Positions 1 through 37,496 of a DNA stretch of 37,496 nt are shown here, piece after piece. The stretch lies in the IMG/VR virus record IMGVR_UViG_3300027763_000120, positions 1 to 37,496 of that record. One strand, given 5' to 3'. The notes beneath the pieces are model-generated. The model was not told the DNA's origin. It searched no databases and saw only the letters and a list, made by a program, of their open reading frames with translations. The translations under genes and the position numbers were made by a program. The stretch is from a virus. Positions within the stretch are counted from its first letter, which is position 1, and the number at the start of each line of letters is the position of its first letter.

Positions 1-495
1 CAGGCATTCACGATGGGGACTTTGTTTGACCGGGATGACTATCCTGATGCGAGTGAAATAGCCAGCAAATTTAAATTGGGGTATACTTTTTCTCCCGTGC
101 CGGATGTTGGTGACTGGCGCGTGACTACAGATGCAGAAACCAAAAGAGAGTTAGACGAAGAATATAAAAAGGTCTACGAAGATAGACTCAACAATGTTAC
201 TAAGGACTTGTGGGGCAGACTACATACTTGCCTGACTCACATGACCGAGCGGATGACAGACACCGCTGCTGGAGAGAAGAAGATATTCAGGGACAGCCTA
301 CTGGACAACGCAGTTGAGTTGTGTGGGTTGTTGACCAAGCTGAATATAACGAATGACCCCAAGTTAGAAGAAGCAAGAAAGCTACTGGAATCTACCGTGT
401 GCAATGTGGATGTGAAAGACCTTCGCACTAGCACGGGCGCACGTTTGGAGATTAAGGCGCAGGTGGATGAAATCCTTAACAAGTTCAACTGGTAG
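1..495 (+). CDS. conserved phage protein, 3' part of a gene cut by the window edge
   Basis: The reading frame is open from base 1 through an ATG at 13 to a TAG at 493-495, so the gene probably begins left of the window. The visible ~164 residues resemble the C-terminal half of a phage protein of unknown function that I recognise by the pattern G-x-LFD-x-x-DYP, then ASKF, then a PVP-x-x-GDWRV segment near residues 30-40. The rest looks helical and charged, with likely coiled coil. No ribosome binding site is visible before ATG 13, which supports truncation. It is followed after 8 bases by the VRR-NUC gene with an AGGAGG site between, so it belongs to the same rightward operon. Function unknown. 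Confidence 0.7.
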   Translation, partial: QAFTMGTLFDRDDYPDASEIASKFKLGYTFSPVPDVGDWRVTTDAETKRELDEEYKKVYEDRLNNVTKDLWGRLHTCLTHMTERMTDTAAGEKKIFRDSLLDNAVELCGLLTKLNITNDPKLEEARKLLESTVCNVDVKDLRTSTGARLEIKAQVDEILNKFNW

Positions 496-503
496 GAGGA
501 CGT

Positions 504-791
504 ATGACGCCCGAAGGGAAAGTCAAAGCGCGGGTTAAGAAGATACTGGATGAGCGTGGGGTGTATTACTTCATGCCAGCAACGGGTGGATACGGGAGGT
601 CAGGTATCCCTGACTTCATCTGTTGCTACAACGGGGTGTTCATGGCTATCGAGTGCAAAGCAGGGAAGGGTGATCTCACCGCCCTACAGACGAGAGAGTT
701 AACGCGGATACATGCAGCAGGGGGTGAAGCTGTCGTCGTCAGAGAAACTTCGATGGATAACTTTATTAACTTCTTAGGGAGTTTTAAATGA
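504..791 (+). CDS. VRR-NUC domain nuclease
   Basis: A 95-residue stand-alone VRR-NUC protein, a PD-(D/E)XK-fold nuclease common in phage replication modules. Visible core: Asp37 in the GIPDF motif, Glu50 and Lys52 in AIECKAGKGD, and Gln62 in ALQ. These are the usual catalytic positions of the family, and the length matches stand-alone phage VRR-NUC proteins. AGGAGG lies 6 bases before the ATG. The stop overlaps the start of the next small gene (ATGA at 788-791). By analogy with related phages it probably processes branched or flap DNA during replication or recombination; the exact substrate is unknown. Confidence 0.9.
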   Translation: MTPEGKVKARVKKILDERGVYYFMPATGGYGRSGIPDFICCYNGVFMAIECKAGKGDLTALQTRELTRIHAAGGEAVVVRETSMDNFINFLGSFK

Positions 792-943
792 TTAAGACAA
801 ACGACGAAAAGGTGCGGGAGGCTATCGCCTACCTGCGTAGCCGGGACAAGTATCTGCTAGACGGATGCAAGTGGGTGCCGACCACGGCAGAGAAGACGGA
901 TGTGAAGAAAACGATTGCGGAGTACAGGGAGGCAACGAAATGA
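788..943 (+). CDS. small hypothetical protein (51 aa)
   Basis: Starts in an ATGA overlap with the VRR-NUC gene and ends in an ATGA overlap with the NinX-like gene at 940. This tight coupling on both sides is the main argument that it is real. The product is charged and helical, beginning MIKTNDEKVREAIAYL and ending EYREATK, without a recognised domain. It fits the run of tiny accessory genes here. Function unknown. Confidence 0.65.
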   Translation: MIKTNDEKVREAIAYLRSRDKYLLDGCKWVPTTAEKTDVKKTIAEYREATK

Positions 944-1242
944 AAACCGAAGAACTGCAAGGAGCCGCCCTTGATTGGGCGGTGGAATGTCTTGAAAACA
1001 ATCGTTCGCCAGAAAGCACTGCTAGCGAAGAGGACTATTCGCCCTCAACCAAGTGGTCTCAAGGTGGTGTGATCATTGAGCACTGTGGAATCAGCATCAA
1101 ATGGATTAGCGCTTCTGAATGGCAAGCGTCTGACCTTGACTACACCGTCTGCTTTGGCCCCACACCGCTCATTGCAGCCATGCGCTGCTACGTTGCAAGC
1201 AAGTTGGGTGATGAGGTTGAGATACCGGAGGGATTGAAATGA
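940..1242 (+). CDS. ninX: NinX-like protein (DUF2591)
   Basis: A 100-residue protein of the DUF2591/NinX family, found in lambdoid and other proteobacterial phages. Landmarks: MKTEELQGAALDWAVE at the N terminus, YSPSTKWSQGGVII in the middle, and GPTPLIAAMRCYVASKLG-x-EVEIP at the C terminus. The frame is open further upstream, but the ATG at 940 follows AGGGAGG and overlaps the previous stop as ATGA, so it is chosen over an upstream candidate at 865. The family lies in the nin-type accessory region of phages. Its biochemical role is not established. Confidence 0.9.
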   Translation: MKTEELQGAALDWAVECLENNRSPESTASEEDYSPSTKWSQGGVIIEHCGISIKWISASEWQASDLDYTVCFGPTPLIAAMRCYVASKLGDEVEIPEGLK

Positions 1243-1355
1243 AAGCCATTGTGCTAGCGATTGCATTCTGCTCAACGCTTTCGTTTGTTGTTGGTGTGGT
1301 CAACGGAACGATAGCGGCAAATAAAATAGTGCCAACGAAGGAGTGCGGGAAATGA
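1239..1355 (+). CDS. tiny membrane or secreted peptide (38 aa)
   Basis: Begins in an ATGA overlap with ninX and ends in an ATGA overlap with the gene at 1352. After a lysine at residue 2, residues 3-27 are hydrophobic (IVLAIAFCSTLSFVVGVV), which fits one membrane-spanning helix or an uncleaved signal anchor. The C terminus KECGK is encoded by the first copy of a repeated gene-junction sequence (see the repeat entries). No homologous family recognised. Confidence 0.6.
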   Translation: MKAIVLAIAFCSTLSFVVGVVNGTIAANKIVPTKECGK

Positions 1356-1360
1356 GCGAT
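1337..1360 (+). repeat. gene-junction repeat, family 1, copy 1
   Basis: Contains GAAGGAGTGCGGGAAATGAG, which encodes the KECGK C terminus of the 38-aa peptide, the AAGGAG ribosome binding site and the ATGA overlap of the next gene. Confidence 0.85.
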
Positions 1361-1714
1361 ACGCCACGAACGGATGCAGAATTTAGTGATGACTACTACA
1401 CCAGCGGGTTTGTCCGAACAGAATTCGCGCAGCAACTTGAACGCGAACTCGCCGCCGCAATAGCGCAGCGCGACAAGGCTAGGGAGGAAGCGGAACACTA
1501 CAAATTGTATGCGCGATCATTGTATTTAGCCGCCCAACCGTTTTGCAATATTAAGGCTGATGACGGCGACACATTCAACGGATACGCGCCAGAAACAATC
1601 ATTCGTTTTGAGGCCACTGTAAACGAACTTCGGCGGTTGAGAATATGTGCCAGCGCTGGGCTACCTGCCGATGGTGTAGCAATCGACTCTGCAATGAAGG
1701 AGTGCGGGAAATGA
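1352..1714 (+). CDS. small coiled-coil phage protein (120 aa)
   Basis: The ATG at 1352 follows the AAGGAG of the junction repeat and overlaps the previous stop; a GTG nine bases upstream in frame is less likely. The product opens MSDTPRTDAEF, an opening I know from many short proteins of proteobacterial phages. It continues into a coiled coil (about residues 25-50, QQLERELAAAIAQRDKAREE) and ends in IDSAMKECGK. The RDKAREE segment and the C-terminal tail are shared at DNA level with the next gene. Function unknown. Confidence 0.8.
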   Translation: MSDTPRTDAEFSDDYYTSGFVRTEFAQQLERELAAAIAQRDKAREEAEHYKLYARSLYLAAQPFCNIKADDGDTFNGYAPETIIRFEATVNELRRLRICASAGLPADGVAIDSAMKECGK

Positions 1715-1829
1715 GCGACGAAGAACAGGAGTGGCTGGCAAGTTTATTAGATCGCGTGTCTGATCTGGAAAAAGAAGTCACGGAACTAAAAACAACGCTT
1801 GCCTATGAGCGCGACAAGGCTAGGGAGGA
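1468..1829 (+). repeat. 21-bp exact direct repeat in two neighbouring coiled-coil genes
   Basis: Copies at 1468-1488 and 1809-1829 are identical and encode the RDKARE segment in the same frame. Together with the shared ends they show that the 120-aa and 155-aa genes have exchanged or duplicated parts. Confidence 0.8.
1691..1718 (+). repeat. gene-junction repeat, family 1, copy 2
   Basis: GCAATGAAGG followed by AGTGCGGGAAATGAGCGA. Encodes AMKECGK of the 120-aa protein and the site and start of the 155-aa protein. Shares the MSD start codons (ATGAGCGA) with copy 1. Confidence 0.85.
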
Positions 1830-2178
1830 CGCATTGGATGCGGAGAAGGGGTTGATGGACTGCAAGGGCTATGACCTATTTCCTGACGGAACGCTGCGCC
1901 CGGCCCATGGCCTAGGCGAGTGGGTGAAAGCAGAGGACTACGACAAACTTCACGCCACCGCCGAAGCCGCACAAGCGGAGATTGCGGCACTGCGAAACTT
2001 TGTCGATAAAAACATGACGTTCTATGACGTAGACGCCGATTCTCTTTTAAACACGCCGAACATTCCAGTGCTTGCACAGGTGAGCAATCGTATTTGGTAT
2101 CACGCCACAGACGATACGAAATCATGCCCATTTAGCGCGGTAATTGACGCGGCAATGAAGGAGTGCGGGAATGGGTAA
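1711..2178 (+). CDS. coiled-coil phage protein, partial paralogue of its upstream neighbour (155 aa)
   Basis: Starts at ATG 1711 in an ATGA overlap, with AAGGAG supplied by the second copy of the junction repeat. Residues ~5-50 form a likely coiled coil (LLDRVSDLEKEVTELKTTL), followed by RDKARED, which matches RDKAREE in the gene upstream. A central stretch containing LFPDGTLRPAHGLGEW looks like a small folded segment. The C terminus reads VIDAAMKECGNG. In this third junction copy one A is missing, so translation runs one codon further than in the sister genes and the next gene starts 8 bases inside. Function unknown. Confidence 0.75.
   Translation: MSDEEQEWLASLLDRVSDLEKEVTELKTTLAYERDKAREDALDAEKGLMDCKGYDLFPDGTLRPAHGLGEWVKAEDYDKLHATAEAAQAEIAALRNFVDKNMTFYDVDADSLLNTPNIPVLAQVSNRIWYHATDDTKSCPFSAVIDAAMKECGNG
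2152..2173 (+). repeat. gene-junction repeat, family 1, copy 3 (one base shorter)
   Basis: GCAATGAAGGAGTGCGGGAA then TG. It lacks one A relative to copy 2, which changes the overlap from 4 to 8 bases and adds a Gly to the upstream protein's end, but keeps the ribosome binding site and ATG. Confidence 0.8.
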
Positions 2179-2293
2179 TCACGAATGGTGGGTGCGATGG
2201 TGTAAGAAATGTAAACGCTCGTTTGAAGACTACATTGAATTCCCAGACTATTGCCCTGAGTGCGCTAAGAAAATAAAGGAGTGCGGGAAATGA
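2171..2293 (+). CDS. zinc-ribbon-like mini protein (40 aa)
   Basis: A 40-residue frame starting at ATG 2171 inside the end of the previous gene and ending in an ATGA overlap with the gene at 2290. It has two CxxC pairs: C11-K-K-C14 and C28-P-E-C31. The spacing fits a minimal zinc ribbon. Trp and basic residues lie near the N terminus (EWWVRWC). The C terminus KECGK comes from the fourth copy of the junction repeat. Zinc binding is inferred from the cysteines; the function is unknown. Confidence 0.65.
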   Translation: MGNHEWWVRWCKKCKRSFEDYIEFPDYCPECAKKIKECGK

Positions 2294-2294
2294 G
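2276..2294 (+). repeat. gene-junction repeat, family 1, copy 4
   Basis: AAGGAGTGCGGGAAATGAG. Encodes KECGK of the zinc-ribbon mini protein and the site and start of the 78-aa coiled-coil gene. Confidence 0.8.
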
Positions 2295-2526
2295 TAGTGA
2301 CAAAGCGTATCGGGCGCTGAAGGAACGGTATTGCGCTCTTGAGGGAGAGATGCTGGTGCTGAAAGACCAGCTAACGTGTGCGCTGCTTCAAGCGCGGGAG
2401 AACGCGGAGACTGCAAATGAGTGTAAATTAAGAATGGAAGATTTAGAAGCCAAACTCAAGGATAAGAACATACACAAGCTAGTCAGAGCAGTTGAACGCG
2501 CACATGGGATAGGAGAGAAAGAATGA
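2290..2526 (+). CDS. small coiled-coil protein (78 aa)
   Basis: ATG 2290 is preceded by AAGGAG of the fourth junction repeat and overlaps the previous stop. Almost the whole product is predicted helix or coiled coil (residues ~5-65, for example LKERYCALEGEMLVLKDQL). It ends VRAVERAHGIGEKE, the first copy of a second C-terminal tail repeat shared with the next gene. It resembles the two coiled-coil genes upstream in style but not in detailed sequence. Function unknown. Confidence 0.7.
   Translation: MSSDKAYRALKERYCALEGEMLVLKDQLTCALLQARENAETANECKLRMEDLEAKLKDKNIHKLVRAVERAHGIGEKE
2480..2526 (+). repeat. gene-junction repeat, family 2, copy 1
   Basis: A 47-base unit that encodes VRAVERAHGIGEKE at the end of the 78-aa protein, with GGAG and the ATGA start of the next gene. 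Matches copy 2 at 41 of 47 positions by my count. Confidence 0.85.
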
Positions 2527-2747
2527 TACTCGCATGGTATGACCCCACTAATCATCATGTCAGCACTGACAAGCACGACCCCTTGTTTACACCGTCAGGA
2601 CAGCTATGGCCTCTACACAGGATACCGCTACCGCTGACAAAAGAAGCGGTGGGGTTGTTGATAGGAAACAGTCTTGAGGCGCAGTCGTGGCTTATGTCGG
2701 TAGTCAGAGCAGTTGAGAAGGCGCATGGGATAGGGGAGAAAGAATGA
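2523..2747 (+). CDS. small hypothetical protein sharing its neighbour's C-terminal tail (74 aa)
   Basis: Starts in an ATGA overlap, with a GGAG site 8 bases upstream that lies inside the tail repeat of the preceding gene. The body (MILAWYDPTNHHVSTDKHD and a Pro-rich middle) is unrelated to that gene, yet the last 14 residues, VRAVEKAHGIGEKE, are nearly identical to the neighbour's end. The following gene again starts in the ATGA overlap. The body is not recognised. Confidence 0.65.
   Translation: MILAWYDPTNHHVSTDKHDPLFTPSGQLWPLHRIPLPLTKEAVGLLIGNSLEAQSWLMSVVRAVEKAHGIGEKE
2701..2747 (+). repeat. gene-junction repeat, family 2, copy 2
   Basis: A 47-base unit that encodes VRAVEKAHGIGEKE at the end of the 74-aa protein and the site and start of the 68-aa gene. 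The bodies of the two genes carrying this tail are unrelated. Confidence 0.85.
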
Positions 2748-2950
2748 GACTTCAAATGAAAGCGTGGGACTTGGTTGGTCTTGAGAACGGCATACAAGAA
2801 CACTTGGGGACGTTCAGTAGTCATAGAAAAGCTATGGCATACGGAGAGTATTTAATAACAACGGGGCAGGAAATATGCTGGGCTAACGCAACCAGCGATG
2901 GCTTGTCAGTGAGCGGCCCGTATAAATTACGTATCAACCCAGAATATTAA
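2744..2950 (+). CDS. small hypothetical protein (68 aa)
   Basis: Starts in an ATGA overlap downstream of GGGGAG from the second tail repeat. The product (MRLQMKAWDLVGLENGIQEH at the start, SVSGPYKLRINPEY at the end) is mixed alpha/beta in appearance, with no recognised domain. It lacks the repeated tail and is followed by its own AAAGGAG site for the next gene, so it closes the repeat-linked set. Function unknown. Confidence 0.65.
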   Translation: MRLQMKAWDLVGLENGIQEHLGTFSSHRKAMAYGEYLITTGQEICWANATSDGLSVSGPYKLRINPEY

Positions 2951-2962
2951 AGGAGTTACAAA

Positions 2963-3136
2963 GTGAAGAAGCAAGTAAGCACCCCAAAGACTGATGAACT
3001 TCTATACCGTCTTATGGGGCAGATAGACAAGCACCGCAAGACCAGCCAGAGCGTCTACGAAGCACTGTGGGAAATGGCGAAACATGCCCGTGAACTAGAA
3101 ACTAAACTGAGGGGGATATGTGTTAACAACAAATAA
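2963..3136 (+). CDS. small helical protein with GTG start (57 aa)
   Basis: AAAGGAG at 2949-2955 stands 7 bases before a GTG at 2963, giving a 57-residue frame ending TAA at 3134-3136. The product is basic and helical (LLYRLMGQIDKHRKTSQSVY, then ELETKLRG), with no known family. Its last 17 bases overlap the next gene in a different frame, so either stop or start could be a little off, but the strong ribosome binding site supports it. Confidence 0.55.
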   Translation: MKKQVSTPKTDELLYRLMGQIDKHRKTSQSVYEALWEMAKHARELETKLRGICVNNK

Positions 3137-3305
3137 AGACCTTAGAAATGTATTGAAGAGCGCCGCGCAACAAGGGTGGGAGTTTGAATGTAAGAACAAC
3201 CACATCAAGGGCAAGCACCCTAGCGGTAAGACCACGACGATAAGCCGAAGCCCAAGCGACGGACGAGCGATTAAAAACATAATGAGAGACTTGAGGATTG
3301 CATGA
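3120..3305 (+). CDS. HicA/YcfA-like small protein
   Basis: A 61-residue protein with a GTG start after GGGGGAT and an ATGA overlap with the polymerase gene. The pattern (helix; GWEFECKNNHIKGKHPSGK; TTTISRSPSDGRAIKNI; helix) recalls the small dsRBD-like fold of HicA toxins, with His at the position of the HicA GSHH motif (here NNHIKGKHP). There is no HicB-like antitoxin beside it. Similar orphan proteins occur in phages, so a nucleic-acid-binding role is more likely than a toxin-antitoxin system. Start and family are moderately certain. Confidence 0.6.
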   Translation: MLTTNKDLRNVLKSAAQQGWEFECKNNHIKGKHPSGKTTTISRSPSDGRAIKNIMRDLRIA

Positions 3306-5137
3306 AGCTGATTACGCTGGACTTTGAAACCTACTACGACCAAGAGTATTCCCTAACCAAAATCACCACCGAAGAGTATGTCCGAAGCAGTTTGTTTGAG
3401 GTGATCGGGGTATCCGTGCAGGTAGCGGATGGTAAGCCGGTTTGGTTTGAGGGCACTCACGCGCAGATTAAAAACTGGCTTCAGCAATTCCCGTGGGCTG
3501 ATGGGATGTTGGTGGCGCATAACGCACTGTTCGACGCGACTATCTTGAGTTGGATATTCGACATACACCCCAAGGCTATCGCAGACACCCTTAGTATGGC
3601 TCGTGCCAAGCATGGGGTAGAGGTAGGTGGCAGCTTGGCGAAGCTGGTTGAGTTCTATGAGATTGGCGCTAAAGGCACGGAGGTTATCAACGCGAAGGGC
3701 AAGCGGCGGGTGGACTTTGAGAAGGAAGAACTAGCGCGGTATGGGGAGTATTGCTGTAACGACACCGCGCTAACCTACAAGTTGTTCGACATACTCATAG
3801 AGACTTTCCCCAAGACGGAGATGCGTCTGATTGACCAGACCATTAAGATGTTCACGGAGCCGGTGCTGGAGTTGGATGCCTTCCTGTTGGAGCAACATCT
3901 AAGTGACATCAAGGCGCGGAAGGAGGAGTTGCTGGCAAAGGTGGCGGGTGACCCGGAGGAAGCTAAGAAGAACATCATGAGCAACCCCAAGTTTGCCCAA
4001 CTGCTGACGGAGTTTGGGGTTGAGCCGCCGATGAAGGTTAGCCCGACTACCAACAAGCTCACCTTCGCTTTCGCCAAGACGGACGAGGGTTTGAAGGCGT
4101 TGCTGGATCATCCAAGCATTGATGTGCAGACGTTGGTAGCTGCACGGTTGGGGGTCAAGAGCACGTTGGAGGAGACGCGCACGACACGGTTCTTGGACAT
4201 TGCCCAGCGGGGTAAGCTGCCTATCCCGTTGAAGTATTACGCTGCCCATACGTCACGCTGGGGTGGCACCGACAAGATTAACCTTCAGAACCTACCGAGC
4301 CGTGGGGCTGATGCAGGTAAGCTCAAGCAAGCCATCCGTCCCCCCGAGGGGTATGTGATTATTGACTCTGACTCGTCCCAGATTGAAGCGCGGATGCTGG
4401 CGTGGATGGCAGGGCAGGACGATCTGGTTGAGGCGTTCCGTAAGGGTGAGGACGTATACAAAATCATGGCATCCGCTATCTACCGCAAACCCGCAGAGGA
4501 TATCAACGCAGGGGAACGCTTTGTGGGCAAGACCGTGGTGCTGGGCGCGGGGTATGGGCTAGGTGCCAAGAAGTTCCAGATGTTCATGAAGGCGGCAAAG
4601 GTTGAGATGTCTCAGGACGAGGCAGCACATATCATCGACACCTACCGCAATACCTACCCTGCTATCCCTAACCTATGGGCGCAGGGCGATGGATGTCTTC
4701 GGGCTTTAGTGGACAACCAATCTGCATCCTACGGCAAGGAAGGGGTCGTTAGCATCAACGGGTTCTTGGGTGTTCTGACACCTAATGGGATACCCCTGAG
4801 ATACCATGAGATTCGTAGAGCCAGAAATGCCAAGGGGCAGGATGAGATTATCTACACCTCCCGCACAGGTATCACCGGCATATGGGGTGGTAAGTTTACA
4901 GAAAACCTGATACAACACTTAGCACGTTGCATCATCGGTGAGCAGTTACTACGGGTGGCTAAACGGTACAGGGTGGTCTTGACGGTGCATGATGCTATCG
5001 CTTGTGTTGCCCGCGAAGAAGAAGCACAGGAAGCACGGAGATACGTTGAAGAGTGTATGCGCTGGACTCCTGTATGGGCTGAAGGGCTACCGCTTAACTG
5101 TGAATCCGGGGTCGGTAAAAACTACGGGGAGTGCTAA
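3302..5137 (+). CDS. family A DNA polymerase with 3'-5' exonuclease
   Basis: Replicative phage DNA polymerase of the Pol I family, 611 residues, with no 5' nuclease domain. The DnaQ-like exonuclease has D7-x-E9 (LDFETYYD), N74-x3-D78 (AHNALFD) and Y150-x3-D154 (YCCND). Polymerase motif A is D357-SSQIE362-AR. Motif B is R406-x3-K410-x7-Y418-G. Motif C is H563-D564 (LTVHDAIA). All catalytic residues are present. The O-helix residue equivalent to E. coli Pol I Phe762 is Leu414. The gene starts in an ATGA overlap and ends in a TAATG overlap with the Cas4-like nuclease, which suggests coupled translation of the replication proteins. Confidence 0.97.
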   Translation: MKLITLDFETYYDQEYSLTKITTEEYVRSSLFEVIGVSVQVADGKPVWFEGTHAQIKNWLQQFPWADGMLVAHNALFDATILSWIFDIHPKAIADTLSMARAKHGVEVGGSLAKLVEFYEIGAKGTEVINAKGKRRVDFEKEELARYGEYCCNDTALTYKLFDILIETFPKTEMRLIDQTIKMFTEPVLELDAFLLEQHLSDIKARKEELLAKVAGDPEEAKKNIMSNPKFAQLLTEFGVEPPMKVSPTTNKLTFAFAKTDEGLKALLDHPSIDVQTLVAARLGVKSTLEETRTTRFLDIAQRGKLPIPLKYYAAHTSRWGGTDKINLQNLPSRGADAGKLKQAIRPPEGYVIIDSDSSQIEARMLAWMAGQDDLVEAFRKGEDVYKIMASAIYRKPAEDINAGERFVGKTVVLGAGYGLGAKKFQMFMKAAKVEMSQDEAAHIIDTYRNTYPAIPNLWAQGDGCLRALVDNQSASYGKEGVVSINGFLGVLTPNGIPLRYHEIRRARNAKGQDEIIYTSRTGITGIWGGKFTENLIQHLARCIIGEQLLRVAKRYRVVLTVHDAIACVAREEEAQEARRYVEECMRWTPVWAEGLPLNCESGVGKNYGEC

Positions 5138-5796
5138 TGAACAAGTGGTCATACAGCAGCATGTCGTTGTTCCAACAATGTCCGAAGAAGTATTACCACC
5201 TGAGGATAGCTAAAGACGTATTCGACCCACCATCACAACAGATGCGGTATGGGTTGGATGTGCATCAGGCTGCGGAGCATTACGTAAGGGATGGCACCCC
5301 CATACCGGAGAAGTATTCCTATCTAACCCCTATGCTGGATAGCCTTAAGAAGATAAAGGGGGATATCTACTGTGAGTATCGGATGGGGTTGACCCGTGAT
5401 TTGGAGCCATGTAAGTTTGGAGCCAAGGACGCATGGTGGCGGGGTATCGCAGACTTCCTAGTAGTGAATGACGATAGGGCTAAAATCGTTGACTATAAAA
5501 CCGGACAGAACAAGTATGCCGACACCAAGCAATTAGAACTCCTAGCCCTTGCTACGTTTAGGCATTTCCCAGAGGTTTTAGAAGTCAATGCAGGGCTGCT
5601 GTTTGTTGTCCATGCGGCGTTTATCAAGGAGCATTATTACTACAAGCAGCAGGGAGATTTATGGGAGAAGTGGATGAAGCAGACCGCAGAGTTGGATAGT
5701 GCGTATGAGAACAACGTCTGGAACCCCAAGCAGAACTTCACCTGCCGTGCGTGGTGCCCGATAACTAACTGTGTACACAACGGAAGAGAGGAATGA
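5137..5796 (+). CDS. Cas4/RecB-like PD-(D/E)XK nuclease with four conserved cysteines
   Basis: A 219-residue nuclease of the PDDEXK_1 type. Motifs: H43 (YGLDVHQAAEHY), D106 (WWRGIADFL), D119-Y-K121 (KIVDYKTG) and Q132 (KQLELLAL). Cys15 (LFQQCPKKYY) and Cys203, Cys207, Cys212 (FTCRAWCPITNC) match the arrangement that holds a 4Fe-4S cluster in Cas4 and AddB. The ATG at 5137 overlaps the polymerase stop (TAATG). Nucleases of this class (DUF2800 in phages of Gram-positive hosts) sit beside PolA and an SSB in phage replication modules and probably act in end processing or recombination. No CRISPR genes are nearby, so a Cas role is not implied. Confidence 0.88.
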   Translation: MNKWSYSSMSLFQQCPKKYYHLRIAKDVFDPPSQQMRYGLDVHQAAEHYVRDGTPIPEKYSYLTPMLDSLKKIKGDIYCEYRMGLTRDLEPCKFGAKDAWWRGIADFLVVNDDRAKIVDYKTGQNKYADTKQLELLALATFRHFPEVLEVNAGLLFVVHAAFIKEHYYYKQQGDLWEKWMKQTAELDSAYENNVWNPKQNFTCRAWCPITNCVHNGREE

Positions 5797-5797
5797 T

Positions 5798-6076
5798 ATG
5801 CCATATACGAAAAGCCCCAGACCCTATAAACATGAATACGATATGCAACAAGCACGGGGAGAGTTACCCGACCGGATGGAGCGGCAACGCGCACGACGGG
5901 AGATGGACAAGAAGGGTGTTAAGAGGGCGGGTAAGGTCATTGACCACATAACCCCGCTGTCGAAGGGTGGCACCAATGCCCCATCGAATCTGAAGCTCAC
6001 CACCCGTGCCAAGAACGCGTCGTTCAGCCGCAACTCAGATCATACGGTCAAGAGAAATAAACCTAAGAAGCCTTGA
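5798..6076 (+). CDS. HNH endonuclease
   Basis: A 92-residue HNH protein. The N-terminal ~45 residues are very basic and likely helical (RMERQRARREMDKKGVKR). The HNH core follows as VIDHITPLSKGGTNAPSNL, with Asp49-His50 and Asn64. ATG 5798 lies after AGAGAGGA; an in-frame GTG at 5771 has no good site. HNH proteins of this size act as free-standing homing endonucleases or assist packaging. Here, inside a replication operon and directly before the only sizeable gap of the block, homing or recombination is the more likely role, but this is not provable from sequence. Confidence 0.85.
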   Translation: MPYTKSPRPYKHEYDMQQARGELPDRMERQRARREMDKKGVKRAGKVIDHITPLSKGGTNAPSNLKLTTRAKNASFSRNSDHTVKRNKPKKP

Positions 6077-6217
6077 CACCTAAGTTCTATCGGTAGAATA
6101 TAGTAGCCCAAGTCGCCCAAAGAGGCGGCGGCAGTTCCAGTAAAGAGTATTACTAATAACGAAGTGAGTGCAAACATGCACATCGCTTCAAACGTCTTTT
6201 ACGAGTGAAGAAAGCAA
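6073..6217 (+). promoter_or_regulatory. intergenic gap with candidate sigma70-type promoter
   Basis: This is the only gap longer than 60 bases in the rightward block. A perfect TTGACA at 6073-6078 (overlapping the HNH stop) is followed after 15 bases by TAGAAT at 6094-6099, a five-of-six match to the -10 consensus but with a short spacer. CGCC-CAAAGA-GGCG near 6114-6127 could form a small hairpin. The gap carries no convincing gene. A secondary promoter driving the helicase-SSB-primase genes is plausible. Confidence 0.4.
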
Positions 6218-7783
6218 ATGCAGATTATTGACAACAAAGCACTACATCTTCGGGTGCGTGACCCTAAGGTAATCACTGACGTAATCCCGTGCAGTAAGCA
6301 GGTGGGGCGGCATGATGTGCTGGTGAAGTGGGGGTTGGAGGAATCCCAAGTCCTCAAGAACCTTAAGATTAAGAACGTGCCCTCCCCTATCCTGCGGTCA
6401 TACAAGTGGACAGGGATACACAAGCCTTTCGCCCACCAGATAACAACCTCAGAGTTTCTTACGCTACACCGCAGGGCGTTCTGCTTTAACGCGCAGGGGA
6501 CAGGGAAGACCGCGAGTGTTATATGGGCTGCGGACTACCTGCTCAAGCAGAAGCGGATACGCCGTGTGCTGGTGATTTGCCCTGTGTCTATCATGGGGTC
6601 AGCATGGCGGGGGGACTTGTTCCGGTTCGCTATGCACCGGACGTTTCAGATAGCCCATAGCTCACGGTCTGAGAAGCGTAAGGAAGTCATAGCGGGGGAC
6701 GCTGAGTTTGTAATCATCAACTATGACGGGTTGGACATAGTATCCGACGAGATAATTAGTAGCGGGGACTTTGACCTTATCGTAGTGGATGAAGCAAACG
6801 CCTATAAGAACGTGCAGACACGACGCTGGAAAACGCTGGCTAAGATTATTACCCCAAGCACATGGGTATGGATGCTAACCGGCACTCCCGCATCGCAGGA
6901 ACCTAGTGACGCTTACGGGTTGGCTAAGATTGTTAACCCGTCTGGTGTGCCTAAGTTCCAAGGGGCGTTCCGTGACAAAGTAATGACGCAGCTTACACGT
7001 TTCAAGTGGGTGCCGAAGCCCGATGCAACCGAAACAGTTTTCAACGCGCTGCAACCGGCGATTAGGTTTTCAAAAGAAGAGTGCCTTGACTTGCCAGAGA
7101 TGATGTATGCAACCCGCATCGTGCCGCTAACCAAGCAGCAGTCGAAGTATTACGAGACGTTGAAGCAGCAGCAGTTGATAGTAGCGGCGGGGGAAGAGAT
7201 TAGCGCACCTACTGCGGCGGTTAACCTGAGTAAGTTGTTACAGATATCAGGTGGCGCAGTGTATTCCGATGACAAGTCGGTTGTGGAGTTTGATTGCAGC
7301 AACAGGCTGCAAGCATTGAAGGAAGTCATAGACGAGGCAAGCCACAAGGTGCTGGTGTTTGTGCCTTACACGCATAGTCTATTGATGGTGGCAGAGTGGT
7401 TACGCAAGCAGAAATACACAGTAGAAATTATCAACGGGGCGGTTACCCCGAACAAACGCACGGAGATATTCAACACGTTTCAGACTACACCTAACCCACG
7501 GGTATTAGTGATACAGCCACAGGCAGCATCGCATGGGGTAACCCTTCATGCAGCTAACGTAGTTGTTTACTGGTCACCCGTGATGAGTGTAGAGACATAC
7601 CTGCAAGCCAACGCACGGGTGCATAGGGCGGGGCAGGTTAACAAGGTAACGATTGTGCATCTACAGGGCAGCGGCGTAGAAAGCAAGATGTATAAAATGC
7701 TTCAGGGTAAGGTAGATACCCACCAGCGGCTGGTTGATCTTTATAAGGAAGAGTTGGGAGACACAGGAGAAGCAAATGAGTGA
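6218..7783 (+). CDS. SNF2-type (superfamily 2) DNA helicase
   Basis: A 521-residue phage SF2 helicase of the SNF2 branch. Walker A is NAQGTGKTAS (K97), motif II is DEAN at 191-194 where DEAH or DEAD is more usual, and motif III is LTGTPASQ at ~220-227. The second RecA lobe has motif V-like IQPQAASHGVTLHAA and motif VI ANARVHRAGQ. A conserved HQ near residue 73 lies before the Walker motif. Proteins of this architecture and length are standard in phage replication modules with PolA and VRR-NUC. It probably remodels or unwinds DNA at the fork or during recombination. The next gene starts 8 bases inside its 3' end. Confidence 0.93.
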   Translation: MQIIDNKALHLRVRDPKVITDVIPCSKQVGRHDVLVKWGLEESQVLKNLKIKNVPSPILRSYKWTGIHKPFAHQITTSEFLTLHRRAFCFNAQGTGKTASVIWAADYLLKQKRIRRVLVICPVSIMGSAWRGDLFRFAMHRTFQIAHSSRSEKRKEVIAGDAEFVIINYDGLDIVSDEIISSGDFDLIVVDEANAYKNVQTRRWKTLAKIITPSTWVWMLTGTPASQEPSDAYGLAKIVNPSGVPKFQGAFRDKVMTQLTRFKWVPKPDATETVFNALQPAIRFSKEECLDLPEMMYATRIVPLTKQQSKYYETLKQQQLIVAAGEEISAPTAAVNLSKLLQISGGAVYSDDKSVVEFDCSNRLQALKEVIDEASHKVLVFVPYTHSLLMVAEWLRKQKYTVEIINGAVTPNKRTEIFNTFQTTPNPRVLVIQPQAASHGVTLHAANVVVYWSPVMSVETYLQANARVHRAGQVNKVTIVHLQGSGVESKMYKMLQGKVDTHQRLVDLYKEELGDTGEANE

Positions 7784-8180
7784 CGATAAGCAAACACCCG
7801 TCAGGCTGGCTAAAGTCTTTAGGAAGATGGAGGCAGCACGGACTAAGTTGCAAAAAGAGTTTGACGACGCTGATGCAGTTATAGCAGGGCAGATGGATGT
7901 GGTTAAGAACCAACTCCTTGAACTCTGTAATGAGCTTGGGGTTAGTAGTTTGAAAACGGAGTATGGCACGATTACCCGCTCAACCAAGACGCGCTACTGG
8001 ACGGGGGATTGGAGTTCCATGCACAGCTTTCTTAAGGAGCATGATTCACTTGATTTACTTGAGCGGAGGATTCACCAGACAAACATGAAGACCTTTTTGA
8101 ATGACTACCCGGACTTGCACCCGCCCGGACTCAACGCGGATAGCCACTATAGTATTTCGATTACTAAAAACAAATCTTGA
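7776..8180 (+). CDS. conserved phage protein, replication-linked (134 aa)
   Basis: The chosen ATG 7776 (MSDDKQTP) follows GGAGAAGC and overlaps the helicase stop; the frame is open 42 bases further upstream but without a better site. Residues ~10-50 form a coiled coil (FRKMEAARTKLQKEFDDAD). A C-terminal domain of a pattern I know from many phage hypothetical proteins follows: a TYGTI-like strand, a W-x-x-M/F-x-x-FL helix, LLERRI, then DLHPPGLN and a final strand. Such proteins are usually found next to helicase and SSB genes. The coiled-coil start recalls Gam-like host-nuclease inhibitors, but I cannot assign that function. Confidence 0.75.
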   Translation: MSDDKQTPVRLAKVFRKMEAARTKLQKEFDDADAVIAGQMDVVKNQLLELCNELGVSSLKTEYGTITRSTKTRYWTGDWSSMHSFLKEHDSLDLLERRIHQTNMKTFLNDYPDLHPPGLNADSHYSISITKNKS

Positions 8181-8192
8181 TAGGAGAAGTAA

Positions 8193-9077
8193 ATGACTAC
8201 TGATGTAACCTTGTTTAAATCCGGCGTTCCTGCTTACCTCAAAGCACAGCCGCTTGACGATATCACCAAGTCCCTGCTCGGCGGGGGCGGCACGGGGGGC
8301 AAGCGCATCTCCATCCGTGGGGGTGTATTCCGTCTGGTGGTAGACGGTAAGGAGATTGCTACCAACGAAGAGCGGTCAATGAAGGTGGTGGTGGTCAACG
8401 TCGCCCCCAAAGTATCCCGCACCTACTACGCTGGGAAGTTTGACCCTAATGCAAAGGGTGCTGCGCCTAGCTGCTGGTCTGCGGATGGGGATCGTCCCGA
8501 CAAAAGCATTGCCTCCCCGCAGAGCAGCAGTTGCGCTACCTGTGAGCAGAACATCAAAGGCTCTGGGACTAACGATACTCGCGCCTGTAAGTTCTCACGG
8601 CGTATCGCAGTGGTGCTGGAGAACGATCTGGGTGGGGATATATTCCAGTTGTCGTTGCCAGCGCAATCCATCTTCGGTAAGGGTGAGGATGGCAAGCTCC
8701 CGCTTAACGCCTACGCTGCGTTCTTGGCAGGGTTCAATGTCAACATCACGGCGGTGGTAACGGAGATGCGTTTTGATACGAACAGCGCAACCCCGAAGCT
8801 GACGTTCAAAGCTACCCGTCCTCTGACTGAGGAAGAGTATGACGCTTGCCGTGAGCGCGGTGAAACCCCCGAAGCTAAGTCTGCGGTGTCCATGACGTTT
8901 ACGGCATCTACGGAAGTGGCTGCTATTGCTGCACCAAGACTCGCCACTATTGCGAAGGAGGTAGCGGAAGAGGAAACACCAGAGCCGAAGAAGCGCGAGT
9001 CCAAGAAGAGCAAGGACGAGCCGGTTCCCAAGAAGAACTTGGCAGAAGTGCTAGACGCGTGGGATGACGAGGAGTAA
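8193..9077 (+). CDS. probable ssDNA-binding protein with cysteine cluster and acidic tail
   Basis: A 294-residue protein with no classical OB-fold signature that I can name. Features that suggest an SSB: a beta-rich core, a four-cysteine set (C94, C114-x2-C117, C132) that could bind zinc as in T4 gp32, a low-complexity Lys/Glu linker (residues ~250-285) and a very acidic C terminus, DAWDDEE, like the interaction tails of SSBs and T7 gp2.5. Its place between the helicase and the HTH/primase genes matches DUF2815 SSBs in comparable modules. AGGAG lies 6-7 bases before the ATG. SSB function is inference from architecture and context. Confidence 0.7.
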   Translation: MTTDVTLFKSGVPAYLKAQPLDDITKSLLGGGGTGGKRISIRGGVFRLVVDGKEIATNEERSMKVVVVNVAPKVSRTYYAGKFDPNAKGAAPSCWSADGDRPDKSIASPQSSSCATCEQNIKGSGTNDTRACKFSRRIAVVLENDLGGDIFQLSLPAQSIFGKGEDGKLPLNAYAAFLAGFNVNITAVVTEMRFDTNSATPKLTFKATRPLTEEEYDACRERGETPEAKSAVSMTFTASTEVAAIAAPRLATIAKEVAEEETPEPKKRESKKSKDEPVPKKNLAEVLDAWDDEE

Positions 9078-9091
9078 CAAAAAGTAACGGG

Positions 9092-9114
9092 GGGTGCGGC
9101 TAAACACCGCACCC
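9092..9114 (+). terminator. strong RNA hairpin without a U tract (attenuator or weak terminator)
   Basis: GGGTGCGG at 9092-9099 pairs perfectly with CCGCACCC at 9107-9114 around a 7-base loop. It lies in the 54-base gap between the SSB-like gene and the HTH gene. It is followed by TATTCAGG rather than a run of T, so a complete intrinsic terminator is unlikely. It may reduce readthrough or protect the upstream mRNA 3' end, giving more SSB than primase. Confidence 0.5.
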
Positions 9115-9131
9115 TATTCAGGAGAGATACG

Positions 9132-9398
9132 ATGGCAAATAGTTATTCTAAAAAGATTCTAGAACGTATCCAGAATTCTGCATCAGAGAGTGCAGGAGTT
9201 GAACTTGGGAAGTTGTGCATCACCCATAATTATTCAGTGCGGGAAGTAGCGGAAGTATTTGAGGTGTCCCGCCCTACGGTATACAACTGGATAACGGGTA
9301 AGACCTCACCACCTAAATACTTACGGAGCAAGATTAAAGCACTCGTTGCGAAGCTTAAACTAAGACCCGTCCCCACTCTTACCCACGAAGATGAATAA
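9132..9398 (+). CDS. helix-turn-helix DNA-binding protein
   Basis: An 88-residue protein. Residues ~33-62 form a clear helix-turn-helix: NYSVREVAEVFEVSRPTVY followed by NWITGKTSPP. An amphipathic helix precedes it and a basic helix follows (LRSKIKALVAKLKL), with an acidic tail HEDE. AGGAGAG lies 6-7 bases before the ATG. Two bases separate its stop from the primase gene. It could be a transcription regulator of the replication genes or an origin-binding protein helping to load the primase-helicase; the sequence does not decide between them. Confidence 0.8.
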   Translation: MANSYSKKILERIQNSASESAGVELGKLCITHNYSVREVAEVFEVSRPTVYNWITGKTSPPKYLRSKIKALVAKLKLRPVPTLTHEDE

Positions 9399-9400
9399 CC

Positions 9401-12232
9401 ATGCTCACCAGACAGGAGTTTCTGAAGCTGGTATTGCCTCCAGAGGGAGTCTACTGCGTCTTCGCATTAGAGGGTAAGCGGGTTCATAGCCAGACGTTTC
9501 ATAACACACAACTAGAAATTGATATTGCAGTCGATCTTCTGGAGGAGAAGGGACTAAATTCGTTTGTCGCGGTAGGCAGCTTTGAGTCCGCACGGAATCG
9601 CACAGCAGAGAACGTAACCCATGTCCGGTCGTTCTTTCTGGACTTAGATTGTGACCCTACTGCTGACGATGCCAAGCACTACCCTAGTCAGAAGGAAGCG
9701 ATAGTCGGGCTGAAGCAGCTTGTGAAGGACTTGAAGTTGCCTCGCCCAATGCTGGTTAATTCCGGCAGGGGTATTCACGCCTATTGGCCTTTGACCGAGG
9801 CAGTGCCCCGTGCGGCGTGGAAGGCGGTAGCAGATAAGTTCAAGGCTGCGTGTCTTCTTAACGGTATGAGGATTGACCCTGCGGTTCCTGCTGATGCGGC
9901 GCGGGTGCTACGGGCGGTGGGTTCATCCAACTTCAAGGACAAGCTAAACCCCCTTAAGGTGGAGGTGCTTACCGTAGTGCCTCCTGTTGCGTTTGAAACC
10001 TTCAAGACCTTGTTCGGGGTTACGGATAGTAGCTTGCTGGAGCCATCAACTAGACGCCCTCTGGATGATGTAACCAAGTCTTTGCTGGCGAATAAACCCG
10101 CTAGCTTTAAGTTGATTCTCCAGAAGAGCGTAGCAGGTAACGGTTGCCAGCAGTTGCTGGATGCTGTGCTGCAACAAGACAAGACCAGTGAGCCGGTATG
10201 GAGGGCGGCACTATCAATAGCGCAGTTCTGCAAAGACCGTAATAAGGCTATTCATGCGATATCCAATAAGCACCCGGAGTATTCACCAGCGGATACCGAA
10301 GAGAAGGCGGCACGTATCCAAGGCCCGTATCGGTGTGAGACGTTTTGGAAGGATAACCCCAAGGGCTGCGAGGGGTGCAAGCATAAGGATAAGATAGCCT
10401 CCCCAATTGTTTTAGGGCGGGGGGAAGTAGCACAGGCTACGGCGGCAGACAATGTGGTGGTGGATAAGGCTACACCGGAAAAGGTATACGTCATACCGGA
10501 GTATCCGTTCCCGTTTGTGCGGGGTAAGAACGGCGGGATTTATGTTAAGAGTGAAGACGATGATGGCGCACCCTCAGATCAGTTGGTCTACGAGAATGAT
10601 TTCTATCTGGTCAACACCGTGGATGATCCGCTCTTTGGAATGTCCGCATTATTTCGGTTGCATCTACCACAAGATGGAGTGCGGGAGTTCCTTGTGCCAT
10701 TCAAGGACATGGTAGTTACAGAGAAATTTCGTGAGCATGTATCAACACGGGGCGCTTGCCCTAATAAAAAACAAATGGAGGCTTTAGTGGGTTACGCGAA
10801 TCTATCAGTTAAGAGTTACCAAAAAGCAAAACGCGCTGAGAAGTCCCGGCTGCAATTTGGTTGGGCGGATAACCATACGAACTTTATCGTTGGTGATCGG
10901 CAGGTATCAGCTACGGATGTCCGGTATAGCCCACCTTCGTCAATCACAGTGGGGCTAACTAATATGTTCCGCAAAGCGGGGTCACTGGATAAGTGGAAAG
11001 AGATTGCATCGTTCTATAACCGCCCCGGTATGGAGATGCATATGTTCGCGCTGTTTGCCGGGTTCAGTTCCCCGCTGGTGCCCTTCTCTAAGAAGAAGGG
11101 TGGGGTAATCAGCCTATACAGCGAGGAGGCTGGCACGGGTAAGACCACGATGCTGCACATGATTAACAGCATCTTCGGTCACCCAGAGGAATTGATGCTC
11201 ATCAAGTCCGATACCGTCAATGCGCGGATAAGCCGCATGGGGACTATGCAGAACATCACCATTACTGTTGACGAGATAACCAATGAGACCCCCGAGGCTA
11301 CCTCTGAGTTCCTATACAACTACCTACACGCACGGGGTAAGCACCGGTTGCAAGGCAGCGTAAACGTCGAGCGGCTAAACACTACGCACTGGGAAGCTAA
11401 CGCGGTAGTCACAGGCAACTCCCCCGTAGAGGACAAGCTGCACGTTAAGAAGCGCAACCCCGATGGAGAGTTGGCACGGTTCTTGGAGTTCCGGTTCACC
11501 GCTGGTAACACCAAGAGCAAGGCTGAGACAGATGCGGTATTCAACCAGATATGGGACAACTATGGATGGGCAGGAGAAATTTACATGCAGTATGTAATAC
11601 GTGAACTCCCCGCAGTCATACGCGCCATAGAGGATATGCAACTGTCGATTGACAAGAACGCGGGGCTTACCCAGAGAGAGCGGTATTGGTCAACGATTGC
11701 AACCACGACGCTTACCGGTGGGTTGATAGCGCGGTCTGCTGGGGTGCTGGACTTCACGGATGAGGACTTCGCACGTATATACAAGTGGGTTATTGAGATG
11801 TTGAAGAACAAGCGGGAGAATGTTCGTAACTCCCCTGCGGAACCCGGAATGATGTTGGGTGCGTTCTTCTCGGAACACTTTAATGATGTGCTGGTTATCC
11901 ATAGCGGAGCTTCCCGCAAGGCCGGGTCACTGCCCACTGCACCAATCCGTGAGCCACGGGGCAAGCTGTATATCCGGTATGAGCCAGACACTAAGATGAT
12001 CTACGTCAACCGGAAGAAGTTCAGGGAGTTCTGCACTCTGGGGCAGGTATCCTACGCAGGGGTGATTGAAGCTCTTACTAAGAGGGGTGGGTTCTTAGGG
12101 GATAGGAAGATGCGTATGGGTAAAGGCACACAGTTCTCTCAACCGGAAGCGGCGCTGGTATTCTCAAACGAGGGCGAGAAGTTTGTGGAAGAAGGAGAGA
12201 TGCTCAATGCAGACACACGGAATACCAATTGA
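9401..12232 (+). CDS. primase-helicase (AEP primase plus DUF927-like ATPase)
   Basis: A 943-residue fusion. The N-terminal archaeo-eukaryotic-type primase has D81-x-D83 (FFLDLDCD), S121-x4-H126 (NSGRGIHAYW) and D159/R168 (RIDPAVPADAARVLR). A cysteine group, C312, C323-x2-C326 and H328, may be a structural zinc site. The C-terminal helicase has Walker A EEAGTGKTTM (K581), Walker B ITVDEIT (D624-E625) and sensor-1-like VVTGNSP, and resembles DUF927 phage and plasmid replication ATPases. It is the likely primase and replicative helicase of the phage. Residues 220-229, between primase and cysteine region, repeat a decapeptide of the SSB-like protein almost exactly. Confidence 0.9.
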   Translation: MLTRQEFLKLVLPPEGVYCVFALEGKRVHSQTFHNTQLEIDIAVDLLEEKGLNSFVAVGSFESARNRTAENVTHVRSFFLDLDCDPTADDAKHYPSQKEAIVGLKQLVKDLKLPRPMLVNSGRGIHAYWPLTEAVPRAAWKAVADKFKAACLLNGMRIDPAVPADAARVLRAVGSSNFKDKLNPLKVEVLTVVPPVAFETFKTLFGVTDSSLLEPSTRRPLDDVTKSLLANKPASFKLILQKSVAGNGCQQLLDAVLQQDKTSEPVWRAALSIAQFCKDRNKAIHAISNKHPEYSPADTEEKAARIQGPYRCETFWKDNPKGCEGCKHKDKIASPIVLGRGEVAQATAADNVVVDKATPEKVYVIPEYPFPFVRGKNGGIYVKSEDDDGAPSDQLVYENDFYLVNTVDDPLFGMSALFRLHLPQDGVREFLVPFKDMVVTEKFREHVSTRGACPNKKQMEALVGYANLSVKSYQKAKRAEKSRLQFGWADNHTNFIVGDRQVSATDVRYSPPSSITVGLTNMFRKAGSLDKWKEIASFYNRPGMEMHMFALFAGFSSPLVPFSKKKGGVISLYSEEAGTGKTTMLHMINSIFGHPEELMLIKSDTVNARISRMGTMQNITITVDEITNETPEATSEFLYNYLHARGKHRLQGSVNVERLNTTHWEANAVVTGNSPVEDKLHVKKRNPDGELARFLEFRFTAGNTKSKAETDAVFNQIWDNYGWAGEIYMQYVIRELPAVIRAIEDMQLSIDKNAGLTQRERYWSTIATTTLTGGLIARSAGVLDFTDEDFARIYKWVIEMLKNKRENVRNSPAEPGMMLGAFFSEHFNDVLVIHSGASRKAGSLPTAPIREPRGKLYIRYEPDTKMIYVNRKKFREFCTLGQVSYAGVIEALTKRGGFLGDRKMRMGKGTQFSQPEAALVFSNEGEKFVEEGEMLNADTRNTN

Positions 12233-12404
12233 GGTAGTGTGGGGGGCGTTTAAGATTGGGACTTCTATCTTCATTCCGGGGATAGATCAGGACGATCTTA
12301 AACGGCAGTTGCGCTGGGAGATGACGCGGCTTAAGTTAAAGGTTGTAATCAAGGCCGTTATCGAAAACGACATTCTTGGGGTAAGGGTATGGCGGGTACC
12401 GTAA
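12207..12404 (+). CDS. conserved small phage protein, last gene of the rightward operon (65 aa)
   Basis: ATG 12207 has GAAGGAG at 12191-12197; the gene overlaps the primase end by 26 bases in another frame. The pattern GTSIFIPGID followed by a basic helix and an ending GVRVWRVP is one I know from short phage proteins encoded beside primases. No function is known. Its stop lies 36 bases before the terminator hairpin, so it closes the operon. Confidence 0.75.
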   Translation: MQTHGIPIEVVWGAFKIGTSIFIPGIDQDDLKRQLRWEMTRLKLKVVIKAVIENDILGVRVWRVP

Positions 12405-12440
12405 GGTATGGTATTATGCACCCGCTTCTTCCTCCCTTCA

Positions 12441-12468
12441 CCCCGGCGCAATGCCGGGGTTCTTTTAT
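12441..12468 (+). terminator. Rho-independent terminator at the convergence of the two operons
   Basis: CCCCGGC (12441-12447) pairs with GCCGGGG (12453-12459) around a GCAAT loop and is followed by TTCTTTTAT, a proper U tract for rightward transcription. Read leftward, the hairpin is followed by TGAAGGGAGG, so it should not end the late transcript as an intrinsic terminator. The stop codon of the giant leftward gene (12465-12467) sits inside the T tract. Confidence 0.85.
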
Positions 12469-15400
12469 CTGAATGCCTTCAAGATGCTCGGGTCAAAGGA
12501 TGGGGTAAGTTGAGCAAACTCCCGTTTATCCGGCAACCGCATGGACTTCAGGTATGCATTCTCCCTGTCGTCCAACTCTTTAAGCCGTTGCTTCATCTCC
12601 TCGCCAGTCTTGATGTTTGGGTCGTTAATGATAAGCGTTCTTACCCTACGAAACTTAGCCAGTCCCAATTCCGCTTGTGTCTGGAACTGCCGTAGGGCAT
12701 AGGCGCGTTTGTTGTCGCCTTCAGCAAGGTAAGCCAATCCCTCCTTACCGCGCCCTGTGTTAGCCATGTCGGTGTAGGTGCGGGCTACCTTGTCCACAAG
12801 CCCACGTAGCTCGTAGAAGTCCTCCAGTGCCGCCCTGTCCTTGCCGTCTGGGTAAGTGAAAGCGTTGAGTCCGGGGAACGACCGGATGTCCCAAGACGGG
12901 GTAACCTTACCCTGTGCGGAGTTAACCGCCGCATCAGCCATAGCCATAACAAACCCACCCATCTGCCCGCTCATCGCACGAACAATATAGTCGAGCTTAA
13001 GCGGGGATAGGTTCATTGCCTTACCTAACTGCTTGGCAATTTCTGAAGTGGAATCTGTGTATTGGTCTGCGGGATCAAGGTGTTCCTTGCTCTTACCGAC
13101 AATGGGGTTACCTGTGAAGTGGCTTTGGTTTAGGGTCAGTTCAATATACGTCTTAGGGAGAGGGCTACCAAGCACAGGGATAAAACTCGTAAAGCTCGCT
13201 ATGTTATTAAACCCTTCCCACAAGGCACGCCCCGCCTTGCTACCTGCGTCTTTGGATTCCAGCCCTTCAGCAAGGGTATACCGCGTTATCTGTTCGGGGA
13301 TTACCTTGAAGATGTATCCAAGCCCGTCACCCGGAACTGGTATTCCCATGCCTGTGCCGGGGATAATAAAGCTCCGATTGCGCTTGGTATCACCAAGTTT
13401 TTTATAGTCGTCCGTATCCCCAACGAGCATGGTGTAGAGCATCGTCAGCACAGCAATCTGTGTGCCGTGGTAGATGATAGAGCGTCTGGCAGCGGAGGCT
13501 TCTTTATCACTTAGGCGTTGCCCAAGCACCAACCCTTTATAGAGGTTGTTCAAACCAACCATCGTCACACCCATAAACGGCACAGTCTGCCGTAGGAACG
13601 TCGAAGTAGCCCAAACCCCTTGCGTATCGAAGTTGATAATCTCCCGCGCCTTGCGGATGGCAAGAGCCTCGTTCCCCGTCTCTTTCATGGTCAGTTCATA
13701 CAGGGCAGTCCGTGAGGCTGCGTCTGATGCGGCTTGTATGCGCTCAAGACCCGCCCAAAACCTCTTAGTTGCCCCACCCATACCGGGATCGTAGTTACCC
13801 AGCTTCTGCCGAACAGACCTACTAGCTTCTCCGGGCATGATGTCCCCACCACGACCCACGATACCAAATTGGGCAAGGCGTTTACCAGAGGCAGTGCCTC
13901 CACCAAACAACTCTTTCACAAAGTTACCCATGATGCGCGGTATCAACGCGTAGGGGTTTTTAAGGTCGCTCTCTATAAACGCTCTCATTGCGTCTTGCGG
14001 CAACTGGGATACGGAGAACACAGGGAACGCGGTAACCCCCAACCGTAGTAAGTTAGCCGGTGCCGCCAGAACTTGGGTGATTGCACTATGAGCAGACTCA
14101 TACCCACGGAAGGCAGGTATCGCCATTGGGTCATCAAAGGCGTAGTAGGTGGGCACCCCGTTCTCCATCACCTGCACCGAATTGGCTTGCGCCCTTCCAA
14201 CCTTCTTAGCAAATGGTCTACCAGCAATACCAAACTTGGTAGCGAAGTCCACCATGTAGGCAGCGGTATCGTTACCGATAGTCTTGCTAGTCATCCACCC
14301 ACTCAATTGCGCCATGTTATCTAACACATGGTTGATCTGGAAGTTTTCAATTTTTGCGCCCTCAAGGTCACGCATATTACTCAGGTTGACTAACCCTTTA
14401 GCGTAGTCCTTCGGTGCGGGTATTTTTATGTTGCCATCCTTGTCTTGGCTGATACGGAACCACGGCACATATCCTGCGTTACCCTTAAGGCCAGCAGCGG
14501 TGGTCGCATCAATGACACCCGCCGTCACCATCGCATCTACACCACGGTTGTTAAACTTCTCAAAGATATCCAGCGCAGTCTTTATCTCCGGCACCGTGTT
14601 GTATAGACGCATACCCTCATCTATCTGGGGGGTCACACCACGCGCTTGGGTAGCAGCATCTAGGGTAGGTTGTATGCCTTCAGGGGTTCGGGTTTGCCAC
14701 ACCATCTTTCCTGCTTTAATCAGTTCTTGTTCACGACGAGCGGTAGCAGCAAAGTCAAACAGGCGGTTAATATCTTCAAACTTGTTAACCCCATCGTATT
14801 TGCCCACAGCCTTTTCAAGCTCAAGGAGCATGTCCTGATAGCTTGCATCGGTCTTAACCGCTTGCCAGAACCCGTTCTTTTTCTCCAGCCCACCCAGTAA
14901 CAACTTGTTGAGCGCGATATGGGTTACCTTGGAACCCGCTTCAATCCGGTCTCTTAGGGCAGCTTCACCTGTGGCATCTGTGGCGGCGTTACCGTAGACC
15001 CGCGTAGTCTTGTCCATCCACCACTCAAGCTTGTTCGCCATATTCTGACGCACACCCGATGCTGTTTCCGCAGCACGGTCTAATAGACTTCTGGGTGCGG
15101 ATGGGCCTCTGAACAGGTAGTTAGCCGTGCCTTGGCTTGCAAGGATAGCGGGGTTGGCTACACTAAACCTTGGTTTCGGGGGAGAAGTAACTACTGGTTC
15201 AAATGCCCCCTCCTCAATAAAGTAATCATACTCATTTTTGCCAATATCCTCGTCATACTTTACTTTCCATTTTGGAGTGTCTGATTTACGATTTACAACC
15301 CGAAACTCTAACGTGCCCCGTTTACCCTCAGGGGTAGCAATACGCTGCCCAGATTTAAATTCGGATGGCTCTGTCTTTTGCAAATACGTTTGCAGAGCGT

Positions 15401-18400
15401 CACTCTCCGCTGCTATGGAGGCGTTAAGTTCTCCCATATACACAGGGTCGTTAAGTTGTGCTGTTTTTTCCTCTGCTATTTTTTCAATACTTTTGTTTGC
15501 ACGGGCTTTACCCAAGTCGTAGACTGCTAGGCGCGTACCCCCTTTAGGGGCACCAATCTCTTCATCCATAACAGCTTGAACTTCATCCATGCCTTCTGCG
15601 GTAGTACCCATACTTATTTTTTCTGTGGGTTTAAGGCCAGCGGCTTCACGGAACTTGGTTACCCCTTCGCTTGGCACCTTCTGAATTTCCAATCCTCTAG
15701 CTGTTATAAACTTAAGCCCCGTCAACTCTCCACGGTTCATCTCAAGGTGGGCAGCACCATAGGCAGCATCCACGAGGTCTTGTGGCAAAATATCTCCACG
15801 CATCCCAATGTTCTTCAGGAATTTATTAAACGCGGCGTAGACTCTGCGTAGCCAGATACTCTCTGTTCTGAAGCTAGTCGGCGTAACCCCTGCGTTTACA
15901 AGTTCTTCCACCATGTAAGCGATTACTTCGTCATCAACCCTGCCACCCTTGCGGAGAGCTTCCTTAGCTGCGGTGCCTTTAACGTCACCCTCTTTGCTCC
16001 ACTGGCGAACCTTGTTAGCAAGGAACTTACGAGCGTCATCAGACAGTATCCGATCAAACCCAATATGGGCACCAGCCTCATGCAGCAGCACCCCTAATTC
16101 GCGCCCTTGAGGGATGTTGTTAGCTACGAGATATACCTTACCCTCATAGGCAACCCCTCTGGTTCCCGGTTTGTAATCAGGATCGTTAAGAACATCTGGG
16201 GGTAAATCACCTTCTTTTTGCACCACCGTAACCAGATTATCAAAATTGGCACTAGTCTTAAAGGCCGCTTTCAACGAAGAGATTATGGCTGCACGGGTGT
16301 TACCGGTTGGCTCTGCGGGTTCCCCTTGGGACTTACGGATATGTGCAATGTCGATACGTTCAGCAGATAAATCTATGTTTTGGGCTTTAGCACTTTTCTT
16401 TAGGTCAGCTAGTTCTGCTTTTACCGCTTCACCCCTACTGGTCAACGCCGTTTGCAACGCAGTGTCATCATCTTCAACGGCGTTTTTAAAACGACTGTCA
16501 ATATCAGAAATAGTATCGGTAAGTTTATCTATCCTAACAACAAGATCAACTTCTCCTCTGACATTACCCCTACCTTCTAGGTAATCATTACGCCGTATAG
16601 AAGCTGCTATCTGTTCTTCGGTTACCCATTTTTCAGCTATCAATTTAGGCAACCGGTTTTGCGCTTTGCCGGTAGGGTCGCTTGTCAGGAAATCAAGGTT
16701 GTTACGAAATTGCTCCATACCGGTTTTACTGGTAGTCGCGGCTTTTATAGCGTTTACTGACTTGGTTATATCCGACTCATTGGACACCGTTTCTGCGGCG
16801 GTCTCCAGTTCAGGGTTTGCAGCATCTATTTTATTTGCAAACGCAGCCGCGCTTGCCGCATCATTAGCTTCTTTCTTGGCAAGGCGTTTGGCTTCCTTAG
16901 CATCAGCGGCAGGTTTCTTTATTACCCGTTTAGGTTTAATTGCGTCTAACTGATCTTGCTTTTGTTTTTCCGCAGCGGCTTGTTTAGCAGCTTCTTCAGC
17001 GGTAGGTTTAACAACAGTAGCCTTTAAGCCCGCCGCTTGCGGGGGTAAACGGGCGTAGTTCTTTTGTGTAGTTTGATTTAGGTCGTATTCCAACCCCGGT
17101 GGCATTATTGCGCCATCAGGGATTTCCTGATACTCATATGTGGGTACGAATACAGGCGCAGCGGCTTGGTTTAATGCACCCGGCTGTACGACTTTTCCCA
17201 CATCAGGTTTAGCAGCAGGTGGCTGATTAGCTCCCACTCCAAGCCCCCCAGCATCAGGAGCAGGTGATCTTTTGGCGGACGGTGGTGGTACAGGCACTCC
17301 ATCGCCCGTTGCAGGTCTATCTGATCCAGCTTTTGCAGGAGCGGGAAGTTTGGTTTCATCTGGGTTTGCATTGGGAGCCTTTAAGTCGTCGACGGAAACT
17401 GCTATGTTGTCGTCATATATATTAACTTGTTCCCCCGCTCCTTTAGCTTTAGCCGCGAGAATAGCAGCAGGGTCAACCGCAGGAGCTACTTCTTCCTCAC
17501 GGCGTACTATCTTTAACGGCGCAGAGGCGGCAGCTACAGGCACGGGAGTTGCCCCACGCAGTTTAGTTTGTTGCCTTTGCAGTGCTTTAGCTTTCGGGCC
17601 GTTCTTATCGGTTGTAGCAAGCCTCTTTTCGTTTTCAGCGTACCATACGTCCATATTGGCGCGGGTCGCATCGGGGGAAGCCATAAAGGTATTAAAATCT
17701 TTATGTTTGGTTTTTAACTCTCCATAGGTAGAAGCTCCTTCAACGGGGCTATTGGCATCAGCGGCTGCTTGCCCTTTTACAGATTTCTTTATTACCCGTT
17801 TAGGGTTAGTTGTGGCGGCTAACTGATCTTGGTTTTCCGCTCCTTCTTGCAACCTGCGGATAACGTCTTCTGCTGACACTTCAAACGGAATTTGGCGCGG
17901 GTCTTCTGGCGCAACGGCTTGCGGGATAGCCTCAATGGAGCCATCGCCTTGTTGGGTTCCGGGAGAGCTAGGAGGCGCACCGGGGCCACGCACTGCCCCA
18001 ACAGTACCGGCTGTCATAGCACCAATAGCAGCATCTCTAGCGGCAGCACCTAACACCCCTTGGAACGCAGGAGTATCAATCCCCTCGCGTTGGAGAGCTA
18101 TGTTGGAGGCATACTGTTCTTGCCCTGCCTGTGCCCCTTCTAGCGGCGCTTCACCGGCAATAGCGGTTCCCACACGCGGCAACAGGTTAGCGTTGGCTTT
18201 AGCCGCCCCCGCCTTGCTCAACAGGCTTTCGACACCAAACCGCGCTCCTGCGGCTCCCAACCCTGCACCAGCCGCGATGTTTAGGAAGTTCTCCCCAAGG
18301 GTTTCTTGTGCTTTAGCTGCCCGTGCTTCCGCTTCCGCAGGGCTAACCTTCTGGCGTATAAGTTCTGCCTTTACGTTGTCGTATAGGGTTCCCTTTATAG

Positions 18401-18917
18401 TGCCAGCCCCCTGTGCAAGACCTACCAAGGTGTTTACAGCGGCAACCGTTTTTGCCCCTAACCCTACCAGCCCCGTTGCCAGATACGGTGCTAATGACCC
18501 CATACCTTGCATCAAGGACTGTAGCGGTGCTTCTTTAACCCCACCGAGGAAGGCGCTAACCTCTTCCATTGCGCTACCGGACTTGGAAGCGGCTTCTGTT
18601 GTAACCGCCCTGCGTTGCAGTTCTGCTTGCCGTTCTGGGGTGTAGGATTCACCAAGGGATTGCTGTATGCTGCCCAATGCCCCAGACAGCGCGGTGTCCG
18701 CACCGAATACATCCGACAAAGACTTACCCGCCCCCACTACCCCTTGCGCGAGGGATACAGCAGTATCCCGTATAGAGGCAGGAGCTTTCTCAACCGCCCT
18801 ACCCGCTTCAGGATGTTGTTTTAAAATTGCTGAAACTACGTCATCCTGACTTGCCCCCTCTGGGCCGTCAATTTGATACGTAAGCCCATTGGGGGCGTCT
18901 ATCTGGTATGTGGGCAT
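12465..18917 (-). CDS. giant internal virion/polyvalent protein (2150 aa)
   Basis: The last gene of the late operon. The N terminus has two adjacent copies of a TYQID-x-P unit (residues ~3-22). Residues ~60-310 are hydrophobic and Ala/Gly-rich, with several possible membrane segments. Residues ~310-760 are Pro/Ala/Lys-rich and probably disordered. A segment with GVLLHEAGAHIGFD carries H946-E947-x3-H951, like the zincin-type motif of large polyvalent phage proteins but one residue longer than HExxH. Around residues 1620-1665 (FPVFSVSQLPQDAMRAFI) it resembles the LPD38 polyvalent-associated domain, with further hydrophobic helices to ~1860. By family knowledge such proteins are packaged in the capsid and ejected with the DNA. 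The start overlaps the preceding stop. Confidence 0.85.
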   Translation of the reverse strand: MPTYQIDAPNGLTYQIDGPEGASQDDVVSAILKQHPEAGRAVEKAPASIRDTAVSLAQGVVGAGKSLSDVFGADTALSGALGSIQQSLGESYTPERQAELQRRAVTTEAASKSGSAMEEVSAFLGGVKEAPLQSLMQGMGSLAPYLATGLVGLGAKTVAAVNTLVGLAQGAGTIKGTLYDNVKAELIRQKVSPAEAEARAAKAQETLGENFLNIAAGAGLGAAGARFGVESLLSKAGAAKANANLLPRVGTAIAGEAPLEGAQAGQEQYASNIALQREGIDTPAFQGVLGAAARDAAIGAMTAGTVGAVRGPGAPPSSPGTQQGDGSIEAIPQAVAPEDPRQIPFEVSAEDVIRRLQEGAENQDQLAATTNPKRVIKKSVKGQAAADANSPVEGASTYGELKTKHKDFNTFMASPDATRANMDVWYAENEKRLATTDKNGPKAKALQRQQTKLRGATPVPVAAASAPLKIVRREEEVAPAVDPAAILAAKAKGAGEQVNIYDDNIAVSVDDLKAPNANPDETKLPAPAKAGSDRPATGDGVPVPPPSAKRSPAPDAGGLGVGANQPPAAKPDVGKVVQPGALNQAAAPVFVPTYEYQEIPDGAIMPPGLEYDLNQTTQKNYARLPPQAAGLKATVVKPTAEEAAKQAAAEKQKQDQLDAIKPKRVIKKPAADAKEAKRLAKKEANDAASAAAFANKIDAANPELETAAETVSNESDITKSVNAIKAATTSKTGMEQFRNNLDFLTSDPTGKAQNRLPKLIAEKWVTEEQIAASIRRNDYLEGRGNVRGEVDLVVRIDKLTDTISDIDSRFKNAVEDDDTALQTALTSRGEAVKAELADLKKSAKAQNIDLSAERIDIAHIRKSQGEPAEPTGNTRAAIISSLKAAFKTSANFDNLVTVVQKEGDLPPDVLNDPDYKPGTRGVAYEGKVYLVANNIPQGRELGVLLHEAGAHIGFDRILSDDARKFLANKVRQWSKEGDVKGTAAKEALRKGGRVDDEVIAYMVEELVNAGVTPTSFRTESIWLRRVYAAFNKFLKNIGMRGDILPQDLVDAAYGAAHLEMNRGELTGLKFITARGLEIQKVPSEGVTKFREAAGLKPTEKISMGTTAEGMDEVQAVMDEEIGAPKGGTRLAVYDLGKARANKSIEKIAEEKTAQLNDPVYMGELNASIAAESDALQTYLQKTEPSEFKSGQRIATPEGKRGTLEFRVVNRKSDTPKWKVKYDEDIGKNEYDYFIEEGAFEPVVTSPPKPRFSVANPAILASQGTANYLFRGPSAPRSLLDRAAETASGVRQNMANKLEWWMDKTTRVYGNAATDATGEAALRDRIEAGSKVTHIALNKLLLGGLEKKNGFWQAVKTDASYQDMLLELEKAVGKYDGVNKFEDINRLFDFAATARREQELIKAGKMVWQTRTPEGIQPTLDAATQARGVTPQIDEGMRLYNTVPEIKTALDIFEKFNNRGVDAMVTAGVIDATTAAGLKGNAGYVPWFRISQDKDGNIKIPAPKDYAKGLVNLSNMRDLEGAKIENFQINHVLDNMAQLSGWMTSKTIGNDTAAYMVDFATKFGIAGRPFAKKVGRAQANSVQVMENGVPTYYAFDDPMAIPAFRGYESAHSAITQVLAAPANLLRLGVTAFPVFSVSQLPQDAMRAFIESDLKNPYALIPRIMGNFVKELFGGGTASGKRLAQFGIVGRGGDIMPGEASRSVRQKLGNYDPGMGGATKRFWAGLERIQAASDAASRTALYELTMKETGNEALAIRKAREIINFDTQGVWATSTFLRQTVPFMGVTMVGLNNLYKGLVLGQRLSDKEASAARRSIIYHGTQIAVLTMLYTMLVGDTDDYKKLGDTKRNRSFIIPGTGMGIPVPGDGLGYIFKVIPEQITRYTLAEGLESKDAGSKAGRALWEGFNNIASFTSFIPVLGSPLPKTYIELTLNQSHFTGNPIVGKSKEHLDPADQYTDSTSEIAKQLGKAMNLSPLKLDYIVRAMSGQMGGFVMAMADAAVNSAQGKVTPSWDIRSFPGLNAFTYPDGKDRAALEDFYELRGLVDKVARTYTDMANTGRGKEGLAYLAEGDNKRAYALRQFQTQAELGLAKFRRVRTLIINDPNIKTGEEMKQRLKELDDRENAYLKSMRLPDKREFAQLTPSFDPSILKAFR

Positions 18918-21583
18918 TACTGTTGTACCGGTCTAGGTACAATGACAGCTTTACTAAAGCCCGCACCTGCTGTGCTCGCAGGGGCTGCAAGTCCGGCTAG
19001 ATACTGGGGGGTAATTCCCATTGCCATTGCATCCTGCGGGTTATTCCTAAGGTATTCCACCCTTTTTGCTTGCGCCCTTACTGCTTTTTCTGATTCAGAC
19101 AAGGTATCATAGTGAGGAAGGTCTCTCTTCAGTTCGGCTATCAAACCGTCTTGAAACAGTTTATACCGTGCGTTAGCTGCGGTCTCTTTATGCGAACGAA
19201 CCGTTTCTTGTTGAGCAGCGCGTTTGGTATCACGATCTTCACGACGACCCGTAGCGGCAATATTTCCCGCAAGCCCCGCGTTAACGCCCTCACCCAGACT
19301 GCCGAGGAAGTAGGGGTTCTTACTTGCCATCATCGCGGCACCCATTTGCATCAAAGCAATGCTGAAATCTTTTTGGTCTTGGATGTCTTGTGCGGACTTG
19401 TTTTTCTTACCGGCGAGTGTTGCGACTTTTTCTTGTGCTGTTTCGTATTGCTCAAATGCGTTTTTATCACCAGCGTTGGCTGGTGCAGGTTTATTTAGGG
19501 GGTTAACATTAGGGGGCTGGGCAATAACATCTCTTACGTTCTCTCCTCTTGCAACTCTCTCTTTAATTTCCGCTTGCCGTTGTGGAGTCACATTTGAGGG
19601 GGCACCTGCCGTTGCACCTGCGGCTTCGTTTCTTTTCCCCTGCCCTGTAATGTTATCAATAAGGGAAGATAGTCCATCCCTTATAGCTCCGGGAACTTGG
19701 GCTAAATTATCCGGCGAAAGCACCCGAGGAATATAGGCTTTGTATTCTTCACTAGTTTCAGGGATAAGCCCTTTGGAATTTGGTACGATAGATTCAACTA
19801 CCCGTGCAGGAAGCTGTTTAAAAAAGTCTTTAGCAATTTCCAAGTCTGATTTGGATTTGACAGGGGTGGGTCTAGTAGGAGTATTTAAGGCAGCGACATA
19901 CTGGTTAGCAGTCTGATTGAATTGCGGATTAGTTTTCGCCGCGTCTGTATCCTGTCCAAACCCTAAAATTTTATTTACCGGAACATCACCTTTTTTATCT
20001 TTGATAGCGTTTAGTATTTTTACCGCCCCTTTTGGGCCAGCAGTATGCGCCAAACGTAGATTAGCGGAAGTAGGTTCAATACCCGCCTTCTCTAAGAAAG
20101 CAGTATTTTGAGCCGTGAATACGGTATATAACTTATCTTGGTTTGCAGCATTAAATGGTTCAGAAGGATCAATCCCCGCCTCTTTAACCAATGCTTTAAG
20201 AGTACTGGGTATAAACTGATATTTCCCTACCGCCCCGCGATTGCCTTCCATACCGCGTTTCTGCGATATAGCCATTACCTCGCTTATTGAAAGTTCCGAA
20301 AGGGGTTTTTTGTTAAACAGTTCCGGCTTGCCTTTGTCTCCATAGGTAGCGTTATACCCAGACGGGCCACCTTCATTACGCCCAGTTTCTTCTCGTATAG
20401 CCTCGCGCCCTGCGTCTTCTGAAGCACGGGATTGGAATATCGGCCCTGCGGAAATAGAATCCCTAACATTTCCTTCTGGGCTAGCAGCACCAATTATGGC
20501 ATTAGTAGCGTCAAATGCAGCGGGGCCAACCAAAGCAGCACCCCCTACACCAGCACCAAGCAACCCCGCACCTTTTAAAAGGGTTTTAGCGGTATTATTT
20601 CTTAGGGCTGCGGTAGTTGCTTGCGACGGCATATACTCCCCAGCAAACGGTATGCTTCTAAGACCCTGCATAGCTTTTCTACCTAAGTAGGCCGTCCCTT
20701 CTTTGATTAACCCCGGTTTAGCAGCGGCAGGAGGAGTAGCTATCCCACTAGGTGTTACAGGAGCAGCGGCAGGGGCAGCAGCAGCAATACCCGCAGGGGC
20801 GGCGGCTTGGGCGGCAGCGGCAGGGGCAGCGGCTTGGGCGGCAGCAGGGGCAGCGGCTTGGGCTACTTGAGCGGCTTCTGTAGCTACTTGGGCTGCTTGA
20901 CTAGCGGTGGCGGCAGCAGAAGCAACTTGGGCAGCGGCGGGAGCCGCACTAGCAGCGGCAGGGGCAGCTTGGGCAGCGGCAGGGGCGGCAGCTTGGGCAG
21001 CGGCAGAAGAAAGCATATCGCGGTACATACTTGCGCCAGCGGCAGTGCCCACACCCGCACCTAAAGCAAGCCGTTGCCACCAAGGCATATCTTCGTTCTC
21101 TGCTACTGGGGCAGGGGTATCTTCTTCCTTTTCTTTCTTTTCGCCGGGGCTTCCTTTTTTAAAAGCAATGAGGCCACCACCGGCTACGCCGTAGGTAGGC
21201 TGTTCTTCCTCAGGCATCATGCCGATCCCACCCCGTGCGTAAATTTCAGGGGAATACATCCCGTCACGCACCGGCAACCCAGCCACGCCCTGCATAGCTT
21301 GCTCTTTCTGTGCCAAGACACTCGGCTGCGCGGGGTCATACCCTTTTATGGCTTGGTCATTTTTAGCCGCGTCAGCTTCAGCTTGCACTATCCCGTTAGC
21401 AAGGAAGGCAGCAAGCCGCGCTTGCGGTAAATCCGCAGGTGGGTTTGTTTGATACTTGCGGATAATATCTCCGGGTCTGCCACCTTTGTCTACGTTAGTT
21501 TTTTCCATTTCGGCAATTTGTTCTGCCAGCCGACTAACATCGGAGCCTTGGTGTATCCCATGTGACGCATATGCACGAGCCAT
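18917..21583 (-). CDS. internal virion protein with muramidase (lytic transglycosylase-like) domain (888 aa)
   Basis: Residues ~400-560 form a lysozyme-like domain: E404 in GRNEGGPSGYN is the likely catalytic acid, followed by GKYQFIPSTLKAL and DKLYTVF, typical of phage peptidoglycan hydrolases. A possible membrane segment (WWQRLALGAGVGTAAGA) lies near residue 170. It precedes an almost pure Ala/Pro/Gln linker at residues ~190-275 encoded by repetitive DNA. The C terminus is basic and helical. It precedes the giant polyvalent gene with a one-base overlap. The likely role is local cell-wall digestion during genome ejection rather than final lysis, which the M15 and holin genes can provide. Confidence 0.85.
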   Translation of the reverse strand: MARAYASHGIHQGSDVSRLAEQIAEMEKTNVDKGGRPGDIIRKYQTNPPADLPQARLAAFLANGIVQAEADAAKNDQAIKGYDPAQPSVLAQKEQAMQGVAGLPVRDGMYSPEIYARGGIGMMPEEEQPTYGVAGGGLIAFKKGSPGEKKEKEEDTPAPVAENEDMPWWQRLALGAGVGTAAGASMYRDMLSSAAAQAAAPAAAQAAPAAASAAPAAAQVASAAATASQAAQVATEAAQVAQAAAPAAAQAAAPAAAAQAAAPAGIAAAAPAAAPVTPSGIATPPAAAKPGLIKEGTAYLGRKAMQGLRSIPFAGEYMPSQATTAALRNNTAKTLLKGAGLLGAGVGGAALVGPAAFDATNAIIGAASPEGNVRDSISAGPIFQSRASEDAGREAIREETGRNEGGPSGYNATYGDKGKPELFNKKPLSELSISEVMAISQKRGMEGNRGAVGKYQFIPSTLKALVKEAGIDPSEPFNAANQDKLYTVFTAQNTAFLEKAGIEPTSANLRLAHTAGPKGAVKILNAIKDKKGDVPVNKILGFGQDTDAAKTNPQFNQTANQYVAALNTPTRPTPVKSKSDLEIAKDFFKQLPARVVESIVPNSKGLIPETSEEYKAYIPRVLSPDNLAQVPGAIRDGLSSLIDNITGQGKRNEAAGATAGAPSNVTPQRQAEIKERVARGENVRDVIAQPPNVNPLNKPAPANAGDKNAFEQYETAQEKVATLAGKKNKSAQDIQDQKDFSIALMQMGAAMMASKNPYFLGSLGEGVNAGLAGNIAATGRREDRDTKRAAQQETVRSHKETAANARYKLFQDGLIAELKRDLPHYDTLSESEKAVRAQAKRVEYLRNNPQDAMAMGITPQYLAGLAAPASTAGAGFSKAVIVPRPVQQ
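20760..21012 (-). repeat. Ala/Pro/Gln low-complexity repeat coding for a linker
   Basis: Degenerate tandem repeats of 9-15 bases built from GCAGCGGCAGGGGCAGC-like units on the plus strand encode AAQAAAPA-type peptides in the muramidase protein. Such repeats expand and contract easily by slippage, so linker length probably varies among relatives. Confidence 0.8.
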
Positions 21584-21586
21584 GAT

Positions 21587-22576
21587 CTATCCTTTACCGG
21601 AACCGGAACCGGAACCATAAGACAAAGCACCAATACCTGTAGCTCCTAACCCTGCTATCTGACCCGCCAGATTAGGCGGAGGGGGCGTAGATTGCTGTTG
21701 GTATGGGGACACCGGGGCCAGCCCACGGATAAGCGCACTATAGGCGTTAAGTTGTTGGGTCGGGAAGTTTTTCTGATTAACAAAGTCGTTGTAGGCTTGC
21801 GTCAGTCCTTGTTGGGTCTGAGCTTGCTGCGTTGCACCCGCAGTCTGTTGCGCTTGGTTAATACCCATCTGTTGTGCGTATTCTTGCTGACCCATCTGAC
21901 CCATCTGACTCGCGGACTGGTTAGCCAACCCCAGACCTTGCAGCCCTAAGTTAGCGCCGAATTGCTGGGCTTGTTGGGCGTTTTGGAACGCATTCTGGCT
22001 ACCCGTAGCTTGAATACCCGCAAGTTGATTTTGGAGGTTGCGTTGACCTTCGCTTTCCACAATAGCCTGACGGCTACCACCAAACGCCCCTGCTCTAGAT
22101 GCTTGCGCTTGTTGCCCCGGCAACCCCCGCCCGTAGTCCCGAATGGCACTTTCTTTTTGGTAGTCGGTAACCATTTGTTGATACGGGGACATGAAAGCTT
22201 GGGTAGCGTAGGGATTGGTTGCCATCTGGTTGTAGTTCTGACCAGCGTAAAGCCCCCCGAGTCCTGCTTGCCCTGACATCCCTGCGGCTTGGAAATTTAA
22301 AGGGGATGTTTGCATACCCTGAATATTGCCGAAAGACTGTTGCTGCATTGGGCTAAACCCCGCAATGCGCTCCTGTCCGTAGGGCGTATATTCCTTGGCT
22401 GACTCTGCCTGTGCCCGTTGTGCAATATCCGTAGCGTAAGGAACAAGCTCTGGCGACAAAGATTGTGTGTAAGTCGTGCCCGTGGTGGTGTTTTGGGTTG
22501 GTTTGCTGTCCCCACCGCCGCCAAAATTTAAACGGAAGAAATCTCCCATTAATAGTTTAAAAAGTATCTTAATCAT
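21587..22576 (-). CDS. Gln-rich internal virion protein (329 aa)
   Basis: After a short hydrophobic start, the product is rich in Gln, Ala, Gly and Met (for example QQAQASRAGAFGGSRQ and MGQMGQQEYAQQMG) and ends PPPPNLAGQIAGLGATG plus GSGSGSG. This composition, with SPYQQMVTDYQ and AGAFGGSRQAI, is familiar from structural proteins of environmental podoviruses. ATG 22576 overlaps the upstream stop (ATGA) with a GAGG site before it; a second ATG at 22549 lacks one. It lies between the DDxxD protein and the muramidase, so an internal or ejected virion role is likely. Confidence 0.75.
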   Translation of the reverse strand: MIKILFKLLMGDFFRLNFGGGGDSKPTQNTTTGTTYTQSLSPELVPYATDIAQRAQAESAKEYTPYGQERIAGFSPMQQQSFGNIQGMQTSPLNFQAAGMSGQAGLGGLYAGQNYNQMATNPYATQAFMSPYQQMVTDYQKESAIRDYGRGLPGQQAQASRAGAFGGSRQAIVESEGQRNLQNQLAGIQATGSQNAFQNAQQAQQFGANLGLQGLGLANQSASQMGQMGQQEYAQQMGINQAQQTAGATQQAQTQQGLTQAYNDFVNQKNFPTQQLNAYSALIRGLAPVSPYQQQSTPPPPNLAGQIAGLGATGIGALSYGSGSGSGKG

Positions 22577-23019
22577 TTAAGCACCTCGGATTTATAAGCA
22601 TCAAAGCGTTCGTGAACAATATCTTTCCATACAGCGGGCATTACTTCCTTAGCTTTCTCTGGGCCTACACAAACATGCACCGCGTAAGCTATGATATGCC
22701 CCGCTGCATAGCGCAGGGTATGCGCGATTTCAACCCCGTAAACATCTTTGTCTTTTTCAAACTTGTTTGCTGTTTGATACGCAGACACAACCGAAATCCA
22801 CATGGGCAGTATCGCAGCTTGAATTCTTTGGTAAAACGGGTTTGAGGGCAAGTATACCAAGCAGATAAGGAACGCGTTGTTAGTCTGGTCTTCACTTATC
22901 TCCTTGTCTTTATCCACCAAGTCATCCCACGTATGGGCTAAATCTACAAACATCTGATACATATTAACCGCGTCTTGGTTACCGCCAAACCATTCCAGTC
23001 TTTCAGAGTTGTTATTCAT
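22573..23019 (-). CDS. helical phage protein with DDxxD motif (148 aa)
   Basis: An all-helical protein with D32-D33-L-V-D36 (HTWDDLVDKDKEIS), then NNAFLICLVYLPSNPFYQR and LRYAAGHIIAYAVHVCVG. I recognise this W/x-DDL-x-D plus LP-x-NPFY pattern from hypothetical proteins in phage tail and virion gene clusters. The Asp-rich motif resembles that of class I isoprenoid enzymes, but at 148 residues the protein is too short for one and no second metal motif is evident. It overlaps the methyltransferase gene by 8 bases, so the two are co-translated. Function unknown. Confidence 0.7.
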   Translation of the reverse strand: MNNNSERLEWFGGNQDAVNMYQMFVDLAHTWDDLVDKDKEISEDQTNNAFLICLVYLPSNPFYQRIQAAILPMWISVVSAYQTANKFEKDKDVYGVEIAHTLRYAAGHIIAYAVHVCVGPEKAKEVMPAVWKDIVHERFDAYKSEVLK

Positions 23020-23680
23020 ATTTTTCCAATGCCGCCAAATATGGGTAGCCGTATGTTTGGTAGTCGCCGCTATGCCACTCTTGCATCTTTGCGCTGTCTT
23101 GAAAAAACTTTTGGAAGTGATCGTAAAAACACTTCGGGCGTTCCATCCACTGCAATGCCAGTCCTGCCTGTGCTGCCGCCGCTACCACTTCATGCACTGG
23201 GTAACCAGTGTAGTCCCACGTTGCTACATGCACTTGCTTCAATGGTGTGTGCGGAACGAAATCTCTCAACACTACGCACCCGCCAACACTCAACAATCTT
23301 GAAGCTTCTTGCAAAAGTTGTTCGGGATTTCCGTATCCAAACGACTCATTAAACATTACATACTGCGCTATACCACTCGGCATGTCTGTGCTGTTAAAGT
23401 CTGCTAACACACAGTGACCACCATACTGTTTAATAATTTCATGCTGTCTTGGTGAGTTAGTAACATTGATAATTTTTAACGTCTCATCACATTCCTGCAA
23501 CAAACGCCCCATCTCGCCAATGCCACAACCCATGTCAACTATGACCGAGTTCTTTTTGAACCCTACAAGTTGATGGTATTTTTCAGCATGTTCTTTTTCC
23601 GTCTTGCCGTATCTAGTCGATACAAATAACTTTAACCCATGAGCTAAGTATTCATCCGTCTCAATATCGTAGTTGTTCAC
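23012..23680 (-). CDS. SAM-dependent class I methyltransferase (222 aa)
   Basis: Rossmann-fold methyltransferase. Motif I is VIVDMGCGIGEMGRLL (residues 46-61). An acidic post-I region follows (LKIINVTNSPRQHEII), whose N-x-S-P-x-Q resembles the SPxQ of small-molecule or lipid methyltransferases. Next is ADFNSTDMP, then MFNESFGYGNPEQLL and RLLSVGGCVVLRDF (residues ~109-141). There is no DPPY/NPPY or other DNA-methylase signature, so DNA modification is unlikely. It lies inside the virion gene cluster, overlapping the 432-residue protein (4 bases) and the DDxxD protein (8 bases). Substrate unknown; candidates are a virion protein or a small molecule. Confidence 0.85.
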   Translation of the reverse strand: MNNYDIETDEYLAHGLKLFVSTRYGKTEKEHAEKYHQLVGFKKNSVIVDMGCGIGEMGRLLQECDETLKIINVTNSPRQHEIIKQYGGHCVLADFNSTDMPSGIAQYVMFNESFGYGNPEQLLQEASRLLSVGGCVVLRDFVPHTPLKQVHVATWDYTGYPVHEVVAAAAQAGLALQWMERPKCFYDHFQKFFQDSAKMQEWHSGDYQTYGYPYLAALEKYE

Positions 23681-24975
23681 GCAGTCAGAAATTTATGTGG
23701 GTTGATCTGCTTACCTTGTTTGGGGTTACCAGTTCTGGCTTTTCTGACCTTATCCATCATGGTATACAGGTGTTGCGCTCCAGCCTTTGTAGAGCCGTTA
23801 CCCAAGTGGGAGACTACATCCGCAGGAACCACAAACTCCCCATCCGCAAGAGCCGCACGTTGGGGTTTAGCCCCTTGGATTACCGCAGGGATTGAGTCCG
23901 ACATCCCGTCTCCTGCACCGCTTAGGAGTTTACCACCCGCAGCGTATTCGTTGGGTAAGGCGGCAATCCCGCCTTGCGCCATGCCCTTGATGTCTTCCGT
24001 AGAACCCCCCGCAGCGGCGGTTGGGAAATAGTTATATTCCTTGCTGCCCAGTAACCGGCGTTCTTCCTCAGTTGGGAAGCTAGTCTTGGGGGTATACCGA
24101 GCGGTAAAGGGTTTGGTTACTACGGGGGCGGGAGCCGTGGTAGCAGGTTTTGGGGAAAACCGATCCGCTAAAGTTAAAGCCCCTGCTCCTAACCCAAACA
24201 GCCCCGCCTTGTTCATCTTCCCATAGAGTTCTTTAGTAGCATCCACCGGGGCGTCTCCGAACTTACCAAGACCCGCTTGGAGATTAGACAGGCTAGATGG
24301 GCCGGGGGCGTTATTAGCCGCGCCTTCCCGTGCGGCTTGAGCCGTAGCCTGAGATTCCCGTGTAAATTGGTCTAAAGTTTGTTTTTTAGCTACGTCTGCT
24401 ACTTGTTCCGGGCTTTGCCCAAAAGTGCTTGCGCTTGGGTTCCCAAAGATGTCGGTTGGGTTTGCTGCTTGCCTAGCCCGTTCTTCGGCAAGAGATTTTT
24501 CGTAGGCGGTGTTTTCCATCCCACTAACTTTAGCTTGTGCTTCAGCAAAGGTTTTATCATATGCCGTTTGCCCTAGTTGGTTGGCTGCATCCGCACTAGC
24601 CTCCAACCCTTTAGTGTTAACCTCTGCGCCCATTCCCTTCAGACCCTCAGTGGCGTTTCCTATCCCATACATTATCAGGCCGCTAGCGACACCTTTTTTG
24701 AAGTCGTTGGTAGTTGCAGCAGTGGTAAGACCCCCTGCAATAGCCGCCCCCGGTGCCCCCATCCCCATCCCATAAGCAGCAGCCGAAACTACCGAGGGCA
24801 GAAGCCGTTCCAGAATTCCCGCTTCAACCAGACCTGTGCTGGGGTTAATGGTCAGGGAGCCACCGTGGGACATGGCGAGTTTCTGTAGACCCTGCACTTC
24901 ACCGGGGGTCATATGAACAAGTTGGGTGTCGTTGTTACGACCGAGAGAAGCGATGCCTTGGGCTAGTTGTTGCAT
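23677..24975 (-). CDS. internal virion protein with conserved DGEFVVPADVVSHLG C-terminal module (432 aa)
   Basis: The N terminus has a hydrophobic Gly/Ala stretch (residues ~60-110, SAAAYGMGMGAPGAAIAGGL). The middle is Ala/Glu/Gln-rich and helical (~130-230). The C terminus carries a strongly conserved phage module: GGKLLSGAGDGMSDSIPA, then ALADGEFVVPADVVSHLGNG, then AGAQHLYTMMDKVRKARTG. I know this module from virion proteins of marine and freshwater podoviruses and related phages. It starts a set of genes (432-aa protein, methyltransferase, DDxxD protein, Gln-rich protein) linked by 4-8 base overlaps. An ejection or internal core role is inferred. Confidence 0.8.
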   Translation of the reverse strand: MQQLAQGIASLGRNNDTQLVHMTPGEVQGLQKLAMSHGGSLTINPSTGLVEAGILERLLPSVVSAAAYGMGMGAPGAAIAGGLTTAATTNDFKKGVASGLIMYGIGNATEGLKGMGAEVNTKGLEASADAANQLGQTAYDKTFAEAQAKVSGMENTAYEKSLAEERARQAANPTDIFGNPSASTFGQSPEQVADVAKKQTLDQFTRESQATAQAAREGAANNAPGPSSLSNLQAGLGKFGDAPVDATKELYGKMNKAGLFGLGAGALTLADRFSPKPATTAPAPVVTKPFTARYTPKTSFPTEEERRLLGSKEYNYFPTAAAGGSTEDIKGMAQGGIAALPNEYAAGGKLLSGAGDGMSDSIPAVIQGAKPQRAALADGEFVVPADVVSHLGNGSTKAGAQHLYTMMDKVRKARTGNPKQGKQINPHKFLTA

Positions 24976-24983
24976 AGTATTCC

Positions 24984-25343
24984 TTATGTAGCTTCGCCGC
25001 CGCTGGCGGTTATGGTTAGACCTGTGGTCGTGCTTTTAACGCTGATGAACGTCCCGGCAACTAATACCTGTAACCCGCGCCACGACAGAGTGGTGTTTGC
25101 AGCAATGGTATACCCCGAATACAACGCGTTTGCTGTCCCCGCCGAACCGCCCGAAGCAACCAGAGAGATGAATACCGTTAACGCCCCCGCAGTTGTATTA
25201 CAAACATCTATGCTTTTCAATAACGTGCGCGTTCCTAAAGGGCTGGTAGTAGTGGCTATCGGAGTAGTATATAGCGTAACAAAAGAGCCGGTAACTGCGG
25301 TTGCCGGTATAAGCACATTTGCTGTTATATTCTGAAAAGCCAT
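24984..25343 (-). CDS. small beta-rich virion protein (119 aa)
   Basis: A Thr/Ala/Gly-rich, apparently all-beta protein (MAFQNITANVLIPATAVTGS at the start, SGGEAT at the end) with the SWRGLQVLVAGTFISV pattern typical of small phage tail or decoration proteins. ATG 25343 overlaps the preceding TGA. It probably binds the tail or capsid surface; no firm family. Confidence 0.7.
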   Translation of the reverse strand: MAFQNITANVLIPATAVTGSFVTLYTTPIATTTSPLGTRTLLKSIDVCNTTAGALTVFISLVASGGSAGTANALYSGYTIAANTTLSWRGLQVLVAGTFISVKSTTTGLTITASGGEAT

Positions 25344-25528
25344 CAGTCATCCCCCATCCATTGCAGGGTAGTTAACCCATTGACTGCTTGGATAATTTGG
25401 GCATTATTGCTGTCTAGCTGGTTAAAGTATATCCGCAGCGTGTTTAAAAGCTGGTCTTGATACCGTTGTTCGTATTCCAACGGCCCTACTGGGAGACTTG
25501 GAGCTACGGCGGGGAATATATTTTCCAC
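25343..25528 (-). CDS. small tail-associated protein (61 aa)
   Basis: A 61-residue Pro-rich N terminus (IFPAVAPSLPVGPLEYEQRY) followed by a helix (NTLRIYFNQLDSNNAQIIQA). The pattern YxxQxxNxLRLYFNQLD is one I have seen in short phage proteins beside tail proteins. It overlaps the genes on both sides by one to three bases, which argues for a real, co-translated gene. Function unknown. Confidence 0.7.
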   Translation of the reverse strand: MENIFPAVAPSLPVGPLEYEQRYQDQLLNTLRIYFNQLDSNNAQIIQAVNGLTTLQWMGDD

Positions 25529-27963
25529 TACCTTCTCCCATCAGGTCTGACATCAATTCTGGTAGCACCCAACTGCCACGCCACACCAAGGTCTGTAGAC
25601 TCAATCTTAAACGCCATCTGCCGCCCACGTATGCGCGTGTAAACCTGCCCAGTGAAAAGCTGAACAACGTAGTTATGGTTTAGCGGGGAGGAGTAGTTGT
25701 TACCACTGATAACCGCAGGAGCATCGCCAACACCGTAGTTCGTGCCTGAGTTCTGACGCGGGCGCACAGACAGATTGACTTGTGGTGCAGCCACCGTAGA
25801 GCCGTCAAACGTAAGGTCAGGCAGCATCCGCGATACAAAACCAAAGTTATGCCCATCTCCGATATCAAAGTCGGAAGTCTGGACGTAAGCGTTAATAGCC
25901 GCAGGGGTTACGTTTGAGTAATCATCTGTGCCGTTCTCGTGGAACATGACTTGGTTCGGCGTTAGGAAAGTTACCGCTGAGTATTGAACGTGCGTTGCCG
26001 CAGTCGTAGCTGTTTCAGTAACCGGATTAACCGCCCCACGGGTACACCCCGTTAGCGTATTACCGTCAGCACTGTCGTGCCCCGTATAGCTTATATACTC
26101 AGAGTCAATAACCAACGTGCCTGAATTGGGATAGGAATACCCGTTAATCAAAGTCAATGATGTAGCGGTTACCGAAGTTATAGCTACTGCTAAGAACGAA
26201 TTCTGCACACTCTGTGCGCCCATCGGAAACTGACGAAGCGGAGAATCCAGCCATGCCGTGCGATTCATGGTTCCGTAATACCAAATCTTTTCCATATGGT
26301 TGTAGATTACATAGCGATTATTCACAAGGCTATTGGCAGACGGATAGAACCACCATACTTCGCTGTATCTCTCATTAGTGCCAGAAACAATCTGATAGGC
26401 TTGGGATTGGTTAATGTCGTTAAAGACGTATTGCCAAACAGTGCAGTTAAGCGTATCAACACGACCCGTGTAAACATAGAACTTATCCACACCCATCCAG
26501 AACGTCTGGTTATTAACCGAAGCTATAGCGTTAGGCGATATGATGGAAGTGTTGTCCATCAGCAGGTTGAAGCCCCAGACATAGGGTGGCCCCAGATACT
26601 GCATGGTGAACAACGCAGCATCCGTCCAGATCAGTATCTCCTGCCTTGCAGTTCTTGAGGTGACAATCGTAGAACCACCGGCAAGCTTGTATTCACCGGA
26701 TTGGTTAGTTGCAGCAGGAACCCATGTATATGCATCTTCTTGGTCAGACCAACGGACAATCATCGGGTCAAACGTCGTAGCGGGGTCGCCGGGAGTATAG
26801 GGGTTTGATCCAAAAGCTATGGCAAATCGCTGAACATCTGAGGCTATAACCGACAAAGTAGTTGTTGGGACATACGGGCCGTTTGTCGCATTAGCGGCAG
26901 TAGCCAAGCTTGTCAGCGTCACCCCCCGTGCGTATGTGGATGTATCTACATCCCAGTAGTAAATAGCACCACCACGCGGAGCAAAGATTAAGTCTTCACC
27001 AAAAGTATCCGAAGACCATAACCGAATTTGCGTCCCAATAGAGTTAGCACTAGCAGAAGCTGCGCCCCACGCATAGGCAGAAGTGCCTGAAGTCTCACTG
27101 GAGTATTGCCGAACAGTTACCCCAGACACATGGATAGTTGCCATGCTTTCGTCGGTAGCTCTAGTGCAGCTAGTAAACGTGTTGGTAGAAATACTGGCGT
27201 AAGTAATAATTTCAGAATCAATAACTATAGTTCCAGAACCTGAAAAACCAGACGCATCAGCTACAGTGATAGACGTTGCGATAGCCGTAATAGTTGAAGA
27301 CAGGGTAGAGCTACCCGTCCCAAAGATAACAGCGTTATATGGGCCAGCACCCCAGCCGTTACCAGTGGAGTAAACAGCGTTACCAGCCGGTATTTGAAAG
27401 TTTGCAAAAACAGAAGCACCGCCAGTAAGTGCCACTGTAGACGTAGCAGCAGTCGAACTAATAATGGTAAATGTGTTGCCTGTTGGCGTTGAGATAATTT
27501 CAAACTCACCGTTGAGCGTCAAACCACCACCCGCTACTGCTCCTGAGAACGTGACCCAACTGCCGGGAGATACACCGTGCGCTGAGATAGTAACTAAAAC
27601 AAGTTTGGAACCGGAAGTCGTGGCAAATGGGCCAGACCCACCAACAGTTACAGGAGACCCCGGAGCCAAAGGGGTAACGTCGTGATATAACCCGCCGTTT
27701 TCAACGTAGAATTTTTGGTTAGTGCCAACCGCGTTCAGGTTACTGTAGTTAAGCGTAACCCAGTTGGTCATGTTCCTAGTTACACCGTTGTAGGTATTAA
27801 CCACCCCACCAGTTGATGTAGCCAAGTTAGTCCAGCCGCCAATCTTCTCAGGCTGACCGGAACGGAACCTGATCTTTTCAGATTCAAACCAACCGCCTTC
27901 ATTGGCGTAGGTAGTGCTTTCCCGGTTGATGCCCGGTCTTAATACAAGTTTTTGTAGTGGCAT
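25528..27963 (-). CDS. large tail/stabilisation structural protein (811 aa)
   Basis: The N terminus LRPGINRESTTYANEGGW followed by KIRFRSGQPEKIGGW, and a C terminus with RIRGRQMAFKIES and ATRIDVRPDGRR, define a widespread phage structural family, often annotated as a packaged-DNA stabilisation or tail hub protein. The middle is beta-rich, Trp/Tyr-containing and could form a propeller-like fold. A ~40-residue VIDSE-x-I-x-Y ... CTR module occurs twice (residues ~241-284 and ~611-652). It starts in a TAATG overlap with the M15 gene. Tail location is inferred from family and neighbours. Confidence 0.8.
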   Translation of the reverse strand: MPLQKLVLRPGINRESTTYANEGGWFESEKIRFRSGQPEKIGGWTNLATSTGGVVNTYNGVTRNMTNWVTLNYSNLNAVGTNQKFYVENGGLYHDVTPLAPGSPVTVGGSGPFATTSGSKLVLVTISAHGVSPGSWVTFSGAVAGGGLTLNGEFEIISTPTGNTFTIISSTAATSTVALTGGASVFANFQIPAGNAVYSTGNGWGAGPYNAVIFGTGSSTLSSTITAIATSITVADASGFSGSGTIVIDSEIITYASISTNTFTSCTRATDESMATIHVSGVTVRQYSSETSGTSAYAWGAASASANSIGTQIRLWSSDTFGEDLIFAPRGGAIYYWDVDTSTYARGVTLTSLATAANATNGPYVPTTTLSVIASDVQRFAIAFGSNPYTPGDPATTFDPMIVRWSDQEDAYTWVPAATNQSGEYKLAGGSTIVTSRTARQEILIWTDAALFTMQYLGPPYVWGFNLLMDNTSIISPNAIASVNNQTFWMGVDKFYVYTGRVDTLNCTVWQYVFNDINQSQAYQIVSGTNERYSEVWWFYPSANSLVNNRYVIYNHMEKIWYYGTMNRTAWLDSPLRQFPMGAQSVQNSFLAVAITSVTATSLTLINGYSYPNSGTLVIDSEYISYTGHDSADGNTLTGCTRGAVNPVTETATTAATHVQYSAVTFLTPNQVMFHENGTDDYSNVTPAAINAYVQTSDFDIGDGHNFGFVSRMLPDLTFDGSTVAAPQVNLSVRPRQNSGTNYGVGDAPAVISGNNYSSPLNHNYVVQLFTGQVYTRIRGRQMAFKIESTDLGVAWQLGATRIDVRPDGRR

Positions 27964-28346
27964 TATGGTATGAAAAACCTATGTCCAGAACGCGGTGGAA
28001 CACACTGGATATGGCACCAAGTCGGCGTAGCCACATCATCCTCTAGCCAAAGACCTATGCCCTCTAGTATCTGAACATTATTGCGACAGAACTTATCCAA
28101 CTCTCCGTCGTTGTCTTCAATGTCTACTGCGTGACCCGTCATGTGTTTTGAATGCGGAGCGCCACCAGCATGGTTGTTTACCGCCGAAGGACGCCAACCT
28201 GACCGTAGCCCCCGGTCTACCCCAAAAGCAGCGATTAGCTGGTTAGCCTTCTCACAGATAATAGCAGCATTCGTCTTGATATCTTCGGTCAACTCCATCT
28301 CATGACCTTTCAGATGCTGGCCTAGATACTGGGCTACGGTAATCAT
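27963..28346 (-). CDS. M15-family peptidase, probable endolysin
   Basis: A 127-residue zinc peptidase of the M15 (D,D- or L,D-carboxypeptidase/endopeptidase) type. SGWRP at 49-53 is followed by the SxHxxGxAxD metal motif S66-K-H68-M-T-G-H-A-V-D75, and the third zinc ligand is H112 in TWCHIQ. The length matches single-domain phage endolysins. There is no signal peptide, so export depends on the holin. It is the last gene of the lysis cassette, overlapping the secreted Cys-rich protein by 4 bases. It would cleave stem peptides of peptidoglycan. Confidence 0.9.
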   Translation of the reverse strand: MITVAQYLGQHLKGHEMELTEDIKTNAAIICEKANQLIAAFGVDRGLRSGWRPSAVNNHAGGAPHSKHMTGHAVDIEDNDGELDKFCRNNVQILEGIGLWLEDDVATPTWCHIQCVPPRSGHRFFIP

Positions 28347-28873
28347 TTTGTAGGGAAGTTACCGCCAACAGGGTTTAAAACCCCAACGGCAGCGGCAGTG
28401 AAAGAAGTCGCCCCAACAGGCACATGGTCACCCGTCCAAGGACTTTCATTGATCGGGCCATAACAAGAAGCCAGCCTGACATCGTTGACCTTCTTGGCTA
28501 TCAGGTCACAAGGGAAAGACCACATATTGCTCATCCCAGAGGTATCCGTAGTGGTGAACTGCCGAACCACCATAGGTTGAACATCCCAAGAGGGAGCTTG
28601 TGGATAGCTGGTCAGCGTTGAAAACAGGCTCCAGACCTTTCCTTTAGGTGCTTTGCACTTGCCACCCATCAGGTTCAAATCAGCTATGGCGGGGCCAACC
28701 AACACAGGGCATACCGCCACACCCTCTTGGAAAGTTTTGCCGTTGACCACGATAGTCTTACCGGTAGGTGTAGCACCAGAAGCCGCACACAGAGCATAGC
28801 GCCCCTTGCAGATAGCCAAGTCAACAGCGTTAGCAGAACCTACCAGCAGCACAAACAGGATAAAAACTTTCAT
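28343..28873 (-). CDS. secreted six-cysteine protein of the lysis region (176 aa)
   Basis: A clear Sec signal peptide (MKVFILFVLLVGSANA, cleavage after residue 16) and six cysteines in the mature part (22, 29, 55, 73, 122, 137), suggesting three disulfides in the periplasm. Phrases such as ICKGRYALCAASGATPTGK and CKAPKGKVWSLF occur in hypothetical proteins of phages and prophages of Betaproteobacteria as far as I recall. It lacks a lipobox, so it is not an o-spanin. It overlaps holin and endolysin genes by 4 bases each. It may alter the envelope during lysis or exclude superinfecting phage; this is speculation. Confidence 0.75.
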   Translation of the reverse strand: MKVFILFVLLVGSANAVDLAICKGRYALCAASGATPTGKTIVVNGKTFQEGVAVCPVLVGPAIADLNLMGGKCKAPKGKVWSLFSTLTSYPQAPSWDVQPMVVRQFTTTDTSGMSNMWSFPCDLIAKKVNDVRLASCYGPINESPWTGDHVPVGATSFTAAAVGVLNPVGGNFPTK

Positions 28874-29304
28874 CTGTGTCCTTCCACGTTTTTAACTTTT
28901 TCCACCGTTCTGGCGGCGGCTAGACCCAACATGCCCAGCAAGACTTGCATCGTTATCGTCGTGTCTATTACCGGGAAAGCCCCGGTGTAGTGGAACCAAA
29001 CTTGTGCAGCAAACCGCGCTAACGGCTCAATGATGGATACGTAAGCAAGACCGCAACCACAAGTCCAGCCAATAAATGGCCTCCACCCAGCCACGAACCA
29101 GTTAGCACTCTTAGCTTCTTCTAGATTGACCTGCACTTGCAACTTTGCCAAATCAGTTTCAGCAGCAAGCTGTGCAAGGTCGCCGTTCTGCTGCATCTTC
29201 AGCAGTTCAAGTTGTGCGGCAGCCTTCTTCTCCGGGTCAGGAAAGAAACGCTCAATCAAAGACTGAGCAGCAGAGAACAGACCTGATATGACCAGCGGGT
29301 TCAT
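28870..29304 (-). CDS. three-transmembrane holin
   Basis: A 144-residue protein of the Holin_3TM type found in phages and gene transfer agents. An N-terminal helix and a charged coiled-coil region (PEKKAAAQLELLKMQQ) lead into the signature NWFVAGWRPFIGW at residues ~68-80. Hydrophobic segments follow (~78-95 and ~115-135, with MQVLLGMLGLAAARTVEK at the end). It would permeabilise the inner membrane to release the M15 endolysin. It overlaps both neighbours by 4 bases. Confidence 0.9.
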   Translation of the reverse strand: MNPLVISGLFSAAQSLIERFFPDPEKKAAAQLELLKMQQNGDLAQLAAETDLAKLQVQVNLEEAKSANWFVAGWRPFIGWTCGCGLAYVSIIEPLARFAAQVWFHYTGAFPVIDTTITMQVLLGMLGLAAARTVEKVKNVEGHR

Positions 29305-29537
29305 TTGTCTACCTTGGCCTCTAGCTTCTCAAATATCTTTGCCAACATTGCTTTGATGTCCCGGATATCTTCGCGGTAGTCACTACGCAAAACATATTCT
29401 TTTGGCAAGTCTTCGCGTAGTTTTGCTAAGTCGGCCTTTAGTTCTTTAACCGCAGCCCAAAGCTCACGAGCAAACCAGCCAAGAACGGTGAAACCACCAC
29501 CCAGAAGCGCGTTTATTAGATGTTGGTTTTCCATCAC
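29301..29537 (-). CDS. small membrane-anchored coiled-coil protein of the lysis cassette (78 aa)
   Basis: One N-terminal hydrophobic segment (INALLGGGFTVLGWFARELW, residues ~8-27) followed by a charged coiled coil (VKELKADLAKLREDL and YREDIRDIKAMLAKIFEKLE). This N-in or N-out anchored helical layout, directly before a holin with a 4-base overlap, fits a holin accessory or i-spanin-like protein. No partner o-spanin lipoprotein is visible. The start could be either of the two adjacent ATGs (29537 or 29534). Confidence 0.75.
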   Translation of the reverse strand: MMENQHLINALLGGGFTVLGWFARELWAAVKELKADLAKLREDLPKEYVLRSDYREDIRDIKAMLAKIFEKLEAKVDK

Positions 29538-29544
29538 TTATCCG

Positions 29545-30378
29545 TTATGAAAATGTAATTGAACCTGAACCGGTAAAGTCGTAATAACGAAATCCGCCAG
29601 TTACAGTAACAGTTGGGCTTCCAGTGGTAGCTATTGCCGCAGCAAGAGTGTCTGCGTATCGTATGCAAACCCGACCTGAACCGCCTGACGCAGCCGTTGA
29701 AACATACGCCTGACCAGAGCCACCACCACCCCCGCCAGTGTTTGCTGTTCCGTTAGTACCTATAAGTCCGTTTAAACCGCCAGCACCACCACCTCCAGTA
29801 CCTGCGGCTGCAACAGTTCCACCAGAAGCTGCGCCTCCCGACCCACCGCCAGCATAAGTAACTGAGACACCTGCGGCGTAAAGAGATGCGGTACCATTTC
29901 CTCCAGCACCTGATATTGTGCTGGAAACTGAAGCTGCGCCCGCCGAAGTTGCGCCACCACCACCACCGCCCGCGTCTGACGAAGCCCCGTTACCATTGCC
30001 ACCAGCATTACCTTGTCCAGCAGTACCAGCCCCACCAGTAGCGCCGTTTGGATTGCCACCACCGCCAGAACCACCAACACCACCAGTCGTCTCAGTTATG
30101 GCACTCCCCCCGCCACCACCGCCAATAGAAGTAATGGAAGAAAATGCAGAATTACCACCTACTGACCCACGCACTGAATTTGAAGTCGCCCCCGATCCTC
30201 CGGCACCAACAGTCACCGTTATTGCACCAGAGCTAATTGCAAATGCCGTAGCTGTGCGAAAACCTCCCGCACCACCACCACCGCCTCTGGAGTTACCACC
30301 ACCGCCGCCACCAGCAATGACTAAGTAATCCACTGCCGTTGGGGGGAAGAAAACGGCACCACCCACCAGCATATGCAT
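29545..30378 (-). CDS. glycine-rich tail adhesin, third copy of the module (277 aa)
   Basis: After MHMLVGGAVFFPPTAVDYLV the protein is a Gly-rich domain (poly-Gly runs, GAGGFRTAT, ITVTVGAGGSG, FSSITSIGGGGGG, VTYAGGGSGG, GGSGRVCIRY) and ends in a short beta segment (GFRYYDFTGSGSITFS). The same order of motifs appears twice in the 516-residue protein at 31936-33486. Such Gly-rich domains probably fold as packed polyglycine-II helices at fibre tips, as known for phage S16 gp38-type adhesins. The frame extends to an ATG at 30420 overlapping the previous gene; ATG 30378 leaves an 11-base spacer and is preferred, but the start is uncertain. Confidence 0.75.
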   Translation of the reverse strand: MHMLVGGAVFFPPTAVDYLVIAGGGGGGNSRGGGGGAGGFRTATAFAISSGAITVTVGAGGSGATSNSVRGSVGGNSAFSSITSIGGGGGGSAITETTGGVGGSGGGGNPNGATGGAGTAGQGNAGGNGNGASSDAGGGGGGATSAGAASVSSTISGAGGNGTASLYAAGVSVTYAGGGSGGAASGGTVAAAGTGGGGAGGLNGLIGTNGTANTGGGGGGSGQAYVSTAASGGSGRVCIRYADTLAAAIATTGSPTVTVTGGFRYYDFTGSGSITFS

Positions 30379-30389
30379 GATACCGCTCA

Positions 30390-31352
30390 CTAGCTTACCC
30401 CAGCACCAGAAACAAACCACGTATCGGTAGCCACCTTAAGGCACGTTGCCACACCTTTGGTAGCCACAGTCCGGTTACCAGTATTAGATGTTCCGGCTTG
30501 ATACACCGTTAAAGATGTGGTGACGATAGTGATTGAGGTTGTGCCGTTGTTTACGATAGTAAATGCAGTCCCAATTGGGAAGGCTACCGAAGCATTGGTT
30601 GGGATGGTAACACTCTGTGCGCCTGAGTTAGTGCTGTAGATGTGCTTACCGCTGTCGATCAGGACAAGCGTGTAGTTGCTGGATTGTGCATTCTGCGGGA
30701 TAGCCAGATAGCCGATAGCAAAGGCCGTAGTGCCATCAGATATGGTTGAGCCACTAGCTGCTACAACAGTGCCAGTAAAAGTTGTTAGCGCGGTAGAAGC
30801 CCAGTTAGTCCCGTTAGAGGTAAGCAAATTACCAGAGGTGCTAGGGGCAATTGGAGTAAACCCAGTGCCAGCACTATTACCTGCATAGACTGCGTAAGCA
30901 GTAGTAGATGTAGACCCCGTGCCACCGGAAGCAACCGGCAGGGCAGCGCCAAGAGTCAGCGAAGCGAAATAGTTCTGGGCAGTAAGAACGTCTGTGCCGT
31001 TACATACAAGAATCATCTTTGCGCCAGCAGGGACGGACACACCCGTGGTTACTTTGACGGTTATGGCGGATGAAGTGTTGTTGAAGACGAAATACAGTTT
31101 CTCATTGGTGGGCACAACCAAGTTACCGCCACCCGTTCCATTCAACTGTAGGGTCATATTCCTAGCTACACCAGACGCCCCGTTAGGGATAGTGATGGTG
31201 TCCGTCCCACCCGTGCAGGAGTAGATTTCATACCCGGAGATTGCCTGATCTATCAGGGTTCCCAGATTGGTATTGGTCGTGGTTCCCCACGTTCCAGTCT
31301 GTTCGCCAGAACCAATCAGTTCGATGCCAAGGTTGCTGTATGTTGAGGCCAT
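30390..31352 (-). CDS. tail fibre protein (320 aa)
   Basis: Opens with YSNLGIELIGSGEQTGTWGT, a widespread N-terminal signature of phage tail fibre proteins, followed by TTTNTNLGTLIDQAI. The rest is beta-rich and Thr/Ser/Gly-rich, with ALPVASGGTGSTS, an SGGTG turn common in fibre shafts, and a hydrophobic C terminus LKVATDTWFVSGAGVS. It is followed by the Gly-rich adhesin, as fibre and adhesin pairs often are. Receptor unknown. Confidence 0.85.
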   Translation of the reverse strand: MASTYSNLGIELIGSGEQTGTWGTTTNTNLGTLIDQAISGYEIYSCTGGTDTITIPNGASGVARNMTLQLNGTGGGNLVVPTNEKLYFVFNNTSSAITVKVTTGVSVPAGAKMILVCNGTDVLTAQNYFASLTLGAALPVASGGTGSTSTTAYAVYAGNSAGTGFTPIAPSTSGNLLTSNGTNWASTALTTFTGTVVAASGSTISDGTTAFAIGYLAIPQNAQSSNYTLVLIDSGKHIYSTNSGAQSVTIPTNASVAFPIGTAFTIVNNGTTSITIVTTSLTVYQAGTSNTGNRTVATKGVATCLKVATDTWFVSGAGVS

Positions 31353-31354
31353 GT

Positions 31355-31711
31355 TTAAACGCTCTCAATCCAATTTAAGGTTGCTTCGTCCCACACATAC
31401 CGTTTCCCATCCGTAGGCATAGGAACAGGCGCTTCCCACTGGCAGGTTTGCTCATTCAGAACCCAAGACGGAAACGGTTGCGAAGCGATAAACGCATCAC
31501 GCATCGCGTCAAAGGTGTAGCCAATCCCGGCGTAGTTCTTACGCATCTTGCCGTTGTAGCTGGTTTGCTTCCACTCGCCACCAAGTATCCGTTCACAGAA
31601 CGCAGTGCCGATATGCTCTAGTTCAACACCTTCAGCATTAGCTGTGTCAGCGTTACCAACGACAATAACCTGAGTAACTACGCCGTTTTCTACTTTAGCA
31701 AAATGTGCCAT
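31355..31711 (-). CDS. conserved tail-fibre-associated protein (118 aa)
   Basis: Recognisable phage family: MAHFAKVENGVVTQVIVV at the start, then WKQTSYNGKMRKNYAGIGY, then SWVLNEQTCQWEAPVPMP and a YVWDE-x-x-LNWIE end. I know this family from cyanophages and other environmental phages, where it lies among tail fibre genes. Biochemical role unknown. It ends 2 bases before the fibre gene and directly follows the 76-residue gene. Confidence 0.8.
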   Translation of the reverse strand: MAHFAKVENGVVTQVIVVGNADTANAEGVELEHIGTAFCERILGGEWKQTSYNGKMRKNYAGIGYTFDAMRDAFIASQPFPSWVLNEQTCQWEAPVPMPTDGKRYVWDEATLNWIESV

Positions 31712-31942
31712 TTACTTCTCCTGTCCTGTGTATTCTTTAATCTGTGCCGGTGACCAGACGGTAGGAATGGAATCCTCAAACACTTTTATCTTGTCCATCG
31801 TAGCCTGTATCTCATCCCAAGTTGGTTTCTCCCGGTAGTCTTCCCACTTGGTAATTACGTTGTTGCTAATCTCCCACCGCGCATTAGGCCGCAGCAGTTG
31901 CATGGCGGTATCAACGCCGTATAGTTGATAAATTTTTACCAT
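31712..31942 (-). CDS. small conserved tail-region protein (76 aa)
   Basis: Contains MQLLRPNARWEI, then ITKWEDYREKPTWDEIQATM, a pattern seen in short phage proteins near tail fibre genes, including some called XkdW-like. Helical C terminus. It overlaps the 516-residue Gly-rich gene by 7 bases and abuts the next gene. It could be an assembly helper for the fibres; this is not shown by the sequence. Confidence 0.7.
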   Translation of the reverse strand: MVKIYQLYGVDTAMQLLRPNARWEISNNVITKWEDYREKPTWDEIQATMDKIKVFEDSIPTVWSPAQIKEYTGQEK

Positions 31943-33486
31943 GCAATTACCACTATGCCTGAACCGCCAGCGCCGCCGTTATTTGGCCCATCGCCACCGC
32001 CGCCGCCTCCTCCTCCCCCTGTACTAGCAGTGCCTGAAGTGCCTGTAGCATTCTGTTGCCCTGCTCCACCGCCTCCCGCTCCACCAGCACCGGGAGAGAC
32101 ACCACCGGCTGTGTAACACCCTGCGCCACCACCGCCAGCGTAAGTAACTGAGGAACCGCTGATGCTGCTAGAACTACCAGCACCGCCAGCCCCCGCCTGA
32201 CTGCCACTCCCTGTTGCACCAACAGCACTAGCCCCACCGCCGCCACCGGGGGCTTCTGGGGATGCTTGTGAAACACCACCGTTATTGCCCTGACTTGGGC
32301 TTGTGGACGGAGTATTGCCAGTCCCAAAAAGCGCAGTGTTATTTGGATGCCCACCGCCGCCTGATCCACCATTACCGGGAGTTGTTACTGTGTTTGTTGC
32401 GCCACCCCCGCCACCTGTTGACGTGATTGAGAAGAACACGGAATCAGAACCATTAACGCCTCTAGCGCCCGAAATGCCAGCACCACCTCCTGCGCCAACG
32501 GTAACGGTATAAGAGGTTCCCGGTGTTACAGCCAATCCTGTTGCTGTTCTGTACCCGCCAGCCCCGCCGCCGCCACCTCTTGAATACCCGCCACCAGCGC
32601 CACCCGCTACAACAAGGTAGCTAACACTTGTCACGCCAGTCGGGGCAGTCCAGATACCGGACTGATTGAATACGGCAATTTTGCTAGGCGCGGTGAAGGA
32701 CAGGATTACGATGCCAGAGCCGCCCGTTCCACCAGTAGTTGTTTGTGAACCACCGCCGCCACCGCCCGTATTGGCAGTCCCGTTTGAACCTGACGTTGTG
32801 CCACCGTTACCGCCACCACCTGTCCCGCCGTTGCCGGGTGTCGTGCTAAACGAGTTTGCGCCAGCGCCACCACCGCCAGCATACGTAACAGACGATCCGC
32901 TAATACTAGATGCAGTTCCAACGCCGCCAGCGCCGTTTACATTATTAGCGCCATTGCCGCCAACAGCGCCAGCACCGCCCCCGCCACCACCGGCATAGTT
33001 AGCTGACCCGTACGATGAACCGCCGTTGTTGCCCTGCCCTGCCGTTCCAGCACCGCCAGTATAATTAATGCCGTTAACATTAAGACCTTTGCCGCCACCC
33101 GATCCACCAGTGGTAGCCATATTTGCGTTGAAGTTTGCCGCGCCACCACCGCCGCCATCGCCTTTTACGGATGTGATAGTAGAGAATACAGAATCATTGC
33201 CCTGCGATGCATCAGCGCCAGCCGCACCGCCAGCACCACCAGCACCAATAGTTACTGTATATGATACTGCTGGAGTTACCGCTAAACTCGTTGCCGTTCT
33301 GAATCCACCAGCACCCCCGCCACCACCGCTAGAACCACCGCCGCCGCCACCACCTCCCGCAACAACAAGATAATCAACCTTTGTAACCCCGGTAGGCGCA
33401 ACCCACGTTCCAGACGCAGTGAACTGCTGGATGACTAGAAAACCACTAGCGCCTCTAGTAAGAAAGAAATTAGGGGCAGCAAACAC
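31936..33486 (-). CDS. double glycine-rich tail adhesin (516 aa)
   Basis: Two consecutive Gly-rich domains in one chain: residues ~18-270 and ~271-516. Each begins with an F-x-x-SG-x-W-APTGV strand followed by YLVVAGG, then poly-Gly runs, GAGG-F/Y-RTAT, TVTIGAGG or TVTVGAGG, SVF-S-ITS, SSISGSSVTYAGGGGAG, and ends in GGSGIV-x-I. The W-x-APTGV-YLVVAGG opening matches the Gly_rich_2 type domain of phage receptor-binding proteins. Gly exceeds one third of residues, and the other strand therefore shows long Pro-rich frames without meaning. Likely cell-surface adhesin. Confidence 0.8.
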   Translation of the reverse strand: MFAAPNFFLTRGASGFLVIQQFTASGTWVAPTGVTKVDYLVVAGGGGGGGGSSGGGGGAGGFRTATSLAVTPAVSYTVTIGAGGAGGAAGADASQGNDSVFSTITSVKGDGGGGGAANFNANMATTGGSGGGKGLNVNGINYTGGAGTAGQGNNGGSSYGSANYAGGGGGGAGAVGGNGANNVNGAGGVGTASSISGSSVTYAGGGGAGANSFSTTPGNGGTGGGGNGGTTSGSNGTANTGGGGGGSQTTTGGTGGSGIVILSFTAPSKIAVFNQSGIWTAPTGVTSVSYLVVAGGAGGGYSRGGGGGAGGYRTATGLAVTPGTSYTVTVGAGGGAGISGARGVNGSDSVFFSITSTGGGGGATNTVTTPGNGGSGGGGHPNNTALFGTGNTPSTSPSQGNNGGVSQASPEAPGGGGGASAVGATGSGSQAGAGGAGSSSSISGSSVTYAGGGGAGCYTAGGVSPGAGGAGGGGAGQQNATGTSGTASTGGGGGGGGGDGPNNGGAGGSGIVVIAW

Positions 33487-34802
33487 TACGCAAACGCCTG
33501 TGCGTAGTTGCCATACCAGCTTGTACCGTTAGCCACAAAGCTAATTACGTCTACTGCTGAAGCCGTAGCAGTTATCGTTGGGGCAGTGCCGCCCGGAAAT
33601 TTAACCGATGTGAACGTAGCCGTAGTCATGCCTGTAGCAGCTTGCGTCAGTATAAGGATAAAACTCTTGCCAGCAGTAGCAGTCGGCATTGTAAACGTGC
33701 AAGGCGTTGATGCGGTTAGCGTAGCCGTAAGAACCGTTCCATTGGTCAAAGCAAGGGTAGATGACGCGCCAACCGTCCCAACTGCTTGCAGGGTTTCAAC
33801 ATAATTGGTTACGGTTGGATTCGTCAGCGTCTTTGCTGTTAGGGTCTGCGTTGACCCAAGATTGACCAAGGTATCTGTAGCACCGGGCAGGGTGTATGAG
33901 AAAGCACCAGTCACTACAAAAGTGCTGGCAAAGTTACCCGACATGGTGATAGTGCTGGCTACGTTATTGGCAACGCCTGTCCCGCCATTGTTTGCCGGTA
34001 AGGTTCCGGTAACGCCGGTAGAAAGCGGAAGACTTGTCGCGCTGGTTAGAACAAGAGCCGTAGGCGTACCAAGTGCTGGCGTCACAAGAGTTGGTGAAGT
34101 GGCAAATACGTTAGCCCCGGTTCCGGTTTCATCCGTGAGCGCAGCAGCTAGGTTGGCACTTGACGGGGTAGCAAGAAATGTAGCTACGCCGGTTCCAAGA
34201 CCAGAAACACCCGTAGAGATTGGTAGGCCGGTTGCGCTAGTAAGAACAATAGCGGTAGGGGTGCCAAGTGCTGGCGTTACAAGTGTAGGCGACGTTGCAA
34301 ATACAGCAGACCCAGTGCCTGTTTCATCTGTAAGCGCAGCAGCTAGGTTAGAGCTTGATGGTGTAGCAAGAAAGGTAGCTACGTTGCTCCCAAGCCCGGA
34401 TACACCCGTTGAAATTGGTAAACCTGTTACGTTGGTAGCTACAAAGGCCGCAGGGGTTCCCAGTCCAATTGCGTTACCGGACGCATCAAGATAAACGCCC
34501 TTACTAGACGGGTAGGTAACAAATACGTCTTTGGTCCCTGCGCTGAAAGTTAGCGCCGTGGGTTGGCTTGCAGAGCTAGTGGCAAGAATTGTCGTACGCG
34601 CAAGCGTGGTGCCAGATGTGCTGTATGTCCCAATCCCAACTTCCCATTCGGAAGTTCCTTGCCCAGCGATACAGTAGTAGGTTGTATTACTGTTACCAAT
34701 AACAGCAAATGACTGAAACCCGGTAGCCGCACCAAGTAAGGTTGCAGTCCCCGTAGTAACAGTAGTAGTTTCTTTTACCCGATCCGCAGTAACGAGGGCC
34801 AT
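33486..34802 (-). CDS. tail fibre protein with 65-residue tandem repeats (438 aa)
   Basis: The N terminus (MALVTADRVKETTTVTTGTA, then FSAGTKDVFVTYPSSKGVYL) is a known fibre attachment-type domain of phages. Residues 126-255 are two near-identical 65-residue units (TGLPISTGVSGLG, ATPSS, LTDETGTG, FATSPTLVTPALGTP), and a third unit begins at 256 and passes into GTLPANNGGTG. The C terminus is beta-rich (FTMPTATAGKSFILILTQA). The repeats probably form a trimeric shaft. The gene precedes the Gly-rich adhesin with a one-base overlap. Confidence 0.88.
   Translation of the reverse strand: MALVTADRVKETTTVTTGTATLLGAATGFQSFAVIGNSNTTYYCIAGQGTSEWEVGIGTYSTSGTTLARTTILATSSASQPTALTFSAGTKDVFVTYPSSKGVYLDASGNAIGLGTPAAFVATNVTGLPISTGVSGLGSNVATFLATPSSSNLAAALTDETGTGSAVFATSPTLVTPALGTPTAIVLTSATGLPISTGVSGLGTGVATFLATPSSANLAAALTDETGTGANVFATSPTLVTPALGTPTALVLTSATSLPLSTGVTGTLPANNGGTGVANNVASTITMSGNFASTFVVTGAFSYTLPGATDTLVNLGSTQTLTAKTLTNPTVTNYVETLQAVGTVGASSTLALTNGTVLTATLTASTPCTFTMPTATAGKSFILILTQAATGMTTATFTSVKFPGGTAPTITATASAVDVISFVANGTSWYGNYAQAFA
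34038..34427 (-). repeat. two 195-bp tandem repeats inside the tail fibre gene
   Basis: Copies at 34233-34427 and 34038-34232, in frame, with period 195 bases; a partial third unit continues below 34038. Segments such as GCGCAGCAGCTAGGTT recur exactly 195 bases apart. Unequal recombination could change shaft length in 65-residue steps. Confidence 0.85.
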
Positions 34803-34811
34803 AGCATTTCC

Positions 34812-35117
34812 TTAACTTGTATTTATATTTGTCCAACTAGAGGTCTGGGATGTATCCACCAGACCCCAAAACAAAAGTGGTCTTACCGTTCCTACAGAAC
34901 CTGTTGCCGACACTCCGGTAATATTTACAGTCTGAGTAACCGCTTCCTGTCCAAGTGTGCCTGTTGCCAGTACGCCAGTTATTGTTACCGCAACGATTAC
35001 AACAGTAGTGACAGAACCTATAGCACCACTTGCGGTTACGCCAGTTAAAGCAACACTTTTGTCTGTGCTAGGTAAAGCACTAAACGGTGTCTCTGCAAAT
35101 GCGGAGCTACCAAACAT
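34812..35117 (-). CDS. small virion protein with repeated TGVxATGxxG units (101 aa)
   Basis: Three short beta units of similar sequence: ALTGVTASGAIGSV, TITGVLATGTLGQE and NITGVSATGSVGTV (about 24 residues apart). They are followed by a short tail LLFWGLVDTSQTSSW. This repeat type is common in small proteins of phage tail clusters. The N terminus MFGSSAFAETPFS is typical as well. Probably a structural or decoration protein; exact place in the virion unknown. Confidence 0.7.
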   Translation of the reverse strand: MFGSSAFAETPFSALPSTDKSVALTGVTASGAIGSVTTVVIVAVTITGVLATGTLGQEAVTQTVNITGVSATGSVGTVRPLLFWGLVDTSQTSSWTNINTS

Positions 35118-35120
35118 AAG

Positions 35121-35612
35121 TTACGTCGTGGAAAAACGAATCAAGGCAGCGGCTGTGGTATTTGACGGCATCAGTATCGTAAACGTGCCAGCAACAACTG
35201 TCTGAGCGGTAAAGGTATGCACAGAAATAGCCTTGTTGCTTTGAGTTGAGTTATACAAAAAAACCGTGTCAAAAGACGTAGAGAGCGTTACCGTTGTATA
35301 CGCAATACTTGCCGAAGGCGTCCAGTAAGCCACGCCCGCAGTTATAGAACTGTTGGTTGACGCAGGAGTGTTTCCGTTAGTTACCGTCACCCCGCCAGCA
35401 GTATAACCAGTCCCAGACACTTCTCCGGTAGCAGAATACACAGTGGTAGAAGCGTTTAAAGTAGCCGAAGCTAAATACAGCGCCGCCTTTACCGTATCAG
35501 TAGTCGGAGAAGTTAGGCTTGTGCGGGAAGTAATTGTTGATGTGCCAAGCTGGTGCTGCCCAAGCATTAACTCAGACATGAAGCTGGTGCAAAGTGATTG
35601 AGTATTTGCCAT
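35121..35612 (-). CDS. small beta-rich virion protein, paralogue of the 140-aa protein (163 aa)
   Basis: Shares with the gene at 35813-36235 a central block: KAALYLASATLNASTTVYSA, then TGEVSGTGYTAGGVTV here, against KIALYTNAATLNASTAVYTA and TGEVTDTGYTATGETL there. A W-x-S/D segment and a closing beta region ending IRFSTT (IIRIA in the relative) also match. It appears to be an old duplication. The fold looks all-beta. A virion surface or tail role is likely from context. Confidence 0.75.
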   Translation of the reverse strand: MANTQSLCTSFMSELMLGQHQLGTSTITSRTSLTSPTTDTVKAALYLASATLNASTTVYSATGEVSGTGYTAGGVTVTNGNTPASTNSSITAGVAYWTPSASIAYTTVTLSTSFDTVFLYNSTQSNKAISVHTFTAQTVVAGTFTILMPSNTTAAALIRFSTT

Positions 35613-35621
35613 AATATTTCC

Positions 35622-35816
35622 TTAGCCTAAAGGCGCTACTTCTACAAATGGGGAAAAAGACTTTTTAAGTGTTACATGAGCGGAACGATGCACCAACTCA
35701 CCCGCATCCCGGTATTCAACCCAAGTAGTCAGTTCGTTATCATTATCAATGGTGCCTTCCCGCTTCTCCAGCAGGGATTCTTCCATATCGCCTTTGGTTG
35801 TCGTAATAAGCATCAC
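35622..35816 (-). CDS. small conserved virion-cluster protein (64 aa)
   Basis: Short acidic-to-basic protein: LITTTKGDMEESLLEKREGT, then TTWVEYRDAGELVHRSAHVT and SFSPFVEVAPLG. I have seen short phage proteins with this MEES-x-LEK-x-EG and EYRDxGELVHRSxHV pattern between tail genes. It overlaps the upstream paralogue by 4 bases. Function unknown. Confidence 0.7.
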   Translation of the reverse strand: MMLITTTKGDMEESLLEKREGTIDNDNELTTWVEYRDAGELVHRSAHVTLKKSFSPFVEVAPLG

Positions 35817-36235
35817 GCAATCCTTATGATGGCTGACGTATTATCTGGCGAAGGAAACTGCACGGTGAACGTCGTGGTAGATGTCTTATCTGAACCGAAG
35901 TCCAGAACGCAGACTGTCCCACCACTGACTTTGTAGATCAGCGCACCACGGGCGGTAATAGCGCCTGACCATGAAACATTGTCAAACGACCAATAAGATA
36001 CGTTGCTTGTAACAACAGGGACTGTGCTAACTACCAAAGTCTCTCCAGTCGCCGTATAGCCTGTATCTGTAACCTCACCCGTGGCGGTATAGACCGCAGT
36101 TGATGCATTCAGCGTAGCTGCATTGGTATACAGGGCAATCTTGAATACGTCTGTAGTGCCGGTAGCAAAGTTATATGACCCGCTAGGCATCCCCAAGAGG
36201 AAAGCGTCAGTTGTGTAGTTGCCCGTAAATGCCAT
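35813..36235 (-). CDS. small beta-rich virion protein, paralogue of the 163-aa protein (140 aa)
   Basis: All-beta appearance, MAFTGNYTTDAFLLGMPSGS at the start and VQFPSPDNTSAIIRIA at the end, with the ALY-x-x-x-ATLNAS-T-VY-ATGEV block shared with the gene at 35121-35612. It contains the WSFDNVSWSGAITARGALIY strand pair typical of small phage structural proteins. It starts in a one-base overlap with the adaptor gene's stop. Confidence 0.75.
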   Translation of the reverse strand: MAFTGNYTTDAFLLGMPSGSYNFATGTTDVFKIALYTNAATLNASTAVYTATGEVTDTGYTATGETLVVSTVPVVTSNVSYWSFDNVSWSGAITARGALIYKVSGGTVCVLDFGSDKTSTTTFTVQFPSPDNTSAIIRIA

Positions 36236-36981
36236 TATTTCACCGGAACCCTAGCTTGCCCACTACGGTAAGCATCTTGGCGCTCAAGGCCATCACCCAA
36301 CCGTTTAGCCAGCATGAGGGCTTCTTGATACTTGCCGTTGTAGTTGGCAAGGATATCTGCTTCAGCCTTTTGGAACGTGCAAGCTTCAACCATTGCACCG
36401 TAGAGCAGGACTGAATCAATGTTATCCCCTAACCAAGTCTGACCACCAGATACCGTTGTGATGCTCTCAGGATAGTAGTAGTAGTGAAGCTCTATATAGT
36501 ACGCAGCATCAGGCATTGGCCCCAGAATAAACGACAACTCCGTAGTCGGGGTGTAAGGAGAAGTGCTGCTTGTGGTAGGGCCGAACAGGGCGTAATACGC
36601 TGGAACACCAGTATCATTTGGCGAAGGATAGGACTCGCGTATGAAGTTAGCGTCTTTATTCAACAGGAAAGAATACGTGCCGGTATTAAGGTTTGTCCCA
36701 GTAACGCCCGTAACGACTGCCATTGAAAATGGAGCCAGAAAGTCAGTAGGGCAGGACAGATAATTGTTGTTTGCAGTTGTAGCGCCAACCACATTCTTAC
36801 GCAACGAAGGAAACTGAACAGAGTTGTATATACGCTGTTCAGCTTGGGTGATGAACGTATTGATCTGCTGTACGCTGGTAAGGGTAGTCGCGGTTACTCC
36901 GTCGCTACCGTAGAAAATGGTATCGGGGAAGTCGGACTCAAGGTAACCCTTGATCGTTAGAAACAGCGTAGAGTAGTTCAT
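36235..36981 (-). CDS. head-tail adaptor-like protein (248 aa)
   Basis: The pattern fits a common phage adaptor family. An N-terminal helical part (MNYSTLFLTIKGYLESDFPD, then INTFITQAEQRIYNSVQFPS) leads to LPTDFLAPF-like CPTDFLAPFSMAVV, SYPSPNDTGVPAYYALFG, ILGPMPDAAYYIELHYYYYP, and a C-terminal helix with LLYGAMVEACTFQKAEAD and YQEALMLAKRLGDG. Such proteins join portal and tail in podovirus-like particles. Position early in the leftward virion operon agrees with this role. Confidence 0.8.
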   Translation of the reverse strand: MNYSTLFLTIKGYLESDFPDTIFYGSDGVTATTLTSVQQINTFITQAEQRIYNSVQFPSLRKNVVGATTANNNYLSCPTDFLAPFSMAVVTGVTGTNLNTGTYSFLLNKDANFIRESYPSPNDTGVPAYYALFGPTTSSTSPYTPTTELSFILGPMPDAAYYIELHYYYYPESITTVSGGQTWLGDNIDSVLLYGAMVEACTFQKAEADILANYNGKYQEALMLAKRLGDGLERQDAYRSGQARVPVK

Positions 36982-36984
36982 AGC

Positions 36985-37221
36985 TTAGGCCATTGGGCCA
37001 CGAGCCATCTTGCCTTTGGTCTGCGCCTTACCGCCGCGCACCTGAATACCAGAGGTCTTGATCTCATTGTTCATCGAAGTGCTGACATTGCCAACACTCA
37101 TGCGCCGGTTGCTAAGTTCGCTCATATCCTTACCAGAACCGGGGTTATTGCTAACCGTTACAGATTTACCGGTCATCGTGTGCGGCTTGGCATAGGCAGA
37201 TGCGGGGAGATTGTCAGCCAT
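36985..37221 (-). CDS. small basic virion-cluster protein (78 aa)
   Basis: Disordered-looking, Ser/Gly/Lys-rich protein: DNLPASAYAKPHTMTGKSVT at the start and the conserved-looking IKTSGIQVRGGKAQTKGKMA followed by RGPMA at the end. Similar short proteins ending in R-G-x-G-A-x-T-K-G-x-x-ARGPMA occur in environmental phages. It overlaps the next upstream gene's stop (TAATG). Perhaps a DNA-binding or capsid-associated small protein. Confidence 0.7.
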   Translation of the reverse strand: MADNLPASAYAKPHTMTGKSVTVSNNPGSGKDMSELSNRRMSVGNVSTSMNNEIKTSGIQVRGGKAQTKGKMARGPMA

Positions 37222-37385
37222 TATTTGCCCCTTTGATTGTTTGCGCGAGCCATATTACGACCAACTGCCTTCATTGAAGCCGAAGTAACGCCGCCCTTTT
37301 TCATGCCGTGCATCGACTTCTCATGGCCCTTTACGCCCTTTTTCACTTCGACATCGGCAATTTGCTTAACTTGTTTCTTATCCAT
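37221..37385 (-). CDS. small basic protein with KKGG...GRNMARANNQ motif (54 aa)
   Basis: An ATG at 37385 follows AGGAGATTCAA and the frame runs 54 codons to a TAA that overlaps the next start. The product is strongly basic: VKKGVKGHEKSMHGMKKGG, then SMKAVGRNMARANNQRGK. This ending is a hallmark of a short protein family I know from many environmental tailed phages, located between capsid/portal and adaptor genes. Function unknown, possibly nucleic-acid contact in the virion. Confidence 0.75.
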   Translation of the reverse strand: MDKKQVKQIADVEVKKGVKGHEKSMHGMKKGGVTSASMKAVGRNMARANNQRGK

Positions 37386-37394
37386 TTGAATCTC

Positions 37395-37496
37395 CTAAGT
37401 AACCGCTATTGTAACCGTGCCAATACTAACCGTTAGGGCTAAGTTATTGGGGGTCAAAGCTGCGTCAAACTGCCTAGAACCGCCCACCGGATTCCA
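37395..37496 (-). CDS. 3' end of a leftward virion-cluster gene cut by the window edge
   Basis: Thirty-three codons are open from the right edge to a TAG at 37395-37397: WNPVGGSRQFDAALTPNNLA, then a beta-like GTVTIAVT end. The next gene's AGGAGA site follows immediately. The composition suits a small beta-rich structural protein. The rest lies outside the window. Confidence 0.55.
   Translation of the reverse strand, partial: WNPVGGSRQFDAALTPNNLALTVSIGTVTIAVT

Follow-up and report, generated by a model that had tools for sequence, protein, structure and literature searches.

Nearly identical short sequences at successive gene junctions of a freshwater phage are probable recombination linkers for the exchange of small genes

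The window analyzed here is the whole of a virus record of 37,496 bases from a freshwater phage. Its early part contains an island of small accessory genes, in which four consecutive gene borders, spanning positions 1338-2293, carry nearly the same short sequence (named C1 in what follows). The features of this island and of its left side are:

504..791, + strand: Hjc/VRR-NUC-like nuclease to the left of the island (Pfam Hjc, 24.6 bits against a cut-off of 21.1), which might be a Holliday-junction enzyme
788..943, + strand: gene F0, 51 aa, a conserved gene that anchors the cassette island on its left side
940-1242: 100-aa gene, between F0 and the membrane peptide
1239..1355, + strand: 38-aa membrane peptide (family F1), the first gene ending in C1
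1338..1355, + strand: connector C1, copy 1, AAGGAGTGCGGGAAATGA
1352..1714, + strand: 120-aa protein of coiled-coil type, head MSDTPRTDA, tail IDSAMKECGK
1697..1714, + strand: connector C1, copy 2, at which the homology to L059 begins
1711..2178, + strand: 155-aa protein of coiled-coil type (family F5), tail IDAAMKECGNG
2158..2174, + strand: connector C1, copy 3, one A shorter, AAGGAGTGCGGGAATGG
2171..2293, + strand: 40-aa zinc-ribbon-like mini protein (CxxC...CxxC), a cassette between two connectors
2276..2293, + strand: connector C1, copy 4, at which the match to L065 begins
2290..2526, + strand: 78-aa protein of coiled-coil type, head common to L065, tail swapped to the GIGEKE connector
2500..2526, + strand: connector C6, copy 1, GCACATGGGATAGGAGAGAAAGAATGA (AHGIGEKE*)
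2523..2747, + strand: 74-aa protein ending in connector C6
2721..2747, + strand: connector C6, copy 2
2744..2950, + strand: 68-aa protein, 3' of connector C6 copy 2

The window contains GGAGTGCGGGAA exactly four times (at 1340, 1699, 2160 and 2278); every copy is on the + strand, with a start codon immediately following. Copies 1, 2 and 4 read AAGGAGTGCGGGAA-ATGA and encode the tail KECGK*, with an overlap of 4 bases between the adjoining genes. One A is missing from copy 3 (GGGAATGG), and because of this its tail becomes KECGNG* and the overlap 8 bases; none of the junctions has a spacer. The conserved unit has 18 bases (KECGK*, Shine-Dalgarno sequence and ATG). The genes so joined are unrelated, comprising a membrane peptide, coiled-coil-type proteins and the CxxC...CxxC mini protein, for which no Pfam or PHROG match was found. 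An earlier reading of the letters alone (the sequence-only reading) had described four successive borders sharing nearly one sequence, each copy serving at once as gene end (KECGK or a variant), ribosome binding site and next start between unrelated genes, and this description holds. The same reading had named a general ribosome binding site of the phage as what would speak against it. We have discarded this origin, as well as chance: the 37.5-kb window (about 21 genes called in the first 12.3 kb) has no copy beyond the island, and about 0.005 exact copies of the 12-mer core are expected by chance versus the four observed. With up to two mismatches there were 8 matches versus 2.6 expected, a number that none of 100 shuffles reached, and the 14-base form has no one-mismatch copy elsewhere in the whole record. 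A DNA search with positions 1-9000 of the window gave no match. Most IMG/VR occurrences of C1 fall in a group of related contigs, and many of these have 2-5 copies. A cellular origin was also considered and rejected; scanning bacterial and archaeal genomes for the exact 16-base form gave, among the matches listed, single copies only, scattered over many phyla in a chance-like manner.

The neighbors of C1 have been compared by calling the genes around the connectors in 36 IMG/VR loci and clustering their proteins; one near-identical locus was left out, and the counts refer to 35 non-redundant loci with 59 C1 junctions. Where the left genes were homologous, the right genes were so too in 4 of 163 pairs across C1 versus 256 of 648 pairs across the other close borders of the same loci, a comparison that is confounded and partly reflects location, because the connectors sit in a hypervariable island, with most loci selected for containing C1. 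The contrast is weaker at the family level (Mann-Whitney p 0.09 for left-kept and 0.016 for right-kept families). The 17 copies of the membrane-peptide family F1 have 15 different right neighbors, and F0 is the left neighbor in 11 of the 17. Throughout, C1 was found only at starts of non-structural genes, which belong to different families. Some combinations recur, such as the junction F31-C1-F4, present in separate samples (L062, L092 and L099). Gene order is not fixed among the relatives, as it would be if they always carried the same genes in the same order. Different genes lie between the same joints in related viruses, so the joint behaves like a standard connector for gene swaps. This was the test that the sequence-only reading had proposed for its modular connector, and the differing cargo between conserved junctions speaks in its favor.

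Homology between loci breaks within the 18-base core, and does so in both directions. Pairs in which both genes are unrelated keep an identity of 0.85-1.0 between -14 and +3 relative to the start, as compared with about 0.27 beyond these limits. There are 36 pairs with more than 80% identity to the left of C1 and different right genes (L087 and L020, for instance, are 99% identical over 78 bases on the left and 27% on the right), and 20 pairs with high identity to the right despite different left-family assignments, a few of which (L102/L020, L084/L020) resemble each other to the left as well. The window itself, at 1710, compares with L059 at 27% to the left of C1 and 98% to the right. Conserved sequence at the borders of exchanged modules and breakpoints inside that sequence, both of which are looked for in boundary sequences, are present here. 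Along these lines, the window is a mosaic whose segments match different contigs at 87-96% and end on connectors:

1227-1356: like L147 (92%) and L097 (88%)
1695-1994: like L059 (89%)
2158-2295: like L097 (93.5%), bounded by connectors at both ends
2276-2470: like L065 (94%)
2515-3116: like L400 (95.7%; contig 3300023184_000171, L400/L422)

The last of these contigs preserves F0 and the 2515-3305 block at 82-96%. Between them lie different genes, among which are two for SSDKAY proteins, one for a methyltransferase-like protein, one for a different MNDTPRTD protein and one for another subtype of the membrane peptide. The DNA polymerases of this contig and of the window share only 35-43% identity, which suggests that the island moves between different phages.

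Other connectors are found alongside C1. The next two genes of the window, which are unrelated, end in C6 (GCRCATGGGATAGGRGAGAAAGAATGA, tail GIGEKE*). A scan of IMG/VR with C6 gave two exact matches, a number too small for statistics; the same tail is seen with other genes in L235, L065/L400, L137, L062 and L157. The L065 homologue of the 78-aa protein ends in LEAKLKEKNT. A de novo search of the same islands recovered a second connector, AAGGAGAAGAAC(ACATGA or GGTGG), plus weaker ones. Far more widespread than C1 is the KEKNT connector (AAGGAGAAGAACACATGA, often extended to IEAKLKEKNT), whose exact 18-mer occurs in at least 120 IMG/VR stretches. Among the matches listed it forms 161 distinct junctions in 134 loci, with 95 downstream clusters; counts of upstream families were left out, since the proteins share the tail IEAKLKEKNT and their clustering was spoilt (112 upstream proteins in one cluster). 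At this connector, L498 and L464 are 100% identical on the left and 27% on the right. It is also present in named phages of different types (OR003940, OR003939, MW202879), including the complete circular genomes DSL-LC04, DSL-LC05 and ctjtQ328. DSL-LC05 (family B polymerase) and DSL-LC04 (polymerase I) come from Dishui Lake, with the host given as Gammaproteobacteria, and there is a KEKNT carrier from Manatee Spring as well. Another sequence stands at four or five gene starts in two of the 47 polymerase relatives that are 8 kb or longer: L157, a close polymerase relative, with GGAGGCGCGATGA (tail EAR*, KEAR type) at four gene starts within 1526-2594, and L211 with the KEKNT connector CAAGGAGAAGAACACATGA (tail KEKNT*) at several gene starts within 3690-5144. 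Different linkers coexist in one island, and other phages use other connectors (KEKNT, KEAR, GIGEKE) in the same way.

We have also examined loci that were found without using the connector. When a close form of the membrane peptide was sought by an 18-mer upstream of C1, all 10 true copies carried C1, which in one case shows a single synonymous change. The protein F0 was found in 28 IMG/VR loci, 24 of which have C1 within 4 kb downstream; of the remaining four, two are short on sequence and two have a C1 whose Shine-Dalgarno sequence is lost through an internal deletion of 6 bases. A natural decayed C1, with six bases including the Shine-Dalgarno sequence lost (GTTGGGTGCGGGAAATGA), is seen in L397 and L398 about 100 bases after 4153. 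The protein F4, found in 27 loci, is preceded by C1 in 8, by a KEKNT-type connector in 7 and by other starts in 12. Its first residues vary with the connector (MSEY, MSDEY, MRDEY, VDKY, MKY) and the rest is conserved.

The reading that we favor, with a probability of roughly 0.8, is that C1 is a short recombination linker at gene junctions, that genes are exchanged by pairing of linkers and that the sequence is kept as a ribosome binding site rather than for its peptide. From each copy the left gene takes its last codons and stop (KECGK*), and the right gene its Shine-Dalgarno sequence (AAGGAG) and the start overlap ATGA. Since the linker brings stop, Shine-Dalgarno sequence and start, it would be functional whatever flanks it, and pairing of linkers could therefore swap whole genes without damage. 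Because the copies are nearly identical and usually in the same register, any two of them could exchange a complete gene; recombination between two copies, within a phage or between phages, would result in a whole small gene being swapped, inserted or removed, and the coupling of translation along the operon would survive. As far as sequence comparison reaches, identical linkers at unrelated gene pairs, combinatorial neighbors and breakpoints inside the linker are well established. The exchange would then proceed by short-homology pairing of linkers, probably strand annealing, by enzymes of the phage or of the host, and C1 would persist through being copied in the exchanges and through working as a ribosome binding site.

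The likely agent would be general recombination with relaxed demands. Rad52-like phage recombinases recombine diverged sequences (PMC3945230), and Sak4 is reported to have an annealing activity that its SSB stimulates (PMC5928155). Of 16 relatives, 5 have a Sak4-type annealing protein and a sixth gave a marginal match; in several the protein is encoded just left of the island together with an SSB. The window has an Hjc-like nuclease, which may play a role in cassette exchange, and a PD-(D/E)XK nuclease; members of the RecT, ERF and AAA_24 families were not found in it. About 30 bp is the minimum for efficient Rec/RecA or Red recombination, with rarer RecET events at 5-13 bp (PMC2327257), which makes the 18 bp of C1, below that minimum, marginal; only extended common tails of 30-36 bp, such as GACGCGGCAATGAAGGAGTGCGGGAAATGA, reach it.

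The linker might instead be mainly a translation-control element, bound by the ribosome or by a regulator, with genes swapped by illegitimate recombination and the signal kept by selection. The strong Shine-Dalgarno sequence running directly into the start codon would fit this explanation, as would the conservation of bases outside it (TGCGGG). So would the SAS of cluster K mycobacteriophages, a 13-bp asymmetric repeat with a Shine-Dalgarno core (GGGATAGGAGCCC, 3-7 bp from the start), which has 11-19 copies, lies before non-structural genes of different phamilies and has been proposed as a translation element (PMC3203893). SAS and C1 are alike in position, in repetition and in their restriction to non-structural genes of different families, but C1 has another sequence and spacing, its unit includes the coded tail and the start, and the swap breakpoints map to it. 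These breakpoints inside the linker weigh against a mainly translational role, as does the use of different linkers in the same layout by different phages. Moreover, the same gene F4 sits behind C1, KEKNT-type or unrelated starts, so no specific element appears to be required. We regard this explanation as unlikely.

Much less probable is a dedicated site-specific system that would recognize the linker and move cassettes, as integrases do with those of integrons, even though units such as 2158-2295 lie cassette-like between identical short sites. Integron-type cassettes have a tyrosine integrase, whereas PF00589 is absent from this record, which may be incomplete. Besides, the islands have no recombinase gene in common, the site is asymmetric, and the coexistence of linkers within one island would be hard to reconcile with such a system.

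The sequence-only reading had offered an alternative of its own, a tail peptide with a function (for example as a degradation or targeting tag) that is selected as protein. The left gene is in the KECGK frame in most copies, but the changes within C1 at gene starts, the most divergent of which may not be true connectors, are neutral for the peptide (6 synonymous and 34 nonsynonymous, versus 8:46 expected under neutrality). Five copies are in another frame or fuse both genes in frame (L058 9711, L064 10076, L085 7106 and 7667, L130 2195); at the first four of these positions the frame of C1 makes the left reading frame continue into the next gene. Copy 3 of the window ends in KECGNG, unrelated tails have the same layout in other phages, and KECGK is almost never written with other codons (the same ones in 47 of 50 tails in these loci, a partly ascertained set). 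What is kept in C1 is, by all appearances, the DNA and not the peptide, and the alternative is even more improbable than a site-specific system. An assembly artefact or chance sharing of a ribosome binding site can practically be dismissed, for although all close loci are metagenomic and no named phage was found to have C1, repeats of 18 bases fall below the usual length of assembly k-mers, the same junctions come from separate samples (F31-C1-F4) and the sister linker is present in complete circular genomes.

Several known systems come close to C1. The boundary sequences of lambdoid phages are, like C1, short conserved sequences at gene borders; they are position-specific, belonging to one map position, whereas C1 occupies up to five consecutive borders (L064) and precedes many families. 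In the lambda O-Q/nin stretch no 10-mer was common to two gene starts. With one linker recurring up to five times per phage, all cassettes would be interchangeable. The PeSL of T4-type phages, reportedly described by Arbiol in 2010 and Comeau in 2014 (titles cited in PMC4503421), are said to be repeated short non-gene elements between early genes, proposed as mediators of modular shuffling; they consist of an intergenic promoter and a stem-loop terminator, in contrast to the spacerless overlap of coding end, Shine-Dalgarno sequence and start in C1. For P22 and the lambdoid phages, linkers between modules have been proposed (Susskind and Botstein, 1978; Clark et al., 2001, for HK620), as sites of homologous recombination in the account of PMC3029335, according to which most mosaic borders have no identifiable boundary sequence. 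In the cluster I mycobacteriophages Brujita and Island3, genes 67-68 have an 18-residue C-terminal tail in common at the DNA level, which PMC3029335 attributes to recombination at short ends that the genes share; that repeat concerns a single gene pair, whereas C1 forms a population-wide set. The idea of boundary linkers is old, and a multi-copy, interchangeable set of linkers that crosses lineages is a new and unusually clear variant of it. What is new is the combination of coded tail, Shine-Dalgarno sequence and start in one multi-copy unit common to several phage lineages.

Whether phage mosaic borders arise by homologous exchange at boundary sequences or by blind illegitimate recombination followed by selection has long been disputed. 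The linkers described here are plain, repeated, measurable and present in many contigs, and exchange guided by them can therefore be put to a direct test. They can also be used to trace the exchangeable pool of small accessory genes; such genes frequently act on the host in phages. Unrelated freshwater phage lineages might even share a few standard connectors (KECGK, KEKNT, GIGEKE, KEAR) as an assembly standard, by which pooled small accessory genes would splice into any matching island and be translated at once, and the connectors may persist partly for enabling exchange; this broader proposal is tentative, and we would lean slightly against it.

Some minor observations concern the genes themselves. 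The head MSDTPRTDA (window 1352-1380) is common to different proteins (also in L132, L138, L145, L153 and L149), and inner pieces such as ERELAAA...QRDKARE are repeated across different proteins (window 1467-1491 and 1808-1832), so shuffling seems to reach inside genes too. Directly before the DNA polymerase, 3120-3305 encodes a 61-aa HicA-like protein (PHROG 353 'toxin', E 1e-4), and a small HNH-like protein (VIDHITPLSKGGTN...) is encoded at 5771-6076, between the PD-(D/E)XK nuclease and a SNF2-type helicase.
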